Below, piece by piece: positions 1 through 64,000 of a stretch of 64,000 nucleotides of DNA. The notes beneath the pieces were generated by a model, which was not told the origin of the DNA, ran no database searches, and saw only the letters and a list, made by a program, of their open reading frames with translations. This DNA is from Saccharothrix ecbatanensis. GTDB lineage: Bacteria; Actinomycetota; Actinomycetes; Mycobacteriales; Pseudonocardiaceae. The DNA is taken from contig NZ_JACHMO010000001.1 of the NCBI RefSeq assembly GCF_014205015.1, forward strand, positions 8,432,001-8,496,000, read 5' to 3'. A program made the translations under genes and the position numbers. Positions within the stretch are counted from its first letter, which is position 1, and every line of letters starts with the position of its first letter.

Positions 1-1259
1 CGGTCACCAAGCAGCAGATCGTGGACGTGGTGAACTCCGGCGACGCGGTCGACGTGCCGGGCATCAAGGCGTGCACCAAGGCGGGCACCGGCTGCGGCTC
101 GTGCGTGCCGATGCTGAAGAAGCTGCTGTCCGAGTGCGGTGTCGAGCAGTCCAAGGCGCTGTGCGAGCACTTCGACCACTCCCGCGCCGAGCTGTTCGAG
201 GTCGTCCGCTCCACCGGCATCACCACGTTCACCGACCTGATCACCCGGCACGGCCGCGGCCTCGGCTGCGACATCTGCAAGCCCGCCGTCGCCTCGATCC
301 TCGCGTCGCTGGACAACGGGCACGTGCTGGAGGGCGAGCAGGCCACCCTCCAGGACACCAACGACCGCTTCCTGGCCAACATGCAGCGCAACGGCACCTA
401 CTCGGTCGTGCCGCGCATCCCCGGCGGCGAGATCACCCCGGAGAAGCTGATCGTCATCGGCGAGGTCGCCCGCGACTACGGGCTGTACACCAAGATCACC
501 GGCGGGCAGCGGATCGACCTGTTCGGCGCGACCGTCGACCAGCTGCCGGCGATCTGGAAGCGCTTGGTGGACGCCGGTTTCGAGTCCGGGCACGCCTACG
601 GCAAGGCGCTGCGCACGGTGAAGTCGTGCGTCGGCACCACGTGGTGCCGGTTCGGCGTGCAGGACTCGGTGTCGCTGGCCATCGAACTGGAACTGCGCTA
701 CCGGGGCCTGCGGTCGCCGCACAAGCTCAAGTCCGCCGTGTCCGGCTGCGCGCGCGAGTGCGCCGAGGCGCGGGGCAAGGACTTCGGCATCATCGCGACC
801 GAGAACGGCTGGAACCTGTACGTCGGCGGCAACGGCGGCTTCACGCCCCGGCACGCGGACCTGATCGCGTCCGATGTGGACACCCGGACCCTGATCAAGC
901 TGATCGACCGGTTCCTGATGTTCTACATCCGCACGGCGGACCGGTTGCAGCGCACCTCGACCTGGATCGAGTCGCTGGAAGGCGGGCTGGACCACCTGCG
1001 CGACGTCATCGTGGACGACAGCCTCGGCATCTGCGCCGACCTGGAGGCCGCGATGGAGAAGCACGTGGACAACTACGCCGACGAATGGCGTGGCGTGCTG
1101 GAGGACCCGGAGAAGCTGTCCCGCTTCACGTCGTTCGTCAACGCGCCCGACACGCCCGACCCGACGATCTCGTTCCGTGAAGAGCGCGGCCAGAAAGTGC
1201 CGGTCTTGTTGGGTGTTCCCGCTTTCGGTGAGGCGGAGAGTCCGGAGGTTTCCCGATGA
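1..1259 (+). CDS. nirB: Nitrite reductase [NAD(P)H] large subunit, C-terminal part
   Basis: This is the C-terminal half of assimilatory NirB, which reduces nitrite to ammonium in the cytoplasm. The frame is open at the left edge, so the FAD/NAD-binding N-terminus lies outside. Visible are BFD-like [2Fe-2S] cysteines (CTKAGTGCGSC near base 75 and GLGCDICKP near 265), a ferredoxin-like half domain, and the siroheme/[4Fe-4S] ligands CVGTTWC (about 628) and CARECAE (about 748). The C-x5-C plus C-x3-C pattern is the one known for sulfite/nitrite reductases. The stop overlaps the start of nirD by 4 bp (ATGA), so the two are probably one operon. The regulator and sirohydrochlorin chelatase that follow support a role in nitrogen assimilation. 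Confidence 0.95.
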   Translation, partial: VTKQQIVDVVNSGDAVDVPGIKACTKAGTGCGSCVPMLKKLLSECGVEQSKALCEHFDHSRAELFEVVRSTGITTFTDLITRHGRGLGCDICKPAVASILASLDNGHVLEGEQATLQDTNDRFLANMQRNGTYSVVPRIPGGEITPEKLIVIGEVARDYGLYTKITGGQRIDLFGATVDQLPAIWKRLVDAGFESGHAYGKALRTVKSCVGTTWCRFGVQDSVSLAIELELRYRGLRSPHKLKSAVSGCARECAEARGKDFGIIATENGWNLYVGGNGGFTPRHADLIASDVDTRTLIKLIDRFLMFYIRTADRLQRTSTWIESLEGGLDHLRDVIVDDSLGICADLEAAMEKHVDNYADEWRGVLEDPEKLSRFTSFVNAPDTPDPTISFREERGQKVPVLLGVPAFGEAESPEVSR

Positions 1260-1576
1260 CACCTGTGTGCGAGTTGAGCGCCCTTCGGCCCGACCAAGGG
1301 GTGGCGGCCCTGCTCCCCGACGGTTCCCAGGTGGCGGTGTTCCTCACCTCGGCCGGGACCGTGCACGCGTTGGGCAACATCGACCCGTTCAGCGGCGCGG
1401 CGGTGATGTCGCGCGGGATCGTCGGCGACCGGGGTGGCGTGCCGGTGGTCGTGTCGCCGGTCTACAAGCAGGCGTTCGAGCTGACCACCGGCAAGTGCCT
1501 GGACGACCCCTCGACCGGGGTGCCGGTGCACCCGGTGGTCGTGACCGACGGCATCATCCAGGTCGGGTCACCGTGA
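1256..1576 (+). CDS. nirD: Nitrite reductase small subunit NirD
   Basis: This 106-residue protein is the small partner of NirB in the cytoplasmic NADH-dependent nitrite reductase. It has the Rieske-type beta fold signature of the NirD family (VCELSALRPDQGVAALLPDG near the start, HALGNIDPFSGAAVMSRGI in the middle), but it lacks the CxH and CxxH cluster ligands of true Rieske proteins. That absence is normal for NirD, so a structural rather than redox role is likely. The start overlaps the nirB stop (ATGA) and the stop overlaps the next gene (GTGA), which points to tight translational coupling. Confidence 0.92.
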   Translation: MTPVCELSALRPDQGVAALLPDGSQVAVFLTSAGTVHALGNIDPFSGAAVMSRGIVGDRGGVPVVVSPVYKQAFELTTGKCLDDPSTGVPVHPVVVTDGIIQVGSP

Positions 1577-2688
1577 ACGCCGCCCCGCTGGCCGGGTACA
1601 CGGTCGGTGTGACCGCCGCCCGGCGGGCCGACGAGCTCTCGGCTTTGCTGGAGCGCAAGGGCGCGACCGTGCTCCAGGGTCCCGCCATCCGGATCGTGCC
1701 GCTGCCCGACGACGCGGAGCTGCTGGCCGCGACGAAGGCCGTGGTGGAGGAGCCGGTGGACGTCGCCGTGGCGACCACCGGCATCGGCTTCCGCGGCTGG
1801 GTCGAGGCGGCCGAGGGCTGGGGTCTGGGCGCACGGCTGCTGACCCGGCTGTCGGGGGCGCACGTGTTGGCGCGTGGGCCGAAGGCTCGGGGTGCCGTGC
1901 GTGCCGCCGGTCTGGTGGACGCGTGGTCGCCGGAGAGCGAGAGCAACGCCGAGTTGCTGGACTACCTGATGCGTGCCGGTGTGTCGGGCAAGCGCATCGC
2001 CGTGCAGCTGCACGGCGAGCCGCTGCCGGAGTTCACGTCGACGCTGCGCGCGGCCGGCGCCACGGTCGTCGAGGTGCCGGTGTACCGGTGGACGGGCCCG
2101 TCCGACCCGGCGCCGTTGGAACGCCTGCTGGAGGCGGTGCTGGCGGGTCAGGTGGACGCTCTGACGTTCACCAGCGCCCCCGCCGCGGCTTCCGTGCTGC
2201 GGGTCGCGGACGCTTCTGGGAAGCTGTCGGAACTGGTTTCGTTGCTGCGCCGGGAAGTCCTGGTCGTCGGCGTCGGCTCGATCACCGCGGGGCCGTTGGT
2301 GGCCGCCGGTATCCCGGTGGTGCAGCCCGCCCGTGCGCGCATCGGCGCGTTGGCGCGTGAGCTGACCCTCGAACTGCCCGCGCGGGCGACCCGGCTGCGG
2401 ATCGCCGCCCGTGACATCGAACTGCGCGGCCAGGCCGTGGTGGTGGACGGCGAGCTCCGCCCCGTCCCGCCCGCGCCGATGGCTGTGCTCCGGGTCCTGG
2501 CCGCCGCGCGTGGTCGGGTCGTGTCCCGGCGCGAGCTGTTGGCGGCCCTGCCCAGCGGCGGCGAGGAGCACGCCGTGGAAACCGCGATCGGCCGCCTCCG
2601 CACCGCGCTCGGTGAGCCTCGCATGGTGGCGACGGTCGTGAAGCGCGGTTACCGACTGGCCATGGACCCTGCCGGAGTGGCTGTATGA
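1573..2688 (+). CDS. nnaR: HemD-like winged-helix regulator of nitrate/nitrite assimilation (NnaR type)
   Basis: The 371-residue protein has an N-terminal uroporphyrinogen-III synthase-like domain (about residues 5-250, beginning LAGYTVGVTAARRADEL). It is followed by an OmpR-type winged helix (about 275-365, with VLRVLAAARGRVVSRRELL and VKRGYRLA). This architecture is known from mycobacterial and streptomycete NnaR, which activates nitrate/nitrite assimilation genes together with GlnR; that role is inferred here from its position between nirBD and a siroheme chelatase. The GTG start overlaps the nirD stop and the stop overlaps the next start. It could also retain HemD activity; sequence alone does not decide this. 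Confidence 0.82.
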   Translation: MNAAPLAGYTVGVTAARRADELSALLERKGATVLQGPAIRIVPLPDDAELLAATKAVVEEPVDVAVATTGIGFRGWVEAAEGWGLGARLLTRLSGAHVLARGPKARGAVRAAGLVDAWSPESESNAELLDYLMRAGVSGKRIAVQLHGEPLPEFTSTLRAAGATVVEVPVYRWTGPSDPAPLERLLEAVLAGQVDALTFTSAPAAASVLRVADASGKLSELVSLLRREVLVVGVGSITAGPLVAAGIPVVQPARARIGALARELTLELPARATRLRIAARDIELRGQAVVVDGELRPVPPAPMAVLRVLAAARGRVVSRRELLAALPSGGEEHAVETAIGRLRTALGEPRMVATVVKRGYRLAMDPAGVAV

Positions 2689-3353
2689 CGCTCGTCCTCG
2701 TCGCGCACGGCACCCGTGACCCCGCCGGGGCCGTGGTGGTGGAAGAGATCGCTTCCCTGGTGAGCGCCCGGCTCGGTGGTGTGCCGGTGCGCGTCGCATA
2801 CGCCGACGTGCGCCAACCGGACGTCACCGCGGTGCTGTCGTCGATCTCCGGGCCGGCCGTCGTCGTGCCCGCGTTCCTGGCCGCCGGGTACCACGTCCGG
2901 GTGGACATCCCGGCGCAGGTCGAGGCGTCCGGACACCCGGACACGGTCATCACCGACCCGATCGGCCCGGCGCTGCTGCCCGCGCTCCTGGCCCGCCTGA
3001 CGGAAGCCGGCTGGACTCCGGGCGACTCGGTCGTCCTGGCCGCCGCCGGTTCGTCCGACCCGCGTGCGCTGGCCGACGTCCGCGCGGTCGCCACGGCGTT
3101 GTCCCACCGCGTCGGCGGCCCGGTGACCATCGGCTACGCCGCCACCGCCACCCCGCACATCTCGGACGTCGTCGCCTCCGCGTCCGGCCGCGTGGCGGTC
3201 GCCTCCTGGCTCCTCGCCCCCGGCCTCTTCCACCAGGCCGTGGTCGCCTCCGGCGCGGCGGTCGTCGCCGCTCCCATCGGCGCCCACCTGCGCGTGGTCG
3301 AAGCGGTCCTCCTCCGCTACTACGAGGCCCGCTGCTTCCAAGACGTCGCCTGA
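2685..3353 (+). CDS. Sirohydrochlorin chelatase (CbiX/SirB family)
   Basis: This 222-residue protein begins LVLVAHGTRDPAG, the chelatase motif with the metal-binding His at residue 8. A second repeat of the fold follows (DSVVLAAAGSSDPRA, about residues 110-125). The family inserts Fe2+ or Co2+ into sirohydrochlorin to give siroheme or a cobalamin precursor. Coupling to nirBD through the overlapping nnaR gene (ATGA) favours siroheme supply for NirB. The second half lacks an obvious catalytic His-Gly pair, as in double-domain CbiX proteins with one active site. Metal choice cannot be read from the sequence. Confidence 0.88.
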   Translation: MTLVLVAHGTRDPAGAVVVEEIASLVSARLGGVPVRVAYADVRQPDVTAVLSSISGPAVVVPAFLAAGYHVRVDIPAQVEASGHPDTVITDPIGPALLPALLARLTEAGWTPGDSVVLAAAGSSDPRALADVRAVATALSHRVGGPVTIGYAATATPHISDVVASASGRVAVASWLLAPGLFHQAVVASGAAVVAAPIGAHLRVVEAVLLRYYEARCFQDVA

Positions 3354-3443
3354 CCGAGGACTCGACCGACGGCCTGAACCCAAATCTCCTGCGGACGATC
3401 ACGGACCGTCGCTACGGTGGCCGTGAATCCGACAGGAGGACCC

Positions 3444-3752
3444 ATGGGCGATCAGTTCTCGGTTCAGTTGGAACAACTCGACAGCGTGGCAAACAAGCGG
3501 CTGCCCGGCATGGCGAACACGCTGGCGGAGGTGCTGGCGAACCTCAACCGGGCGATGGAACAGGCGCCGGGGGCGTTCACCAACCACCCGTCAAGCGATC
3601 GCGACCTGTTCCAGGGCACCCGGAACGACTTCCAGGTCACCACGGACTTCCTCCAGCAGGTGTTGCAGGACAACGTGGGCAACCTCGAACTCGCCTCGAA
3701 GGCGCTCCGTGAGATCGCGTCGCGGTACCGGCAGGCGGACGGTCAGGGATGA
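3444..3752 (+). CDS. Small helical protein, ESX/WXG100-like partner
   Basis: This 102-residue protein is predicted to be almost fully helical (MGDQFSVQLEQLDSVANKR, then a second helix ending LREIASRYRQADGQG). The ATG at 3444 is preferred because it follows a strong AGGAGG seven bases upstream. Size, helical hairpin layout and coupling (ATGA at 3749) to a WXG-bearing protein suggest an ESX-type secreted or chaperone-like partner. No WxG turn is present in this protein itself, so the assignment is inferred from context. No secretion ATPase or membrane component of an ESX system lies within the window. Confidence 0.65.
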   Translation: MGDQFSVQLEQLDSVANKRLPGMANTLAEVLANLNRAMEQAPGAFTNHPSSDRDLFQGTRNDFQVTTDFLQQVLQDNVGNLELASKALREIASRYRQADGQG

Positions 3753-4705
3753 GCGGCTACGACGAGTGGGTCGACAACGCGTTCGGCCAGCGCGACCACC
3801 TGATCGCTCTCGGGCGCGAGAACGACTCGTACGGGATGATGCCGTTCCTGAGTCCGCAGATCAGTTCGCTGTTCGACGCCTTCGTGTGCGGTGACCCCGA
3901 TCGCGTCGAGGAGATGGTCGGACACCTGACCGAGGCCAAGTACGTGCTGGCCAAGGACCTGCGTGAGCACCTGGGCGGCGCGCAGCAGGACATGGAGGGC
4001 TGGGAGGGCGACGCGGCCGACGACTTCCGCGACTTCCTGCTCAAGCTCGAAGACGCGATCAACCTGTTGGCCGACTGCGTCGACGCGCTGATCGTGATCC
4101 TGCGCTCGTGCTCGGCCGTGGTGCTGGCCATGCGCAACGACGCCCTGGACCTGGTGGACCTGGCGCTGCGGGGCATCGAGGAGGCGGGCGCGGACGACTG
4201 GAAGGTCGCGCTGACCGTGGTGGGCGCCGTGGCCGGGGTGCTCGGCACGATCGCGAGCGTGGGCACCGGCACACCCGCGCTCCTCGCCGTGATCAGCGTG
4301 ATGGGCAGCGCGGTCAGCGGCTCCGCGGGCGTCGCCGGCGCGGTGATCGACGCGAGCAGCGAGATCGGCGTGCTGGACGACATGGTCAAGGCCGGCGAGA
4401 GCATGATCGACCAGGTCGGCGTCCAGCGCGACGCGGTCGAAGTCGGCATCCGCGAGCTGGCCACGTTCGTGTCCGGGGCCAAGCTCGCCGAGGTCCGGCC
4501 GGAGCGGCCGGTGATCATCACGGCGCCGTCGTTCGACCCCGGTTCGTTCGGGCTGTCCGACGAGGACCAGGGGTCGCACCCGAGGCCGACGGACAAGACC
4601 GACCTGGTGCCCGAACCGAGACGCCGTGCGGACGGGCCGTACGACAGGCCCGGAGGCGTGTTCGACCCGGACCGTGACCGGTACGAGGAACAGGGGCCGG
4701 CGTGA
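3749..4705 (+). CDS. WXG-motif protein, putative ESX/type VII-associated effector or toxin-like protein
   Basis: The 318-residue protein carries a WEGDAADDFRDFL segment (about residues 88-100), a WXG turn between two helices. This is followed by a long alanine/glycine-rich hydrophobic middle (about 150-200) and a polar Pro/Arg/Asp-rich tail with alternating charges. The layout resembles long WXG proteins that deliver or anchor cargo through ESX systems in actinobacteria. No catalytic motif of a known toxin is recognisable in the tail. It overlaps both neighbours by 4 bp, so all three genes of this cluster are probably translated together. Confidence 0.65.
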   Translation: MSGYDEWVDNAFGQRDHLIALGRENDSYGMMPFLSPQISSLFDAFVCGDPDRVEEMVGHLTEAKYVLAKDLREHLGGAQQDMEGWEGDAADDFRDFLLKLEDAINLLADCVDALIVILRSCSAVVLAMRNDALDLVDLALRGIEEAGADDWKVALTVVGAVAGVLGTIASVGTGTPALLAVISVMGSAVSGSAGVAGAVIDASSEIGVLDDMVKAGESMIDQVGVQRDAVEVGIRELATFVSGAKLAEVRPERPVIITAPSFDPGSFGLSDEDQGSHPRPTDKTDLVPEPRRRADGPYDRPGGVFDPDRDRYEEQGPA

Positions 4706-5163
4706 ACTCCTCGGAGGAGCTGAACCGACGTGCGGCCCAGTTGACCGAACAGGCGGCGCACCTGTACTCCCGCGTCCACCGGCGCAACGAAACTCTCCGC
4801 GCCGCACGGGAACGCGCCATCGCGGCGACCGGTGAGGCGTCGTCCCCGGACGGGTCGGTGCGCGTCTCGGTCGACGCCGGCGGGATGCTGACCGGGCTGG
4901 AACTCGCGCCGTCCGCGCTGGGCCAGGACCCACGACGGCTCGCCGCGCTGGTGGTGGGGATCGCGCAGGAGGCCGCCGGCCGGGCGCGTGCGGCGGTTCG
5001 AGACGTCTACACGCCGTTGCAGAACGAGGGTGTGGTGCGGGAGGCGCCCGTGCTGCTGCCCGAACCTCCGACGCGACCTCCGACGCCTCCGCCGCCGTCA
5101 TCCCGACCCCAGCCGCGCGACGCGGACTTCGACGGGCCCGTCATGCGTGACGAGGGCTGGTAG
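4702..5163 (+). CDS. YbaB/EbfC-family nucleoid-associated-like protein
   Basis: The 153-residue protein has the YbaB fold pattern: an N-terminal helix (SEELNRRAAQLTEQAAHLYS), a beta sheet region (GSVRVSVDAGGMLTGLELAP, about residues 50-70), then a C-terminal helix (VVGIAQEAAGRARAAV). A proline-rich tail with repeated Pro-Pro-Thr follows. YbaB relatives bind DNA, but in actinobacteria many copies sit next to WXG100 genes, where their function is unknown. The GTG start overlaps the upstream stop. Only the ESX-like context is informative here. Confidence 0.7.
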   Translation: MNSSEELNRRAAQLTEQAAHLYSRVHRRNETLRAARERAIAATGEASSPDGSVRVSVDAGGMLTGLELAPSALGQDPRRLAALVVGIAQEAAGRARAAVRDVYTPLQNEGVVREAPVLLPEPPTRPPTPPPPSSRPQPRDADFDGPVMRDEGW

Positions 5164-5182
5164 CGCGCTGCCGCTCGCGGAA

Positions 5183-5200
5183 TAGTTGAGGTTTCAACTA
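5183..5200. promoter_or_regulatory. Perfect palindromic operator upstream of the pirin gene
   Basis: TAGTTGA and TCAACTA form perfect 7-bp inverted arms with a 4-bp spacer, ending 54 bp before the pirin ATG. The TAGTTGA/TCAACTA layout is typical of MarR-type operators known for pirin and quinone-response genes in actinobacteria. No MarR gene lies in this window, so the regulator would act in trans. Confidence 0.65.
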
Positions 5201-5254
5201 GGTTGACGAGGGTGAGACCGCTGAACCAACGCGGTCAGGCCCAAGGAGGCAGCC

Positions 5255-6217
5255 ATGCCCGCCGTCACCGCCGACACCCTGACCCTGCCCCGTCTTCCCG
5301 AACTGCCCGAAGCCGCCACGGCGTGGCGCAAGGTGCGGAAGGTCGTGCGGGCGCAGAAGTTCCTCGAAGGCGAGGGCTTCCAGGTCCGCCGTCCGTTCCC
5401 GGGCGTCGACCTGGCGCTCGCGGACCCGTTCCTGCTCCTCGACCACATGGGCGCCGTCGAGTACGGCCCCGGTGAGGCGAAGGGCGCGCCGTGGCACCCG
5501 CACCGCGGCTTCGAGACCGTCACGTACATGATCGACGGCGCGTTCGTGCACGAGGACTCGACCGGCGGCGGTGGGCTGATCACCGACGGCGACACGCAGT
5601 GGATGACTGCTGGTAGTGGGCTGCTTCATTCCGAGCTGCCCTCGCAGGACCTGGTGGCCAAGGGCGGTCTGCTCCACGGCGTGCAGCTGTGGGTCAACCT
5701 GCCGAAGGCCGCCAAGTGGACGCCGCCGCGTTACCAGGACATCAGCGCTCAGGACACCAAGCTGCTGTCCAGCGACGACGGTGGCGCGCTGGTCCGCGTC
5801 ATCGCCGGTGACGTGGCGGGCTACCGCGGGCCCGGCATGACGCACACGCCGATCACCTACCTGCACGCCACGCTCAGCCCGCACGCCCGCCTGACCCTGC
5901 CGTGGCCGACGGACTTCAACGCGATGGTCTACGTGTTGTCCGGCCGCGGCACGACCGGCGCGGAGCACCGACCGCTCGAAGAGGGCCAGTTGGCCGTGTT
6001 CGAGCACGACGGCGCCGCGCTGACCATGAAAGCCGACACGACGTGGGACGTCCTGATCCTGGGCGGCCTGCCGCTTGACGAGCCCGTCGCGCGCTACGGG
6101 CCGTTCGTGATGAACACGCGCGCCGAGATCCTGCAAGCCATCGAGGACTTCCAAGCCGGGCGACTGGGCCGCACACACGTCCCGCACGTCACCTCAACAG
6201 ACGAGGAGCTGTCATGA
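5255..6217 (+). CDS. Pirin family protein
   Basis: This 320-residue bicupin contains the pirin hallmarks: DPFLLLDHMG (about residue 55), the metal-binding WHPHRGFETVTYM stretch (about 80-92) and the later histidine/glutamate positions around MTAGSGLLHSE. Bacterial pirins are iron-binding cytoplasmic proteins; some have quercetin dioxygenase activity and others bind metabolic enzymes. The start has AAGGAGG upstream. The C-terminal domain is complete (PLDEPVARYGPFVMNT). It is coupled to a TPR gene by an ATGA overlap and preceded by a palindromic operator, which suggests induction by a small molecule. Confidence 0.92.
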   Translation: MPAVTADTLTLPRLPELPEAATAWRKVRKVVRAQKFLEGEGFQVRRPFPGVDLALADPFLLLDHMGAVEYGPGEAKGAPWHPHRGFETVTYMIDGAFVHEDSTGGGGLITDGDTQWMTAGSGLLHSELPSQDLVAKGGLLHGVQLWVNLPKAAKWTPPRYQDISAQDTKLLSSDDGGALVRVIAGDVAGYRGPGMTHTPITYLHATLSPHARLTLPWPTDFNAMVYVLSGRGTTGAEHRPLEEGQLAVFEHDGAALTMKADTTWDVLILGGLPLDEPVARYGPFVMNTRAEILQAIEDFQAGRLGRTHVPHVTSTDEELS

Positions 6218-6603
6218 CCGACGTCTTGGAGCTGCTGCGCAAGGGACGTGAGTTCCGTGCGGCGGGCGACCCGAGCAGCGCTGCCCGTTACCTGGTCCAG
6301 GCGGCGGAGGAAGCGCCGCGCGACCGGACCGTGCTGACGGAACTGGCGTTGGCGCACTTCCAGTCCGCCGCGCTGGGGAAGGCGGAAGGTGTGCTTCACA
6401 CCCTCGTCGAACTCGACCCGTCGGACGGCTACACCCGACTGCTGCTCGGCCGCACGCTCAGTCGGCAGAGCAGGAACGACGAGGCGTTGCCCCAGCTGCG
6501 CCTGGCCGCCGCGCTGACCCGTGACGCCGAGGTCGAACGTGAGGTGGCGCGGGTGGAGGCTCGGGTCACCAGAGAGCGGGAGGCTCCTCAGCCTTCTCCT
6601 TGA
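6214..6603 (+). CDS. Tetratricopeptide repeat protein
   Basis: The 129-residue protein consists of about three TPR-like helical hairpins (LRKGREFRAAGDPSSAARYL, ALAHFQSAALGKAEGVLHTL, LLLGRTLSRQSRNDEALPQL), each with the small-residue spacing typical of TPRs. It has no signal peptide and should be cytosolic, acting as a protein-protein adaptor. It starts within the pirin stop codon (ATGA), so the two are likely co-expressed. The last 38 bp overlap the end of the convergent alkyltransferase-like gene. Confidence 0.82.
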   Translation: MTDVLELLRKGREFRAAGDPSSAARYLVQAAEEAPRDRTVLTELALAHFQSAALGKAEGVLHTLVELDPSDGYTRLLLGRTLSRQSRNDEALPQLRLAAALTRDAEVEREVARVEARVTREREAPQPSP

Positions 6604-6892
6604 CCGCGTCTTCCCAGCGGTACGTGCGCAGGTCGACCTTGCCCCCGTCGGCCACCACGCCTTCTTCGCGCAGCAGTTGGAGCTGCTGGTCGGCGATGTG
6701 GGGCGCGCACGTGCCGTTGGCGCGCAGCACCCGGTGCCACGGCAGGTCGTGCCCGTCCTGGTTGAGGACGGCGCCGACCAGCCGGGGTGACGGCGCGCGG
6801 GCGATGTCGGCGACGTCACCGTAGGTCGCCACCCGTCCGCGCGGGATCTTGCGCACCACCGCGCGGATCATCTCGTGCAACTCTTCGTCCAC
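6566..6892 (-). CDS. Alkyltransferase-like protein (ATL), MGMT family
   Basis: The 108-residue protein has the O6-alkylguanine-DNA alkyltransferase fold motif IPRGRVATYGDVA (about residues 16-28) and LVGAVL. The active-site PCHR is replaced by P51-W52-H53-R54. Trp in place of the catalytic Cys is the mark of ATL proteins, which bind O6-alkylguanine without repairing it and hand the lesion to nucleotide excision repair. A GTG at 6892 gives the usual family length; longer in-frame starts upstream add non-conserved sequence. It is convergent with the TPR gene and divergent from adnA, another DNA-repair gene. Confidence 0.88.
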   Translation of the reverse strand: MDEELHEMIRAVVRKIPRGRVATYGDVADIARAPSPRLVGAVLNQDGHDLPWHRVLRANGTCAPHIADQQLQLLREEGVVADGGKVDLRTYRWEDAVKEKAEEPPALW

Positions 6893-7028
6893 GGGGACAG
6901 CTTTCCATGTCAGTCGGCGATGCCACACGCCGCGAGGTCGCGAACGATCGACTTCCAGGCGACCGAGCCCGCCGTCTGCGGAGCAGCGGCAATCCAACAT
7001 TGTCGGGGGTGCGTGGTTCTATGCATCC

Positions 7029-10000
7029 GTGGCAGTGAAGAGGGCGCCGTTGTTGGTGCGCCGGGTGCGGCAGGAGGAGCCCCGGCGTGAGTGGGACGCG
7101 CCCGGCCGCGCTGTGTTCGACCACGTCGGTGGGCCGTTGCGGGTGCTGGGCGGCCCTGGCACTGGCAAGTCGACGTTGCTGGCCGAGGTGGTGGCGCACC
7201 GGGTGCTGCACGGCGGTGTGCACCCCGAGAACGTGCTGGTGCTCACTCCGAACCGGCGCGCAGCGGAGTCGATGCGGGCGCACATCACCCGGCTGCTGAC
7301 CGGCGCGGCCGACGAAGGTGCGTTGCCCACGACCCAAGAACCGCTGGTCAGAACCGTCCACTCGTACGCCTTCGCCGTGCTCCGGGCGCAGACCGTGCAC
7401 AACGGCGAGCCCGCCCCCCGGCTGCTCTCCGGCCCGGAGCAGGACGCGGTGGTCCGCGAACTCCTCGCCGGTGACGCGAGCATGGGCGCGCCCAAGTGGC
7501 CCGAGCGGCTCAGGCCCGCGTTGACGCTGCCCGGCTTCGCCCACGAGCTGCGCGACCTGATGCTGCGTGCCACCGAACGCGGGCTCGCCCCGGAGGACCT
7601 GACCGAACTGGGCCGCAAGCACTCCCGCGAGGAATGGGTCGCGGCCGGCATGTTCGCCACCCAGTACGAACAGGTGAACCTGCTGGCCAGCAGCGGGCAG
7701 GGGCATGCGCCGTCGTTCGACGCGGCGGAGTTGGTGGGCAGCGCGCTGCTGGCGTTCCAGACCGAGCCGGACGTCCTGGCCGGCGAACGGCGGCGCGTCC
7801 GGCACCTGCTGGTGGACGACGCGCAGCACCTCGACCCGTTGCAGTTCGAGTTCATCCGGGTGCTGGGCGAGGCCGCGCAGGAATTCATCCTGGCGGGTGA
7901 TCCTGATCAGTCGGTGTTCTCGTTCCGCGGCGCCGATCCGACGTTGCTGGCCGAGGCGGACGGGCCGGCCGTCGTGCTCACCACCGGCTACCGGATGGCG
8001 CCGGAGATCCGGGCCGCGGTGGGTCGGCTGGCGGCACGACTGCCCGGCGCGTCCCCGACCCGAGCGGTGTCACCCGTGGACGGCGAGGGGAACGTGCAGG
8101 TCAGGCTGTTCGCGTCCGCCGCTCAGGAAGCGGGCTGGGTGGCGGACCAGCTGCGCCGCGCGCACCTGATCGACGAGGTGCCGTGGTCGCACATGGCGGT
8201 GGTCGCGCGGTCGGCGACGAGGTCGTTGCCGGTGCTGCAACGCGCGTTGTTGGCGGCGGGCGTGCCGGTGGCCGTGCCGCGGGACGAACTGCCGTTGGCC
8301 AGACAGCCCGCGGTGATGCCGTTCCTGGCGTTGCTGCGCTGCGCGGCCGTGCCCGGCACCCTCGACGAGGACACCGCGGCGATGCTGCTGTCGTCACCCC
8401 TGGGCGGCGCGGACCCGTTGGCACTGCGGCGTTTGCGGCGCGGTCTGCGTCGGCTGGAGCTGGCCGCAGGGCGTGACCGGCCGAGCGGTGAGCTGCTGGT
8501 CGAGGTGATCGAGTCGGACGACCGGCTGGCCGCGCTGGAGGACGCCGAGGCGTTGCCCGCGCGGCGGATCGGCGGGCTGTTGCGCAAGGCGCGCAAGGGG
8601 ATCGCGGACGGGCTGACCGTCGAACAGGTGCTGTGGGAGCTGTGGCAGACCACCGGCCTCGAACTGCGCTGGGTGGCGCAGTCGGCCCGCCGCGGCACGG
8701 TCGGCATGCAGGCGGACCGCGACCTGGACGCGATCGTGGCGTTGTTCGAGGCGGCGGCGAAGTACGTGGACCGGCTGCCGGGCTCGAGCGCCGAGGGTTT
8801 CGCGGACTACCTGGCCGCTCAGGAGATCGTGGGTGACACGCTGGCGGCGTCCGCGCCGACCGGTGAGGCCGTCTCAGTCCTCACCGCGCACGCCGCCGCC
8901 GGTCGGGAGTGGACGGTCGTGGCCGTGCCGGGCGTGCAGGAGGGCAGCTGGCCCGACCTGCGGCTGCGTGGGTCGCTGCTCGGCGTCGAGCGCATGGTCG
9001 ACGTGGTGGCGGGCATGTCGACGGAAACGGTGTCCGCGGTGGCGCCGATCCTGGCCGAGGAACGCCGGCTGCTGCTCGTCGCGGCGAGCCGGGCCCGGCA
9101 GACGTTGCTGGTCAGCGCGGTGCGCGGGGAGGACGAACAGCCGTCGCGGTTCCTGGACGAGATCGAGGAGCTGTCCACCGACGAGCCGGAGCGGCCGACG
9201 TTCACCCCCGAGCGCGGGCTGGTGCTGGCCGAGCTGGTCGGCGAGCTGCGGCGGGTGGTGTGCTCGGAGGACGAGCCGATGGAACGGCGCGAACGCGCGG
9301 CCGTCCAGCTGGCACGGTTGGCGGCCGAGGGCGTGCCGGGGGCGCACCCGGATTCCTGGTACGGCTTGGCGGACGTCACCACGGACAGTCCTTTGTGGAC
9401 CGAGGAGCACACGGTCAGCGTGTCGCCGTCCACGGTGGAGATCCTGGCGAAGTGCCCGCTGAGGTGGGTTGTGGAGCGGCACGGCGGGCAAGACCCGGCC
9501 GAGCTGGCGTCGATCACCGGCACCCTCGTGCACGCGTTGGCGCAGGCCGCCGCGACGGGCGCGGACGAGAAGGAACTGCGGGTCAAGCTGGACGAGGCGT
9601 GGGCCGCGGTGGACGCGGGCGCGCCCTGGTTCTCCAGACGCGAGCGGATCCGGGTGGAACGGATGCTCGACACGTTCCTGGCGTGGCTGGCGTCCAGCCG
9701 TGCCCAGCTGACCCAGGTCGCGGTCGAGGAGGAGATCTCGGTCGAGGTGCCCAAGCAGGAGGGCGGGCCGTTCCTGCGGGTGCGCGGCCGGGTCGACCGG
9801 CTGGAGACCGACCGGGAGGGGCGGCCGGTCGTGGTGGACGTGAAGACCGGCAAGAACCCGGTGACCAAGGAGGAGGCCAGACAGCACCCGCAGCTGGCCG
9901 TCTACCAGCTCGCGTCGGCGCTGGGTGGCTTCACGCACCTCGGGCTCGGCACCGATCCGGGCGGCGCGCGGCTGCTGTACGTGGCCAAGGAGAACAAGAA

Positions 10001-10193
10001 GACCGGCGCGACCGAGCTGGAACAGGCGCCGCTGGACGAGCAGGGCGTCCGGGTCTGGCTGGAGGCCGTGCAGCTGGCCGCCGGTTCCAGCGTCGGCCCC
10101 GAGTACCGGGCGGCGGAGAACGCGGACTGTGATCGCTGCCCGGCCCGCACGTCCTGCCCGGTGCACTCGTCCGGCCGGCAGGTGAGCCACTAG
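7029..10193 (+). CDS. adnA: ATP-dependent DNA helicase-nuclease subunit AdnA
   Basis: This 1054-residue protein combines an N-terminal UvrD/SF1A motor with a C-terminal RecB-like nuclease. It has Walker A GGPGTGKST at residues 41-49, a Walker B-like LLVDDAQH, and nuclease motif VVVDVKTGK (about 935-943). Four cysteines (CPLRW near 809 and C-x2-C-x5-C near 1037-1045) fit the iron-sulfur staple of AdnA/AddB-type nucleases. AdnAB resects double-strand breaks in mycobacteria and relatives in place of RecBCD. The GTG at 7029 is chosen because conservation begins there. It lies 70 bp upstream of adnB on the same strand, which fits a heterodimer made from one operon. Confidence 0.93.
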   Translation: MAVKRAPLLVRRVRQEEPRREWDAPGRAVFDHVGGPLRVLGGPGTGKSTLLAEVVAHRVLHGGVHPENVLVLTPNRRAAESMRAHITRLLTGAADEGALPTTQEPLVRTVHSYAFAVLRAQTVHNGEPAPRLLSGPEQDAVVRELLAGDASMGAPKWPERLRPALTLPGFAHELRDLMLRATERGLAPEDLTELGRKHSREEWVAAGMFATQYEQVNLLASSGQGHAPSFDAAELVGSALLAFQTEPDVLAGERRRVRHLLVDDAQHLDPLQFEFIRVLGEAAQEFILAGDPDQSVFSFRGADPTLLAEADGPAVVLTTGYRMAPEIRAAVGRLAARLPGASPTRAVSPVDGEGNVQVRLFASAAQEAGWVADQLRRAHLIDEVPWSHMAVVARSATRSLPVLQRALLAAGVPVAVPRDELPLARQPAVMPFLALLRCAAVPGTLDEDTAAMLLSSPLGGADPLALRRLRRGLRRLELAAGRDRPSGELLVEVIESDDRLAALEDAEALPARRIGGLLRKARKGIADGLTVEQVLWELWQTTGLELRWVAQSARRGTVGMQADRDLDAIVALFEAAAKYVDRLPGSSAEGFADYLAAQEIVGDTLAASAPTGEAVSVLTAHAAAGREWTVVAVPGVQEGSWPDLRLRGSLLGVERMVDVVAGMSTETVSAVAPILAEERRLLLVAASRARQTLLVSAVRGEDEQPSRFLDEIEELSTDEPERPTFTPERGLVLAELVGELRRVVCSEDEPMERRERAAVQLARLAAEGVPGAHPDSWYGLADVTTDSPLWTEEHTVSVSPSTVEILAKCPLRWVVERHGGQDPAELASITGTLVHALAQAAATGADEKELRVKLDEAWAAVDAGAPWFSRRERIRVERMLDTFLAWLASSRAQLTQVAVEEEISVEVPKQEGGPFLRVRGRVDRLETDREGRPVVVDVKTGKNPVTKEEARQHPQLAVYQLASALGGFTHLGLGTDPGGARLLYVAKENKKTGATELEQAPLDEQGVRVWLEAVQLAAGSSVGPEYRAAENADCDRCPARTSCPVHSSGRQVSH

Positions 10194-10263
10194 GGGAGGT
10201 CTGACCAGGGATTACTGTGGCGGCCTGCGGGTCGCCGAAGCAGGCGCGGCCCGACAACGGAGA

Positions 10264-13200
10264 ATGCGGGACGTGGTCGTGCCGAGCGGGATCGAACGTG
10301 CGGGTGAGCCGATGGCGCTCGCCGGTCCGTTCGAGGTCGCCGAAGCGCTGGGCCTGCCCAAACCCACCCCTGAGCAGGCGGCGGTCGTGTCCGCGCCCAC
10401 CGCGCCGGCGCTCGTCGTGGCCGGCGCCGGGGCGGGCAAGACCGAGACGATGGCCGCCCGCGTGGTCTACCTGGTGGCGAACGGCTTCGTCACGCCCGAG
10501 CGGGTCCTCGGCCTGACGTTCACCCGCAAGGCCGCGCGGCAGCTGTCCGACCGGGTCAGGCTGAGGCTGCGCCGGCTGGGCGGCTCACCGCTGCTCGACC
10601 GGCTCGACCCGAGCGGTGAACGGCGTGCCGCGGTGCTGACCACCGAGCCGGTGATCCTCACCTACCACGCGTACGCGGGCAGGCTCGTCGGCGAACACGG
10701 CCTGCGGCTGCCCGTCGAACCGGGCGTGCGGCTGCTCACCGAGACGGCGGCGTGGCAGCTCGCGCACCGCGTGGTGTCGACGTGGGCGGAGGACATCGAC
10801 ACCGACAAGGTGCCCGCCACCGTCACCGGCTACCTGCTCGCGCTGGCCGGTGAACTGGGGGAGCACCTGGTCGAGCCGGGCGCGCTGCGCGAGCACGCCG
10901 AGTGGCTGTGCAACGTGATCGAGTCCGCGCCCAAGACGAAGCGGCAGGGCGACGGCATGCCGCAATCGTTGCAAGCGGTGATCAACGCCCAACGCCTGCG
11001 CGTCAACCTGCTGCCGCTGCTCGAGGCGTACCAGGCGCGCAAGCGGCGGGAAGCGGCGATGGACTTCGCCGACCAGATGTCCCTCGCCGCACGGCTGGCG
11101 TCCGAGCACCCGGAGGTCGTGCGCGGCGAACGTGAGCGCTACGGCGCCGTGCTGCTGGACGAGTACCAGGACACCGGCCACGCGCAACGCGTTCTGCTGC
11201 GTGCCCTGTTCGGGCGCGGGGAGCCGATGGCCGTGACGTCGGTGGGTGACCCGGCGCAGGCGATCTACGGCTGGCGTGGCGCGTCGGCGGCGAACCTGCC
11301 GCGGTTCGTGCACGACTTCCCGCCGGCGAGGAAGTTCGGGCTGCTGACCAGCTTCCGCAACCCGCCCGAGGTGCTGGCGCTGGCCAACGCCGTCTCCGCT
11401 CCGTTGCGCGCCATGGGTTTGGACGTGGACGAACTGCGTGCCCGTGAGGGCGCCGGTCCGGGTGACGTGCGGGTGGGCCTGTTCAACGACGTGCGCGAAG
11501 AACTGGACTGGGTGGCCGACACCGTCGCCGCGCAGTGGGAGGCGCACCTCGACACCAGCGACGAGCCGCCGACCGCCGCGGTGCTGGTGCGCCGGCGTTC
11601 GGACATGGCGAACATCGCGGCGGCGTTGCGGGAACGCGGGCTGCCGGTCGAAGTCGTCGGCCTCGGCGGTCTGCTGGACGAACCTGAAGTACGTGACCTG
11701 ACCAGCGCCCTGCGCGTCCTGGTCGACCCGTTGGCCGGCACCGCCGCCGCCCGGCTCCTCACCGGCTCACGCTGGCGGATCGCCGCGTTCGACCTGGCGG
11801 CGCTGTGGACGCGCGCCCGTGACCTGGCCGGCGCGCCGAGCCGCCAGTCCGTGGTGGACGACCCGCTGGCCGTGCTGGCCGACGCCCTGCCCGGTGAACA
11901 CGCCGAACTGGCCGGTCTCGCGGACGCGTTGGACGACCCGGGCGACCCGACCGCGTACTCCGCCGAGGGGTACCGCCGGATCCGTCGGCTGGGCGCGGAA
12001 CTGTCGGCGTTGCGGCGACGCCTGGACCAGCCGTTGCCCGAACTGGTCGCCGACGTGGAACGCACCCTGCTGCTGGACATCGAGGCGATGGCCCGGCCGG
12101 GCGGCGTCGGCCGGGCGCACCTGGACGCGTTCGCCGACGTGGTGAACGACTTCGCCGCGGCCAGCCCGTCGGCCACCCTGCCCGCGCTGCTCGACTACCT
12201 GTACACCGCCGAACAGGCCGAGGACGGCCTCGAACCGGGCGAGGTGGAGGTGGCCGAGAACCGGGTGCAGGTGCTGACCATGCACTCGGCGAAGGGCCTG
12301 GAGTGGCACATCGTCGCCGTGCCGCACGTGGTGAAGGACGTGTTCCCGGGGCGGAAGAAGTCGTCCAGTTGGCTGCGTGCGGTGGCCGAGCTGCCCGCCG
12401 ACCTGCGTGGTGACGCCGAGGACCTGCCGAAGCTCCGCATCGCCCCCGGCGCCAACCGCAAGGAGGTGGAGGAGGCGCTGACCGGGCACGAGGACGACTT
12501 CGACGCCCGGCGGCTGGTGGAGGAACGGCGGTTGCTCTACGTCGCGCTGACCAGGTCCGAGCACAGTTTGTTGGTGTCGGGGCACTGGTGGGGCGAGACG
12601 GGGGACAAGCCCAAGGGGCCGTCGGCGTTCTTGACAGAGATCCGGGAGTCGGTGCTGGCCGCCGATCACCCGCCGGCCGACATCGCGCACTGGGCGGCAC
12701 GTCCGGCGGAGGACGAGCCGAACCCGTTGGCGTCGCAGACGAAAACCGCGCAGTGGCCCACCGACCCGCTAGGCAAACGCCGTGCGGCCGTCGCCGAGGG
12801 AGCCGAACTGGTCCTGGCCGCCCTCGACCGCCACCTCACCACCCCTCCCGCTCCGCCCACCCCGCTCGCTCCACCCGTCCCGTCCGACGACCTGCCCCCC
12901 GAACCGCCCGACTTCGAGCCACCACCCGACCCCCAGGACCACGACCCGCGCGAGTCGAACACCCAGGCCCCGCGAGTCGAACACTCAGGCCCCCCGAATT
13001 CCACATTCGAGGACCCCGAATCGGACGTGGAGCCCGGGTCGGACGCGGAGTCCGGGTCGGACGTGGAGCCCAGGTCGGACGTGGAGCCCGAGCCCGAACC
13101 GGAGTCCGAGCCCGGGTTCGAGGTAGAGGTCGGGTCCGAATTCTCAGGGTTCGAGGTGGAGCCTGAGGACGACCCCGACGGCTGGGCACGGGATGTCGAT

Positions 13201-13845
13201 GTGCTTCTCGCCGAACGCGCCGCCGCGGCCGACCGTCGGGAACGCGTCCTCCTCCCCGACCACCTCTCGGTCAGCCAACTGGTCGAACTGGCCGCCGACC
13301 CGGACAGCCTCGCCCGCCGCCTGCGCCGCCCCCTGCCGTTCCCGCCCAACCCGCTGGCCCGCCGCGGCACGGCGTTCCACACGTGGCTGGAGCAGCGGTT
13401 CGGCGCGAGTCGCCTCTTCGACCTGGACGAACTGCCCGGCGCGGCCGACGAGGGCGCCGCACCGGACGCCGACCTCACCCGACTCCAGGAGGCGTTCCTG
13501 GCGAGCCGGTGGGCCGACCGCGTCCCGCACGACGTCGAGGTGCCGTTCGAAGCGAAGATCGACGGGCTGTCCGTGCGCGGCCGGATGGACGCCGTGTTCG
13601 CCGACGACGACGGCGGCTGGACCGTGGTCGACTGGAAGACCGGCGCCGTGCCGGACGACGACCGCCTGCCCGCGTTGTCGGTGCAGCTCGCGGCGTACCG
13701 GCTGGCGTGGGCGGCGTTGACCGGAACACCGGTCGAGAAGGTGCGGGCGGCGTTCCACTACGTCCGCCAGGACCACACGCTGCGCCCGGCCGACCTGCTG
13801 GACGCCGACGGCCTGCGCGAGCTGGTCCGTTCCATCCCGAACTAG
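10264..13845 (+). CDS. adnB: ATP-dependent DNA helicase-nuclease subunit AdnB
   Basis: This 1193-residue SF1A helicase has Walker A VAGAGAGKTE (about residues 53-62), Walker B LLDEYQDTGHAQ (about 298), helicase motifs TMHSAKGLEWH and RRLLYVALTRSEHSLLVSG, and a C-terminal RecB-like nuclease with VVDWKTG (about 1121). It pairs with AdnA, and in mycobacteria it supplies the main motor. It is longer than usual because an acidic, proline-rich linker (about residues 850-975) separates motor and nuclease. That linker contains two 22-bp genomic repeats and four 18-bp tandem repeats at DNA level. The start has GGAG upstream. Confidence 0.93.
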   Translation: MRDVVVPSGIERAGEPMALAGPFEVAEALGLPKPTPEQAAVVSAPTAPALVVAGAGAGKTETMAARVVYLVANGFVTPERVLGLTFTRKAARQLSDRVRLRLRRLGGSPLLDRLDPSGERRAAVLTTEPVILTYHAYAGRLVGEHGLRLPVEPGVRLLTETAAWQLAHRVVSTWAEDIDTDKVPATVTGYLLALAGELGEHLVEPGALREHAEWLCNVIESAPKTKRQGDGMPQSLQAVINAQRLRVNLLPLLEAYQARKRREAAMDFADQMSLAARLASEHPEVVRGERERYGAVLLDEYQDTGHAQRVLLRALFGRGEPMAVTSVGDPAQAIYGWRGASAANLPRFVHDFPPARKFGLLTSFRNPPEVLALANAVSAPLRAMGLDVDELRAREGAGPGDVRVGLFNDVREELDWVADTVAAQWEAHLDTSDEPPTAAVLVRRRSDMANIAAALRERGLPVEVVGLGGLLDEPEVRDLTSALRVLVDPLAGTAAARLLTGSRWRIAAFDLAALWTRARDLAGAPSRQSVVDDPLAVLADALPGEHAELAGLADALDDPGDPTAYSAEGYRRIRRLGAELSALRRRLDQPLPELVADVERTLLLDIEAMARPGGVGRAHLDAFADVVNDFAAASPSATLPALLDYLYTAEQAEDGLEPGEVEVAENRVQVLTMHSAKGLEWHIVAVPHVVKDVFPGRKKSSSWLRAVAELPADLRGDAEDLPKLRIAPGANRKEVEEALTGHEDDFDARRLVEERRLLYVALTRSEHSLLVSGHWWGETGDKPKGPSAFLTEIRESVLAADHPPADIAHWAARPAEDEPNPLASQTKTAQWPTDPLGKRRAAVAEGAELVLAALDRHLTTPPAPPTPLAPPVPSDDLPPEPPDFEPPPDPQDHDPRESNTQAPRVEHSGPPNSTFEDPESDVEPGSDAESGSDVEPRSDVEPEPEPESEPGFEVEVGSEFSGFEVEPEDDPDGWARDVDVLLAERAAAADRRERVLLPDHLSVSQLVELAADPDSLARRLRRPLPFPPNPLARRGTAFHTWLEQRFGASRLFDLDELPGAADEGAAPDADLTRLQEAFLASRWADRVPHDVEVPFEAKIDGLSVRGRMDAVFADDDGGWTVVDWKTGAVPDDDRLPALSVQLAAYRLAWAALTGTPVEKVRAAFHYVRQDHTLRPADLLDADGLRELVRSIPN
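12950..12993 (+). repeat. Two tandem 22-bp repeat units inside adnB
   Basis: Units 12950-12971 and 12972-12993 differ at one base. On the minus strand each starts GACTCGCG, as do units of the intergenic array at 50402-50503 that has the same 22-bp period. Because 22 is not a multiple of three, the two units are read in different frames within the AdnB linker. Confidence 0.75.
13021..13092 (+). repeat. Four 18-bp tandem repeats encoding acidic hexapeptides
   Basis: The units start at 13021, 13039, 13057 and 13075 and are variants of TCGGACGTGGAGCCCGGG. They encode SDVEPG, SDAESG, SDVEPR and SDVEPE in the AdnB linker. More acidic low-complexity sequence follows up to about 13180. The in-frame period suggests slippage expansion under no folding constraint. 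Confidence 0.85.
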
Positions 13846-14379
13846 CTAGCTGTTCACCCGCGCGTGTGCCGGGACTTCCTTCAACACCCGGTCGTAGAGC
13901 ACTTCCAGCAGCCAACGCCCGAACAGCGACGGGCCGAACTCGGTCGACCGGTCCTCCGGCGGCACCATCAACTCGGCCACACCGGACGCGTCCACCCCGA
14001 CCACGCCGATGCCGTAGTAGTCCAGCTCGATCAACGGCCACGACTGCGGACCCTGCGGCGCGGGCAGCACCACCGAGCACGGCGCGAGCGTCATCAACGT
14101 CCCGCACGACTGCAAGGCGCGGTCCACCGTGGACTCACCGACCAGGACCCCCACCAGCTCGACCGCGGGCACCGGCAGCTGGTCGTACGCGGCCGGCTCG
14201 AACCACGAGCGGAACCAGGACGGGTCCGCCTGGGGCGGCCAGCCGTTCGCGCTGCGCCACTCGTGCACGTCGGCACGGACCCGCACGACAGCCGACACCT
14301 GGTGACCAAGCACGGCGACGTCGGGAACGACGATGCCGCGCCAACCCAGCGCCGACGCGGCAAGGAGGAGCGGTTGCAC
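13846..14379 (-). CDS. Conserved-looking hypothetical protein
   Basis: I do not recognise the family of this 177-residue protein. It has strong coding bias on the minus strand, no signal peptide and no clear membrane helix. It has hydrophobic beta-like stretches (GIVVPDVAVLGHQVSAVVRV), a Trp-rich part (DPSWFRSWFEP) and an ordered C-terminus (LFGRWLLEVLYDRVLKEVP). Its stop codon abuts the adnB stop on the other strand, so the two genes converge with no spacer. The GTG start at 14379 has an AGG-containing region downstream only, so the exact start is uncertain. Confidence 0.6.
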   Translation of the reverse strand: MQPLLLAASALGWRGIVVPDVAVLGHQVSAVVRVRADVHEWRSANGWPPQADPSWFRSWFEPAAYDQLPVPAVELVGVLVGESTVDRALQSCGTLMTLAPCSVVLPAPQGPQSWPLIELDYYGIGVVGVDASGVAELMVPPEDRSTEFGPSLFGRWLLEVLYDRVLKEVPAHARVNS

Positions 14380-14419
14380 TCGGGCATCCTAGGACTTGTT
14401 GCGGGTTCAATGACAGTCC

Positions 14420-14453
14420 CTCGGGCGCGCTGGGTGTCGAACCCAGTGCCGAG
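14420..14453 (-). terminator. Hairpin downstream of the DoxX-like gene
   Basis: CTCGG...CTGGGT pairs with ACCCAG...CCGAG around a 5-base loop, with two small mismatched positions, just after the DoxX stop codon. There is no long U-tract, which is usual for high-GC terminators. The inner stem and loop resemble a tRNA T-arm, but no tRNA can be folded around it. Confidence 0.5.
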
Positions 14454-14458
14454 AGTGA

Positions 14459-14839
14459 TCAGCTGGTTGAGCGCCCTACGCGCAGGGCCCACACGATGAG
14501 CGGCAGTTGGAGTGGCAACCGACCGTAGGCGACGGCCTTCACCTTGGGTGACTTCATCCGGTGGTCGTAGGCCATCTTGACGTTGGCCGGGAACACCGCC
14601 GCGAAGAATCCCGCCGCCAGCTTTCCGCCGACACCACGTGTGCGCGGCACGGCCACCGCCGCGGCCAGCGCCAACTCGGTGATCCCGGACAGGTACGTCC
14701 AGGTCCGAGGCTCGCCCGGCAGCACGTTCGGCACGATCGCGTCGAACGGCTTCGGCTTCGCGAAGTGCGCAACCCCGGAGGCGCCCAGCAGCCCCGCCAG
14801 CGCGAGCGCCGACCAGGTGCGGGAACGAGTGGGTTCCAT
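14459..14839 (-). CDS. DoxX-like membrane protein
   Basis: The 126-residue protein has four hydrophobic segments (TWSALALAGLLGASGVAHFA, ITELALAAAVAVP, LAAGFFAAVFPANVKMA, LPLQLPLIVWALRV), the layout of the DoxX/DUF4267-like membrane family. The HFAKPKPFD and ANVKMAYDH segments match conserved polar positions of that family. DoxX-like proteins are associated with oxidative-stress or quinone-linked membrane complexes, but this subgroup has no assigned role. It is transcribed away from the M20 peptidase gene, and the 58-bp gap must hold both promoters. Confidence 0.78.
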   Translation of the reverse strand: MEPTRSRTWSALALAGLLGASGVAHFAKPKPFDAIVPNVLPGEPRTWTYLSGITELALAAAVAVPRTRGVGGKLAAGFFAAVFPANVKMAYDHRMKSPKVKAVAYGRLPLQLPLIVWALRVGRSTS

Positions 14840-14897
14840 GGGACCACCCTGTCATGTCGACCACCACGCTGCGCTCTCAGGGTTATCCTCCCGCATC

Positions 14898-16310
14898 GTG
14901 AGCGGTGATCCCGAAACTTCGGAACATGCCGAGCGTGCCGCCGTGGCCGCGTTCGCCGACGACTTCCTGGTCGGCCTGCGCGAATGGCTGACCATCCCGT
15001 CGATCGGCGCCGACCCGGCGCACCACGGTGACGTGAGAGCTTCCGCGCAGTGGCTGGCCGAGGCTTTGCGGCGCGACGGTTGGCCCGATGTCCGGGTCTG
15101 GGACGAGGGCCCCGCACTCCCCGCTGTCTACGCGTGCTGGCCCGCCGCTTCGCCGGAAGCGCCGACCGTGCTGGTCTACGGCCACCACGACGTGCAGCCG
15201 GTCGACCCGGTCGAGCAGTGGCACCACCCGCCGTTCGAACCGACGCTGATCGGCGAAGAGCTGTTCGGACGGGGTGCGAGCGATGACAAGGGGCAGGTCG
15301 CGATGCACCTGCTCGGGCTGAAGGCGCACCTCGCGGCGACCGGCGCGGCACAGCCCGCGGTGACGTTGAAGCTGTTGATCGAGGGTGAGGAGGAGTCCGG
15401 TTCGCCGCACCTGACCCGGCTCCTCGACCAGCACCGCGACGACCTCGCGTGTGACTTGGTCGTGTTCACCGACACGCCGCTGTACGGGCGTGACGCGCCG
15501 ACGATCTGCACCGGCCAGCGCGGGGTCTACGGCGCGGAGGTGGTGTTCACCGGTGGGACGTCGGACGCGCACTCCGGGCGGATCGGCGGCAGCGTGCCCA
15601 ACCCGGCGACCGCCATCGCGCGGTTGGTCGCGGCCCTGCACGACTCCTCGGGGCGGGTGCAACTGCGGGATTTCTACGCCGATGTGACAGAGCCGACGGA
15701 GGCCGAACGCGTCGACTACGCCGCGTTGCCGTTCGACGAGGCGGTGTGGCTGGCGAACGCGGGCGGCGCGCAGGGGCTGGCCGGCGAGCCCGGCTGGTCC
15801 ACGTTGGAACGGGTTTGGGTGCGCCCCACCGCCGAGGTCAACGGCATCCACGGCGGGTACACCGGGCCGGGTCTGAAGACGATCGTGCCGGCGCAGGCGT
15901 CGGTGAAGCTGTCCTTCCGGCTCGTGCCCGATCAGCGACCGGAGCGGATCGCGGACGCGTTGCGCGAGTTCGTCCTCCAGCACACGCCGGACGGGCTGCA
16001 CGCCGAGGTGATCTCGCGCGGTGACGGTGTGCCGCCGTATGCGGTGGACGTGTCCCACCCGGCGGTGGGCGCGGTGCGTGACGCGGTGCAGGCCGTGTTC
16101 GAGGAGCCGGTGAGGTTCAGCCGGACGGGTGGCTCCGGTCCGGCCGCTCTGCTGCACGGCTGGCTCGGGGTGCCGGTCGTTTACCTCGGCGCGACGTTGC
16201 CGGATGATCGCATCCACGCGCCCAACGAGCGCGTCGTCGTCCCACTGCTGCTCCGCGGCGCCGAGGCGGCAGCCCGGTTGTGGCGGCTACTCCCGGAGAG
16301 GTTGTCATGA
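14898..16310 (+). CDS. M20 family dipeptidase/metallopeptidase
   Basis: The 470-residue cytosolic zinc peptidase carries the M20 metal motifs: VYGHHDVQP (about residues 93-101), GRGASDDKGQ (about 130-139) and IEGEEESGSP (about 160-169). The inserted dimerisation domain has the GGTSDAHSGRIGG motif, and the C-terminal HAPNERV motif completes the site. This matches the dipeptidase-type subfamily. GTG at 14898 is chosen because the conserved region starts shortly after and longer starts overlap the divergent gene. The stop overlaps the K+ channel start (ATGA). Confidence 0.92.
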   Translation: MSGDPETSEHAERAAVAAFADDFLVGLREWLTIPSIGADPAHHGDVRASAQWLAEALRRDGWPDVRVWDEGPALPAVYACWPAASPEAPTVLVYGHHDVQPVDPVEQWHHPPFEPTLIGEELFGRGASDDKGQVAMHLLGLKAHLAATGAAQPAVTLKLLIEGEEESGSPHLTRLLDQHRDDLACDLVVFTDTPLYGRDAPTICTGQRGVYGAEVVFTGGTSDAHSGRIGGSVPNPATAIARLVAALHDSSGRVQLRDFYADVTEPTEAERVDYAALPFDEAVWLANAGGAQGLAGEPGWSTLERVWVRPTAEVNGIHGGYTGPGLKTIVPAQASVKLSFRLVPDQRPERIADALREFVLQHTPDGLHAEVISRGDGVPPYAVDVSHPAVGAVRDAVQAVFEEPVRFSRTGGSGPAALLHGWLGVPVVYLGATLPDDRIHAPNERVVVPLLLRGAEAAARLWRLLPERLS

Positions 16311-17374
16311 TCCGCCGATTGCATCCCGGCGAGGCGTTGGCCAGCCGGCCGGGGCACTCGCTGGTCGGTGTGATCAGGATGCCGGACGTGGTGCAGAGCC
16401 CTGTCCGGGCGATCCTGAAACGCGTCATCGGGGCCCTCACCGCGTTGATCGCGGCCGTCCTGATCGTCTACTTCGACCGTGACGGCTACCGTGACGTCAA
16501 CGGCGACGGAATGTCCTTGTTGGACGCCGTGTACTACGCCACGGTGTCGCTGTCGACCACCGGATACGGTGACATCGCGCCCGCCAGTTCGTCGGCCAGG
16601 CTCGTCAACGTTCTGGTGATCACCCCCTTGCGGGTGCTCTTCCTGATCGTCCTGGTCGGTACGACCCTCGAAGTGCTCACCGAGCGTTCGCGGCAGGCGC
16701 TGCGCATCCAGAAGTGGAGGACCAAGGTGCGGGACCACGTGGTCGTCGTCGGGTACGGCACGAAGGGCCGGTCCGCGGTCAGCGCCCTGATGGGCGATGG
16801 GGCGGAGCCGGGTTCGATCGTCGTGGTCGACACCACGCAGGAGGCCTTGGACGCCGCGTCCGCGATCGGGTTGGTGACCGTGCACGGGTCGGGAACCAGC
16901 AACGACGTGCTGCGCGTTGCCGGCGTGCCGCGGGCGCGGGCCGTGGTCGTGGCGGCGAACCGTGACGACACGGCGGTTCTGGTGACGCTCACGGCTCGTG
17001 AGTTGGCGCCGAAGGCCCAGATCGTGGCGTCGGTGCGGGAGCGGGAGAACGAGCACCTGCTGCGCCAGTCCGGTGCGGACTCGGTCGTGGTGTCCAGTGA
17101 GACGGCGGGCAGGTTGCTGGGCATGGCGACGGCCACGCCGTCCGTGGTGGACATGGTGGAGGACCTGCTCACGCCGGATGCCGGGCTGGCCATCGCGGAA
17201 CGTGACGTGGAGCCGGCCGAGATCGGTGGGTCGCCGCGGCACTTGCCGGACATCGTGCTGGGCGTGGTGCGCGACGGCAAGCTGTACCGGGTGGACGCTC
17301 CGGAGGCGGACGCGGTGGAAGCGGGTGACCGGCTCCTCTACGTCAAGAAGGTCACCCCGCCGAAGGAAGCCTGA
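16307..17374 (+). CDS. Two-TM potassium channel with RCK (TrkA-N/TrkA-C) domains
   Basis: The 355-residue protein has TM1 near residues 35-55 (IGALTALIAAVLIVYF), a pore loop with the selectivity filter TTGYGD, and TM2 (VLFLIVLVGTTLEVL). A Rossmann RCK domain (VVVVGYGTKGRSAVSALMG) and a C-terminal TrkA-C-like part follow. This is the MthK/Kch-type architecture, gated by ligands such as nucleotides or Ca2+. An acidic region before the pore (YFDRDGYRDVNGDGMSLLD) resembles an extracellular turret. Its start overlaps the M20 peptidase stop, an odd pairing that suggests co-translation. Confidence 0.92.
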   Translation: MIRRLHPGEALASRPGHSLVGVIRMPDVVQSPVRAILKRVIGALTALIAAVLIVYFDRDGYRDVNGDGMSLLDAVYYATVSLSTTGYGDIAPASSSARLVNVLVITPLRVLFLIVLVGTTLEVLTERSRQALRIQKWRTKVRDHVVVVGYGTKGRSAVSALMGDGAEPGSIVVVDTTQEALDAASAIGLVTVHGSGTSNDVLRVAGVPRARAVVVAANRDDTAVLVTLTARELAPKAQIVASVRERENEHLLRQSGADSVVVSSETAGRLLGMATATPSVVDMVEDLLTPDAGLAIAERDVEPAEIGGSPRHLPDIVLGVVRDGKLYRVDAPEADAVEAGDRLLYVKKVTPPKEA

Positions 17375-17448
17375 ACGCTCGTCGGCCATGACGCCTCGGC
17401 CGGGTTCGAGGTGGGCACACGCTGCGTGCCTGGCGGCGCCTGCCGGGC

Positions 17449-18852
17449 TCACTCCGCGAGCGGGATGCGCACCAGGAAAGCTGCTCCTCGGCGCACGATT
17501 CTCTCGTCCGCGCCGGCTGTAGCGGTTTCCGCGCCCTCGCCCGCACCTGTATCGGGGTTCGGGTTCGGGTTCGACGAGGCGGTGCCGTGCGGGGCGCCGT
17601 TGTGATACCAGCCGCCGACACCGACGTCGGCCGGTGCGACGCATGACAGTTCGCCGCCGTGTGCCCGCACCACACCGCGCGCGATGGGCAGCCCGAGCCC
17701 CGAACCCCCGGAACGCTGGTCCCTGGCCTCGTCCAGCCGGACCAAACGGTCGAAGATTCGTTCGCGGTTCTCCGGCGGCACGCCCGGCCCGTCGTCCGAC
17801 ACGACCAGCAGCGCGAAGCTGCCCGCCGTCGACACCGACAACCGCACCCGACCCGTCGGCCCGGTGGCTTGGCGGGCGTTGTCGGCCAGGTTGGCCAACA
17901 CCTGCGCCAACCGTTGCGGGTCGCCGGAGACGAACGTCGGCTCGCCTTCAGCGGCGATGTCGAAGTCGGGCGCGAGCAACTGCGTCCGCCCCACCTCGGC
18001 CTCGGCCAACGCCAGCAGGTCCACCTGCTCGCGGTGAAGTTCGAGACCGGCCTCGATCCTGGCCAACGCGAGCAGGTCGTCCACCAGCCGCCCGGCCCGC
18101 CGCGACTCCCGCACGAGCAACAGGTTCAACCGCTCCCGCTCCTCCGCGGTCGCGGTCTGCATCAGTGCCTCGGCCACCGCCTGCACGCCCGCGATGGGCG
18201 TCCGCAGCTCGTGCGCCGCGTCGGCGACGAACCGCTTCGTCCGCTCCTCCGATCCCTCCAACGAGTCCAGCATGTCGTCGAACGCGGCAGCCGTCCGGCC
18301 GAGTTCGTTGTCCGCCCGCGACGGGTTGAGCCGGTGCCCCCGGTCACCGCGGGCGATCGAGCGGGCCAGTGTGGTCATCGTGTCCAACGGCGCCAAGGCC
18401 CGCTGCACCACCCACACCATCGCCGCGGCCGTCACCGCCAAGGCGCCGAACCCGACCACCATCAACAACCGCCGCAACCGCGTCTGCGCGGCGGCGATCA
18501 TGGATTCCGCGGCGTACATCGTGATCTTCGACCCGTCGATCAACTCCCGGCTGAACTCGTTCGCCACCTTCCCGTCCGGCGCCTGCCCGAACACCGTGCC
18601 GTCGGGCATGACCAGCAGGACCTCCACGCCCCGGCCTTCCAGCCGGCGCACCAGATCCGCCCCGCGCACCCGCTGCTTCACCAGTTGCTGCGCCACTCGC
18701 GACTTCTCCAGCAACGCGGTGTCGACGTCCCGTTTGGACTGGGTCGCGAACAGCGCGTCCACCGACAACACGACTCCGATCAGCACCACGCCCAGCACGC
18801 CGATCGCGGAGAGCGTGACCCGCCGGCGCAGCGAGACGGTCCGCAGGCTCAC
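17449..18852 (-). CDS. Membrane sensor histidine kinase
   Basis: This 467-residue HAMP-type kinase has two TM segments (about residues 12-32 and 128-150) flanking a short extracytoplasmic domain, then HAMP, then an H-box (FVADAAHELRTPIAG). An N-box (NLADNARQAT) and G-boxes (SDDGPGVP, GGSGLGLPI) follow. A Gly/Asn/Pro/Thr-rich insert of about 40 residues, partly NPNPNP, sits between the last strands of the ATPase domain near residues 405-450, where family members have a short loop. GTG at 18852 overlaps the response-regulator stop, so the two form a coupled pair. The sensed signal is unknown. Confidence 0.92.
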   Translation of the reverse strand: MSLRTVSLRRRVTLSAIGVLGVVLIGVVLSVDALFATQSKRDVDTALLEKSRVAQQLVKQRVRGADLVRRLEGRGVEVLLVMPDGTVFGQAPDGKVANEFSRELIDGSKITMYAAESMIAAAQTRLRRLLMVVGFGALAVTAAAMVWVVQRALAPLDTMTTLARSIARGDRGHRLNPSRADNELGRTAAAFDDMLDSLEGSEERTKRFVADAAHELRTPIAGVQAVAEALMQTATAEERERLNLLLVRESRRAGRLVDDLLALARIEAGLELHREQVDLLALAEAEVGRTQLLAPDFDIAAEGEPTFVSGDPQRLAQVLANLADNARQATGPTGRVRLSVSTAGSFALLVVSDDGPGVPPENRERIFDRLVRLDEARDQRSGGSGLGLPIARGVVRAHGGELSCVAPADVGVGGWYHNGAPHGTASSNPNPNPDTGAGEGAETATAGADERIVRRGAAFLVRIPLAE

Positions 18853-19532
18853 GCGTCGTCCGCCCTGAGCACGTAGCCGAGCCCGCGCACGGTGTGCAGC
18901 AACCGCGGACCGTGCTCCTCCAACTTCCGGCGCAGTGCGCTGACGTGCACCTCCACCAGGTTCGGGTCGTAGTCCTCGTAACCCCACACCGCGGTGAGGA
19001 TCTGGGTCTTCCCCACCACCCGCCCGCGCTGCGCGGCCAGGTACCGCAGCAGCCGCAGTTCGGTGGCGGTCAACTCGACCGCCACGTCGCCCCGCAGCAC
19101 CACCGCCGAATCGGCGTCCACCACCAGGTCGCCGATCTGCAAGGTGGACGGCGTCCGTCCCAGCCGCCGCAGCACCGCACTGACCCGCGCGACCAGTTCG
19201 GCCAGCACGAACGGCTTCACCACGTAGTCGTCCGCACCCCGATCGAGCCCGCGCAGCCGATCGGACACCCCGTCCCGGGCGGTCAACATCACCACCCCGG
19301 CCCCGCTACTGCGCCGGATGACCTCCAGGAGCATGAAGCCGTCCCGACCGGGCAGCATCACGTCGAGCACGACCAGATCCGGGCGGAACCGGGCCAACTC
19401 GCCCTCCAGCTCACGTCCGTCCGGACGGACCTGAACCTGGTAGCCCGCGCCCCGCAGGGCGGAGCTCACCGCGGCGCCAATCGCCTCCGCGTCCTCGATC
19501 ACCAGCACTCTGGCAGCAGTCGACACCTCCAC
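18849..19532 (-). CDS. OmpR-family response regulator
   Basis: The 227-residue regulator has a receiver domain (VLVIEDAEAIGAAVSSALRG, phosphoacceptor Asp in DLVVLDVMLPG, Lys in DDYVVKPF). An OmpR winged helix follows (ELTATELRLLRYLAAQRGRV, VEVHVSALRRKLEEHG, VRGLGYVLR). It should be phosphorylated by the adjacent kinase and bind DNA. Start at GTG 19532 or 19526 is uncertain because the nearby GGAGG sits inside this stretch. The upstream reading frame stays open for about 1 kb through low-complexity DNA, but that part is not homologous to regulators and is taken as non-coding. Confidence 0.9.
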   Translation of the reverse strand: MEVSTAARVLVIEDAEAIGAAVSSALRGAGYQVQVRPDGRELEGELARFRPDLVVLDVMLPGRDGFMLLEVIRRSSGAGVVMLTARDGVSDRLRGLDRGADDYVVKPFVLAELVARVSAVLRRLGRTPSTLQIGDLVVDADSAVVLRGDVAVELTATELRLLRYLAAQRGRVVGKTQILTAVWGYEDYDPNLVEVHVSALRRKLEEHGPRLLHTVRGLGYVLRADDA

Positions 19533-20049
19533 ATTCTGCGTCTCGGCGCGTGTCACGGGGGCAATTCCCGGTGGCAGGTCATTGCGAGCCGGGGTTCTGG
19601 GCCGGCCTCCACCGCTGTCGGCGCGAACTGGGAGGAGGCCGGTGTCCACAGGAGAACGGCGGACTCGTCGTTCTCGGTCGGGGTGTTGGGCCGTGGGCGT
19701 GGGGTGCGGGCCGTGGGTGTGCGGCGTGGGTGTGGGCCGTGGGTGTGGGCCGTGGGTGTGGGTGTGCGGCGTGGGTGTGGGCCGTGGGTGTGGGCCGTGG
19801 GTGTGGGGGTGGGGCGTGGGTGGCGGGCGTGGAGTGTGGGGTGGCGGTGGGCCGGGCGTGTGGCGCGTGTGGCGGTGGGTCGGCCGTGTGGCTCGGGTGG
19901 CTGTGGGCGTGTAGGCGGGTGGCGATCGACCGGGCGGCGCTTGGCGGGCTGGGTCGCGCTGTGGCCAGTCCGTGTTGCGTTGTGGACGGTGGTGGTGTGG
20001 ACGGTGGCGGCGGTCGGCCCCGGGGGCGCGTTCGGCGGGGACTGAAGGG
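19533..20049. other. Long repeat-rich region without a supported gene
   Basis: Several frames are open here only because the DNA is low-complexity; the theoretical products are His/Pro/Thr or Gly/Val-rich strings. It holds the upstream region of the two-component operon and a G-rich tandem array. I see no credible start site or conserved protein. Confidence 0.6.
19680..19860 (+). repeat. G-rich tandem repeat array (GTGGGTGTGGGC-type)
   Basis: The core unit is CGTGGGTGTGGGC, about 12-13 bp, repeated with variants. A 45-bp higher unit is duplicated at 19719-19763 and 19764-19808. Multiple GGG runs are separated by 3-4 bases on the + strand, which matches the G-quadruplex pattern. The array lies 150-330 bp upstream of the response-regulator start. 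Confidence 0.8.
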
Positions 20050-20364
20050 CTACCCGCCTGGCGGTGGGGCGGGGCCGGGTCGTCTTGGCCGGATTCGTCT
20101 GCGGACTCGGGCTCGGGTTTGAACTCGGGTTCGGGTTCGGGGTGGCCGGATTCGGTGGCTTCGCCCGTGTGCCGTGCCGCTCCACCACGGCGAGCCGACC
20201 CAGGGCCGGGCATCTCGGCACCGCGCTCGGTAAGGCATCCGGCGGTGGGTCGGCGGGCGGGTGGGCTCGGTGACCTTGGAGGTGACCTTGGAGGTGACCT
20301 TGGCGGTGAGCTTGGCGGTGAGCTTGGCGCCGACTTTCGGGGTGGCTTTCCGGCTGAAGTCCAT
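20050..20364 (-). CDS. Possible SOS-controlled small basic protein
   Basis: An ATG at 20364 follows GGAG at the correct distance and lies 11 bp downstream of a perfect LexA box. The first 43 codons have very high G/C at the third position and encode a Lys/Ala/Val/Thr-rich N-terminus with AKLT, AKVT and SKVT repeats, reminiscent of lysine-rich DNA-binding tails. After about codon 43 the coding bias falls and the frame becomes Arg-rich, so the true end may differ or a frameshift may be present. I do not recognise the protein. The regulatory context is stronger evidence than the protein sequence. Confidence 0.42.
   Translation of the reverse strand: MDFSRKATPKVGAKLTAKLTAKVTSKVTSKVTEPTRPPTHRRMPYRARCRDARPWVGSPWWSGTAHGRSHRIRPPRTRTRVQTRARVRRRIRPRRPGPAPPPGG
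20269..20328 (+). repeat. Five 12-bp tandem repeats
   Basis: Units starting at 20269, 20281, 20293, 20305 and 20317 are GGTGACCTTGGA or close variants. On the minus strand they encode the four-residue repeats AKLT, AKVT and SKVT of the possible small SOS protein. Confidence 0.85.
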
Positions 20365-20374
20365 GGCTCCAGTG

Positions 20375-20390
20375 TCGAACAGGCGTTCGA
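20375..20390. promoter_or_regulatory. Perfect LexA (SOS) box
   Basis: The sequence is TCGAAC-N4-GTTCGA, both half-sites exact to the mycobacterial/actinobacterial LexA consensus. It lies 11 bp before the minus-strand ATG at 20364 and 96 bp before the plus-strand GTG at 20486, so it could control either gene. The minus-strand spacing fits better. Confidence 0.8.
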
Positions 20391-20485
20391 GGTGTGCAAG
20401 ATCACGATCGAGTGATGTTTCAGGCTGCGGAGAACAGTCGTCGCCCGCACGACAACCGGCCACTCCGTCTGCGACCATCCACGCT

Positions 20486-20923
20486 GTGGCGGTTCCGCGA
20501 AGCCCGGTCGCATGGGCGTTGGTGCTGCTGGTCGTGGGCCTCGCGGGCGTCGCGGCAGCGGTCGCGTTGTGGTGGCCGCGAACGTCCTCCGAGGTCCACC
20601 GGGTCGCCGCTACCGTCGTCACCCCCGCATCCTGCGGCGACCCGGACGCCTACGACCGGGTCGAACTCAAGATCGACGACCAGACCCACACCGCGAAGCT
20701 CGACGGCTGCGGCCACCAGCGGAACGAGGTGGTGGAGGTCGTCGTCCCCGCAGACACCAGCGGCGAGTTCACCGTGCAGGCAGCCACCACCACGCCCGAG
20801 GGCATGCCGCTCGAAACCAGGCTGACCGTGATGCTGATGTGCCTGAGCGGTCTCGCCGGCGGCCTCTACGCCTACCTGTGGACCGCGCGCGGTCAGCCGA
20901 CGGCTTCCGCCGAAGCCGCGTAG
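20486..20923 (+). CDS. Small two-TM membrane protein of unknown function
   Basis: The 145-residue protein has a TM helix near residues 8-29 (WALVLLVVGLAGVAAAVALWW) and another near 115-135 (LTVMLMCLSGLAGGLYAYLW). Between them is an extracytoplasmic domain with two cysteines (PASCGDP and LDGCGHQR) that could form a disulfide. GTG at 20486 is chosen because coding bias and the TM begin there; upstream in-frame sequence reads through repeats. No family is recognised. Its last 31 bp overlap the end of the convergent metallopeptidase gene. Confidence 0.65.
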   Translation: MAVPRSPVAWALVLLVVGLAGVAAAVALWWPRTSSEVHRVAATVVTPASCGDPDAYDRVELKIDDQTHTAKLDGCGHQRNEVVEVVVPADTSGEFTVQAATTTPEGMPLETRLTVMLMCLSGLAGGLYAYLWTARGQPTASAEAA

Positions 20924-21798
20924 GTGTTGCACGACGACGTGACGCCCGTGGTGAACCCGTGCGACGCCCACACACCCTGGTTGTCCGGGCTGCCGTGCGC
21001 GTTCTTCTCCGGCGGTTCCTCCATCGCGTAGTGGAAGTCCTCCGCCGCCTCCTCGGCCAGCCCCGGCCCGATCGACCCGGACGCCGCCACCAGGAACATC
21101 CCGGCGAAGCAGTTCGCCTGCAACTCGATCCGCCGCGACATCTCCAGGCCCGCCGGCGTCTCCTCGCCCGCGTCCACGATCTTGCTGTCCGCCGCGCGCA
21201 GCATCCCCGTCAACGCCTGCACGTGGTGCCCGTACTCGTGCGCCAACGTCGCCAGGTGGGACCCCGCACGGTCACCGCCACCGTTGTCACGCAGCCGCTG
21301 CGTGGGCATGTAGATCGTCCTGTTGCGACCGCAGTAGTACGCGACCGCCTCGCTCTCCGCGGGCGCCGTGCCGCACGGACCGTCGGTCAGGTCCGGCGCC
21401 GTGTCCAGCGCGGGCGGGTCGAACGGCAGGTTCGCCTGCACGAGCGCCGGCTGCCACGCCTGGTCCAGGCACGTGACCCCGGCCTTGTAGTACGCCGACA
21501 GCTCCGGGTCCGACAGCCCGAACACCGGCAACGCGCACGTCACCGAAGGCAACCGGGTGGGCGTGACGAGTAGCGGGTGGTCGGCCAGCCGGTGCACCGC
21601 GCGCGGCCTGGGCGGCTCGGCCGGCGTGGATTGCGCGACCGGCGATCCGGCGTCCGGTGCCGCCACCGCCCGGCCGTTGATCCGCCGGGTCGTTTCGAGC
21701 TGCGTGATCCCGCCGAGGCCCAAGACGCACAACACGATCAACGAGAACACACCGATGAGGACGATCGGGTTGTTCTTGGGCTCCTCGGGCGTGTGCAC
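20893..21798 (-). CDS. Membrane-anchored neutral zinc metallopeptidase (YpfJ-like)
   Basis: The 301-residue protein has one N-terminal TM (PIVLIGVFSLIVLCVLGLGG, about residues 11-30) and an extracytoplasmic peptidase domain. It carries the zinc motif LAHEYGHHVQ (about 184-193) and the glutamate-bearing RRIELQANCFAGM further on, the pattern of the putative neutral zinc metallopeptidase family. Substrate is unknown. Several cysteines outside the motif (VTCAL, VTCLDQ, GPCGTA, SSCNTY) could pair in the oxidising exterior. It is followed on the same strand direction by nothing else, and the upstream gene is a paralogue 15 bp away. Confidence 0.9.
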   Translation of the reverse strand: MHTPEEPKNNPIVLIGVFSLIVLCVLGLGGITQLETTRRINGRAVAAPDAGSPVAQSTPAEPPRPRAVHRLADHPLLVTPTRLPSVTCALPVFGLSDPELSAYYKAGVTCLDQAWQPALVQANLPFDPPALDTAPDLTDGPCGTAPAESEAVAYYCGRNRTIYMPTQRLRDNGGGDRAGSHLATLAHEYGHHVQALTGMLRAADSKIVDAGEETPAGLEMSRRIELQANCFAGMFLVAASGSIGPGLAEEAAEDFHYAMEEPPEKNAHGSPDNQGVWASHGFTTGVTSSCNTYAASAEAVG

Positions 21799-21813
21799 GG
21801 TCCTCCAGTCGGG

Positions 21814-23310
21814 TCAGCTGACGTCCGCCGCGCTCGCTACCCAAGTGTTGCACGCGCTCGTCTCGTTGTTCTTAAAGCCGTGGTTCACCCACGCAGAGTT
21901 TCGCTCGGGCGAGCCGTGGTCCCGATTGGGGTAAATCGGGTAGTCACCACGGTTACCGGCGTCCGTCAGCGCCACCGAGATGACGTCCGCGGGGATCGCG
22001 CCGTGCGACAGGGGCGCCAGCGTCATGCCGCCGAAGCACGTCGCCTGGAGCTCCTTGCGCCGGTTCAGGTCGAGGCCTTCCGTGGTGTCCCAGCCGCCCT
22101 TGTCGTACTGGGCCTGGCCGGACGCGCGCAGGATGCCGGACAGCCACTGGACGTGGTGGCCGTACTCGTGCGCGAGCTGCCCGAGGTACTTGCCTGGGTG
22201 GTTGGGGTTCGCCGCGCCCTGCTCGTTCGCGTAGTGGTTCGGCGTCCAGTAGATCGTGCCGTCGCAGTACATGGCGGTGCGGTCCGGGCCCATGGAGCCG
22301 CACGTGTTGGTGATCTGGGACGTCACCATGACCAGTTCCACTGGCTGGTACGGCAGGTTCGCGCGCTGGAACGACGGCTTCCACATCGCCTCGATGCACG
22401 GCAGCGCGGCCCGCAGGAACCGGTCCTGGCCGGCGGGCGAGTAGTCCATGCCGGGCAGCGGGCAGCCTTCGATGTTGAACGCGCCGAGGCCCGCCGCGTG
22501 GATCGGGTTGTCACCCAGCGCGATGACGGCCTTGGGGCCGGCCTTCGGCTCGCTGGTCGACGTGGAACGCCTGCTGCTCGCCGTCGTGGTCGTCGTGGTG
22601 GTGGTGCCGGTTGTCGTCTTCGTCGTCGGCTCGGGCGTGTACGTGTAGCTCGCGTACCCGGCGGTGCCGGAATCACGTGCCTGGTCGGAGCCCCTGTTCG
22701 CGGCGATGATGCCGATGGCGGCGATGGCGACCACGAGGAAGCCGATCATCAGCAACGCCACCACCGGGCCGCCGCTCTTCTTCTGCGGCATCGGCGGGTA
22801 CGGCATCGGGGGTGGACCCCAGCCGGGCGGCTGTCCGGGCGGCGGGCCCCAGTTCGCGGGCGGTGGCTGAGGGGCGGCCATCGGCGGCGGATTCGAGGGG
22901 GCCTGCTGCGGCCAGGAGCCCTGGCCGGGCCACGACGGCTGCTGGTGGGGTTGGGCACCGGTCTTCGGGTACTGCTGCGTCGGTTGGGGGCCGGTCTGCG
23001 GGTACTGCGCCGGGGACTGCTGGTGGGTCTGGGGGCCGGTCTGCGGGGACTGCGTCGGCTGCTGGTGGGGCTGCGGCCCGGTCGGGGGGTACTGCTGCGT
23101 CGGCTGCGGACCGGTCGCCGGGTACGGCGTCGAGGGCTGCTGCGTCGAGGGTTGCGTCGGGGGCTGCTGCGCAGGCCACTGGCGGGTCGGTTGGGGCTGC
23201 TGGGCCGGTGGGGTTTGGTGTGGTTGTCGGGGGTGCAGAGGGGCTGGCATCGGCGGCGGCCCGACCGGTCGTGGTGGCGGCCAGCCACCCGGCGGCGGTG
23301 GTTGCGTCAT
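21814..23310 (-). CDS. Neutral zinc metallopeptidase with long Pro/Gln-rich N-terminus
   Basis: This 498-residue paralogue of the next gene has a cytoplasmic Pro/Gln/Thr-rich region of about 180 residues with degenerate TGPQPTQQYP-type repeats. A TM helix (VVALLMIGFLVVAIAAIGII), a Thr/Ser-rich stalk, and the peptidase domain with LAHEYGHHVQWL and RKELQATCFGGM follow. The proline-rich tail is the kind found on actinobacterial membrane proteins at the cell envelope. It ends 15 bp before the start of the paralogous peptidase, so the two are probably one operon. It is divergent from the DUF2207 gene. Confidence 0.9.
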   Translation of the reverse strand: MTQPPPPGGWPPPRPVGPPPMPAPLHPRQPHQTPPAQQPQPTRQWPAQQPPTQPSTQQPSTPYPATGPQPTQQYPPTGPQPHQQPTQSPQTGPQTHQQSPAQYPQTGPQPTQQYPKTGAQPHQQPSWPGQGSWPQQAPSNPPPMAAPQPPPANWGPPPGQPPGWGPPPMPYPPMPQKKSGGPVVALLMIGFLVVAIAAIGIIAANRGSDQARDSGTAGYASYTYTPEPTTKTTTGTTTTTTTTASSRRSTSTSEPKAGPKAVIALGDNPIHAAGLGAFNIEGCPLPGMDYSPAGQDRFLRAALPCIEAMWKPSFQRANLPYQPVELVMVTSQITNTCGSMGPDRTAMYCDGTIYWTPNHYANEQGAANPNHPGKYLGQLAHEYGHHVQWLSGILRASGQAQYDKGGWDTTEGLDLNRRKELQATCFGGMTLAPLSHGAIPADVISVALTDAGNRGDYPIYPNRDHGSPERNSAWVNHGFKNNETSACNTWVASAADVS

Positions 23311-23385
23311 CGCTGGTGGTCCCCCATATCGCGGATGCCCGAATCAGCACAAGAGCTTAGGGGAACTCCGCTATTCTCCGCGGCC

Positions 23386-25029
23386 GTGTTGAAAAACTGG
23401 GGAGCGGCTGCCATCTGCGCGGTCGCGCTGTGCGCGGGCAGCGGCACAGCGGCGGCGCAACCGAGCAGTGCGGCCGGTCTGCCAGGGACGGTCGGCGCCG
23501 ACGTGCGGCTCAAACTGGAGCGCGACGGCAGGCTGAGCGTGACCGAGGTGGTCACCGTCCCCGAGGGCGCGACGGCCAACCGGGTCGTCCCGCTCCGCGT
23601 CCCGGTCGCCGACCACCGGGATCGCGTGTTCGAGGTCAGCGACGTGACTGTCGAGGGCGAGGGCAAGGGCACGGCTACAGCATCGGCCGACGAGCTGACG
23701 ATCGCACTACAAGCCGGCACATCGACGGTCAAGTACTCGGTAGTGGGAACCGTCGCCAAGATCGGTGACACGCTGGAGTTGCGCTGGCAGCCCGCGAGCG
23801 GCTGGGACACCGCGCTCGACTCGGTGAAGGTCTCCGTGATCACGCCGGACGTGCCGAAGTCGGTGAGCTGCCTGGCCGGTGAGCCCGGCACGGCCAAGCC
23901 GTGCACCAGTGCCGACCTGGGCGACGGCCGCGGCGTGCGGGCGACCGAGATCAGCCTGGGCGCCGGTGAGCGGATCGACGTGACGGTCGGCTTGCAGGAG
24001 GGCGCCGTGCCCGCCAACGCGCGGGTGGAGGAGACGTCCGGGCTGCTGGCGGCGTTCGCGCTGACACCGGCGACCGGCGCCGGGCTCGGTGGGCTGGTCC
24101 TGCTGCTGCTCGCCGGCGGGACGGCGCTCTGGTACCTCCGCGGCCGTGACTCGCGTGCGTTGGGAGGTGCCGTCGGACCGGTGAACGTGCTGGTCACCGA
24201 CGGTTCGGGGCGGATGGCGTTCGCCTCTCCGGACGGCGTGCTGCCAGGTCAGGTGGGGACCGTGGTGGACGAGCACGTGGACGTGGTGGACGTGACCGCC
24301 ACGATCGTGGACCTCGCGGTGCGCAACTACGTGTGGATCGAGGAGGTCGACGGGCACGACTGGCGGTTCGTGCGGCGCAACCCGGCCGACCCGTCGTTGT
24401 CGGGGTACGAGCGCGCTGTGTACGAGGCGTTGTTGCCCGACGGGGTGGACGTGGTGCTGCTGTCGGAGCTGCGGGGCAGGCGGATCGACCTGTCCCGGGT
24501 GCGGGACGCGCTGTACGTCGACGTGGTGGCGAAGAACTGGTTCGCCCGGCGGCCGGATGCCGAGCGGAACCTCTGGTGGTGGGCCGGGGTCGGGCTGGGC
24601 GTGGCCGGCGTGGCGCTGACGGTGGTGTTGGCGCTGATCGGGGCGGCGGCGTTGTTCGGGCTGGTGGCCGTGGTCGCCGGTGTGGCGTTGGCCTTGGGCG
24701 CGCGCTCGATGCCGGCGCGGACCAAGCGGGGCAGTGCGCTGTTGGAGCACGTGCGCGGGTTGCGCGGGTACTTGCAGACGGCGACTCCGCAGGACATCCC
24801 GGACGGCGACCGGGAGATGGTGTTCTCGCGCTCGCTGCCGTACGCGGTGGTGTTGGGGGAGACGGAGCGGTGGTTGGCGACGTTCGCCGGCACGCGGCCG
24901 GGGCTGTACTGGTTCGGCGAGGCGGAGGAGGGCGGTGACCTGCGGCGGTTCGCGCAGCGGTTCCCGACGTTCCTCGGGGCGCTGGACGGCGTGCTGGCCC
25001 AAGCCGGACATTTGAGATCGCTCGGATAA
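23386..25029 (+). CDS. DUF2207 domain membrane protein
   Basis: The 547-residue protein has a signal peptide (AAAICAVALCAGSGTAAAQ) and an extracytoplasmic beta domain of about 200 residues (VRLKLERDGRLSVTEVVTVP is typical of DUF2207). A TM near residue 230 (GLVLLLLAGGTALWYL) and a cytoplasmic domain follow. Two further TMs at about 395-440 and a C-terminal soluble part ending in a Trp/Phe-rich block (GLYWFGEAEEGGDLRRF) complete it. GTG at 23386 is used because the signal peptide begins there; in-frame upstream sequence runs antisense through the peptidase gene. Function of the family is unknown; it is predicted to act at the membrane. Confidence 0.85.
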   Translation: MLKNWGAAAICAVALCAGSGTAAAQPSSAAGLPGTVGADVRLKLERDGRLSVTEVVTVPEGATANRVVPLRVPVADHRDRVFEVSDVTVEGEGKGTATASADELTIALQAGTSTVKYSVVGTVAKIGDTLELRWQPASGWDTALDSVKVSVITPDVPKSVSCLAGEPGTAKPCTSADLGDGRGVRATEISLGAGERIDVTVGLQEGAVPANARVEETSGLLAAFALTPATGAGLGGLVLLLLAGGTALWYLRGRDSRALGGAVGPVNVLVTDGSGRMAFASPDGVLPGQVGTVVDEHVDVVDVTATIVDLAVRNYVWIEEVDGHDWRFVRRNPADPSLSGYERAVYEALLPDGVDVVLLSELRGRRIDLSRVRDALYVDVVAKNWFARRPDAERNLWWWAGVGLGVAGVALTVVLALIGAAALFGLVAVVAGVALALGARSMPARTKRGSALLEHVRGLRGYLQTATPQDIPDGDREMVFSRSLPYAVVLGETERWLATFAGTRPGLYWFGEAEEGGDLRRFAQRFPTFLGALDGVLAQAGHLRSLG

Positions 25030-25126
25030 AAACCGGACCAGGTCGTTCGCGTTGGGCGTAGCGGGAGGTCGTGGGGGCCGGGTGACCATCGAGCCCGGTG
25101 TCGGGGTCAACCCGTAGGCTGCGTGC

Positions 25127-26449
25127 ATGGCGCTACCCGAACTGCACAGGTTCACGCTTCCCAACGGTCTGCGGGTGGTGCTCGCACCCGATCGCAGCGC
25201 CCCGGTCGTGGGGGTGAGCGTGCACTACGACGTGGGCTTCCGCTCCGAGCCCGAGGGGCGGACGGGGTTCGCGCACCTCTTCGAGCACCTCATGTTCCAG
25301 GGCAGCGAGAGCCTGGAGAAGCTGGCCCACTTCCGGCACGTGCAGTCGTCGGGCGGCACGTTCAACGGGTCCACCCACCCCGACTACACCGACTACTACC
25401 AGGTGCTGCCGTCGGCGGCGCTGGAGCGCGCGCTGTTCCTCGAAGCGGACCGCATGCGGGCGCCGAAGATCACCGAGGAGAACCTCCGCAACCAGATCGA
25501 CGTGGTGAAGGAGGAGATCCGGCTCAACGTCCTCAACCGACCGTACGGCGGGTTCCCCTGGATCCTGCTCCCGCCGGTCCTGTTCCAGACCTTCCCGAAC
25601 GCGCACAACGGCTACGGCGACTTCACCGACCTGGAGAACGCCACGGTGGACGACTGCGCCGCGTTCTTCGACACGTACTACGCGCCGGGCAACGCCGTGC
25701 TGACGGTGGCCGGCGACTTCGACCCCGAGGGCGCGAAGGCACTCGTCGAGAAGCACTTCGGCGACGTGCCCGCCCGTCCGGTGCCGGTCCGGCCGTCGTT
25801 CGCCGAGGCAGCGCCGAAGGGCGAGATCCGCGCCGAGCACACCGACAAGCACGCGCCGATGCCCGCCATCGCCCTGGGCTACCGCATCCCGGACCCGGTG
25901 ACCGAGGTGGACGCCTACCTCAGCTACCTGGTGCTGGCTGGTGTGCTGACCGACGGCGACGGGTCGCGGCTCCAGCAGCGGCTGGTGCACCAGGACGCGA
26001 TCGTGGTGGACGTCGGCGCCGGGTGCGGTCTGTTCGGGCCGTTGGAGGCGCGCGACCCCGACACGTTCAGCATCACCGCGATCCACCCGCCGGAGATCAC
26101 TTCCGAGCAGGTCATCGCGGCGGTGGACGAGGAGCTGCTGCGGCTGGCCGAGGAAGGGCCGAGCGAGCAGGAGCTGGCCAAGGTCACCGCGCGCTGGGTG
26201 TCGACCATGCACCGCGAGCACGACCGGCTGACCAGCCGGACGCTGGGGCTCGGGTCGGCCGAACTGCTGTTCGGGCAGGCCGAGCTGCTGTACGAGCTGC
26301 CGGCGAAGCTGGCCGCCGTCACCACCGACGAGGTGGCCGCGGCGGCGAAGGCGCTGCGTCCGGACGCGCGCGCTGTGCTGCTCCTCAAGCCCGCCCAGAG
26401 CGTTGAAGAGAACGAGACCGCACAGACTGCCGACGGAGGTACCGAGTGA
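25127..26449 (+). CDS. M16 family zinc peptidase, catalytic subunit
   Basis: This 440-residue pitrilysin-type protein has the inverted zinc motif H50-L-F-E53-H54 and the downstream glutamate region (NQIDVVKEEIRLN). It also has the paired half-domain expected for a two-subunit M16B enzyme. It overlaps by 4 bp a second M16-like gene that lacks the zinc motif. Such active/inactive pairs are known in M16B peptidases, where both subunits form the chamber. No signal peptide is seen, so it is cytosolic. An ATG at 25127 is the natural start. Confidence 0.92.
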   Translation: MALPELHRFTLPNGLRVVLAPDRSAPVVGVSVHYDVGFRSEPEGRTGFAHLFEHLMFQGSESLEKLAHFRHVQSSGGTFNGSTHPDYTDYYQVLPSAALERALFLEADRMRAPKITEENLRNQIDVVKEEIRLNVLNRPYGGFPWILLPPVLFQTFPNAHNGYGDFTDLENATVDDCAAFFDTYYAPGNAVLTVAGDFDPEGAKALVEKHFGDVPARPVPVRPSFAEAAPKGEIRAEHTDKHAPMPAIALGYRIPDPVTEVDAYLSYLVLAGVLTDGDGSRLQQRLVHQDAIVVDVGAGCGLFGPLEARDPDTFSITAIHPPEITSEQVIAAVDEELLRLAEEGPSEQELAKVTARWVSTMHREHDRLTSRTLGLGSAELLFGQAELLYELPAKLAAVTTDEVAAAAKALRPDARAVLLLKPAQSVEENETAQTADGGTE

Positions 26450-27834
26450 GCGCCCCGACCAAGCACCGCAGCGCCGAGGAGATCGGCCGTACGGCGCTCG
26501 GGCCTCGCCCGTTCCCGGAGCTGGGCGAGCAGCGGGCCGCCGCGGACATGGAGACCGTCGACACCACGCTGGCCAACGGCCTGCGCGTGATCGCGGTGCG
26601 CCGGTCGTCGGTGCCGATGGTGGAGGTGCGCCTGCGCATCCCGTTCGGCGACCCGGCCTCCAGCAGCGTCGGCTCGACCCACTCGGCGCGCGCCGAGGTG
26701 CTGGCGAACACGATCCTCACCGGCACCGCGACCCGCAGCCGGGTGGACGTGGACACCGAGCTGGCGCTCGTCGGCGGCGAGCTGGACGCGGTGGTCGACC
26801 CGGAGCGGCTGGCCTTCTCCGGCAACGCGCTGATGTCCGGTTTCGACACCGTGCTGGACGTGCTGCGGGACGTGCTCACCGGCGCGACCTACCCGGCCGG
26901 CGAGGTCGAGCGGGAGCGGGCGCGGCTGGTCGAGCGGATCCGGTTGGCGCGGTCGCAGCCGAACGTGATCGCGCGGGAGGCGTTGCAGCGCCACCTGTAC
27001 GGCGACCACCCGTTCGCCAAGGAGATGCCGGAGGCGGACGAGGTCGCGGCGGTGTCCCAAGAGGACGTTCGCGCGCTGCACTCGACGGCCGTGCTGCCGC
27101 GCGGCTCGGTGATCGTGGTCGTGGGCGACATGGAGCCGGACGCGGCGGTGCGCGCGGTCGAGGGCGCGTTGGGCGGCTGGACCGGTGAGGGCACCGCGGT
27201 GACGTTGTCGCCGTTGCCCGTCGTCCAAGGCGGTGACGTGGTGCTGGTGCACCGGCCCGGCGCCGTGCAGTCGCAGATCCGGCTGGCCGGGCGCGGCCTG
27301 GTGCGCACCGACGAGCGGTACCCGGCGATGCAGCTGGCGAACCTGGTGTACGGCGGCTTCTTCTCCTCCCGGCTGGTGGAGAACATCCGCGAGGACAAGG
27401 GCTACACGTACAGCGCGCGCTCGCACTCGGAGTTCACGCCGGGTGGGGCGACGCTGCTGGTGGACGCCGACACGGCGAGCGAGGTGACGGCGGCGGCGCT
27501 GCTGGAGACCAGGTACGAGCTGGGCCGGATGGGCCTGGTGCCGCCGTCGGAGTCCGAAGTGGACACCGCGCGCCGGTACGCGATCGGCTCGCTGCTGACG
27601 GCGACGTCGTCGCAGGGCGGGCTGGCGTCGTTCCTGATGAACCTCGCCGGCCTGGGCCTGGACATCGAGTGGTTCACCGGGCATCCCCGCCGCTTGGCGG
27701 CCGTCACCGTCGAGCAGGTCGCCGCGGTGGCGCTGGAGTTCTTCGCGCCGACCGCGTTCACCGGCGTGCTGGTGGGCGACGCCGATCTGCTGGCTCCGCA
27801 GCTGCGGGCGTTGGGCGGCGTGACCCTGCCGTGA
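26446..27834 (+). CDS. M16 family peptidase-like protein, non-catalytic subunit
   Basis: The 462-residue protein keeps the M16 fold, including the C-terminal substrate-binding segment GGFFSSRLVENIREDKGYTY. Where the zinc motif should be it reads SARAEVLANTIL, with no HxxEH. It is therefore expected to be the structural and substrate-binding subunit of the upstream catalytic M16 protein. Start is GTG at 26446, overlapping the upstream stop. The stop overlaps the NudC start (GTGA), so the three genes are probably translated together. Confidence 0.9.
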   Translation: MSAPTKHRSAEEIGRTALGPRPFPELGEQRAAADMETVDTTLANGLRVIAVRRSSVPMVEVRLRIPFGDPASSSVGSTHSARAEVLANTILTGTATRSRVDVDTELALVGGELDAVVDPERLAFSGNALMSGFDTVLDVLRDVLTGATYPAGEVERERARLVERIRLARSQPNVIAREALQRHLYGDHPFAKEMPEADEVAAVSQEDVRALHSTAVLPRGSVIVVVGDMEPDAAVRAVEGALGGWTGEGTAVTLSPLPVVQGGDVVLVHRPGAVQSQIRLAGRGLVRTDERYPAMQLANLVYGGFFSSRLVENIREDKGYTYSARSHSEFTPGGATLLVDADTASEVTAAALLETRYELGRMGLVPPSESEVDTARRYAIGSLLTATSSQGGLASFLMNLAGLGLDIEWFTGHPRRLAAVTVEQVAAVALEFFAPTAFTGVLVGDADLLAPQLRALGGVTLP

Positions 27835-28781
27835 GTTTCGAGCTGGTGGAGCTGCCGGCCCTCTCGCGGTTCACCGTGGACCGGCGGGAACCGTTGCGTG
27901 GTGACGCACAGCGCATCGCGCAGTTGTGGCCGAAGTCCCGCGTCATCACCGTGGACGCGCAGGGCCGCACGCTGGTGGCCGACCAGGCGTCGCGCCTGGT
28001 CGACCACCCCGCCACGGAGTTCGGCGACGGTCCGCCGGACACCTCCGTGCTCCTCGGCGAGCAGGACGGCGTGGCGTACTGGGCCGTTCCGCTGACCGAG
28101 GACGAGACGGACGTCAATGCGCCCACCGGTCGGGCGTGGAGCGGGCCGGAGCTGACGGACGAGCCGCAATGGCTCGATCTGCGGGCGTGCGGCGCGATGC
28201 TGGACGACACCGGCGCGGGCCTGTTCACGTCGGCGGTGGCGTTGTTCCACTGGCACCGTTCGGCGAAGTTCTGCGCGGCGTGCGGCGGGCAGACGGACTC
28301 CATCAAGTCGGGGTGGGCGCGGGCCTGCGAGGAGTGCGGGCGCGAGGAGTACCCGCGCACCGACGCGGCGGTGATCTGCCTGGTGCACGACGGCGCGGAC
28401 CAGGTGCTGCTCGCCCGTGGCGAAGGGTGGCCCGAGGCGCGCTACTCGGTGCTGGCCGGGTTCGTCGAGGCCGGCGAGTCGCTGGAGGCGTGCGTGGCGC
28501 GGGAGATCGAGGAAGAGGTCGGCGTCCAGGTCGGCGCCATCCGCTACCTCGGTAGCCAGCCGTGGCCGTTTCCCCGGTCGTTGATGGTGGGGTTCGAGGC
28601 GGTGGCCGACCCGACCGAGCCGCTGCTGCTCGCGGAAGGCGAGATCGCGCAGGCACGGTGGGTCAGTCGGGCCGACGTGAGGCAGGCGCTCGCCGAGCCG
28701 GGCAGCGTGCCGGACCTGCTGCTCGCGCCGGGGGCGTCCATCGCCTACCGGATGATCCAGTCGTGGGTGGCCGCGGGCTGA
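27831..28781 (+). CDS. nudC: NAD(+) diphosphatase / NADH pyrophosphatase NudC
   Basis: This 316-residue NUDIX enzyme has an N-terminal domain, a zinc ribbon (CAACGG and CEECGR, about residues 146-149 and 165-168), and a Nudix box starting GFVEAGESLEACVAREI (about 209-231) with its REIEEEVG core. The SQPWPFPRSLMVGF stretch downstream is the NudC-specific SQPWPFPxS signature. It hydrolyses NAD(H) to NMN(H) and AMP and can decap NAD-capped RNA. The GTG start at 27831 is coupled to the M16 gene. All metal-binding residues are present. Confidence 0.95.
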   Translation: MSFELVELPALSRFTVDRREPLRGDAQRIAQLWPKSRVITVDAQGRTLVADQASRLVDHPATEFGDGPPDTSVLLGEQDGVAYWAVPLTEDETDVNAPTGRAWSGPELTDEPQWLDLRACGAMLDDTGAGLFTSAVALFHWHRSAKFCAACGGQTDSIKSGWARACEECGREEYPRTDAAVICLVHDGADQVLLARGEGWPEARYSVLAGFVEAGESLEACVAREIEEEVGVQVGAIRYLGSQPWPFPRSLMVGFEAVADPTEPLLLAEGEIAQARWVSRADVRQALAEPGSVPDLLLAPGASIAYRMIQSWVAAG

Positions 28782-28873
28782 CCGGATTTGCGCCGATGGG
28801 AAGTTCTTCGGGGTGGTTCGGCGGTCAGGCGGGGTCGTCGAGGTCGAGGACGCAGCCGTGGCAGGATCGTGGC

Positions 28874-29530
28874 GTGATCGATTTCTGGACTCCGGCGGCC
28901 GAGTCGCGAACCGGCCAGGTCGTCGCAGAGTGGGTGTGGGGCTGGGCGTTGTCCCGCAGCACCCCGGATCCCGTCACGGAGCCCGACGGCTACCGCATCG
29001 ACGTCGGGTTGCCCGGACACCAGGTGCGCTACGTGCTGCTGGACCCGAGCTCGGTCCGCCCGCGTGCCGCCGATCTCACCGAACCCGGCACCTGGCTGAA
29101 GGTCTGCGGTTCGCCCGAGCAGGTGCGGCCCGGACTGAGCTCCGGGTGGACGATCGGTGCGCCGGAGTACCTGATGAGCACCGAGTTGAGGACACACCCG
29201 CCCATCACCCCGCCGGATCCCTACACCGTGGAACTGCGCAGTATCGGCGACCTGCACGACGCCGTCGTCCGAACCGCCGGCGGCGGGTGCGCGGCGAAGG
29301 GGCGGGTCGCGGTGCGCGGTCGCGCCGCTGTCATCGACATGGTGAAGACCGACCCCGCGCACCGCAGGCGCGGTCTCGGCAGCGTCGTCATGTCCGAGTT
29401 GTCGCGCGCCGCCTCGGCCCGCGGTGCGGTGCGCGCCGTGCTGGTCGCCACCGGAGCAGGGCTCGCGTTGTACCAGAAGCTCGGGTGGACGGTCGAATCA
29501 CCGATCACCGCCGCGCATCTGGCGGCTTAG
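28874..29530 (+). CDS. GNAT family acetyltransferase
   Basis: The 218-residue protein ends in a GNAT domain with the acetyl-CoA loop MVKTDPAHRRRGLGSVVMSE (about residues 157-176) and the later LVATGAGLALYQKLGW. The first 120 residues form a domain I do not recognise (WTPAAESRTGQVVAEWVWGW). Substrate cannot be predicted. GTG at 28874 is chosen because coding bias begins there and the upstream gene ends 92 bp before. There is no operon partner on the same strand with tight spacing. Confidence 0.85.
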   Translation: MIDFWTPAAESRTGQVVAEWVWGWALSRSTPDPVTEPDGYRIDVGLPGHQVRYVLLDPSSVRPRAADLTEPGTWLKVCGSPEQVRPGLSSGWTIGAPEYLMSTELRTHPPITPPDPYTVELRSIGDLHDAVVRTAGGGCAAKGRVAVRGRAAVIDMVKTDPAHRRRGLGSVVMSELSRAASARGAVRAVLVATGAGLALYQKLGWTVESPITAAHLAA

Positions 29531-29677
29531 CGGTCGCTTTCGGAAGTTCTTGGCGCGGCGCACCTGGCTGAGCCCGGAAAACAGTTTAAGTCACCAGCAT
29601 TGCGCCTTGCCGTGCGCAACCGACTAACGTCGGGACTTCGACACGCCCGTGTGGCGGCCGTACGTTCCACTCGCCCG

Positions 29678-30880
29678 ATGGGGGTCGCCGTGCACCGCAA
29701 GCTGACCGTGCGCGACCTGCGTGCCGCCAACCGCGCGCGGGTGTTGCGCGCGCTGTACTTCGACCAGCCGCGCAGCCGGCAGGAGATCGCGGGCGTCACC
29801 GGGTTGAGCCAGGCGTCGGTCAGCACGGTGGTCGGCGAACTCATCTCGGACGGTGTGGTGGTCGAGGCCGGGCAGGTCGACTCGGACGGCGGCCGGCCGC
29901 GGGTGCTGCTGCGGGTCAACCCGGCGTTCGCGGCGGTGGTGGGTGTCGACGTCGGCGAGACGCACGTGCTGGTCGAGGTGTTCGACCTGACGTTGCAGCG
30001 CTTGGCCGAGGCGACGTTCCCGATGGAGCCGGACGTGCACTCGGTGGACGACGTGGCGCGGCGGGTGTTGGAAGGGCTTGATCGCTGCCTCGCCGACAGC
30101 GGCGTGGGTGACGTGCTCGGGGTCGGCATCGGCGTGCCCGGTCAGGTCGAACACGGCTTGGTGTACGCGCAGACCGTGGGCTGGCACGGTGTCGCGCTGG
30201 AACGGATGCTCAAGGACGGCACGGACCTGCCGCTGTTCCTGGACAACGGCGCGAACACGTTGGGGCAGGCGGAGGTCTGGTTCGGCGCGGGCCGCGGCAC
30301 GGGTGACGCCGTGGTGGCGTTGATCGGGTCGGGCGTCGGTGCGAGCGTCATCGCGGGCGGCGCGCTGTACCGCGGTTCGTCGGGTGGCGCGGGGGAGTGG
30401 GGGCACACGACCATCGCGCTGGACGGCCGTCCGTGCCGGTGTGGTGCGCACGGCTGCCTTGAGGCGTACATCGGCGCGTCGGCGGTGGTGGACCGTTATC
30501 GCGCGGTGAAGTCCGATGTGCCCGCCGAGCAGGAGGCCGCGTTGGCGGCGCTGGTAGCCGATGGCTCACGCGAAGCCCGGAACGTCCTCGCCGAGACCGC
30601 CCGGTACACCGGGGTCGGGATCGGGAACCTGATCAACCTGTTCAACCCGTCCCAGGTGATCGTCGGCGGCTGGGCCGGGCTGCTCCTGGGCCCGAGGATC
30701 CTGGACGACGTGCGCGCCGAGGCCGCCCGCCACGCCCTGCACCGGCCGTTCGAACAGGCGTCCATCACGTTGTGCGAGCTCGGTCCCGAGTCGGTCGCCT
30801 TGGGCGCGGCGACCCTGCCGGTGGCTGAATTCCTCGCCGCAGGCGGTGTCCGCCGCCGCGCCCCCATCGGAGTGATCTAG
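29678..30880 (+). CDS. ROK family transcriptional regulator/sugar-sensing protein
   Basis: The 400-residue protein has an N-terminal winged helix (LRALYFDQPRSRQEIAGVTG) and a ROK domain with the zinc site GRPCRCGAHGCLEAY, including C-x-C-x4-C, and the sugar-kinase-like phosphate loop GVGIGVPG. It resembles NagC/XylR-type repressors that respond to sugars or sugar phosphates. ATG at 29678 is chosen for the close fit of the N-terminal helix; an in-frame start lies further upstream at 29600. No sugar-use genes lie beside it. Its last 4 bp overlap the convergent Old Yellow Enzyme gene. Confidence 0.88.
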   Translation: MGVAVHRKLTVRDLRAANRARVLRALYFDQPRSRQEIAGVTGLSQASVSTVVGELISDGVVVEAGQVDSDGGRPRVLLRVNPAFAAVVGVDVGETHVLVEVFDLTLQRLAEATFPMEPDVHSVDDVARRVLEGLDRCLADSGVGDVLGVGIGVPGQVEHGLVYAQTVGWHGVALERMLKDGTDLPLFLDNGANTLGQAEVWFGAGRGTGDAVVALIGSGVGASVIAGGALYRGSSGGAGEWGHTTIALDGRPCRCGAHGCLEAYIGASAVVDRYRAVKSDVPAEQEAALAALVADGSREARNVLAETARYTGVGIGNLINLFNPSQVIVGGWAGLLLGPRILDDVRAEAARHALHRPFEQASITLCELGPESVALGAATLPVAEFLAAGGVRRRAPIGVI

Positions 30881-31950
30881 GCGGTGTGCTGGTACGCCGG
30901 GTACGTGAGGTAGCCGGCGTCGCCGCCTTGGTAGTACGTGTCCGGGTCGACGGGCGCGATCGGGACGCCGGTGCGGAGCCGTTCCACCAGGTCGGGGTTG
31001 GAGATGAAGGCACGGCCGAAGCTGATCAGGTCCGCGCCCAGGCCGAGCCAGTGGTCGGCGGCCGTCCGGTCGGTCTGCTTCGGACCCATCGGAACCACCG
31101 GGTTCATGATCAGGGCGCCGGGCCACGCGCGGCGCAGCCCGATCAGCACCTCCTCGTCGGCCGTCGCCTCCAGGTGCACGTAGGCGAGGTCGAAGCGGGC
31201 GAGTTCGGCGAGCAATGCCGCGTACAGCTCCGGAATCCCGGTCTCCTCGACGCCCCAGAACGTGCCGCCGGGCGAGAGCCGGATCCCGGTGCGGGCCGCG
31301 CCCACGGCGTCCACGGTGGCGGCCACCGCCTCGACGGCGAAGCGGATGCGGTGGGCGACCGATCCGCCGTAGGAGTCGGTGCGCAGGTTGGCGTTGGACG
31401 ACAGGAACTGCGAGATCAGGTAACCGTTCGCGCCGTGCAGCTCGACCCCGTCGAACCCGGCGTCGACGGCGCGGCGGGCGGCCTCACCGTACGAGCGGGC
31501 GTGTTCGGGCACCTCGGAGGTGTCCAGAGCGCGGGGGACCGGCGCGGGCTGTGGTCCGTTCGGGGTGAAGACGTCGCCCACGGCGGCGACGGCGGACGGC
31601 CCGACCGGCTGGAGACCGGTGGTGTCGGGGTGCGAGACCCGGCCGCCGTGCATGATCTGGGCGAAGATGCGTCCGCCGTTGGTGTGCACGGCGTCGGTGA
31701 CGGGTCGCCAGGCGGCCACCTGCTCGTCGGTGTGCAGACCCGCGGTGCCCGGGTTGGACTGCCCGATCAAGCTGGGTTGCACGCCCTCGGAGACGATCAA
31801 CCCCGCGGTGGCGCGCTGGGCGTAGTAGGCCGCCATCGACGGGGTCGCGAGGCCTCCGGCCGCGGCGCGGACCCGGCTCATCGGAGCCATCACGACCCGG
31901 TTGGGCAGGGTCAGCTCGCCGAGGCGGTAGCGGTCGAACAGCGTGGTCAT
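30877..31950 (-). CDS. Old Yellow Enzyme-type alkene reductase
   Basis: The 357-residue FMN oxidoreductase has the TIM-barrel start TLPNRVVMAPMSRVRA and the catalytic pair VELHGANGYLISQFL (His/Asn) near residues 178-192. The C-terminal phosphate-binding stretch GADLISFGRAFISNPDLVERL is also present. It belongs to the NemA-like group that reduces activated alkenes and nitro compounds using NAD(P)H. It is divergent from a MerR-family regulator across an 83-113-bp region with inverted repeats, and control by that regulator is likely but inferred. Confidence 0.93.
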   Translation of the reverse strand: MTTLFDRYRLGELTLPNRVVMAPMSRVRAAAGGLATPSMAAYYAQRATAGLIVSEGVQPSLIGQSNPGTAGLHTDEQVAAWRPVTDAVHTNGGRIFAQIMHGGRVSHPDTTGLQPVGPSAVAAVGDVFTPNGPQPAPVPRALDTSEVPEHARSYGEAARRAVDAGFDGVELHGANGYLISQFLSSNANLRTDSYGGSVAHRIRFAVEAVAATVDAVGAARTGIRLSPGGTFWGVEETGIPELYAALLAELARFDLAYVHLEATADEEVLIGLRRAWPGALIMNPVVPMGPKQTDRTAADHWLGLGADLISFGRAFISNPDLVERLRTGVPIAPVDPDTYYQGGDAGYLTYPAYQHTA

Positions 31951-31963
31951 GTGGGGACTCCCT

Positions 31964-32001
31964 CGTACTCGTCGAGGCCCGCGAAGGGCCCTACGAGTAC
32001 G
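31964..32001. promoter_or_regulatory. Inverted repeat between the OYE and MerR genes
   Basis: CGTACTCGT and ACGAGTACG form exact 9-bp arms separated by 20 bp in the divergent promoter region. A second, weaker palindrome (CTGACAT-CA-ATGTGAG, 32008-32023) lies nearer merR and has the layout of MerR operators. Either could be the regulatory site. Confidence 0.55.
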
Positions 32002-32063
32002 CTAAAACCTGACATCAATGTGAGGGGCAAGCCATGCGGTCGGGGTCACAGTCGGGAGAGCGG

Positions 32064-32447
32064 ATGCGGATCGGCGAGCTGGCGGCGCGGGCCGGGGTCA
32101 GCGTCCGTTCGCTGCGGTACTACGAGGAACAGGGTCTGCTCACCAGCACCCGCAGCGCCGGCGGGCAGCGGCACTACACGGAGTACGACGTCGAGCGGGT
32201 CGCCTTCGTCCAGCGCCTGTACGCGGCCGGGCTGTCCAGCCGCACCATCATCGAACTGCTGCCGTGCATCGACTCGCCCAGCGACGAGAACTCGGACGCC
32301 GCGATGGAGCGCATGGCCAAGGAGCGCGACCGGCTCTCCGCCCACATCGAGGAGCTGCTGCGCACCCGTGACGCGCTGGACACCCTGATGGCCACGGCCC
32401 AAGCCCACCGCGACGCCCGCCGCGTCTCCTGCAAGGTCCCCGCATGA
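32064..32447 (+). CDS. MerR family transcriptional regulator
   Basis: The 127-residue protein begins MRIGELAARAGVSVRSLRYY, the MerR winged helix, followed by a long dimerisation coiled coil (AMERMAKERDRLSAHIEELL). Two cysteines (LPCIDS and VSCKVPA) are present but do not match a metal site. The ATG at 32064 follows GGGAG; an alternative ATG lies at 32034. It faces the Old Yellow Enzyme gene, and the pair is a common arrangement in actinobacteria for redox or xenobiotic response. Its stop codon lies 28 bp from the end of the convergent jetC gene. Confidence 0.9.
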   Translation: MRIGELAARAGVSVRSLRYYEEQGLLTSTRSAGGQRHYTEYDVERVAFVQRLYAAGLSSRTIIELLPCIDSPSDENSDAAMERMAKERDRLSAHIEELLRTRDALDTLMATAQAHRDARRVSCKVPA

Positions 32448-32448
32448 C

Positions 32449-32478
32449 GGGCGTGTGCCAGTAGGGCGTGTGCCACTA
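32449..32478. repeat. 15-bp tandem duplication at the jetC/merR junction
   Basis: GGGCGTGTGCCAGTA (32449-32463) is followed at once by GGGCGTGTGCCACTA (32464-32478), one base different. The second copy contains the jetC stop codon. It could be a slippage or deletion scar where a downstream gene would normally start. Confidence 0.7.
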
Positions 32479-35400
32479 GGGATCGACGCGGTCCAGGGCG
32501 GCGCCGTCCCAGGTGGTCTGGGTGCACGCGACGCCGCGACCGTTTCGGGGCCTGAGGACGTCGTAGATGTGCATCCGCGGGATCTTGTCGGAGACGCCCC
32601 AACCGCTGGGCCAGGTGATCACCCAGTCCATGTCGAGGTCCACCAGCAGGCCCAGCATGCGGGCGATCGTCGGGTCGTCCAGCCGTTCGAACGCCTCGTC
32701 CAGCAACACCAACCTCAACGGCGAGAAGTCACCGCTCACCGCGTCGTAGAACGAAGCCGCGGCGGCGAACAGCGTCACGTACGAGATCAGCCGCGTCTCA
32801 CCGGACGACAGCTGGCGGAGGCGGCGTTCGCGCGGACCGCCGTCCGGCGCGGTGTCGGCCACCGTCACGGTGAACTGGTGCCACGTCCGGTAGTCCAGGG
32901 CACGGGACAGGACGTCCGCGTAGTTGCCGCTGTGCCGGTCCCGCTCTTCCTCGATCCGCTCCGTGAACACCCGTCGCAGCGTCGCGTCCTGCTCGGGCGT
33001 CCGCTCCGCGTACGGCAGGCGGACCAGCGTCAACGCGTCACGGGTCGCCTCGTCCAGCGCCGCCGAGTGCTTCCACGCCAGCTTGACGTGCACGCCCTGG
33101 CTGGACCGCGCCCGCGACAGCACGCCGTTCATCCGCTTGCACAGGTCCTCGGCCACCGCGATCTGCCCGCGCAACCACTCGGCCAGGTCCCGGATCAGGT
33201 AGTCGGCGAAGATCACCTGGTACTGGCTGTCCAGCAGACCCCGCTGCTCACCGAGCTTGGTCGTCACCTGCCGGGCCGCCGCCGCGACCGGCCGGGCGCC
33301 TTCCTCGCCGCTGACCATCACCGTCAGCAGACCCGCGTGCTGGTCGGCGGTGATGTCGTGACTGCCGGCCAACGACGTCTGCAACGTCTGCAACTTGGCG
33401 ATCACGGTCGCCTCACCCGCGCCGCGCCGGTCACTCCCGACCAGCGCCTCACGCACCGACGGCACGTCCACCGGCCCGTCCGGCAACGCGGCGGCCAGCA
33501 CACCGGGCGCGTCGACGGTCGCCTTGAAGTGCTCCGCCGCACGTGCCGCCACGTCCTGCGCCGACGCGAGCTGCTCCGCCGCCGTCTCGATCTGCGCCTT
33601 GAGCTTCGCCGCCTCCTCCCGCGCCGACGTGACGTCCTCCCGCACCCGCTTCAGGTCGGCCCGGATCTCCACCCGTGAACGCTCCACAGTGGACAGCTGC
33701 TGGGCGATCTCCCGTGCCTCGCCACCGATCGCGTCGGTCAGCTCGGCCAGCGTCGACGCCTGCGTCCCGTAGTCCCGGCACCGCGCCTCGGCCTCGGACT
33801 CGGCGGCCACCCGGTCGTCCACGGCCGCGTGGTAGCGGTGCGTCGCGTCGGTCAGGTCCCGCACGGTGGCCTGGCACTGGCGCCGCAGCACGTCACCGAG
33901 CCGGTCCGCGATCCGCTGGGCCTCGGCCGCGTCACTCTGCGCGCTCCGGAGCCCTTCGGTGTCTGCGGGCAGCTCCGCGTCACTCGCCTGCCGAACCACC
34001 GCGGCACGTGAAGCCTCGTAACGTGCTTGAGCCGCTTCCAACTCCGTGCGCAGCTTCTCCGCGTGCGCAGCGGCACGGTCGGCCGTCTGTCGCGCGGTGT
34101 GGAGCCGCCCGTGCCGCGCGAGCAGGTCCCGGTCGGACGGGAACCGGTCGACGTACTTCTCCCACTCCTCGACCAGACCGCGTGCCGCCAGCAGGTCCGC
34201 CGCCGCGGCGCCCAGTTCGCCCCGCAACGCCGACAGCTCGTCCTCCAGCTCGGCGATCCGCCGCTGCCGGGCCGCTTCCCGGGCCCCGGCGCCGATGAAC
34301 TCGGCCATCTCCTTGCGCCAAGCACCCGCCAGCACGCCCGCCTGCCACCGACCGTCGACCGACACCGCGAACGCGCCTTGGTCGAGCGACACCGACGCGA
34401 GCAGCTTGGCGACCACCGCCGGAGGCACTGGAGAGTCGACGGTGGGAACCAGAACGGACGCCAGTGACGGCCCGGTCACCGGATCCGCAGCCAAGGCAAC
34501 GACGTCACCGTCCACCACACCCGACGGCCCGACCCACGCGTCCAACAGCCCGGACGCCTCAAGAGCCGCCTCCAGGCCCGCGCGCTGCTCGACGTCCACC
34601 GCTGGCTGGAAGTCCACCAACCGGTAGAACGGCGCACCCGTCGACGGATCACGGTCGGCCGACACGAAACGCCCACGTGCGGGCACCTGCGCCGTACCCG
34701 ACCGGAGACCGGTCAGCTCGGCGTCCCGCGCGTCGATGGTCCGGCTCAGCTCGGCGTTCCGCTGCCCGATCGCGTGCGCGCGCTCCCGTGCGGAAGTCAC
34801 CAAAGGCCCGACCCACTCACGGGCCGCACCGGCCAACGCCCGCGCCGTGGACGGGTCCACCGACGTGGGCAGGGCCAGCGTGCCCGACGGCCGGGTCGGC
34901 CCGGCGTCCTGCCACGCCTCCACGTCGGCCAGCCACGCCTGCGCGACCTCGGCCAGCTCCTGCGCCTCCTGGTTCCGCAACGCCGCCGCCTCCGTCGCGG
35001 CGCGCTGGGTGTCCCGAGCGGTCAGGCGGAGGGCGTCCACCTCGCGTTGCGCGGTATCCAACTCGGCCGCCTGCGCCGCCAACGCGAGCGCCAACGCACC
35101 CCGTTGCCGAGCCGAAGACGCGATCGACGACGTGCGCGACACGAGGTCGTCCAACGCCGGCTCGTCCAACCCGGGCTCGTCCGACCCGGGCGGCACCCGG
35201 CGTTCGATCGGCAACGGCTCTGCTTCCGGGTCAGGCTTGGCCCGCACCTGCTCCGTCCGCACCACTGCGTCCAAAGTGGACACCCGAGGGATGTCCGGCA
35301 CCGCGGCGGGCGAGAGACCGGCCGCACGCAGGTGGTGGCGCAGCGGCTCCACCAGCTCCTCCGCCGTGCCCAGGTCCTCGGCCAACCGCCGCAGGAGCCG

Positions 35401-36489
35401 CAGCACGCCGTCGACCGCGCCGTCCTCCTGCAACCGCTGCTTGTTCGCCATGTCCAACGCCGCCACGGCGGACGAACGCTTCTCCGCCACCAGCTTCTCG
35501 CGCGTCTGCAAGTCCTGGAGGTCGCGGAACGCGGGCAGCTCCTTCAACGCCCCGATGGTCTCCTCGGCCCGCTGCTCACCGGCCTCCAGCTCCGACAACG
35601 ACTGCTCCGCCGCCGCACGTGCCGCCAACGTCCCCGTCAAGGACGCCGACAGCCGAGCCGAAGCCCGTTCCAGCTTCCGCACACCGTCCTCGGCCGCGCC
35701 CCACCGCTCGGCCGCCGCACGCAGCCCGCCGAACGCGTAGTCCGAGTACGTCTTCAGGAACGTCCCCAGCGCCGCGTCCGCCGACGACAGCCGGGTGATG
35801 TTCTCCCTGATCGACTCCAGGTCGTCGAACGACGTCGCCAGCTGCTCGACCATCACCTGGTCCAACGGCGGCAGCGCGTCGGACAGGATCTGCTCCAGCT
35901 GCCCTTCCAGCACCTTCAGCCCGACGTCCGGGTTGCGCAGCGTCCGCTGGAGGTGCAGCAGGTCGCCGTACCGGGCCGCGGGCACGCCGTACACGGTCTC
36001 CGCCACGCGAGCCCGGAACGCCGCCTCCTCCAGCACGCAGTCCGCGCCGACCAGGTCACGCAGCTGCACCGGCCCCAACGGCGTCCGCTCCGCACCCACC
36101 AGCGCCAGGTCGTGCCCCACCCGGAGGGGCGTGATGAACCGCCACGAGTCGGTGATCGCCTGCGACGTCTTGGACGCCTTCACACCCAACCCGCAGGTCA
36201 GGAACTCGCCGTCACGCTCCAGCTCCACCCACGCGTACCCGATGCGGTTCGGCCCGCCGTCGTAGTCGTCCAGCATGAGCCGCCGCAGAGACACCGTGTC
36301 GAAGCCCTTGGAGCCGACCTGCCGGAGGTCGCCGTCGAGGCACAGCGGCAGCAGCAGCTCCAGCGTGCGCGACTTGCCGGACCCGTTGGTGCCCTGGAAG
36401 ATCGCGCGCCCACCGGAGAAGTCGAACGTCTGCTCGGTGTACTGCCAGATGTTGACGATGCCGCCCCTGTGCAGCCGCCACCTGTTCAC
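32476..36489 (-). CDS. jetC: SMC-like ATPase of a type II Wadjet/Mks system (JetC, TIGR02680)
   Basis: This 1337-residue SMC-type ATPase has Walker A GTNGSGKS at residues 33-40, two long coiled coils, and a central hinge-like block (about 600-745). The C-terminal head has signature LSSGETRLISY (about 1225) and Walker B LVLLDEAFERLDD (about 1255-1267). Length and layout match the TIGR02680 family, the condensin-like motor of type II Wadjet, which extrudes DNA loops to recognise small circular DNA. GTG at 36489 overlaps the jetB stop. After its stop there is no jetD, only a convergent merR 28 bp away. Confidence 0.92.
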   Translation of the reverse strand: MNRWRLHRGGIVNIWQYTEQTFDFSGGRAIFQGTNGSGKSRTLELLLPLCLDGDLRQVGSKGFDTVSLRRLMLDDYDGGPNRIGYAWVELERDGEFLTCGLGVKASKTSQAITDSWRFITPLRVGHDLALVGAERTPLGPVQLRDLVGADCVLEEAAFRARVAETVYGVPAARYGDLLHLQRTLRNPDVGLKVLEGQLEQILSDALPPLDQVMVEQLATSFDDLESIRENITRLSSADAALGTFLKTYSDYAFGGLRAAAERWGAAEDGVRKLERASARLSASLTGTLAARAAAEQSLSELEAGEQRAEETIGALKELPAFRDLQDLQTREKLVAEKRSSAVAALDMANKQRLQEDGAVDGVLRLLRRLAEDLGTAEELVEPLRHHLRAAGLSPAAVPDIPRVSTLDAVVRTEQVRAKPDPEAEPLPIERRVPPGSDEPGLDEPALDDLVSRTSSIASSARQRGALALALAAQAAELDTAQREVDALRLTARDTQRAATEAAALRNQEAQELAEVAQAWLADVEAWQDAGPTRPSGTLALPTSVDPSTARALAGAAREWVGPLVTSARERAHAIGQRNAELSRTIDARDAELTGLRSGTAQVPARGRFVSADRDPSTGAPFYRLVDFQPAVDVEQRAGLEAALEASGLLDAWVGPSGVVDGDVVALAADPVTGPSLASVLVPTVDSPVPPAVVAKLLASVSLDQGAFAVSVDGRWQAGVLAGAWRKEMAEFIGAGAREAARQRRIAELEDELSALRGELGAAAADLLAARGLVEEWEKYVDRFPSDRDLLARHGRLHTARQTADRAAAHAEKLRTELEAAQARYEASRAAVVRQASDAELPADTEGLRSAQSDAAEAQRIADRLGDVLRRQCQATVRDLTDATHRYHAAVDDRVAAESEAEARCRDYGTQASTLAELTDAIGGEAREIAQQLSTVERSRVEIRADLKRVREDVTSAREEAAKLKAQIETAAEQLASAQDVAARAAEHFKATVDAPGVLAAALPDGPVDVPSVREALVGSDRRGAGEATVIAKLQTLQTSLAGSHDITADQHAGLLTVMVSGEEGARPVAAAARQVTTKLGEQRGLLDSQYQVIFADYLIRDLAEWLRGQIAVAEDLCKRMNGVLSRARSSQGVHVKLAWKHSAALDEATRDALTLVRLPYAERTPEQDATLRRVFTERIEEERDRHSGNYADVLSRALDYRTWHQFTVTVADTAPDGGPRERRLRQLSSGETRLISYVTLFAAAASFYDAVSGDFSPLRLVLLDEAFERLDDPTIARMLGLLVDLDMDWVITWPSGWGVSDKIPRMHIYDVLRPRNGRGVACTQTTWDGAALDRVDP

Positions 36490-37652
36490 GCGGTCTCCTC
36501 ATCGAACAACGACCAGCTCGGCACTTCCGGGACGACGACGGGCTCCGCTTCACGTTCCGGATCGCCGTCGGGCTCCGGTATCCAGCGGTGCGCGGCGGCG
36601 TTGAGCAGCCACCCGTCGTCGGTCCGTACCGCCAACCCCATGCGGCGCAACAGTTCCAGCACCTCGTCGGTCAGCCGGTCCAGGTCTTCGGTGAACTGCT
36701 TCGACCACGCGGCCGGGTAGTCCTCCACCAGCCGACCGCACACCTCGCGCAACTCCTCGCGCACGACCACGTGCCGGCCGTCGGGGCGCGGGTCCGAGCC
36801 CAGCACCTCCGGCAACGCCAGCAACGCGATCCGCGCGACCGTGGACGTGCCGGGGAAGTACAGGTCGGTCAGGTAGTCCTCCGGGTCGGCGGCCAGCACG
36901 CCTTCCACTCGGCACTCGGTGTACAGCCCGAAGCACGTCTCCAGCAGCGCGGACTCCTTGCGCTGATTGCGCCGCAGCCAGTCCGCCTGCTCGGCCGGCA
37001 GGTCCGCGTACAGCACCACCGGGTTCTCCACCAGCTTGCGCCGCACCGCGTGCTCGACCCCGCGCGGACCGGGCCGGGCGGCCAACTCGACCAGCCGATC
37101 AGGTGACGTCGCCTCGGCCACCGGACCGGTGAGCAGCTGCCCGAGCAGGTCGGTGTCGATGGTGATCAACGCCTCGGCCTGCGCGTCCACCGTGCCCTCG
37201 GTCTCGTGCAGCACGCCCAGCGACACCAGGTGCCGCAACGCCGCCGTCAACGCGCGCCGGTCCGCCACGTCGTCCACGACGGTGATCCCGGCCTCGGCCG
37301 CCGCCGCACGGATGTCCGCCACCAGCCGCGACAGCAGCGTCTGCCGCCCGATCCCGGTCAGCACCGCCATCGTCAACGCCACGTACGCGTACCCGCGCGG
37401 GGACATGCCGAGCACGCCACGCGAGTCGTCGGCGCCCGGCCCGGACTTGTAGAGCCGGGCGAACCGCCGCTCCACCACCAGCCGGTACCCGAGCGTGCGG
37501 GCGAACAGGTCCTGCAACGCGGCCCGGTGCCGGTAGACCAGCGTCAACAGCTCGCCGTCCGGCCCGTCCGCGCGCAGCAACGGCCGCCGCAGCAGGGTGC
37601 GGGCGCACCGCACCACGTTCGCGGCGTCGATCTCGGAGAGGTCGTCGAACAT
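36486..37652 (-). CDS. jetB: JetB/MksE-like subunit of a type II Wadjet system (TIGR02678)
   Basis: This 388-residue protein matches the TIGR02678/DUF2398 layout: VVRCARTLLRRPLL at the start, a YRLVVERRFARLYK segment near residue 55, and a winged-helix region (ADRRALTAALRHLVSLGVL). A C-terminal helix rich in charged residues ends in a flexible acidic tail. In Wadjet complexes this MksE-like protein bridges the kleisin-like JetA and the motor. The ATG at 37652 overlaps the jetA stop, and the stop overlaps the jetC GTG. An in-frame extension upstream runs antisense to nothing conserved and is rejected. Confidence 0.9.
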   Translation of the reverse strand: MFDDLSEIDAANVVRCARTLLRRPLLRADGPDGELLTLVYRHRAALQDLFARTLGYRLVVERRFARLYKSGPGADDSRGVLGMSPRGYAYVALTMAVLTGIGRQTLLSRLVADIRAAAAEAGITVVDDVADRRALTAALRHLVSLGVLHETEGTVDAQAEALITIDTDLLGQLLTGPVAEATSPDRLVELAARPGPRGVEHAVRRKLVENPVVLYADLPAEQADWLRRNQRKESALLETCFGLYTECRVEGVLAADPEDYLTDLYFPGTSTVARIALLALPEVLGSDPRPDGRHVVVREELREVCGRLVEDYPAAWSKQFTEDLDRLTDEVLELLRRMGLAVRTDDGWLLNAAAHRWIPEPDGDPEREAEPVVVPEVPSWSLFDEETA

Positions 37653-39133
37653 CAGTCGAGCACCAACGTCGAGTCGTGCAGCGTCAACGTGCCCGCGGCC
37701 GAGTGGATCTGTGTCGCCTGCCCTCGGGCGTGCGCGACGGTGACCCGCAGGCCGCGCACCGGGTCCGTCGCCGAGCCCGGGTCGGACGCCGTGTCCCGCT
37801 GAGCCATCGCCAACGTCAGCAGCTCGCACAACACCCCGAGCGCCTCACCGGACAACGTCGTCTCGGCCAGCCGGGGCGCCGCCGCCGCCAGCTCGGCCAC
37901 CGACGAGGCCCGCCGTTCGTCCGCCTCCCGTGCCTCGGCCAGCAGCGACTGCTCGGTCATCGGGTCGTCCAGGATTCTCGATGTCCGCCCGCGCGCGCCC
38001 CGGTCACCGCGGCTGCGCACGCTCACCGTGACGTCGACCACCGGCCCGTCCCGCCACGGCGTGCGCTCGTTGTCGCTGTCGTGCTCGGGCGCTGGGGAGA
38101 CGTGCCGGGCCGAGTACAGCCCGAACGCCGCCGCGTACAGCTCGTTCGCCTGCTCACGTGACCCGGAGTCGAACCACGCGGCGAGCTTCAGCAGCTCGGC
38201 CCGACGGCTCGGCAGCAGCCCGCCGCCGGACGTGGCCCGCTTCACGCTGGCCAGCAGCGACCCGATCGCCCGTGCGGTGGCCTCGCGCAACGCCGTCACC
38301 TGGCTCGGCCGGCCGGGCCGGTCCACGAACCAGTCGGTCAGCTCCTGCCAGTCCTCGGCGGAACGCCCGCGCGCCCGTTCGACCTGCTCGCCCAGGTCGG
38401 CGCGGCCCAGGAGCCGCAGCAGCTCGGACCGGGCGGAGTTCACCCGGGCCAGGGCGTCCGCGATGGCCGGGGTGTGCCGCAGCACGTCCTCCACGACCAT
38501 CTGGATGTACTCGACCAGCAGGTTCCGGAACCCGGAGATCTCCTCCGGCGCGAGGTGGTGCCGCGTCACGACCTGGCCCAGGTAGGCGTAGAAGTCGCGC
38601 ACGGTCGCGGCCAGCTCGGCGTGTTGCAGGAACAGCGTGGTGACCTGCTCGGCCAGCACCTCGCGCGGCCGGCGACCGCCGCTGATCAAGGCCTCCGACA
38701 GCGACTGCCCCAACTGGCCGAGACCGCGTTCCACGGCGGGCAGCAGCTCCCGGGACACCTCCCGCGCGCCCTCGGGCACGCGCAGCAGCTCGTCCACGTC
38801 GCGCTGCACCCGGACCGCGAGCTTGCTGACCTGGTAGCGCACGCTGCCGTGCTGGAACTCGGCGATGCTCGACGCCACCACCTCGCGCCGGCCCTGGACC
38901 AGGTTGCCCCACTCGACCAGCTGCCGGAGCCGGTTGATCACGTTCTCGATGCGCGACTCGCCCGGCTCGACCCGGCCCTGCCGCTCGGCGCCGGCCAACG
39001 CTCCCGCGACCTCGCCCGCGGACAGGTCGGCCAGCAGCGTGGACGTGAACAGCCGCATGATCGCCAGGTACGTGCGCTGGTGATCGCGCGCGTCCAGGTA
39101 GGCGTAGAGCTTCAGGCGGCCGGCTGGTTCCAC
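37652..39133 (-). CDS. jetA: JetA/MksF-like kleisin subunit of a type II Wadjet system (TIGR02677)
   Basis: The 493-residue protein matches TIGR02677/DUF2397, beginning with KLYAYLDARDHQRTYLAIMR. It has a helical N-terminal winged-helix region, a long middle (ISGFRNLLVEYIQMVVEDVL), and the WQELTDWFVDR block. A C-terminal part contains an Arg-rich linker (VSVRSRGDRGARGRTSRILD). It is the kleisin-like subunit of the condensin-type complex. Start GTG 39133 gives the usual family length. It is the first gene of the jetA-jetB-jetC operon, in which each gene overlaps the next, and it is divergent from cobD across 51 bp. Confidence 0.9.
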   Translation of the reverse strand: MEPAGRLKLYAYLDARDHQRTYLAIMRLFTSTLLADLSAGEVAGALAGAERQGRVEPGESRIENVINRLRQLVEWGNLVQGRREVVASSIAEFQHGSVRYQVSKLAVRVQRDVDELLRVPEGAREVSRELLPAVERGLGQLGQSLSEALISGGRRPREVLAEQVTTLFLQHAELAATVRDFYAYLGQVVTRHHLAPEEISGFRNLLVEYIQMVVEDVLRHTPAIADALARVNSARSELLRLLGRADLGEQVERARGRSAEDWQELTDWFVDRPGRPSQVTALREATARAIGSLLASVKRATSGGGLLPSRRAELLKLAAWFDSGSREQANELYAAAFGLYSARHVSPAPEHDSDNERTPWRDGPVVDVTVSVRSRGDRGARGRTSRILDDPMTEQSLLAEAREADERRASSVAELAAAAPRLAETTLSGEALGVLCELLTLAMAQRDTASDPGSATDPVRGLRVTVAHARGQATQIHSAAGTLTLHDSTLVLD

Positions 39134-39184
39134 GGTGGGCCACCCTAATGCGGCGGTCCGACACCTGCGGGCTACCGTGCCGGT

Positions 39185-40153
39185 GTGAGTCTGGGGCGGG
39201 CGGTGGGGTTGGTGCTGGGCGTGGCCGCCGACGCGGTGTTCGGCGACCCCCGCAAGTATCACCCGGTAGCGGGATTCGGGCGGGCGGCGACGGCGCTGGA
39301 GCGCAAGCTGCACCGCGACAACAAGGCGGCCGGCGTCGCGCACGCGGTGGTGCTGGTCGGCGGCACGGTGCTGGCCGGTGTCGCGGTGGAGCGGCTCGGC
39401 CGGCGCAGTCCGGTGGCGCAGGCGCTGACCACGGCCGCGGCGACGTGGATCGTGCTCGGCGGGTCGTCGCTGGCCGACGAGGGCACCGCGATGGGCCGCG
39501 AGCTGGACGGCGGCGACCTCGACGCGGCGCGCAAGCGTTTGCCCAACCTGTGCGGGCGTGAGCCGCTGAAGCTGGACACGCTGGGCCTGGCGAAGGCGAC
39601 CGTCGAATCCGTCGCGGAGAACACGTCCGACGCCGTGGTGGCGCCGCTGTTCTGGGGCGCGGTCGCGGGCGTGCCGGGCCTGCTCGGCTACCGCGCGGCG
39701 AACACCTTGGACGCCATGGTCGGCCACCGCAACGAGCGTTACCTGCGGTTCGGCTGGGCCGCGGCACGGCTGGACGACGTGGCGAACCTGCTGCCGTCGC
39801 GGCTGGCCGCACTGCTCACGGTGGCGGGCGCGCCGGTCGTCGGCGGGTCCGCCGGTGAGGCTTGGAGCACGTGGCGCCGTGACGCGGCGGCGCACCCCAG
39901 CCCCAACGCGGGTCAGGTGGAGGCGGCGTTCGCGGGGGCGTTGGAGGTCCGGCTGGGTGGTCGGACCGTGTACGCGCACGGTGCGGAGGACCGGCCGGTG
40001 CTCGGGCACGGGCGCAACCCCGACGCCGGTCACGTGACGCGGGCGGTGGAGCTGTCCCGGGTCGTGGGCGCGTCGGCGGCGGCCGTGAGCGCGGTCATCG
40101 CGCTGGTGCGGCCTCGTCTTCGGCGAGCTGCTCGGCGACGGACCTCCGCCTGA
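39185..40153 (+). CDS. cobD: Adenosylcobinamide-phosphate synthase CobD/CbiB
   Basis: The 322-residue membrane protein has the CobD/CbiB signature DAVFGDPRKYHPVAGFGR near residues 18-35. It also has ESVAENTSDAVVAPLFWGAV (about 140-159) and HRNERYLRFGWAAARLDDVANLLPSR, which the family conserves. It joins the aminopropanol arm to cobyric acid in cobalamin synthesis. GTG at 39185 is the start. No cobalamin riboswitch fits in the 51 bp upstream. The last 59 bp overlap the convergent SURF1 gene. Confidence 0.95.
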   Translation: MSLGRAVGLVLGVAADAVFGDPRKYHPVAGFGRAATALERKLHRDNKAAGVAHAVVLVGGTVLAGVAVERLGRRSPVAQALTTAAATWIVLGGSSLADEGTAMGRELDGGDLDAARKRLPNLCGREPLKLDTLGLAKATVESVAENTSDAVVAPLFWGAVAGVPGLLGYRAANTLDAMVGHRNERYLRFGWAAARLDDVANLLPSRLAALLTVAGAPVVGGSAGEAWSTWRRDAAAHPSPNAGQVEAAFAGALEVRLGGRTVYAHGAEDRPVLGHGRNPDAGHVTRAVELSRVVGASAAAVSAVIALVRPRLRRAARRRTSA

Positions 40154-40901
40154 CCTTGGTCTTGCCCTCGTCCTGTTCGCGCAGCGCGCCGCCGGGCCGG
40201 ACCTCGCGGACGGTGAAGTAGAGCCAGCCGGCGAGCGCCATCGCGCCGAACGCGATCCACTGCAACGCGTAGGAGAAGAACGGTCCCGCGTCGAGCTTCG
40301 GCAGCGGCAGCGACTCCTCCACGCCGGGCTGGCCCTCGGTGAGCTGGAAGTAGCCCGGCCGGATCTCCAGCCCCGCCGCACGCCCGACCACGGCGGAGTT
40401 CACCGAGTAGACCTGGCGGTGCTGGTCCTCCTGGAACGCGTCGCGCTGGTCCGACTCTTCGCGCCTGGCCAACGCGACCAAGGTGACTTCGTCGGTCGGC
40501 ACGGCCTTCAGCTCGGGCACCTTGATGCCGTTGACGGGCCGCACGTAACCGCGGTCGACCAGCACGATCGGCCCGCCGGTCAGCTGGAACGGGGTCAGCA
40601 CCTCGAACGCCGCCTCACCCTGGACGGTCCGCAGCCGTGCCACGGCCTGGCCCTCGGGCAGGTAACGGCCGGTCAGCGTCACGCGCTGCCACTCGACGTC
40701 GGCGTTCGGCCGGTCGAGCAGCGTGGTGACGGGCACCGGATCGGTGCCGACGGACGAGGTGACCGCGTGGTTCTGCGCCTCGCGCTCCGAGTCGCGGTTG
40801 AACTGCCAGGGCGCGAGCAGCGTGAAGCACGCGCCCGCGAACACCCAGACCACCAGCGTCAAGGCCAGCCAGCCGGGTTGCAAAAGGAACTTCAACCGCA
40901 C
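40095..40901 (-). CDS. SURF1 family cytochrome oxidase assembly protein
   Basis: The 268-residue protein has two TM helices, near residues 9-31 (WLALTLVVWVFAGACFTLLA) and 210-230 (FFSYALQWIAFGAMALAGWLYF). A conserved extracytoplasmic domain lies between (VTLTGRYLPEG, LVDRGYVRP). SURF1 helps assemble haem A into cytochrome c oxidase. The TM-domain-TM layout and the PVNGIKVPELK region fit the family. GTG at 40901 is the start. The C-terminal cytoplasmic tail is charged. It is convergent with cobD and shares 59 bp with it. Confidence 0.92.
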   Translation of the reverse strand: MRLKFLLQPGWLALTLVVWVFAGACFTLLAPWQFNRDSEREAQNHAVTSSVGTDPVPVTTLLDRPNADVEWQRVTLTGRYLPEGQAVARLRTVQGEAAFEVLTPFQLTGGPIVLVDRGYVRPVNGIKVPELKAVPTDEVTLVALARREESDQRDAFQEDQHRQVYSVNSAVVGRAAGLEIRPGYFQLTEGQPGVEESLPLPKLDAGPFFSYALQWIAFGAMALAGWLYFTVREVRPGGALREQDEGKTKVRRRSVAEQLAEDEAAPAR

Positions 40902-40917
40902 AGGACCACGGTAAGCC

Positions 40918-41481
40918 CTAGGCCGTTGTGATCTGCACCCGGTCGAAACGCGCGGTGAAACCGGGACCGGTCGGAGCCGCCGCCATCACGCCCACCAGCG
41001 CCTCGACGTCGGGCGGGAAGTAGGCGAGGCGCAGCATGGTCGTCGGCTCGGCGTCACCCATGCCGTAGCGGACGGTCACCGCGTCGCCTTCGCGCACGGC
41101 GGAGATCGTCGCCCGCCGCACCGGGCCGCCGGGCACCACGGACCAGTCCGACAGGTCGCGCGTGACGACCGTGCTGACCTGGAACTCGTCGTCCACCAGC
41201 TCGACGCCCGCCTTGATCCAGTTCTTGCCGTCGATCCACAGCGCGATGCCGGCCTGGTCGTACTGGGCGGCGTAGTCGGCGGTGAACGAGGCCACGATGG
41301 TGAAGTCGCCGGTCAGGGGCACTCCGAGCACGTGGCCGCTGTCGCGGACGTAGCCGTAGTGCGTGGTGTGCCAGAAGTCGGTGTCCGGGTCGCTGGTGAT
41401 GGTGAGCCCGTCCTGGTCGCTCCAGGTGCGGGGCTCGTTGAGCCACCGCCAGTCGTCGCGGTCGAACGCCTTGATCCCCAT
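40918..41481 (-). CDS. DUF1349 domain protein (concanavalin-like fold)
   Basis: The 187-residue protein follows the DUF1349 pattern: WRWLNEPRTW at the start, DPDTDFWHTTHYGYVRDSGH and YAAQYDQAGIALWIDGKNWIK (about 77-97), and VEALVGVMAAAPTGPGF near the end. The family has a jelly-roll/LamG-like fold and is often linked to carbohydrate-related functions, but activity is unknown. ATG at 41481 gives the family length. It lies 16 bp downstream of nothing on its own strand; SURF1 follows it on the same strand 16 bp later, so co-transcription is possible. Confidence 0.88.
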   Translation of the reverse strand: MGIKAFDRDDWRWLNEPRTWSDQDGLTITSDPDTDFWHTTHYGYVRDSGHVLGVPLTGDFTIVASFTADYAAQYDQAGIALWIDGKNWIKAGVELVDDEFQVSTVVTRDLSDWSVVPGGPVRRATISAVREGDAVTVRYGMGDAEPTTMLRLAYFPPDVEALVGVMAAAPTGPGFTARFDRVQITTA

Positions 41482-41593
41482 ACGGGGCATCATGTCAGCG
41501 AACGCGCCGCAGACAACGCCCGTTGCGCGTAACCGCGACCGAACAGCGGCAGTGAGCCCGGTCGTCGTCGCCACGGCGTCACAGCCGTTCGGG

Positions 41594-42055
41594 TCACAGC
41601 CGTTCGCGCACCCACGCCAGCAGACCCGGCACCGCGCCCTCGACCATCTCCACCACCGCGTCGAACCCGGCCTTGTCCCCGTAATAAGGGTCCGGCACGT
41701 CCACCCCGCCCGCCTCCGGGTCGAACGAACGCAGCAGCCGCACCCGCTCCGGATCGCCGATCATCCGCCGCAACGCCCGCGCGTGCCCCGAGTCCAACGC
41801 CACCAGCAGGTCCGCGTCGAGGTGACCCTCGTCGACCTGCGCCGCCGCGTGATCGGTCGGGTAGCCGTTGTCGGCCAGCGACTGCTCCGCCCGCGGGTCG
41901 GCGGGGTCGCCCGCGTGCCAGCCACCGGTGCCCGCGCTGGTCACCTTGACAAGATCGCCCAGCCCGGCCCGGCGCAGGTGCTCGCGGAATATGATCGCGG
42001 CTACGGGGGAACGGCAGATGTTGCCGGTGCAGATGAACGAGACGGTCAGCGTCAC
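41594..42055 (-). CDS. Low-molecular-weight protein-tyrosine phosphatase
   Basis: This 153-residue enzyme has the P-loop CTGNICRS with Cys9 and Arg15 and the general-acid Asp in DPYYGD (about residues 122-127). It is the PtpA-type family, which dephosphorylates tyrosine residues of proteins and may be secreted in pathogens. GTG at 42055 places the catalytic loop at the usual distance from the N-terminus. There is no signal peptide. No Tyr kinase is adjacent. The gene is divergent from a small membrane protein. Confidence 0.95.
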   Translation of the reverse strand: MTLTVSFICTGNICRSPVAAIIFREHLRRAGLGDLVKVTSAGTGGWHAGDPADPRAEQSLADNGYPTDHAAAQVDEGHLDADLLVALDSGHARALRRMIGDPERVRLLRSFDPEAGGVDVPDPYYGDKAGFDAVVEMVEGAVPGLLAWVRERL

Positions 42056-42131
42056 GGCAGGTGAGTCTGCCAGGTGCGCGGGGCCCGGGTCCTCGCCACT
42101 CGAATCGACCGGCGTCTCGTGGGGGGTCCGC

Positions 42132-42605
42132 ATGTCGGGGGTGCTGGTCGGTGTCGTCGTGCTGCTCGTGGCGGCCATCACTGCCGCGGCTCTGGCGGTG
42201 TTACGCCGCCGGTCGTGGCCCGAGACGCCCGCGTTCGCCCGACCACGCCCCGTGACGTCGCCCGGCGGACCTGCGCACGACCCGAACGCCGGATTCTTCA
42301 CCCACCGCGCTTTCCTGTTCCGGAAAAGGCATTTCTTCGTCGGCACGGGCTGTCCGCCGGCCCTCGTCGCCGATTTCCGGTCACTCGACGTGTCGCGTCG
42401 GGAACAGCCTGTGCGCATTGCCCGGCACGGCATTCGCACGTGGTGGTGGTACCGGGACGAGTTCTATCGGGAGGCGGCCGGGCTGGGTCCCGACGACGTG
42501 CTGGCCTGGGTCCGTGACCGGGACAGAAGGCTCCTGGCCAGGCAGGACCGGGCCCGGCTGCTGTCCGCCGCCGAGGAGATTCTGCGAAAGCGCGAGAACG
42601 GGTAA
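42132..42605 (+). CDS. Hypothetical protein with N-terminal membrane anchor
   Basis: I do not recognise this 157-residue protein. It has one N-terminal TM (VLVGVVVLLVAAITAAALAV) and a basic cytoplasmic domain with FFTHRAFLFRKRHFFVGTG, WWWYRDEFYREAAG and a C-terminal amphipathic helix (LAWVRDRDRRLLARQDRARL). The DEF/DDVLAWV region could be a DNA- or protein-binding element, but nothing is characteristic. ATG at 42132 is preferred for the TM start. It has no strong SD nearby and stands alone, divergent from the phosphatase gene. Confidence 0.6.
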   Translation: MSGVLVGVVVLLVAAITAAALAVLRRRSWPETPAFARPRPVTSPGGPAHDPNAGFFTHRAFLFRKRHFFVGTGCPPALVADFRSLDVSRREQPVRIARHGIRTWWWYRDEFYREAAGLGPDDVLAWVRDRDRRLLARQDRARLLSAAEEILRKRENG

Positions 42606-42663
42606 CGAACGAGCCCGTAATTCCGACGCCAGTTCCGTGGGGAATGCGTCGGGAGGAAAGTGA

Positions 42664-42771
42664 ATGACTCGCACATGTGTCGTGCGCCGGGTTCGTCCGT
42701 CCTATTCGGAGCGGGTGGCTCCGGGCCGGGCCGGGGTGTCCGGACGACCGAGGAAGGTCGGGGACCGGTGA
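42664..42771 (+). CDS. Possible 35-residue basic peptide, first of a coupled pair
   Basis: An ATG at 42664 has GGGAGGAAAG just upstream, the best ribosome site in the neighbourhood. It encodes an Arg-rich peptide (MTRTCVVRRVRPSYSERV...). The stop at 42769-42771 overlaps the GTG start of the next small ORF. The peptide itself matches nothing I know; the ribosome site and coupling are the only evidence. Confidence 0.35.
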   Translation: MTRTCVVRRVRPSYSERVAPGRAGVSGRPRKVGDR

Positions 42772-42878
42772 TCGAACCGTCGTTGTGCCGGTGGAACAGG
42801 TGTGAGGTGCCCTCGCTCACACACCTCGTCATGAGCTTCGTCATGGTGTTCTTCGCCATGGCCAGCTCGATGGTCTGA
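42768..42878 (+). CDS. Possible 36-residue small membrane peptide, second of a coupled pair
   Basis: It starts with GTG at 42768 within the stop of the 35-residue ORF (GTGA). It encodes a polar N-terminus with two cysteines and a hydrophobic C-terminal helix (THLVMSFVMVFFAMASSMV), consistent with a tiny membrane protein. No homologue is recognised. Confidence 0.35.
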   Translation: MIEPSLCRWNRCEVPSLTHLVMSFVMVFFAMASSMV

Positions 42879-43011
42879 AAGCCTCCGGCGAAGAAACCGC
42901 AGGTCCACGGGTGGCAAGCCGTTCAGGCGGCCCTTGGCCGGTCCGCTGCGCGCGCCTTCGAGTTTCGTCAATCTCAGTGCGCTCTCAGGTACGACGCGCG
43001 ACGATCACCTC

Positions 43012-44004
43012 GTGTCCACCGTGAAGCCGTCGACCATGCCGACCATGCCGGCGCTCGCCCGGGCGCTGCCGAAGGTCGAAGACGAGATCCGGGCCCTGGC
43101 GACGTCGTCGTCATTACCGATCGTCAACACCTACACCGGCCGCATCACCGCGGCGGGCGGCAAGCGACTGCGCTCCGTGCTGATCCTGGCCGGTGAGCTG
43201 GCCGCGTCTGGCATGATCACCGACAAGGGCATGACGTCCGCCGCCTGCGTGGAGCTGCTGCACGCCGGCTCGCTGGTCCACGACGACCTGATGGACAACG
43301 CCGAGGAACGCCGCGGCGTGCGCACCGTCAACGCGGACTGGGGCGTCGGCCCCGCCGTGCTCGTCGGCGACTTCATGCTGGCCCGCGCCAGCCAGGCCGC
43401 GCTCGACCAGATCTCCCCGTACGCCGCGAGCGTGCTGGCGCAGTCGGTCACCAACCTGGTCGAGGGCCAGGTGCTGGAGGTCCTCGACCTCTACAACGCG
43501 CACCGCACCCCGGACAACGCCCTGCGGTCCATCGAGCTGAAGACCGGCGCCCTGTTCGAGGTGGGCTGCGTGCTCGCCGCGCACTGCGCCGACGCCGACG
43601 ACGCCACCGCCGCCGGGCTGTCCCGGTTCGGCGCCCTGTTCGGCCTGATGTTCCAGATCCTCGACGACCTGCTCGACCTGGCCTCCACCGCGGAACGGCT
43701 GGGCAAGCCGGTCGGCAACGACATCCGACAGGGCGTCTACACGTTCCCGCTGCTCAGGGCGATCACCTCGGACCAGCGCGCGCTGCTCGAAAAGCGGGGC
43801 CGTGACCTGACGGACGTGGAGCTGGACCACCTGCTGATGGAGCTGCGGGAGACCAGCCTCGTCGCCGACACGCTCGCCCACTGCACGTCGTTGGCCGCGC
43901 AGGCGGTGCGCGCACTGCCGGACCTGCCCGAGTCGGAGGCGCTCGACGTGCTGCGCGAGCTGCCCGGGGCCTACCTGGACTGGGCGGCGTCCCAGATCGC
44001 CTAG
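43012..44004 (+). CDS. Polyprenyl diphosphate synthase (trans)
   Basis: This 330-residue prenyltransferase has the two aspartate-rich motifs: DDLMD (about residue 90) and DDLLD (about 217), plus GGKRLRSVLILA. Small residues (Gly, Ser) at -5 and -4 before the first motif suggest a medium- or long-chain product, such as the menaquinone side chain precursor. GTG at 43012 is the likely start. The gene runs 10 bp before cobC, so they may share a transcript, though they are not functionally linked. Confidence 0.9.
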   Translation: MSTVKPSTMPTMPALARALPKVEDEIRALATSSSLPIVNTYTGRITAAGGKRLRSVLILAGELAASGMITDKGMTSAACVELLHAGSLVHDDLMDNAEERRGVRTVNADWGVGPAVLVGDFMLARASQAALDQISPYAASVLAQSVTNLVEGQVLEVLDLYNAHRTPDNALRSIELKTGALFEVGCVLAAHCADADDATAAGLSRFGALFGLMFQILDDLLDLASTAERLGKPVGNDIRQGVYTFPLLRAITSDQRALLEKRGRDLTDVELDHLLMELRETSLVADTLAHCTSLAAQAVRALPDLPESEALDVLRELPGAYLDWAASQIA

Positions 44005-44014
44005 ACTCGCGGCG

Positions 44015-45058
44015 ATGACCAGCCAGGATTCCGGCCGGGCGCTCCTGCGCCACCACGGGGACGTCGACGCCGCGCCCGGGCTCGCGGACTTCGCGGTGAA
44101 CGTGCGGCTGCCCGCGCCGCCCGCGTGGCTGCGCGACCGGCTGGTCACCGCCCTGGACCACCTCGGCTCCTACCCCGCTGCCGCCGCCGACGAACGCGCC
44201 CGTGAGGCCGTCGCGGCGAGGCACGGCCGTGCCGCGGACGAGGTCCTGGTGCTCAACGGCGCCGCGGAGGGCTTCGCGCTGCTGCCGAACCTGCACCCGT
44301 GCCTGGCCGCGGTGGTGCACCCGTCGTTCACCGAGCCCGAGGTGGCGTTGCGGGACGCGGGCGTGCCCGTGCACCGGGTGCAGCTGTGGCCGGAGGACGG
44401 CTACGCGCTGCGGCCCGACCTGGTGCCGGACGAGGCCGACCTGGTGGTGCTGGGCAACCCGACCAACCCGACGTCCGTGCTGCACCCGGCGGAGGTCGTG
44501 GCGTCGCTGAGCCGCCCCGGCCGCGTGCTGGTGGTGGACGAGGCGTTCGCCGACACGATCCCCGGTGAGCCGGAGTCGCTGGCCGGCCGCGCCGACGTGC
44601 CGGGCCTGCTGGTGCTGCGCAGCCTGACCAAGACGTGGGGCCTGGCCGGTCTGCGGGCGGGCTACCTGCTCGGCGCCCCGGAGCTGCTGGCCCGGCTCGC
44701 GCTGCCGCGTCCGCAGTGGCCGGTGGGCAGCCTGGTGCTGGAGGCCGTCACGGCGTGCTGCGAGCCGGACGCCGTGGCCGAGGCCGAGGCGTTGGCGCGG
44801 GAGGCGCGGGAGCACACCGCCCACGCCGTCGCCCAGCTGGGTGGTCTCGTGGTCGTGCCGCCGGACGCGCCGTTCGTGCTGCTGCGCGTGCCCGAGGGTG
44901 AACGGGTGCGGCAAGCGTTGCGGGACAAGGGGATCGCGGTGCGGCGGGGTGACACGTTCCCCGGCCTGACCCCCGACCACCTGCGGGTCGCGGTCCGCGC
45001 GCCCGAGGAGTTCGCGTCCCTTGTGGACGCCCTGCGAGTGGTGCTGGAGGACCGGTGA
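44015..45058 (+). CDS. cobC: PLP-dependent aminotransferase-like CobC (Rv2231c type)
   Basis: The 347-residue fold-type I PLP protein has NPTNPTSVL (about residues 149-157), VVDEAFAD and the Schiff-base lysine in [15 protein letters not shown] (Lys about 205). It matches L-threonine-O-3-phosphate decarboxylase/CobC-type proteins that make the aminopropanol arm of cobalamin. CobD, the partner enzyme, is about 4 kb upstream. The position before nif3, cdsZ and RNase H is the same as in Mycobacterium tuberculosis (Rv2231c to Rv2228c). The stop overlaps the nif3 start. Confidence 0.88.
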
Positions 45059-45888
45059 CGACGCTCGGCGACGTGCTGGCGGCCCTGGAGGCCGCCTACC
45101 CGCCCGCGACCGCCGAATCCTGGGACGCCGTCGGCCTGGTCTGCGGCGACCGCGCCGAACCGGTGTCCAGGGTGCTGTTCTGCGTCGACCCACTGGAGTC
45201 CACAGTGGACGAAGCGCTGGAAGTGGGCGCGCAACTCCTGGTGGCGCACCACCCGCTGATGCTGCGCGGCGTCACGGGCGTGCCCGCCGACGACCCGAAG
45301 GGCGGGCTGGTCCACCGGCTGATCCGATCGGGCGTCGCCCTCTACACCGCGCACACGAACGCCGACACGGCCGACCCCGGCGTCTCGGACGCCCTGGCGC
45401 AGGCCATCGGACTGCGCGTCACCGGCCCACTCGTTCCCCACCTGGACCCTGGCGCGTCCACCGGCATCGGCCGGATCGGCGAGCTGGACCGGCCCGAACC
45501 GCTGCACGAGTTCACCCGCCGCGTCGCCGACGCCCTGCCCGTTACGGCGTGGGGCGTGCGTTCGGCGGGCGACCCGGACCGGCCCGTCCAGCGGGTAGCG
45601 GTGTGCGGCGGCGCGGGCGACAGTTATCTGTCCGACGCGTCCCGCGCGGGCGTCGACGCCTACGTCACCGCGGACCTGCGCCACCACCCGGCGGGCGAGC
45701 ACCTGGCCGCGGGAGGTCCGGCGCTGGTCGACGTGGCGCACTGGGCCAGTGAGTGGCCGTGGTGCGGACAGGCGGCAGACGTCGTGCGCGCCGCGCTCGG
45801 CGGTACGGTCGAAGTTCTCGTCTCGACCCGCCGGACCGACCCATGGACCGTAGGCGTGACGAGCCGAACAGGAGGATCATCCAAGTGA
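45055..45888 (+). CDS. Nif3-like dinuclear metal center protein
   Basis: The 277-residue protein has Nif3/YbgI hallmarks: [11 protein letters not shown] (residues 21-31), the metal-binding LLVAHHPLM and [10 protein letters not shown], and [13 protein letters not shown] further on. The C-terminal [10 protein letters not shown] histidine-bearing segment completes the site. These proteins form hexameric rings with two metals per subunit; activity is unclear. GTG at 45055 overlaps the cobC stop. The end overlaps the ribosome site of cdsZ. Confidence 0.93.
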
Positions 45889-46622
45889 AAGCCGATCCCG
45901 CCGTGCAGCGCAGGCTGCTCGACCTCGCGCAGGTCGACGCCGAACTGTCGCGCGTCCTCCATCGACGCCGCACGCTGCCCGAGATCGCGGAGATCGCCGA
46001 GGCGGAGAAGCAGTTCCGCGCCAAGCAGGACGCGCTGACCACGATCGAGACCACGCTCGGCGATCTGAACCGCGAGGTCAAGCGACAGGAGACCGAGATC
46101 GACCAGGTCAGCGCCCGTGAGGAGCGCGACCGCAAGCTGCTCCGCGAGGGCACGGTCGGCGCGAAGCAGCTGACCGACCTGGAGCACGAGCTGGCCACCC
46201 TCGGCCGTCGTCGCGGCGCGCTGGAGGACGACCTGCTGGAGCTGATGGAACGCCGCGAAGCCGTCGAGGCGGACATCCAGCACGCCCGGGTCGCGCTGGA
46301 CAAGGCCCAGGAGGCGATGTCCGACGCGGCCCGCCGCCGGGACAGCGCGTTGGCGGACCTGGAGTCGACCGAGACCAAGCGCACGTCCGACCGCAAGCTG
46401 ATGGTCGGCCAGTTCCCCGCGCCGCTGCTCTCGCTGTACGACCGGGTGCGCACGCACAAGGGCATCGGGGCGGCGCTGCTCCAGTCACGGCGCTGCGGCG
46501 CGTGCCGCATCGAGCTCGACCGCAACGCGTTCGCCAAGGTCAAGGAATCGGCGGCGGACGAGGTCATCCAGTGCGAGGAGTGCGACGCGATCATGGTGCG
46601 GACCGGGGAATCGGGTCTGTGA
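45885..46622 (+). CDS. cdsZ: Zinc ribbon coiled-coil protein CdsZ (Rv2229c type)
   Basis: The 245-residue protein is a long helical hairpin coiled coil (about residues 10-190) capped by a C-terminal zinc ribbon with CGAC and CEEC (about 204-207 and 229-232). The family is called CdsZ or C4-type zinc ribbon protein and occurs between nif3 and RNase H genes in actinobacteria. Its role is not firmly known. The GTG at 45885 follows GGAGG, and it overlaps the nif3 stop (GTGA). The stop overlaps the next gene. Confidence 0.9.
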
Positions 46623-47731
46623 GGGTCGTCGTCGAGGCGGACGGCGGCTCGCGCGGCAACCCCGGGCCCGCCGGGTACGGGGCCGTGGTGCTGGACGAGT
46701 CCGGCGCGGTCGTGGCCGAGCGGTTCGAGGGCATCGGCATCGCGACCAACAACGTCGCCGAGTACCGGGGGCTCCTCGCGGGCCTGCGGGTGGCGGCGGA
46801 GGTCGGCGCGTCCGAGGTGGACGTGCGGATGGACTCCAAGCTCGTGGTCGAGCAGATGTCCGGCCGGTGGAAGGTCAAGCACCCGTCGATGCAGCCGCTG
46901 GTCGCGCAGGCCCGTGAGCTGGCGCGGGCGTTCGAGCGGGTGAGCTACGAGTGGATCCCGCGCGAGCGCAACCAGCGTGCGGACCGGCTGGCGAACCAGG
47001 CGATGGACGACCAGGCGGGCGTGGAGCGTCCCGAGAAGGAGACGCCGGCACGGCCGGAGCCGCAGCAGCCGGACGCGGCGGTCACGCAGTCACCCACGTC
47101 GTGGACGGGCGCGGTCGGCGAGCCGACGCGGTTGTACCTGCTCCGGCACGGGCAGACCGAGCTGTCGGTGGCCCGCCGGTACTCCGGGCGCGGCAACCCG
47201 CCGTTGACCGAGATCGGGCGGGGGCAGGCGGAGGCCGCGGCACGTCGGCTGGCGAAGGTCGAAGGGCTGACCGCCGTGGTGGCGTCCCCGTTGGGGCGGG
47301 CGAAGGAGACCGCGCGGGCCGTCGCGGCGGCCACCGGCGCCGAGCTCACGTGGGACGACGACCTGATCGAGACCGACTTCGGCGCCTGGGAGGGCCTGAC
47401 CTTCGCCGAAGCCGCCGAACGCGACCCCGACGTGCACCGGCGGTGGCTGGGAGACCCGTCCGTGCCCGCGCCGGGCGGTGAGAGCTTCGACCAGGTGCAC
47501 CACCGGGTGCGGCGGGCGCGCAACGCCATCGTGTCCCGGTTCGGCGGCGCGAACGTCGTCGTGGTCAGCCACGTCACGCCGATCAAGTCGCTGCTCCGGA
47601 TGGCGCTGGACGTCGGCCCGTCGCTGCTGTTCCGGCTGCACCTGGACCTGGCGTCGTTGTCGGTGGTCGAGTTCTACCCCGACGGGCACGCCTCCGTGCG
47701 GCTGGTCAACGACACGTCGCACCTGGGCTGA
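46619..47731 (+). CDS. Bifunctional RNase H / acid phosphatase (Rv2228c type)
   Basis: This 370-residue fusion has an N-terminal RNase HI domain (VVVEADGGSRGNPGPAGYGA, Asp8; Glu in NNVAEYRGLLAGL; Asp in VRMDSKLVVEQ) of about 135 residues. A Gln/Pro/Glu linker leads to a histidine phosphatase domain (LYLLRHGQTELS, His about 176; VVVSHVTPIKSLL). The Mycobacterium homologue has both RNase H and alpha-ribazole phosphatase-like activity (CobC), so it may act in cobalamin synthesis and in R-loop removal. GTG at 46619 overlaps the cdsZ stop. Confidence 0.93.
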   Translation: MRVVVEADGGSRGNPGPAGYGAVVLDESGAVVAERFEGIGIATNNVAEYRGLLAGLRVAAEVGASEVDVRMDSKLVVEQMSGRWKVKHPSMQPLVAQARELARAFERVSYEWIPRERNQRADRLANQAMDDQAGVERPEKETPARPEPQQPDAAVTQSPTSWTGAVGEPTRLYLLRHGQTELSVARRYSGRGNPPLTEIGRGQAEAAARRLAKVEGLTAVVASPLGRAKETARAVAAATGAELTWDDDLIETDFGAWEGLTFAEAAERDPDVHRRWLGDPSVPAPGGESFDQVHHRVRRARNAIVSRFGGANVVVVSHVTPIKSLLRMALDVGPSLLFRLHLDLASLSVVEFYPDGHASVRLVNDTSHLG

Positions 47732-47754
47732 CCGGTCTCGGCTGAGTGGCCTGG

Positions 47755-47784
47755 TTCCAGTGCCCGGGAACCCGCCGGTATCCT
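47755..47784 (+). promoter_or_regulatory. Putative rnpB promoter
   Basis: TATCCT at 47779-47784 ends six bases before the first P1 base at 47791, with a weak -35-like TTCCAG at 47755-47760 and an 18-bp spacer. The position relative to the mapped RNA end fits a sigma-A-type promoter. No transcription data support it here. Confidence 0.4.
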
Positions 47785-47790
47785 GGTGGT

Positions 47791-48195
47791 GCGGATGAGT
47801 CGGCAGGGCGGCCGCGTCGACGGATTCCGATCCGTCGCCGAGGAAAGTCCGGACTCCACAGGGCAGGGTGGTTGTCAACGGCAACCAGGGGCGACCCTCG
47901 GGACAGTGCCACAGAGAACAGACCGCCTCGGCGCGAGCCGGGGTAAGGGTGAAACGGTGGTGTAAGAGACCACCAGCGTTCCCGGTGACGGGAGCGGCTA
48001 GGTAAACCCCACCCGGAGCAAGGCCAAGAGGGTGCCTCCGGGCACCTGCGCAGGCGATCGAGGGCGGCCCGCCCGATGCCTGCGGGTAGGCCGCAAGAGC
48101 CTGTCGGCAACGGCAGGCCGAGATGGATGGCCGCCGAACGGGACCGCCGCAAGGCACCCGGGAACAGAATCCGGCTTACATGCCGACTCATCCGC
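47791..48195 (+). ncRNA. rnpB: RNase P RNA component (bacterial type A)
   Basis: The 405-nt region starts and ends with perfectly complementary 15-nt strands, GCGGATGAGTCGGCA at 47791 and TGCCGACTCATCCGC at 48181, forming helix P1. The P4 core GAGGAAAGTCCGGACTCC (47840-47857) and the 3' ACAGAA...GGCTTACA (48164-48180) are the universally conserved RNase P elements. RNase P removes 5' leaders from tRNA precursors. The position after the RNase H/phosphatase gene is the same as in mycobacteria. Confidence 0.96.
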
Positions 48196-48698
48196 CCAAT
48201 CCCGCCGGTCACTCCCGGTTCCAGGTTCGCCCGGCTTGCCGCAGGCTCGCGCGCTCCTGGATCTCGGTTCGCGGGTTTCCGGCTCTCTCGCGCCCGGCTA
48301 CCGATCCCGAGAGCCTGTCCCGCGCACCCCGGCTTCCGGCCTCACCTCCCGCGCTCTCCGGCCTCAGGCATCGATTCCCGCGCTCCCCAGCATCAGCCCT
48401 CGACCCCCGGCATCCGGCCTGACAGGGGCCGTGACCTCGACCGATCGAACGCTTCGCAGGGGTCCTCGCCAGGGGGACCCCTGATCTTCATTCTGCCGGC
48501 AGGGTCCGACAATTCCACCCGACGCGGCCCACGACCAAGCCCTGTCGATCTACCTGTCCGCCCTATAGATCCCTTGTGCGCCAACGTCGTTACACAAGTG
48601 ACGCCGTTCGAGTGGTTCCCGGTATCAACCCCGTCCGGCGCGGCTCCTCCCCCCAGACCACGGGCCCTGCCCCGCGGTGCCAACGAGGAGGGAATCCC
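48196..48698. other. Intergenic region between rnpB and the DUF6345 gene
   Basis: About 500 bp without a credible gene. The first 220 bp are C/T-rich, low-complexity DNA with imperfect CCGGCCTCA and TCCCGCGCTC motifs, consistent with the downstream flank of rnpB. A terminator-like hairpin is at 48458-48482. The last 120 bp must hold the promoter and leader of the secreted-protein gene. Confidence 0.55.
48458..48482 (+). terminator. Terminator-like hairpin downstream of rnpB
   Basis: AGGGGTCC at 48458 pairs exactly with GGACCCCT at 48475 around a 9-base loop. There is only a short T-rich tail. It may end the transcript that begins with rnpB or act in the leader of the next gene. Confidence 0.45.
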
Positions 48699-50309
48699 AT
48701 GTCCACTACGACGAGGCGCGCCACCACCTGGCTCGCCCTGACCGGCCTGATGGGTGCCGCGGCGATCACCGGGTCCGCCGCCACCGCCACGGCCGCATCG
48801 GCAGAGCTGCCGGTGTACGGGGTCCGGTCCGCCGGGCTCGACCCGCAGCAAGCCGCCGCCCTGCAACGCGCGTTCGGCCTCAAGGACGTCCACCTGGCGG
48901 AGGACGGCTCGGTCGCGTTCGCCGACGAGTCGACCTACCTGAACGTCCCCGGTCTGGACAAGGGCGCGGGCAAGCCGGACGAGGACGGCAGCGAGACCAC
49001 CCAGACGTTGCTCGACGTGGAAGCCCTGCGGCGCCTGACCGCCATCCCCGTCGAGGACGCCACCAAGAAGGCCCTCGGCACCCTGCGCGAGATCGGCCTG
49101 CTGCCGGACAACGCCACCCCGACCGCCAAGCAGACGACGTTCGAGATCGTCGACGCGTACGACAAGCCGGTGCTCACCGCGCCGCTGGACACCGCCGTGT
49201 CGTTCGCCTTCACCCTCGGCGGCGTGCCGCTGGAAGGGCCGGGCGCCAAGATCCGGATCGCGTTCGACGGCCAGGGCGCCGTCGCCGGCCTCACCTACAG
49301 CACGCGTGACGTGGTCGAGGTGGGCACCGTGCCGGTGCTCAGCCTGGACGAGGGTCGGGACCGGTGTGCCAAGGCGCTCGGCTCAAGCGTGAAGCCGACC
49401 GGCGTGTCCTATGTGTACGAGGCCCCGGCGTTGTCCGAGAAGGTCGACAAGCTGGAGCCCGGCTTCCGCTGCGACGGCGTCAACGCGGACGGCGCCGACG
49501 TCCAGTCCGTCATCGTGGGCGCGACCTTCGACACTCGGCTGCCGGGGCCGGACCCGGTGCAGCCGCCGCGTTCGGACAGCGCGATCAGCCCGCAGTGGAC
49601 CAACCGGATCGACGTCGGCAGTGAGGGCACAGGGTCGTGCTCCGGCCTGCCGTTGACGGGCAACAACCTCGCCGCGTTCAACAACCGGTTCACCGCGGCC
49701 GGCGTGCCGGTGCAGTTCAGCTGGCTCAACGGCAACGCGTGGGAGCGGGACTTCAAGGACCCGGCGTTCGTCGGCGGCCAGGACCACCTGTACGCGGACG
49801 ACGTGGACATGACCTACTGGCAGGGTCACGGCTCGCCGACCGGGTTCTCGTTCGCCGGGTGCAGCAACAACACCGACACGTTCCTGTCCAACAACGACGC
49901 GCGCTGGGGCAACCGGGACGTCGAGTGGATGAGCCTGTTCACGTGCTCGATCCTGAAGGGCTCTTCGGGCGGGCTGAGCTGGGCGCAGCGCTGGGGCAAG
50001 TCGTTCAAGGGGCTACACCAGATCAACAGCTTCGACACCGTGTCGTACCACAGCGGGGTGCACGGCGGGAAGTTCGCCAACTACCTCGTGCGGACGCCGT
50101 TCCTGTGGTGGAACAAGCCGATGAAGGTCCGCAGCGCGTGGGCGCAGGCCTCGATCGACACCCAGCCGGCGAAGGTCACGTGGGCGACCATGGGCCCGAT
50201 CGGCAGCGGCGGGCTCGCCAACTTCAACGACTACTTCTGGAACAAGGGCCCGGTCGGACCGGACACCCTGCCGACGGGCGGCTTCTGGCGCATCTCCGGC
50301 TCCAGCTGA
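48699..50309 (+). CDS. Secreted DUF6345 protein with a caspase-like His/Cys pair
   Basis: The 536-residue protein has a signal peptide (residues 1 to about 33, ending near ATATAASAE) and an N-terminal region of about 300 residues rich in Asp/Val. A C-terminal DUF6345-like domain follows with GHGSPTGFSFAG and SLFTCSILKGS. His377 in a Gly-His-Gly turn and Cys416 after a hydrophobic strand have the spacing of clan CD (caspase/gingipain) cysteine peptidases; this is my reading of the sequence, not an established assignment. ATG at 48699 follows GAGGAGG. A strong hairpin follows the stop. Confidence 0.82.
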   Translation: MSTTTRRATTWLALTGLMGAAAITGSAATATAASAELPVYGVRSAGLDPQQAAALQRAFGLKDVHLAEDGSVAFADESTYLNVPGLDKGAGKPDEDGSETTQTLLDVEALRRLTAIPVEDATKKALGTLREIGLLPDNATPTAKQTTFEIVDAYDKPVLTAPLDTAVSFAFTLGGVPLEGPGAKIRIAFDGQGAVAGLTYSTRDVVEVGTVPVLSLDEGRDRCAKALGSSVKPTGVSYVYEAPALSEKVDKLEPGFRCDGVNADGADVQSVIVGATFDTRLPGPDPVQPPRSDSAISPQWTNRIDVGSEGTGSCSGLPLTGNNLAAFNNRFTAAGVPVQFSWLNGNAWERDFKDPAFVGGQDHLYADDVDMTYWQGHGSPTGFSFAGCSNNTDTFLSNNDARWGNRDVEWMSLFTCSILKGSSGGLSWAQRWGKSFKGLHQINSFDTVSYHSGVHGGKFANYLVRTPFLWWNKPMKVRSAWAQASIDTQPAKVTWATMGPIGSGGLANFNDYFWNKGPVGPDTLPTGGFWRISGSS

Positions 50310-50322
50310 CCCACCGCATCGA

Positions 50323-50360
50323 GGGGGTCCCTTCCACACCTGGGGGTGGGAAGGGGCCCC
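50323..50360 (+). terminator. Intrinsic terminator-like hairpin after the DUF6345 gene
   Basis: GGGGTCCCTTCCACACC pairs with GGTGGGAAGGGGCCCC around a short TGGG loop, with one bulge and a mismatch, 14 bp after the stop codon. The stem is about 16 bp and very stable. It lacks a long U-tract, as is common at high GC. Confidence 0.7.
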
Positions 50361-50401
50361 TTCCGGCGTTCTCCGGTCCGCTCCCGGTGCCCCAGCCGGC
50401 C

Positions 50402-50503
50402 GACTCGCGCGTTCCGAGCGTTGAACTCAGGGGTCCTGAACGTAGGACTCGCGCGTTCTGAACGTAGGACTCACGGGTCGCGAACGTAGGACTCACGCGG
50501 TCT
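50402..50503 (+). repeat. 22-bp tandem repeat array (GACTCGCG family)
   Basis: Four full units and a fifth partial start at 50402, 50424, 50446, 50468 and 50490, with consensus GACTCRCGSGTYCYGAACGTAG and about 70-85% identity. The last partial unit reaches the stop codon of the ParB-like gene. Two related units of the same period and start lie inside adnB (minus-strand orientation). The array ends before any CRISPR-like spacer. Confidence 0.85.
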
Positions 50504-50846
50504 AGGTGCGGCGGGCGGGGCGGCCGGGGGGCATGCGGAAGACCGGGCGGAAGGCCTCACCGTTGTTGTAACGGCGTTCCAGGTCGGTCACGTAGGCCTC
50601 GACGGCCGGGTTGACGATGTCCGCCAGGCTGCGCACCCCGGCCTCCCCCTCGTACGCCGCCAGGTAGGTCGCCGCCGCCCGAGCCCGCTCCAGCACGTCC
50701 TGGTCGAAGTTGACCGTCCGCTGCACCCGCCGCCCGGTTTGCCGGTCCGCACCGGTAACCTGATCATTGCCCGAGACGGTCACGGTGACGGTGATTTCGT
50801 TCACTCCAGTGGCTGGTTCGGGCACGGCCTCGGGCGGCTGGGTCAT
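50502..50846 (-). CDS. ParB-like ribbon-helix-helix DNA-binding protein
   Basis: This 114-residue protein has a basic, disordered N-terminus and a ribbon-helix-helix-like C-terminus: RTVNFDQDVLERARAAATYL (strand plus helix) then SLADIVNPAVEAYVTDLERR and a GEAFRP tail. This resembles the centromere-binding ParB C-terminal family (pCXC100-type) of plasmids and integrative elements; the family name is my inference. The RHH dimer would bind operators or a centromere. No ParA is adjacent. It is divergent from the T4SS-like operon, so autoregulation or control of that operon is possible. Confidence 0.65.
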   Translation of the reverse strand: MTQPPEAVPEPATGVNEITVTVTVSGNDQVTGADRQTGRRVQRTVNFDQDVLERARAAATYLAAYEGEAGVRSLADIVNPAVEAYVTDLERRYNNGEAFRPVFRMPPGRPARRT

Positions 50847-51228
50847 CGGCGAGCCTCCTCGGCGTCGTCACTCCGGGCTGCGGTCCGTTCGGGCTTTACC
50901 GCTCGACCGGACGGCGTAGTTCGAAGCGCCGGCGGACTGAGGGCTGGAGGTCGGGCGCACTGTGCGTGACCAGGGGGTTCGCAGTCGGGTGAACTATCTC
51001 AGCAATCGGGAGAATCCGGGGACGCCGGTTCTCCACCGGCTTCGCCCGAACCATGATGTCTGTGGCCAGATTAGACGTAATCGACTGCCAGGGGAACGGT
51101 TATTGATCTACCCACCGCTAGTCACCCGATACACCTCGTGACGAAGACGTGTTCTACTCGATAGCGCATCAACCGGACGGGCACCCCTCGGCTCGCCCGG
51201 CGAAGTCCTGCGTACTCAGGAGTACGAG
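50847..51228. promoter_or_regulatory. Divergent regulatory region between the ParB-like gene and the T4SS-like operon
   Basis: The 382 bp hold the promoters of both gene groups. GCCGGT-TCTCC-ACCGGC (51024-51040) is a perfect 6-bp inverted repeat. A palindrome at 51211-51226 covers the ribosome site of the first T4SS-like gene. The region between 51060 and 51170 is less G/C-rich than the surroundings, typical of promoters. No tandem centromere-like iterons are evident. Confidence 0.5.
51211..51226 (+). promoter_or_regulatory. Palindrome covering the ribosome site of the VirB2-like gene
   Basis: CGTACTC-AG-GAGTACG is a perfect 7-bp inverted repeat, three bases before the ATG at 51229, and it contains the GGAG-type ribosome site. 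In RNA it would form a hairpin hiding that site; in DNA it could be an operator. Confidence 0.6.
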
Positions 51229-51504
51229 ATGACCGCCATGACCCTGGTAACACTCGCCCAGCAGCAGCCGCCCACCCTGGGCACCGGCGGGTTGCGCCAG
51301 TGGATGCTCGACAACCTCGTCCCCCTGCTCTTGCTGACCGTCGCCGTCCTGCTGCTCTGGCTGGGTGGCGGCAAGGGCGACAACGCCGGGGTCATGCGCC
51401 GCCTGGGCGGCGTCATCATCGCGTTGGCGATCATCGGACTGGCCGTCGGCGGCAACGCGGGCGCCATCGGTTCGTGGATCGCCGGCCTGTTCACCGGCGG
51501 GTGA
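51229..51504 (+). CDS. VirB2-like small membrane protein of the T4SS-like cluster
   Basis: The 91-residue protein has two hydrophobic helices (LVPLLLLTVAVLLLWLGG and VIIALAIIGLAVGGNAGAIG) joined by a short basic loop. This is the size and layout of VirB2/TrbC-like components that insert in the membrane and form pilin or a pore. It is the first gene of the cluster and precedes the VirB3- and VirB4-like genes, which is the conventional order. No signal peptidase site of a cyclised pilin is clear. Confidence 0.55.
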   Translation: MTAMTLVTLAQQQPPTLGTGGLRQWMLDNLVPLLLLTVAVLLLWLGGGKGDNAGVMRRLGGVIIALAIIGLAVGGNAGAIGSWIAGLFTGG

Positions 51505-51507
51505 CCC

Positions 51508-51978
51508 TTGCGGGTACGCACTGACGACGAGGTCTACCGGGTCGACGCCGTCTGGCTCGGCCCGCCCAAAGCGACCTTCCCGTGGCGTGCGCGTTACGTC
51601 GCGTGGGGTGTCGGCATCGTGGTGTTCCTGCTGGTCACCGCTGTCCAGCGGCAGGTCGGCTTCGGTTTCGACATCATCAACACCGGCTGGGGCTTCGTGA
51701 TCACGATCGCCCTGACCAGGGTCATCTGCTCCCGGATCAGCCACGAGCGCCCGCTGTCGTCGGTCCTGACGATGTGGGGGCGCGAGCTGACCGCGCCACG
51801 CGAGACGACGTCGGGTCGTGGTGGCGCGTCCAGCGCCTCGCGGATCCGGATCAGCCCGCACCGCCCCCGTAAACGTCCCAAGGGGGCGAAACGCGCGAGC
51901 GCCGCCACCCGATCCCAGCACCGCGGGCAGCAAGACCGCCGTCAGAAGGAGGTGCGCGGTGTTCGGACGCCGGCGTGA
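51508..51978 (+). CDS. VirB3-like two-TM protein
   Basis: The 156-residue protein has two TM helices (YVAWGVGIVVFLLVTAV and IINTGWGFVITIALTRVIC) near its start and a basic C-terminal tail of about 50 residues rich in Arg, Lys and Ser. VirB3 proteins have this short two-TM form and often precede VirB4. A TTG at 51508 is the start, 3 bp after the VirB2-like stop. Its stop overlaps the VirB4-like coding region by 20 bp. Position, not sequence, gives the family name. Confidence 0.55.
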   Translation: MRVRTDDEVYRVDAVWLGPPKATFPWRARYVAWGVGIVVFLLVTAVQRQVGFGFDIINTGWGFVITIALTRVICSRISHERPLSSVLTMWGRELTAPRETTSGRGGASSASRIRISPHRPRKRPKGAKRASAATRSQHRGQQDRRQKEVRGVRTPA

Positions 51979-54820
51979 CCGTGACCGACGATCCGCTGCG
52001 CACGTGGCACAGCACGCCGCCGCCGCGCGCGACGACCGCAAGGTGTACAGCAAGCGTGGTCGCCGCCTCCCGGGCGAGCAGGCCGTGCCCAGCTACACAC
52101 CGTCGATCTCCGCCCGCAGCATCGACGGCCACCTGCTGCGCACCGGCCAGGAGGTCTACGCCTGGTACCGGCTCGCGCCGCAGCGCTGGTCGTTCCGGTC
52201 GGACTCGCAGCGGCAGGACCTGATCGCGGCGATCGCGGGCCAGTACGCCGAGTTGCAGGGCCGCTGGATGCACCTGCGCGTGACGACCCGCCCGTACCCG
52301 ATCCGGATGTGGGCCGAGGCGCACGTGCACAACGCCGTGCGCCGGCTGCCCGACACACCCGGCACGCTGAGCTTCGACGACTACATGGTCGGCGAGCAGC
52401 AGCAGCTGATGGGCCGGTCGATGGCGGAGAAAGAGGTCTACCTCGGCGTCCAGGTGCAGACCCGCAACATGATGGACCGCGCGGTCGAGCGCGCCGCCCC
52501 CGTGCTGCGCAAGGTCTTCCCGGACGCCGTGGACGCCGAACTCGTCGCCATCGAGTCGGAGATCGACCACCTCGACCAGGTGATCGGCTCCGCCGGTCTG
52601 GAGGGCCGCCCGGCCACGGCCGAGGAGATGTCCTGGCTGATGCACCGGTCGTGCTCGCTCGGACTCCCCGCGCCGCGCAACCTGCCGGCCGTCCCCGGTG
52701 CGCCGTGGGAACCCGAAGACCTGGCCAGCTTCACCGACGCGGCGGACTTCCACCAGGAGCCGTACTCGCCGACGGTCACGGTCCGCGGCCGCACCGGCTC
52801 GAACGCGGGCATCAAGCGGCACGTCGCGGTGCTCACCGTCGGCCTGATGCACGGTCTCCAGATCCCCGAGGTCGACGACCCGTGGATGCAGCGCTCGGAC
52901 CGGCTGCCTGCCTCCGTGGAGTGGTCCGCGCGGATTTACGTGCGGCGTCCCGAAGAGGTCGCGGGCGAGCTCCAGCGGCAGATGAGCAAGGTCCGCTCGC
53001 AGGTGCGGCACTACACCGACGAGCACGAGCTGGACCCGCCGCAGTCGTTGGCCCGCCAGGCGTCCCGGGTGCTGGAGATCGACGACGAGATGACGTCGGG
53101 CTTCACCGCGCTGGGCACACGGGTGCGCAGCTGGTGGCGTCTCGCGGTATCCGGGCCGACCGAGCGGGACGCGCTGCGCCTCGCCCAGGGCCTGCTCGAC
53201 CTCTACAAGCCGAAGGTGGCGATCGAGCACCCCGAGGCGCAGTACGCCATCGCCCGCGAGTTCATCCCCGGCGAGCCGCTGTCGTCGTCGGCCTACCTGC
53301 GGCGCGGCTCGGTGCTGTGGGCGGCGTCCGCCGTCCCGACCGCGACCGCCGAGGTGGGCGACCGGCGGGGCATCCTGCTGGGCGAGACGGTCACCGCGAC
53401 CCGCCGTCCGGTGGCGTGGGACCCGTGGATGGCGCAGGAGCTGCGCGACTCGTCCGGCCTGACCGCGATGGTCGCCGGGCTGGGCGCGGGCAAGTCGTTC
53501 CTCGGTGGCGGCATCGTCTACAAGACGCTCCGCGCCGGCGCGCACTGGACGCTGCTCGACCCGTCCGGTCCGCTGGCGGCGCTGTGCGAACTGCCCGAGC
53601 TGAAGCCGTACGCGCGGCCGATCAACCTGCTCAACGCGCAGGCGGGCATCCTCAACCCGTATCGCGTGGTGGCCGAGCCGCAGCTCGAGCACTTCATCGA
53701 CGAGGAGGACCCGGAACGGGCGTGGCGGCGTGAACGCGCGCTCGCCGCGGCCACCCGCCGTCGCCTCGTGCTGGACGTGCTGTCCGGCCTGCTGCCGTTC
53801 GAGGTGGCCAGGCTGCCGCAGACCCGGATCGTGCTGCTGCGCGCGGTCCGCACGGTCGGCGGCCGGCCCGACGCGCACCCCGGCCAGGTGTTCGAGGCGC
53901 TGCGGCGCGACGCTTCGGAGCACCACGAGCACGCCGTCGTGGTGGCCGACTTCCTGGACGAGATGCGGGAACGCATGTCGCTGCTCATCCCCGAGCAGGA
54001 CGCGGACCCGTACAACGAGGTGCGCGACGACCGCCTCACGGTGTTGACCATGGCCGGGCTGAACCTGCCGAAGGACAACGTCGGCCGCGAGCACTGGACG
54101 GACGCGGAAGCGCTCGGCGTGGAGATGCTGAACCTCGCCGCGTGGCTGACCCAGCGGTCGATCTACGAGCGGCCGAAGGACCTGCGCAAGGGCGTCTGGA
54201 TCGACGAGGCGTTCTTCCTGTCCGAAGTGCCGACCGGACGCGTGCTGATGAACCGCTTCGCCCGTGACTCGCGCAAGTGGAACGTCCGCGTGCTGCTGTC
54301 GTCGCAGATCCCGGCGGACTTCCTGAAGATCCAGGGCTTCGTCACGCTGCTCGACTCGGTGTTCGTCGGGCGGTTGGACGACGACTCGGCGCAGGCGGAC
54401 GCGTTGCGGCTGCTCAAGGTGCCGATCGGCGCGGGCTACGAGCAGGTCGTGGCGTCACTGGGCCGTCGTCCCGGCGGCGTCCGCACCAACCCCGAACGCG
54501 ACCGGGCGCCCCGCCAGTTCATCTTCGCGGACGGCGCGGGCGGCGTGGAGCGGATCCGGATCGACTTCTCCGGACCGCACCTGGAGCACCTGCGCAACGG
54601 CCTCGACACCACCCCGGACGCGTTGCGCGAGAGTGCGGAGTCGACCGACGTCGAGGTCTCCTCCCCGCCCCAGGACCCGTTCGCGTACGCCGAGCAGTAC
54701 AGCGACGAGTACGACGACGAGCTGGCCGCCGACCTGGAAGTCGGCCTGGCCGACGAACTGGTCGACTCGGCACCCGGCGAGGGAGGAAACCGCGCACCGG
54801 GCCGGGGAGGCGCGGCATGA
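51959..54820 (+). CDS. VirB4/TraC-like type IV secretion ATPase
   Basis: The 953-residue ATPase has Walker A GLGAGKSF (about residues 507-514), Walker B KGVWIDEAFFL (about 743) and the following FARDSRKWNVRVLLSSQIP (arginine finger/sensor region). A 450-residue N-terminal domain carries VirB4-like stretches such as YAWYRLAPQRW. It powers substrate transfer or pilus assembly at the membrane. GTG at 51959 has AAGGAGG upstream. It ends in an acidic tail rich in Asp and Glu. A 26-codon micro-ORF starts within its stop codon. Confidence 0.9.
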   Translation: MFGRRRDRDRRSAAHVAQHAAAARDDRKVYSKRGRRLPGEQAVPSYTPSISARSIDGHLLRTGQEVYAWYRLAPQRWSFRSDSQRQDLIAAIAGQYAELQGRWMHLRVTTRPYPIRMWAEAHVHNAVRRLPDTPGTLSFDDYMVGEQQQLMGRSMAEKEVYLGVQVQTRNMMDRAVERAAPVLRKVFPDAVDAELVAIESEIDHLDQVIGSAGLEGRPATAEEMSWLMHRSCSLGLPAPRNLPAVPGAPWEPEDLASFTDAADFHQEPYSPTVTVRGRTGSNAGIKRHVAVLTVGLMHGLQIPEVDDPWMQRSDRLPASVEWSARIYVRRPEEVAGELQRQMSKVRSQVRHYTDEHELDPPQSLARQASRVLEIDDEMTSGFTALGTRVRSWWRLAVSGPTERDALRLAQGLLDLYKPKVAIEHPEAQYAIAREFIPGEPLSSSAYLRRGSVLWAASAVPTATAEVGDRRGILLGETVTATRRPVAWDPWMAQELRDSSGLTAMVAGLGAGKSFLGGGIVYKTLRAGAHWTLLDPSGPLAALCELPELKPYARPINLLNAQAGILNPYRVVAEPQLEHFIDEEDPERAWRRERALAAATRRRLVLDVLSGLLPFEVARLPQTRIVLLRAVRTVGGRPDAHPGQVFEALRRDASEHHEHAVVVADFLDEMRERMSLLIPEQDADPYNEVRDDRLTVLTMAGLNLPKDNVGREHWTDAEALGVEMLNLAAWLTQRSIYERPKDLRKGVWIDEAFFLSEVPTGRVLMNRFARDSRKWNVRVLLSSQIPADFLKIQGFVTLLDSVFVGRLDDDSAQADALRLLKVPIGAGYEQVVASLGRRPGGVRTNPERDRAPRQFIFADGAGGVERIRIDFSGPHLEHLRNGLDTTPDALRESAESTDVEVSSPPQDPFAYAEQYSDEYDDELAADLEVGLADELVDSAPGEGGNRAPGRGGAA

Positions 54821-54897
54821 ACACGCTCGCGCGTGAATCGTTCACCACGGGGCACCGTGCGCTCGCCGCGCGGGGCCGTGGCGAGGTGCGCGCATGA
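54817..54897 (+). CDS. 26-residue coupled micro-ORF between VirB4-like and VirB6-like genes
   Basis: ATG at 54817 overlaps the VirB4-like stop (ATGA), and the stop at 54895-54897 overlaps the VirB6-like ATG (ATGA) at 54894. The peptide MNTLARESFTTGHRALAARG... is Arg/Ala-rich with no TM. Both couplings and a GGGGAGG upstream site suggest it is translated and passes ribosomes to the VirB6-like gene. Confidence 0.45.
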   Translation: MNTLARESFTTGHRALAARGRGEVRA

Positions 54898-56801
54898 GCA
54901 CGCTTTTTCTGGTGGCGCTGGTCGCCGTCGCGCTCTACGCGCGGCGGCGTTTCAGACGCGCTCAGGAAAGCGCGGTGGCGCACGGCAGACCGGGGCGGGC
55001 CCGGTGGCGCGCGATGGCCGTGGTGGTCGCGATCGTCGGCCTCCAGGCGGTCATCGGCGCGACGCCCGCGCAGGCCGCCCCTTGCGGTGAGGCGCCGAAC
55101 CCCGAACGGCCCGGCTCCGGCATGGTCGGCGCGATCGACCCGCCGATCGGCAACGGCATGCCGGGCACGCCGTACCTGACCCATGGCTACGCGGGCATGG
55201 TCTGGCACACCTACCAGGAGAAGTGCCTGATCCCCAACGCCACTCCGGTGCTCGACACCTGGATGGGCAACGAGCTGTTCAACGTCGGCAAGAACATCGT
55301 CGGCGCGACGAACGCCCTGCACTACACGGTCGTCGGCCAGGGACTGCTCCAGCCGCTCGACGAGGCGGTGAAGGAAGGCGTCCAGAAGGTCTACGACAAC
55401 GTCTACCTGCGCTGGTTCGGCCTGGTCGCGTTGATCCTCGCGGTGTTGATGTTCCGCCAGATCTGGCAGGGCGACCTGGCGTCGATCAGCAAACGCGGGC
55501 TGTGGGCGCTCGCCGCGATGTGGCTGGCGACGTCCACCCTGGCGCTGCCCCAGTTCTACGACCTCCTCGACAACACGCTGGTCACCAAGACGTCCGAGAT
55601 CCAGGCCGGTTTCATCGACCTGGACGACGGCCAGGACAACATCGACGTGCTGCCGTCCCGCCTGCACGACTCCGTCGTCTACCAGAGCTGGCTGCGCGGC
55701 GAGTTCGGCGCGCCCGAAGCGCCGCAGGCCACCGAGTTCGGCCCGAAGCTGCTGGCGGCGCAGGCGTGGACGGTGCAGGAACTGGGCGAGCACAAGGACG
55801 GCGACCAGGCCGCGCTCGACGCGAAGAAGGCCGAGTACAAGAACATCTACGCGCAGCTCGGCCCGACGAAGGGCTACTTCAGCGGTGAGGACGGCGGCCG
55901 GACCGGCGCCGGGTTCCTGTCGCTGCTGCAAGCCGTCGCGTTCTCGTTGTTCCAGCTGTTCGCCAAGGCCGCCGTGCTGCTGGCGCAGTTGCTGCTGCGG
56001 GTGCTCACGCTGGCCGGCCCGCTCATCGGCCTGGTCGCTTTGATCCACCACGACCTGCTGCGCAAGGTCGCTCGCGCGGCGGCCGTGACGGTGTTCAACG
56101 TGCTGCTGCTCGCGGCGTTGGCGGGCGTGCACGCGGTGCTGCTCCAGGCGATCTTCAACGCGACCGGGTTGTCGTTGCTGACGAGGACGCTGCTCGGGCT
56201 GATGCTGACGGTCGTCTGCTTCATGGTCGGCAAACCGCTGCGCCGGATGTGGCAGATGGTCGAGATGTCGATCGGCTCGGCGAGCAGCGCGCTGCCGATG
56301 CGCGGCGGGGTCCTGTCCAGGCTGCGCAAGAAGCAGGAAGGCGCGTCGCCGCAGGAGCAGTTCTGGGACACCGTGCGCGACACGGACCCGGACGGTCCGG
56401 CGGTGCCGCAGCGGGATCGGCGGCGGGTGCGGCCGGAGGCGGCCAATCCGGTCGCCGCCACGGCTCAGCGGTTGGACCGGGCGGGGAACAGCATGGGGGA
56501 GCTGGGCATGGGGGTCGGTCGGAACGGCGCCGCGGCGCTGCCCGTCGGTGCGCACGGTGGTCCGCAGGCGGCGTTGCCGTCCGGGCGGTCGCGGGTGGTC
56601 GACGTTTCGCCTGTCTCCGACCGGAGCTACGACCGGATGGACGACGCGGTGCTGGTGCCGTCGCGGACCAACGGGTTCGGCCGGGTCGCGGACGCCCAGG
56701 TGCTGCCGGGGCCGCGTCGGGCCGAGACGGAGGTCGTGGCGGGCCGCCAGGTCCACGTGATCTACCGGCCGTCACGCGGGCTTGAGGTCAGGGACAGCTG
56801 A
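54894..56801 (+). CDS. VirB6/TrbL-like polytopic membrane protein
   Basis: The 635-residue protein has a first TM at residues 3-15, a signal-like second segment ending AQA-AP near 61, and an extracytoplasmic loop of about 100 residues. Four to six TMs follow (LVALILAVLMFRQIW, LWALAAMWLATSTLALP, a long AKAAVLLAQLLLRVLTLAGP block, NVLLLAALAGVHAVLLQAI, LLGLMLTVVCFMVG). A basic, Arg/Pro-rich cytoplasmic tail of about 150 residues ends it. VirB6/TrbL proteins line the T4SS channel. It is translated by coupling to the 26-codon micro-ORF. Confidence 0.78.
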   Translation: MSTLFLVALVAVALYARRRFRRAQESAVAHGRPGRARWRAMAVVVAIVGLQAVIGATPAQAAPCGEAPNPERPGSGMVGAIDPPIGNGMPGTPYLTHGYAGMVWHTYQEKCLIPNATPVLDTWMGNELFNVGKNIVGATNALHYTVVGQGLLQPLDEAVKEGVQKVYDNVYLRWFGLVALILAVLMFRQIWQGDLASISKRGLWALAAMWLATSTLALPQFYDLLDNTLVTKTSEIQAGFIDLDDGQDNIDVLPSRLHDSVVYQSWLRGEFGAPEAPQATEFGPKLLAAQAWTVQELGEHKDGDQAALDAKKAEYKNIYAQLGPTKGYFSGEDGGRTGAGFLSLLQAVAFSLFQLFAKAAVLLAQLLLRVLTLAGPLIGLVALIHHDLLRKVARAAAVTVFNVLLLAALAGVHAVLLQAIFNATGLSLLTRTLLGLMLTVVCFMVGKPLRRMWQMVEMSIGSASSALPMRGGVLSRLRKKQEGASPQEQFWDTVRDTDPDGPAVPQRDRRRVRPEAANPVAATAQRLDRAGNSMGELGMGVGRNGAAALPVGAHGGPQAALPSGRSRVVDVSPVSDRSYDRMDDAVLVPSRTNGFGRVADAQVLPGPRRAETEVVAGRQVHVIYRPSRGLEVRDS

Positions 56802-57409
56802 TGCCGATCCGCACCAATCGCGGCCGGGCGGCCGTGTACCGACGCCTGTGGGGCTGGCCGTTGCGCTCGCCCAAGCACCTCGTGGCGACGATCGTCGGCG
56901 TGATCGTGGTGATCACCACGATCAGCGTCGTCATCCCGAACGCGGTCAAGCCGCGGTCCACCGGGAGCCAGGGCGCCACCACGTCGACCACGCAGACGAT
57001 CACCAGCGGTGGCAACCAGGTCGGCGTGCTGCCCTCCGCCACGGCCACGCCGCTGCCGACCAAGGCGCCGAGCCCCACCGCGGCGCCCCGCTCGGCTCCG
57101 GTGAACACGGAAGCCCAGGTGATCGCCGACATGTGGGTGGACGCCTTCGGCTCCTTCGAGCCGGGCAAGACCACCAAGGAGAAGTGGCTGGAAGGCCTCA
57201 AACCCCGCACGTCGGACGAGCTGTTCCCCCGATTGGCGTCGATCGAGCCGGCGAACGTGCCCGTGGTGATCGACCAGCCGGTCAAGGCGGTCAAGTCGTT
57301 CACCGATTCGGCGGAGTTCGAAGCGCAGCTCGAGGACGGCAAGCTCGTCGTGACCGTGGTGAAGCTCCCCGAGGGTTGGCGCGTGCACGAGTTCGACAAG
57401 GTGGGCTGA
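56801..57409 (+). CDS. VirB8/TcpC-like membrane-anchored protein
   Basis: The 202-residue protein has a cytoplasmic basic start, one TM (about residues 28-49, LVATIVGVIVVITTISVVIP), a Thr/Pro-rich linker of about 50 residues, and a 100-residue C-terminal domain. That domain (VIADMWVDAFGSFEPG, LEDGKLVVTVVKLPEGW) looks like the NTF2-like fold of VirB8/TcpC. It would be a core structural part of the secretion channel. The ATG overlaps the upstream gene's stop by one base (TGATG). The stop is one base before the next start. Confidence 0.65.
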   Translation: MPIRTNRGRAAVYRRLWGWPLRSPKHLVATIVGVIVVITTISVVIPNAVKPRSTGSQGATTSTTQTITSGGNQVGVLPSATATPLPTKAPSPTAAPRSAPVNTEAQVIADMWVDAFGSFEPGKTTKEKWLEGLKPRTSDELFPRLASIEPANVPVVIDQPVKAVKSFTDSAEFEAQLEDGKLVVTVVKLPEGWRVHEFDKVG

Positions 57410-57410
57410 C

Positions 57411-58412
57411 ATGCTGAAGATCGGACTCGTGGTCGTCGCGGTGGTGGCGGTGATCGTCGTCGCCGTGACCAACGGCGTCTCCACGGTGATCAACGAGAAC
57501 ACCCCGTCCGAGGAATCCGCCAACATCCGGATGGCGAGCTGCAACGCCTCGATCGGCCCGTGGTCGGCCGGCGGCGAGGAGAAGGGCCGCGGCGACGCGG
57601 AGCGACTCACCCAGGAGCAGCTGACCACCGTCGCCAACATCATCTCCATCGGCCGCCAGCGCGGGCTGCCGCCGCTCGCGTGGCAGATCGCCATCCAGGC
57701 GGGCATGACGGAATCAGGGCTGCGCAGCCTCGACTACGGCGACCGCGACTCGCTGGGCATCTTCCAGATGCGGCCGTCGATGGGCTGGGGCACACCCGAA
57801 GAGGTGAAGAACCCCGACTACGCGATCCGCAAGTTCTACGACGTGCTGCTCAAGCTCCCGAACTGGGAGGACCAGCGTCCCGGCGACTCGGCGCAGGACG
57901 TGGAGCGGTCCGCGTTCCCGGACCGGTACCACCGCTGGGAGGCCATGGCCGCCTTCCTGATCGGCAAGGAAGGCGACGTCAGCGACCCGGCCGGGTGCGG
58001 CGAGGGCGCGGGCGGCTACCTGCTGGCGTCGAACGCGGCGGGCAGCGCGATCGAGTTCATGAAGGAGCAGCTGGGCGAGCCGTACCTGTGGGGCGGCAAC
58101 GGCCCGGACCAGTGGGACTGCTCCGGCATCCTGGTCAAGGCCTTCGGCAAGGCCGGCGTGAAGATCCCGCGCGTGGCGAACGACCAGTACATGGCCGGTG
58201 GGGCGTTCCTGCCGGTGCGCGATGCCAAGGCCGGTGACCTGATCTTCTGGGCGACCAACCCGGCGAACCCGGTCACCGTGCACCACGTCGCCATGTACCT
58301 GGGCAACGACGAGTACATCCACGCGCCGCAAACGGGTGATGTGGTGAAGATCAGCAAGATCAACTGGGAGTATCACGAGTTGATGCCGCTGGCCGTCCGG
58401 CCGGGCGTGTAG
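57411..58412 (+). CDS. NlpC/P60 and lytic transglycosylase-like peptidoglycan hydrolase (VirB1-like)
   Basis: The 333-residue protein has an N-terminal TM (residues 2-20). A lysozyme-like segment follows with a putative catalytic Glu in GMTESGLRSLDYGDRDSLGI (about 102-121). The C-terminal NlpC/P60 domain has Cys in WDCSGILVK (about 239), His in VHHVAMYLG and a third His in YIHAPQTG. Such bifunctional enzymes cut peptidoglycan to let a secretion channel pass in Gram-positive T4SS and are the VirB1 equivalents. It lies 1 bp after the VirB8-like gene. Confidence 0.85.
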   Translation: MLKIGLVVVAVVAVIVVAVTNGVSTVINENTPSEESANIRMASCNASIGPWSAGGEEKGRGDAERLTQEQLTTVANIISIGRQRGLPPLAWQIAIQAGMTESGLRSLDYGDRDSLGIFQMRPSMGWGTPEEVKNPDYAIRKFYDVLLKLPNWEDQRPGDSAQDVERSAFPDRYHRWEAMAAFLIGKEGDVSDPAGCGEGAGGYLLASNAAGSAIEFMKEQLGEPYLWGGNGPDQWDCSGILVKAFGKAGVKIPRVANDQYMAGGAFLPVRDAKAGDLIFWATNPANPVTVHHVAMYLGNDEYIHAPQTGDVVKISKINWEYHELMPLAVRPGV

Positions 58413-58424
58413 GGAGGCACGACG

Positions 58425-58967
58425 GTGTTCAACCACGAACCCATCCAGCGACCGTCAGGGCCGCCCGCGTCGAGCACGCCGACGCGGGACTACCTGAACA
58501 CCAGGCCGCCGGGCACCAACCAGGCGTACGCGGTGCTGCCGCGGTCGCTGGTCGAGGCGATGCCGCTGCCCTGGCAGCAGCAGATGGCGCATTTACTGGC
58601 CGACTTCCACCGCACGTACGCGCACCTCGACTGGCCGGTGTACCGGGTGGTGCCGTCCCGGATGGAACGCCTGGTCGACCTGGACGAGGAGCAGCTGGCC
58701 GAGGTCGGCGCGATCGCGGAGATCGACGCGGACGGCGAGCTGGTGTACCGGGACCGCTCCGGCGCGCTGATCACCGACCCGGAGCACCAGACCGTGCTGG
58801 TGTCGGTGCTCGACCCGATCCCGGGCGACCTCGCCAACGCCAACCAGAACACCCCGCCGCGCGGTTTCCCGCAGCCGCCGGTGGTGCCGCAGCCGTCGTA
58901 CCCCCAGTCGGGCCCCCTCCCGGTGCAAGCACCGCCCGGTCAGGCGCCTCAGCCACCCCGGTGGTGA
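58425..58967 (+). CDS. Hypothetical protein of the T4SS-like cluster
   Basis: I do not recognise this 180-residue protein. It has a proline-rich start, a folded middle of about 100 residues (VLPRSLVEAMPLPWQQQMAH, LDWPVYRVVPSRMERL, IDADGELVYRDRSG) and a Pro/Gln-rich tail. There is no TM or signal peptide. It follows the hydrolase gene by 12 bp with a GGAGG-type site before its GTG start, so it probably belongs to the same transcript and may be cytoplasmic at the channel base. Confidence 0.6.
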   Translation: MFNHEPIQRPSGPPASSTPTRDYLNTRPPGTNQAYAVLPRSLVEAMPLPWQQQMAHLLADFHRTYAHLDWPVYRVVPSRMERLVDLDEEQLAEVGAIAEIDADGELVYRDRSGALITDPEHQTVLVSVLDPIPGDLANANQNTPPRGFPQPPVVPQPSYPQSGPLPVQAPPGQAPQPPRW

Positions 58968-59004
58968 ACATGACATGCGCTCCGGCGCATGGAAACCTGG
59001 GGGC

Positions 59005-59193
59005 ATGGCTTCTGATCCGAACGCTTGGTACTACTGCCTGACCCACCAGACGGTCGAGCACGGTGTGGGCTGCCGGGGCGGGGACCGGATGGGCCCCTAC
59101 CCGGACGAGGCCACTGCCCAGCACGCGCTGGACCTGGCGCGGCAGCGGACGAGAACCGAGGACGAAGCCGATACGGACTGGGACGAGCGCTGA
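59005..59193 (+). CDS. Small SPOR-like protein
   Basis: This 62-residue protein begins WYYCLTHQTVEHGVGC and contains MGPYPDEATAQHALDLARQR, the pattern of short SPOR-like proteins found upstream of RNB ribonucleases in actinobacteria. Two cysteines in the start (C and GCRGG) may bind metal or pair. Function is unknown. ATG at 59005 follows GGGGG. It runs 12-21 bp before the RNB gene and is likely co-transcribed with it. Confidence 0.72.
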   Translation: MASDPNAWYYCLTHQTVEHGVGCRGGDRMGPYPDEATAQHALDLARQRTRTEDEADTDWDER

Positions 59194-59214
59194 GGCCGGC
59201 CTAGGGTGCAGCAC

Positions 59215-60621
59215 ATGGTGATCCGCACCGGCCGAGCGGACCTGGACTTCGCCGGCGTCCGGGCCGAGTTCGGCCTTCCCGAGGAATTCCCGGCCGCGGC
59301 GCTCGCCGAGGCCCAGACCGCCGTCTCCCGTGACATCGGAACGGCCGGCCGCGAGGACGCCACCGCGCTGCCGTTCGTGACGATCGACCCGCCCGGCGCG
59401 AAGGACCTGGACCAGGCGCTGCTGGTGGAACGCGTCGGCGCCGGTTTCCGGGTGCACTACGCGATCGCCGACCTGGGCGCGTTCGTGGTGCCCGGCGGCG
59501 CGCTGGACGCCGAGGTGCGCAAGCGCGGCCAGACCCTCTACCTACCGGACGGCAACGTCCCGCTGCACCCGCCGGTGCTGTCCGAGGGCGCGGCGAGCCT
59601 GCTGCCCGGACAGACGCGGCCGTCGGTGCTGTGGACGTTCGAGTGCGGCCCCGACGGCGAGCCGGTCGACGTGCGGGTGCGTCGCGCGATGGTCCGGTCG
59701 ACCGCGCAGTTCGACTACGAGGGCGTGCAGGCGTCGTTCGCGGCCGGGAACCCGCACCCGTCGATCGAGGCCCTGCCGGACTTCGGCCGGCTGCGGCGGG
59801 AACGCGCGGCCGAGCGCGGCGCGGTCGAGTTGCAGTTGCCGGAGCAGGAGATCGTGCCGAACGGCGACGGCGACTGGAAGCTCGCGGTCCGCCCCCGCGC
59901 GGACGTCGACTCCTGGAACGCCGAGGTCTCGCTGCTCACCGGCATGGCGGCGGCGAAGATCATGCTGGCGGCGAAGGTGGGCGTGCTCCGCACCCTGCCG
60001 GACGCGGACGACGGCGCCGTGGACGCGTTGCGCCGCTCCGCGCACGCCCTGGGCGTGGACTGGCCGGACGGCGTGACCCCGGCCAAGCTGTTGGCGAGCC
60101 TCGACCCGGGCCGCCCGGAGGCGCTGGCGTTGTTCGTGGACGCGACCCGCCTGCTGCGCGGCGCCGGGTACACGGCGTTCAACGGCGCGGTGCCCACCAT
60201 CTCCACCCACGCGGGCCTGGCCGCGCCGTACGCGCACGTGACCGCCCCGCTGCGCCGCCTGGTCGACCGCTTCGCCACCGAGGTGTGCCTGGCCGTCACC
60301 GCCGGCGAGGAGGTCGCCGAGTGGCTGGTCAAGGCGCTGCCCCTGCTGCCGGGCCTGATGGGCAGCTCGGACACCCTCGCGAGCAAGGTGGACCGGGCGT
60401 GCCTGGACCAGGTCGAGGCGTGGGTCCTCGCGGATCGGGTTGGCCAGCACTTCGAGGCGGTCGTGCTGCGGGCGGACGCCAACGACGCGGACGTGTTCGT
60501 CGCCCACCCGCCGGTGATGGGCCGCTGCACGGGCGAGAACCTGCCGGAAGGCGAACGCATCGCGGTGCGGCTGGTCGAAGCCGACCCCGAGCGCCGGAAG
60601 GTCGTCTTCGAACGCGTGTGA
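59215..60621 (+). CDS. RNB-domain ribonuclease
   Basis: The 468-residue exoribonuclease has the RNB signature FVTIDPPGAKDLDQAL (metal-binding Asp cluster, about residues 59-74), RGQTLYLPDGNVPL (about 104-117) and HVTAPLRRLVDRFATE (about 340-355). It lacks the cold-shock and S1 domains of E. coli RNase II, as in a short actinobacterial subgroup. It degrades RNA from the 3' end in the cytoplasm. ATG at 59215 is preferred to the GTG three codons earlier. It precedes npdG by 12 bp. Confidence 0.92.
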   Translation: MVIRTGRADLDFAGVRAEFGLPEEFPAAALAEAQTAVSRDIGTAGREDATALPFVTIDPPGAKDLDQALLVERVGAGFRVHYAIADLGAFVVPGGALDAEVRKRGQTLYLPDGNVPLHPPVLSEGAASLLPGQTRPSVLWTFECGPDGEPVDVRVRRAMVRSTAQFDYEGVQASFAAGNPHPSIEALPDFGRLRRERAAERGAVELQLPEQEIVPNGDGDWKLAVRPRADVDSWNAEVSLLTGMAAAKIMLAAKVGVLRTLPDADDGAVDALRRSAHALGVDWPDGVTPAKLLASLDPGRPEALALFVDATRLLRGAGYTAFNGAVPTISTHAGLAAPYAHVTAPLRRLVDRFATEVCLAVTAGEEVAEWLVKALPLLPGLMGSSDTLASKVDRACLDQVEAWVLADRVGQHFEAVVLRADANDADVFVAHPPVMGRCTGENLPEGERIAVRLVEADPERRKVVFERV

Positions 60622-60633
60622 TGTGATGGCCTG

Positions 60634-61302
60634 GTGACTGATATTCGTGAGCTCACCGTCGGGGTCCTGGGTGGTACCGGTGCGCAGGGCAAGGGCCTGG
60701 CGCTGCGGTGGGCCAAGGCGGGACTGAAGGTCGTCATCGGGTCGCGCAACGCCGAACGCGCCGAAGCCGCCGCCGAAGAGGTGCGCGAGCAGGCCGGCGT
60801 CGGCCACGTCAGCGGCGCGGACAACGAGGGCTGCGCGGCGCAGGCGGACGTCGTGCTGATCGCGGTGCCGTGGGACGGGCACGCGGACACCGTGGCCGCA
60901 CTGCGCGAACCGCTCCGAGGCAAGATCGTCATCGACTGCGTGAACCCGCTCGGCTTCGACAAGCAGGGCCCGTTCGCGCTGCCCGTGCCGGAGGGCAGCG
61001 CCGCCCAGCAGGCCGCCGCGCTTCTGCCGGACTCCCGCGTCACGGCCGCCTTCCACCACGTCTCCGCGGTCAACCTCGCCGACCTCACGATCGAGCAGGT
61101 CGACAACGACGTGCTGGTCCTCGGTGACGACCGCGAGGCCACCGACCTTGTCCGCGCGTTGGCCGAGACGATCCCCGGCTTCCGCGGCGTGTACGGCGGC
61201 CGGCTGCGCAACGCCCACCAGGTGGAGGCGTTCACCGCGAACCTCATCGCCATCAACCGCCGGTACAAGGCACACGCCGGCCTGAAGATCACCGACATCT
61301 GA
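60634..61302 (+). CDS. npdG: F420-dependent NADP reductase
   Basis: The 222-residue protein has the Rossmann motif VGVLGGTGAQGKGLALRWAK (residues 9-28), AVPWDGH (about 89) and the F420-specific AAFHHVSAVNLADL (about 142-155) with GFRGVYGGRLRNAHQVEAFTA. It transfers hydride between NADPH and coenzyme F420 in actinobacteria. GTG at 60634 is the start. The stop overlaps the ATG of the BtuF-like gene (TGATG). The gene is strong evidence for F420 use by this organism. Confidence 0.93.
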   Translation: MTDIRELTVGVLGGTGAQGKGLALRWAKAGLKVVIGSRNAERAEAAAEEVREQAGVGHVSGADNEGCAAQADVVLIAVPWDGHADTVAALREPLRGKIVIDCVNPLGFDKQGPFALPVPEGSAAQQAAALLPDSRVTAAFHHVSAVNLADLTIEQVDNDVLVLGDDREATDLVRALAETIPGFRGVYGGRLRNAHQVEAFTANLIAINRRYKAHAGLKITDI

Positions 61303-62057
61303 TGCTCCCCGTCGACGACCTCGGCGAGCCGGTCGTGCTGCCCGGCCCGCCGAGTCGCGTGGTCAGCCTGGTGCCCTCGCTCACCGAAGCCCTGGTCACG
61401 GACGCGGTCGACCCGGCCGTGCTGGTCGGCGCGACGGACTACTGCACCCACCCGCCGGACCTGGACGTGACCAGGGTCGGCGGCTCGAAGTACCCGAACG
61501 TCGACCGGGTGCTCGAACTCCGGCCCGACCTCGTGCTGGCGAACAGCGAGGAGAACCGCCACGAGGACGTCGACCGCATCCGTGCCGACGGCATCCCGGT
61601 CTGGGTCACGGCGGCGCCGGCCACCGTCCCCGCGGCCCTCGGCTCCCTGCGCCGCCTGCTCGGCACGGCGTGGGACGTGGAGCCGGACTGGCTGGTCGAG
61701 GCGGAAGACCTGTGGCGCGACGTGACCCCGCCGTGGACGCGCGCCGTGATCCCGGTGTGGCGCAAGCCGTGGGTGGTGCTGGGCCGCGACACGTTCGCCG
61801 GCGACGTCCTGCTGCGCCTGGGGGTGGTCAACGTCTTCGCCGACCACCCCGAGCGCTACCCGCGTCCCCACCTCGACGAACTCCAGGACGCCGACATCGT
61901 CGTGCTGCCCGACGAGCCCTACCTGTTCACCCCGGACGACGGCCCCCAGTACTTCCCCGACCTGCGCCCGGTGCACGTCTCCGGCCGCTACCTCACCTGG
62001 TACGGCCCGTCGCTGGTCGAAGCGCGCACCGCCCTGGAGGCCGCGCTCAGGCCCTGA
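61302..62057 (+). CDS. Helical-backbone metal receptor-like protein (BtuF/FepB-like fold), cytosolic
   Basis: The 251-residue protein has the substrate-binding fold of cobalamin/metal ABC receptors (SRVVSLVPSLTEALVTDAV, VGATDYCTHPPDL, RVLELRPDLVLANSEENR). There is no signal peptide or lipobox, so it should stay in the cytoplasm. Ligand is unknown; single-domain cytosolic members occur beside cobalamin-related genes. No ABC permease is near. ATG at 61302 overlaps the npdG stop. The 3' end overlaps the convergent iminopeptidase by 11 bp. Confidence 0.82.
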   Translation: MLPVDDLGEPVVLPGPPSRVVSLVPSLTEALVTDAVDPAVLVGATDYCTHPPDLDVTRVGGSKYPNVDRVLELRPDLVLANSEENRHEDVDRIRADGIPVWVTAAPATVPAALGSLRRLLGTAWDVEPDWLVEAEDLWRDVTPPWTRAVIPVWRKPWVVLGRDTFAGDVLLRLGVVNVFADHPERYPRPHLDELQDADIVVLPDEPYLFTPDDGPQYFPDLRPVHVSGRYLTWYGPSLVEARTALEAALRP

Positions 62058-62988
62058 ACCGGTCGGTCGCGGCCAGCAGCGCGCGCAGGACGCCCGGCTC
62101 GTCGAACGCGTGCCCGGCGTCCGGCACCATGACCAGCTCCGACCCCGGCCACGCCCGGTGCAGCTCCCAGGCGGACGTGGCCGGCGTCGCCATGTCGTAC
62201 CGGCCCTGCACGATCACGCCCGGGATGCCGGCGAGCTTGCCCGCGTCACGCAGCAGCTGCCCTTCCTCCAGCCACCCCGCGTGCCGGAAGTAGTGGTTCT
62301 CGATCCGCGCGAACGCCAGCGCGAACCGGGGCTGCCCGAAATCGGCCACCAACTCGGGCCGCTCCACCAGCGCCACCGTCGACGCCTCCCACACGCTCCA
62401 CGTCACCGCGGCCGTCTCGCGCACCACGGGATCGGGATCGTTCAGCAGCCGACCGTAGGCCTCGATCACGTCTTCGCCTTCCGGCACCAGCGCCGTCAGC
62501 CGTTCCCACATCTCCGGGAACAGCATCCCCGCGCCGCCGCGGTAGAACCAGTCGAGTTCCTTGCGCCGCAACGTGAACACGCCGCGCAACACCAGCTCGG
62601 TGACCCGCTCGGGGTACATCTCGGCGTACGCCAACGCCAGCGTCGACCCCCAAGACCCGCCGGACACCTGCCACCGGTCCACGCCCAGGTGTTCACGCAC
62701 CTTCTCCAGGTCCGCCACGAGGTGCCAGGTGGTGTTCGCGGACAGGTCCGCGTCGGGCTCGGCGGCGTGCGGGATCGACCGGCCGCAACCACGTTGGTCC
62801 AGCAGCACGATCCGGTACACGGCCGGGTCGAACAGCCTGCGGTGCACGGGTTTGCAGCCGCCACCGGGACCGCCGTGCAGGAACACCACGGGTTTGCCGT
62901 AGGGGTTCCCGCACACCTCCCAGTAGACGCGGTTGCCGTCGCCGACGTCGAGCAGGCCCTGGTCGTAGGGCTCGATCTCGGGGTACAT
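62047..62988 (-). CDS. pip: Prolyl aminopeptidase (proline iminopeptidase)
   Basis: This 313-residue alpha/beta hydrolase has the HGGPGGGC oxyanion motif (about residues 38-45), LLDQRGCGRS (about 63-72), the nucleophile elbow GGSWGSTLALAYAE (about 110-123) and the C-terminal His in PDAGHAFDE. The GGSWGS and GGPGGG pair is typical of prolyl aminopeptidases, which release N-terminal proline from peptides. ATG at 62988 is preferred over 62997 by fit to family length. It is cytosolic. Confidence 0.94.
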   Translation of the reverse strand: MYPEIEPYDQGLLDVGDGNRVYWEVCGNPYGKPVVFLHGGPGGGCKPVHRRLFDPAVYRIVLLDQRGCGRSIPHAAEPDADLSANTTWHLVADLEKVREHLGVDRWQVSGGSWGSTLALAYAEMYPERVTELVLRGVFTLRRKELDWFYRGGAGMLFPEMWERLTALVPEGEDVIEAYGRLLNDPDPVVRETAAVTWSVWEASTVALVERPELVADFGQPRFALAFARIENHYFRHAGWLEEGQLLRDAGKLAGIPGVIVQGRYDMATPATSAWELHRAWPGSELVMVPDAGHAFDEPGVLRALLAATDRFRA

Positions 62989-63009
62989 GACCACCACTCT
63001 GCCGCAGGA

Positions 63010-63657
63010 TCAGGACGACAGGCCGGCCTGGTGCGCGAGGAGCCCGGCCCGGGTCCGGTTGGGGCAGTCCAGCTTCACCATGATCCGCGACACGTGGCCC
63101 TTGACCGTGGTGGGCGACAGGCGCAGCCGGAGGGCGATGTCGGCGTTGGACAGGCCGTGGCCGAGGCAGGCGAGCACGTCGCGTTCCCGCTCGGTCAGCG
63201 TGGCGATCAGGTCGAGCCGTTCGTCCTGCTCGGCGGCCCGGCCGACGGCGGTGTCCAGCAGCCTGCGGGTGGCCGACGGTGACAGCACGCTGTGGCCGTC
63301 GGCCGCGACGCGGACCAGCCCGATCAGGTCGCCGGGCGGGGTCGACTTGAGCAGGAAGCCACGGGCGCCCGCCGCCAGCGCCCGCAGGACGTGGTCGTCG
63401 GTGTCGAAGGTGGTCAGGACGACCACGGCCGGCGGCTCGCCCAGCGCCATGATCCGGCCGGTCGCGGTGATGCCGTCGACACCGGGCATCCGCACGTCCA
63501 TCAGCACCACGTCGGGCCGGTGCCGGGTGACCGCGTCCAGTGCCGCCGCGCCGTCGTAGGCCTCGTCCACGACGGTGATGTCGTCGGCCGTGCCGAGGAT
63601 CGTCCGCAGGTGCCCGCACACCAACGGGTCGTCGTCCACCAGCAGCACGCGGATCAC
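63010..63657 (-). CDS. NarL/LuxR-type response regulator
   Basis: The 215-residue regulator has a receiver domain (VIRVLLVDDDPLVCGHLRTI, phosphoacceptor in PDVVLMDVRMPG, Lys in GARGFLLKSTPP). A LuxR-type HTH follows (LTERERDVLACLGHGLSNADIALRLRLSPTTVKGHVSRI). It pairs with the sensor kinase whose coding region overlaps its start by 4 bp (63654-63657). The GTG start at 63657 fits the receiver N-terminus. The target genes are not deducible here. Confidence 0.94.
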   Translation of the reverse strand: MIRVLLVDDDPLVCGHLRTILGTADDITVVDEAYDGAAALDAVTRHRPDVVLMDVRMPGVDGITATGRIMALGEPPAVVVLTTFDTDDHVLRALAAGARGFLLKSTPPGDLIGLVRVAADGHSVLSPSATRRLLDTAVGRAAEQDERLDLIATLTERERDVLACLGHGLSNADIALRLRLSPTTVKGHVSRIMVKLDCPNRTRAGLLAHQAGLSS

Positions 63658-64000
63658 GGGCGCTCCTCGGCGAGCGTGGGCAGCCTCACGTCGACCAGGA
63701 AACCACCGTCGGCGCACGCTTCGGCCACCAGCGTGCCGTGCAGCAGTTCGATCCGTCGCCGCAGCCCGAGCAGGCCCGTGCCACCACCCGCGGCGGCCAA
63801 CTCGGCGTCGCCGACCCGTTCCGGCGCGGTGTTGCGCACCCGCACGCGGACTCCGGCGGGCAGGTGGTCCACGTCGATCCGGACCCGCGAGCCGGGCGCG
63901 TGCTTGCCCACGTTGGTCAACGCCTCCTGCACGACCCGGTAGGCGGTCCGGCCGACCGCACCCGACAGCGGACGCGGCTCGCCCACCTCGTGCAGGTCGA
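63654..64000 (-). CDS. Sensor histidine kinase, C-terminal part
   Basis: The 115 visible residues are the C-terminal ATPase part of a NarL-type histidine kinase: YRVVQEALTNVGKHAPGS contains the N-box (Asn in EALTN), and GGGTGLLGLRRRIELLHG the G-box. The 5' part, including membrane and dimerisation domains, lies outside the window. The stop overlaps the regulator's start, so the two form one operon. Confidence 0.9.
   Translation of the reverse strand, partial: DLHEVGEPRPLSGAVGRTAYRVVQEALTNVGKHAPGSRVRIDVDHLPAGVRVRVRNTAPERVGDAELAAAGGGTGLLGLRRRIELLHGTLVAEACADGGFLVDVRLPTLAEERP

Follow-up and report, generated by a model that had tools for sequence, protein, structure and literature searches.

A type II Wadjet-derived JetABC operon without JetD in Saccharothrix ecbatanensis: a probable nuclease-free SMC complex

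Introduction

The closest described relatives of the operon analysed here are the type II Wadjet systems (JetA2/JetB2/JetC2/JetD2; TIGR02677-TIGR02680) and the Mks complexes. In the parts of a 2023 review on which we draw, MksBEF and MukBEF are proposed to descend from defence complexes, MksBEF via the loss of JetD, and cleavage-independent roles are proposed for MksBEF (PMC10586767). According to the same parts of that review, chromosome extrusion by a JetABCD system had not yet been documented, and an IFDR motif at the N-terminus of a type I JetB makes contact with JetD (PMC10586767). In the MksBEFG system of Corynebacterium glutamicum, as presented in the sections of the source used here, alanine at either E236 or D279 of MksG drastically impaired cleavage (PMC10123090).

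Here we analyse a jetABC operon located in a 64,000-nucleotide stretch of the Saccharothrix ecbatanensis genome (hereafter, the window). With type II Wadjet it has the three core families and their order in common, sister genera carrying jetD as the fourth gene; it differs in that there is no jetD in the operon and that our search of the genome turned up no JetD whose E-D-D site is intact. The composition is that of MksBEF, i.e. SMC, kleisin and KITE subunits with the nuclease subunit absent. However, in contrast to MksBEF of Pseudomonas aeruginosa, as far as it is covered in the parts of PMC10586767 that we used, the window proteins are actinobacterial members of the type II JetABC families, which would make this a separate and recurrent loss. 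MksBEFG, as covered in the sections of PMC10123090 used here, is likewise an actinobacterial SMC system, and in the fold comparison the altered JetD protein described below matched its MksG best; but MksG is an active nuclease, whereas the JetD-family protein of the window's genome lacks the E and one D of the active site.

Results

The jetABC operon is complete and lacks jetD

The operon and its surroundings in the window are as follows:

jetA, 37652..39133, minus strand: kleisin-like protein, DUF2397, 493 aa
jetB, 36486..37652, minus strand: KITE-like protein, DUF2398, 388 aa, with the N-terminus MFDDLSEIDAANVVRCAR
jetC, 32476..36489, minus strand: SMC-like ATPase, TIGR02680, 1337 aa, with Walker A, signature and Walker B all found
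jetC-merR gap, 32448..32475: 28 bp, merR being convergent
merR-family regulator gene, 32034..32447, plus strand: in the jetD slot, together with the oxidoreductase gene
NADH:flavin oxidoreductase family gene (PF00724), 30877..31950, minus strand: second gene of the jetD slot
ROK-family gene, 29600..30880, plus strand: flanks the slot both here and in NRRL B-16314, the sister strain
cobD/cbiB, 39185..40153, plus strand: upstream neighbour, conserved in 82 of 121 loci
SURF1-family gene, 40095..40901, minus strand: upstream neighbour, conserved in 110 of 121 loci

NCBIfam, Pfam and PADLOC assign all three proteins to the type II Wadjet families JetA2, JetB2 and JetC2. JetC scores 695 bits against TIGR02680 (cut-off 463) and JetB 142 bits against TIGR02678 (cut-off 125); JetA, which at 157 bits falls slightly below the TIGR02677 cut-off of 166, scores 420 bits against Pfam DUF2397 (cut-off 28.5) and 673 bits as JetA2 in PADLOC. 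The genes all lie on the minus strand, jetA overlapping jetB by one base and jetB overlapping jetC by four. The coordinates and the profile scores thus bear out the original prediction of three complete, overlapping and family-typical genes. It was also right about the missing jetD: no such gene (DUF3323/DUF2399) is present in the operon, and merR ends at 32447, 28 bp from jetC. A sequence scan of this gap found no promoter- or terminator-like site.

JetC matches a solved JetC chain (9qe0, E 3e-65). Of 118 JetCs, 116 have the full set of ATPase motifs (Walker A, ABC signature and Walker B), and the window's is one of them; both exceptions are Kutzneria loci, one with a JetC split across two reading frames and the other with a second frame near the C-terminus.

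The one JetD-family gene elsewhere in the genome looks inactive

The genome (9.69 Mb, one contig) was searched for JetD with TIGR02679, PF09664 and PF11796. The window's jetC is its single TIGR02680 match, and a single JetD-family (DUF2399/DUF3323) gene was found at C1:3122770-3123774, 5.3 Mb from the window, among peptide-synthetase, arabinofuranosidase and PEP-mutase genes and with no Wadjet operon beside it. Its 335-aa product comprises DUF3323 and the C-terminal part of DUF2399, and its toprim site reads R-D-T as opposed to E-D-D, i.e. two of the three active-site residues are lost. All 29 JetDs from other Wadjet loci of these genomes have E-D-D, these being the best-scoring DUF2399 matches and hence biased towards intact sites. 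Among 55 homologues of the altered JetD, the 50 with 63% identity or more and the site covered all read R-D-T, R-D-S or H-D-T. By sequence, neither the altered JetD nor one E-D-D JetD has a JetD match in the PDB; only the fold comparison gave one, with MksG as the best fold match of the altered protein.

Judged by its residues, the distant JetD-family protein looks catalytically dead. The whole-genome profile search revealed no JetD with an intact toprim E-D-D. The full-genome TIGR02679/DUF2399 search that had been proposed does therefore yield a homologue, but one whose active site is substituted, likewise in close relatives; since this sole candidate found in the whole genome looks dead, the suggestion that the operon uses a nuclease encoded elsewhere is not supported.

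JetABC as a lineage of the Pseudonocardiaceae

Searching 249 genomes of the family with the window's JetA returned homologues of 64-97% identity at 129 further loci. The next best matches are at most 42% identical, and because of this drop we regard the window's JetABC as a distinct lineage; within the genus, it is present in each of the 17 genomes sampled, that of the window among them. We read 121 loci (120 of the 129 and the window, up to 19.5 kb around each), with genes called by a home-made codon score and gene lists near the operon accordingly approximate; at the other nine, PF09664 places adjoin jetABC by coordinates. A JetD homologue stands beside jetC in 66 of the 121 loci, with E-D-D kept in just 30 of these 66. 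The proposed check of relatives for jetD after jetC thus has a split outcome, as 55 loci have none.

The region 3' of jetC is highly variable between loci. Upstream, SURF1 is the neighbour in 29 of the 30 loci with an E-D-D JetD and in 81 of the 91 others, and cobD in 30 of 30 and 52 of 91, respectively. JetA distances track SURF1 distances across 109 loci (Pearson 0.81, Spearman 0.63; the Spearman value was reached in none of 300 permutations). Taken together with the SURF1 and cobD neighbours, this fits vertical descent of JetABC at a fixed place as opposed to a roaming defence island.

Purifying selection on JetABC

We estimated dN/dS as pairwise NG86 medians, using the first 46 usable pairs only in the larger groups. 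Values are well under 1 in all seven groups measured: 0.13, 0.25 and 0.21 for Saccharothrix jetA, jetB and jetC, 0.08-0.14 for the three genes in Lentzea, 0.08-0.11 in two jetD-less genera and 0.10-0.29 in three genera or groups with an E-D-D JetD. These substitution patterns indicate purifying selection on JetABC whether or not JetD is present. JetC has a higher value in Saccharothrix (0.21) than the 0.09-0.11 of Kutzneria or the Kibdelosporangium group; with this weaker constraint, a recent relaxation on the Saccharothrix protein is possible. The suggestion that the operon is a degraded defence system consequently holds for JetD, which has been inactivated and lost time and again; it does not hold for JetABC, which shows no decay.

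Recurrent inactivation and loss of JetD

In a midpoint-rooted JetA+B+C tree of 118 loci, 13 maximal clades are devoid of any E-D-D JetD, which amounts to 13 losses if JetD was active in the ancestor and never regained. Counting against the simplest loss-only story, four changes suffice in unordered Fitch parsimony, with an inactive root. One outgroup genome, from another family and with a 57% identical JetA, carries an E-D-D jetD directly after jetC; in the three other outgroup genomes, DUF3323 is unmatched in two and lies on a contig other than that of jetA in the third. Because of this outgroup E-D-D jetD, and because the dead and truncated copies look derived, we favour an ancestor with an active JetD; across the sampled relatives, the protein appears to be recurrently inactivated and lost. 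That JetD was always absent from this branch, which the original prediction had considered, is contradicted by E-D-D jetD genes right after jetC in other genera and in one of the four outgroup genomes.

The next gene lies on the jetC strand in 22 of the 55 JetD-less loci. No single family is found there across genera; the recurring ones are the peptidase-like cluster c24 (five loci), c86 (three) and c90 (three). The commonest, the peptidase-like family of Allokutzneria and Crossiella, also stands behind JetD in three other loci. A common replacement effector after jetC is thus rejected on these 22 loci, the families recurring within or between neighbouring genera and none across the JetD-less genera.

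At the JetB N-terminal tip that corresponds to the IFDR motif, the residue was compared between 30 loci with an E-D-D JetD (F in 26, L in three, gap in one) and 88 without (F in 21, L in 65, V in one, gap in one), three cut loci being set apart. The association of F with E-D-D JetD is suggestive, the species not being independent. Within the window's genus, 16 of 17 loci have retained F.

A JetD-TIR fusion in sister strains

The JetC tree places Saccharothrix sp. NRRL B-16314 as sister to the window (support 1.00). In this strain, jetC ends at 15676 of the locus (L268) and a 374-aa gene begins 37 bp on, at 15714 of the same strand. Its product consists of the JetD N-terminal domain followed by TIR; Pfam DUF3323 and TIR_2 were found on a 96% identical relative (P0009). 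The glutamate of the TIR W-x-x-x-E motif, which we take to be the catalytic one, is invariant in all seven sequences, and the TIR part matches the NAD(+) hydrolase AbTIR (PDB 8g83) with an E of 1e-31. AlphaFold modelled the fusion poorly (pLDDT 56, pTM 0.40). Built from the window alone, the original prediction could not show this protein.

The window and NRRL B-16314 are 93.8% identical in DNA over 9,097 bp until the jetC stop codon, and the match resumes at window position 30885; between the two blocks lie merR and the oxidoreductase gene in the window versus jetD-TIR in NRRL B-16314. In Saccharothrix sp. S26 and S. saharensis the order is jetC, merR, oxidoreductase and then jetD-TIR, and the window matches S26 on both flanks of jetD-TIR, at one further feature:

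Junction, 30877..30885: site of jetD-TIR in S26 and S. saharensis; the window runs through near 30881 without it

From these comparisons we infer both the probable loss of a jetD-TIR in the window's lineage and the order of events.

The fusions are confined to the window's genus among the 121 loci read, and 15 of the 17 loci of the genus are without a jetD-TIR near jetC. The JetD N-terminal part, searched against 5.8 billion proteins, gave seven matches, six of them TIR fusions and one the query's own record; NRRL B-16314 and genome G254 supply two further JetD-TIR loci. A 223-aa N-only JetD query returned three proteins, all N-only and one of them itself, from the 7,995 scored candidates that shared most words. 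Of 72,556 plasmid records, 324 matched JetD-TIR, none over more than 80% of the query, and the eight matches listed cover mostly or wholly the TIR part. A limited literature search, including portions of PMC10586767, PMC10123090, PMC10952713 and PMC10512200, found neither a JetD-TIR fusion nor a JetD-less type II lineage in the text covered.

Altered JetD as a possible wandering gene

The altered JetD is present in five of the 17 sampled genomes of the genus and in G254, which carries both the dead JetD and JetD-TIR; JetABC is kept in all 17. Among six copies compared (G000, G143, G159, G172, G240 and G254), likeness extends no further than some tens of bases beyond the gene, and the surroundings differ. 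By eye, several of the copies share a ACTAGGCT-like stretch upstream and retain, 3' of the gene, a short piece similar to the last part of the Lentzea marR gene located after jetD. The combination of shared flanking stretches and yet unrelated neighbourhoods suggests that the altered JetD derived from a jetABC-jetD locus and later moved as a single gene. Its dN/dS is 0.17 in Lentzea and 0.30 among five Saccharothrix copies, compared with 0.18-0.40 for E-D-D JetDs. In tblastn against the 72,556 plasmid records, the dead JetD found only distant (<60%) relatives, on 10 records.

Discussion

On balance, we think it probable that the operon specifies an MksBEF-like SMC complex that descends from type II Wadjet, has no nuclease and is kept for a cleavage-independent role. 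We base this on three features of the operon (it stays at a fixed position, evolves under purifying selection and has intact ATPase motifs), combined with the lack of an intact-site JetD and the recurrent inactivation of JetD; among the three options of the original prediction, the MksBEF-like loop extruder is the best supported, the function itself being our inference. The SMC ATPase JetC, the kleisin JetA and the KITE protein JetB would probably still assemble, load on DNA and extrude it, and without an active JetD the end point would be other than plasmid cleavage. By analogy with MksBEF, JetABC is probably retained to organise or segregate the chromosome, or to hold or silence circular DNA.

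Given the JetD-TIR of sister strains, a defence role via another effector is conceivable. JetABC could be a recently disarmed Wadjet that sensed circular DNA and signalled to the TIR NADase part of a JetD-TIR fusion in an abortive defence, the TIR gene having just been lost and JetABC being its remnant. The same-strand jetD-TIR 37 bp after jetC in the closest sister, the genes two positions further on in S26 and S. saharensis with both flanks matched by the window, and the JetB tip F kept almost throughout the genus agree with such a history. We nevertheless consider it unlikely, as 15 of the 17 loci of the genus have no jetD-TIR near jetC and yet their jetABC dN/dS is far below 1, and as, among the 121 loci read, the fusions are seen in this one genus whereas jetD-less JetABC is common in others. 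We find it just as doubtful that the distant altered JetD joins JetABC in trans as a subunit with a structural or regulatory part and no cleaving activity: it occurs in a minority of genomes in a genus where JetABC is universal among those sampled, and the six compared copies sit at unrelated loci.

That JetABC is a functionless, decaying remnant of a defence system is very improbable. The many losses and inactivations of JetD and the two Kutzneria JetCs that look frame-broken are in line with decay, but dN/dS well under 1 in seven groups and ATPase motifs intact in 116 of 118 loci, whole JetD-less genera included, argue against it. Cleavage provided in trans by an unrelated nuclease is hardly to be expected either: no family takes the place of jetD across genera in the 22 JetD-less loci with a same-strand next gene, and the commonest family there is also met behind JetD.

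Within one family, sister genera differ in whether JetD is active, dead, truncated, swapped or absent. As these states co-occur in close relatives, the step from a defence complex to a nuclease-free SMC complex becomes testable by comparison. More speculatively, and with the chances rather against it, the vertically inherited JetABC may be a modular sensor with a swappable output: a cutting JetD, a conserved dead JetD, a bare N-terminal adaptor, an adaptor-TIR (a suicide Wadjet) or nothing (a housekeeping condensin in the making), where the solitary, wandering dead JetD of Saccharothrix may be a decoy that keeps JetABC from arming. The most surprising part is the JetD-TIR fusion. In contrast to bacterial TIR NADases such as AbTIR, the TIR domain here follows the N-terminal domain of JetD in one protein encoded behind an SMC operon; such a fusion would give an SMC plasmid sensor a new output.

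JetD-family genes and the surroundings of jetC in relatives

In some Saccharothrix, the place after jetC where jetD would be expected, or its vicinity, holds a single gene that joins the JetD N-terminal domain to a TIR domain; the loci of genomes G215 and G254 are among these.

JetD-family genes by locus (L) and genome (G; G000, the window's own)
L268:15714-16838, JetD-TIR fusion (Saccharothrix sp. NRRL B-16314)
L098:13555-14661, JetD-TIR fusion
L195:11774-13477 (coordinates after turning the locus), 567-aa JetD of the Actinokineospora group (G100)
L004:9767-10774, equal to G000:C1:3122770-3123774, solitary JetD with altered active site

In the Actinokineospora-group JetD, a long insertion separates the N-terminal from the toprim part, and the active site has M in place of E. 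Besides the JetABC of the window's lineage, five Saccharothrix genomes (G172, G110, G195, G206 and G127) encode another Wadjet of type II, a canonical one that includes a JetD; the jetD of this second system, judging from coordinates, lies 5' of its jetC. DUF2399 matches were also found in genomes G088 (E 3.8e-21) and G232 (E 2.8e-7).

The merR and flavin-oxidoreductase pair at 30877-32447 of the window follows jetC in 5 of the 121 loci, all from Saccharothrix. The jetC frame is apparently broken, mid-gene or near the C-terminus, in two of six Kutzneria loci (L142 and L144; genomes G057 and G158), which could be sequencing error.

The JetD-family gene with the altered active site stands alone, with further copies at L216-L219 and L264; its loci are unrelated among the six Saccharothrix genomes compared, and it looks like a single moving gene.
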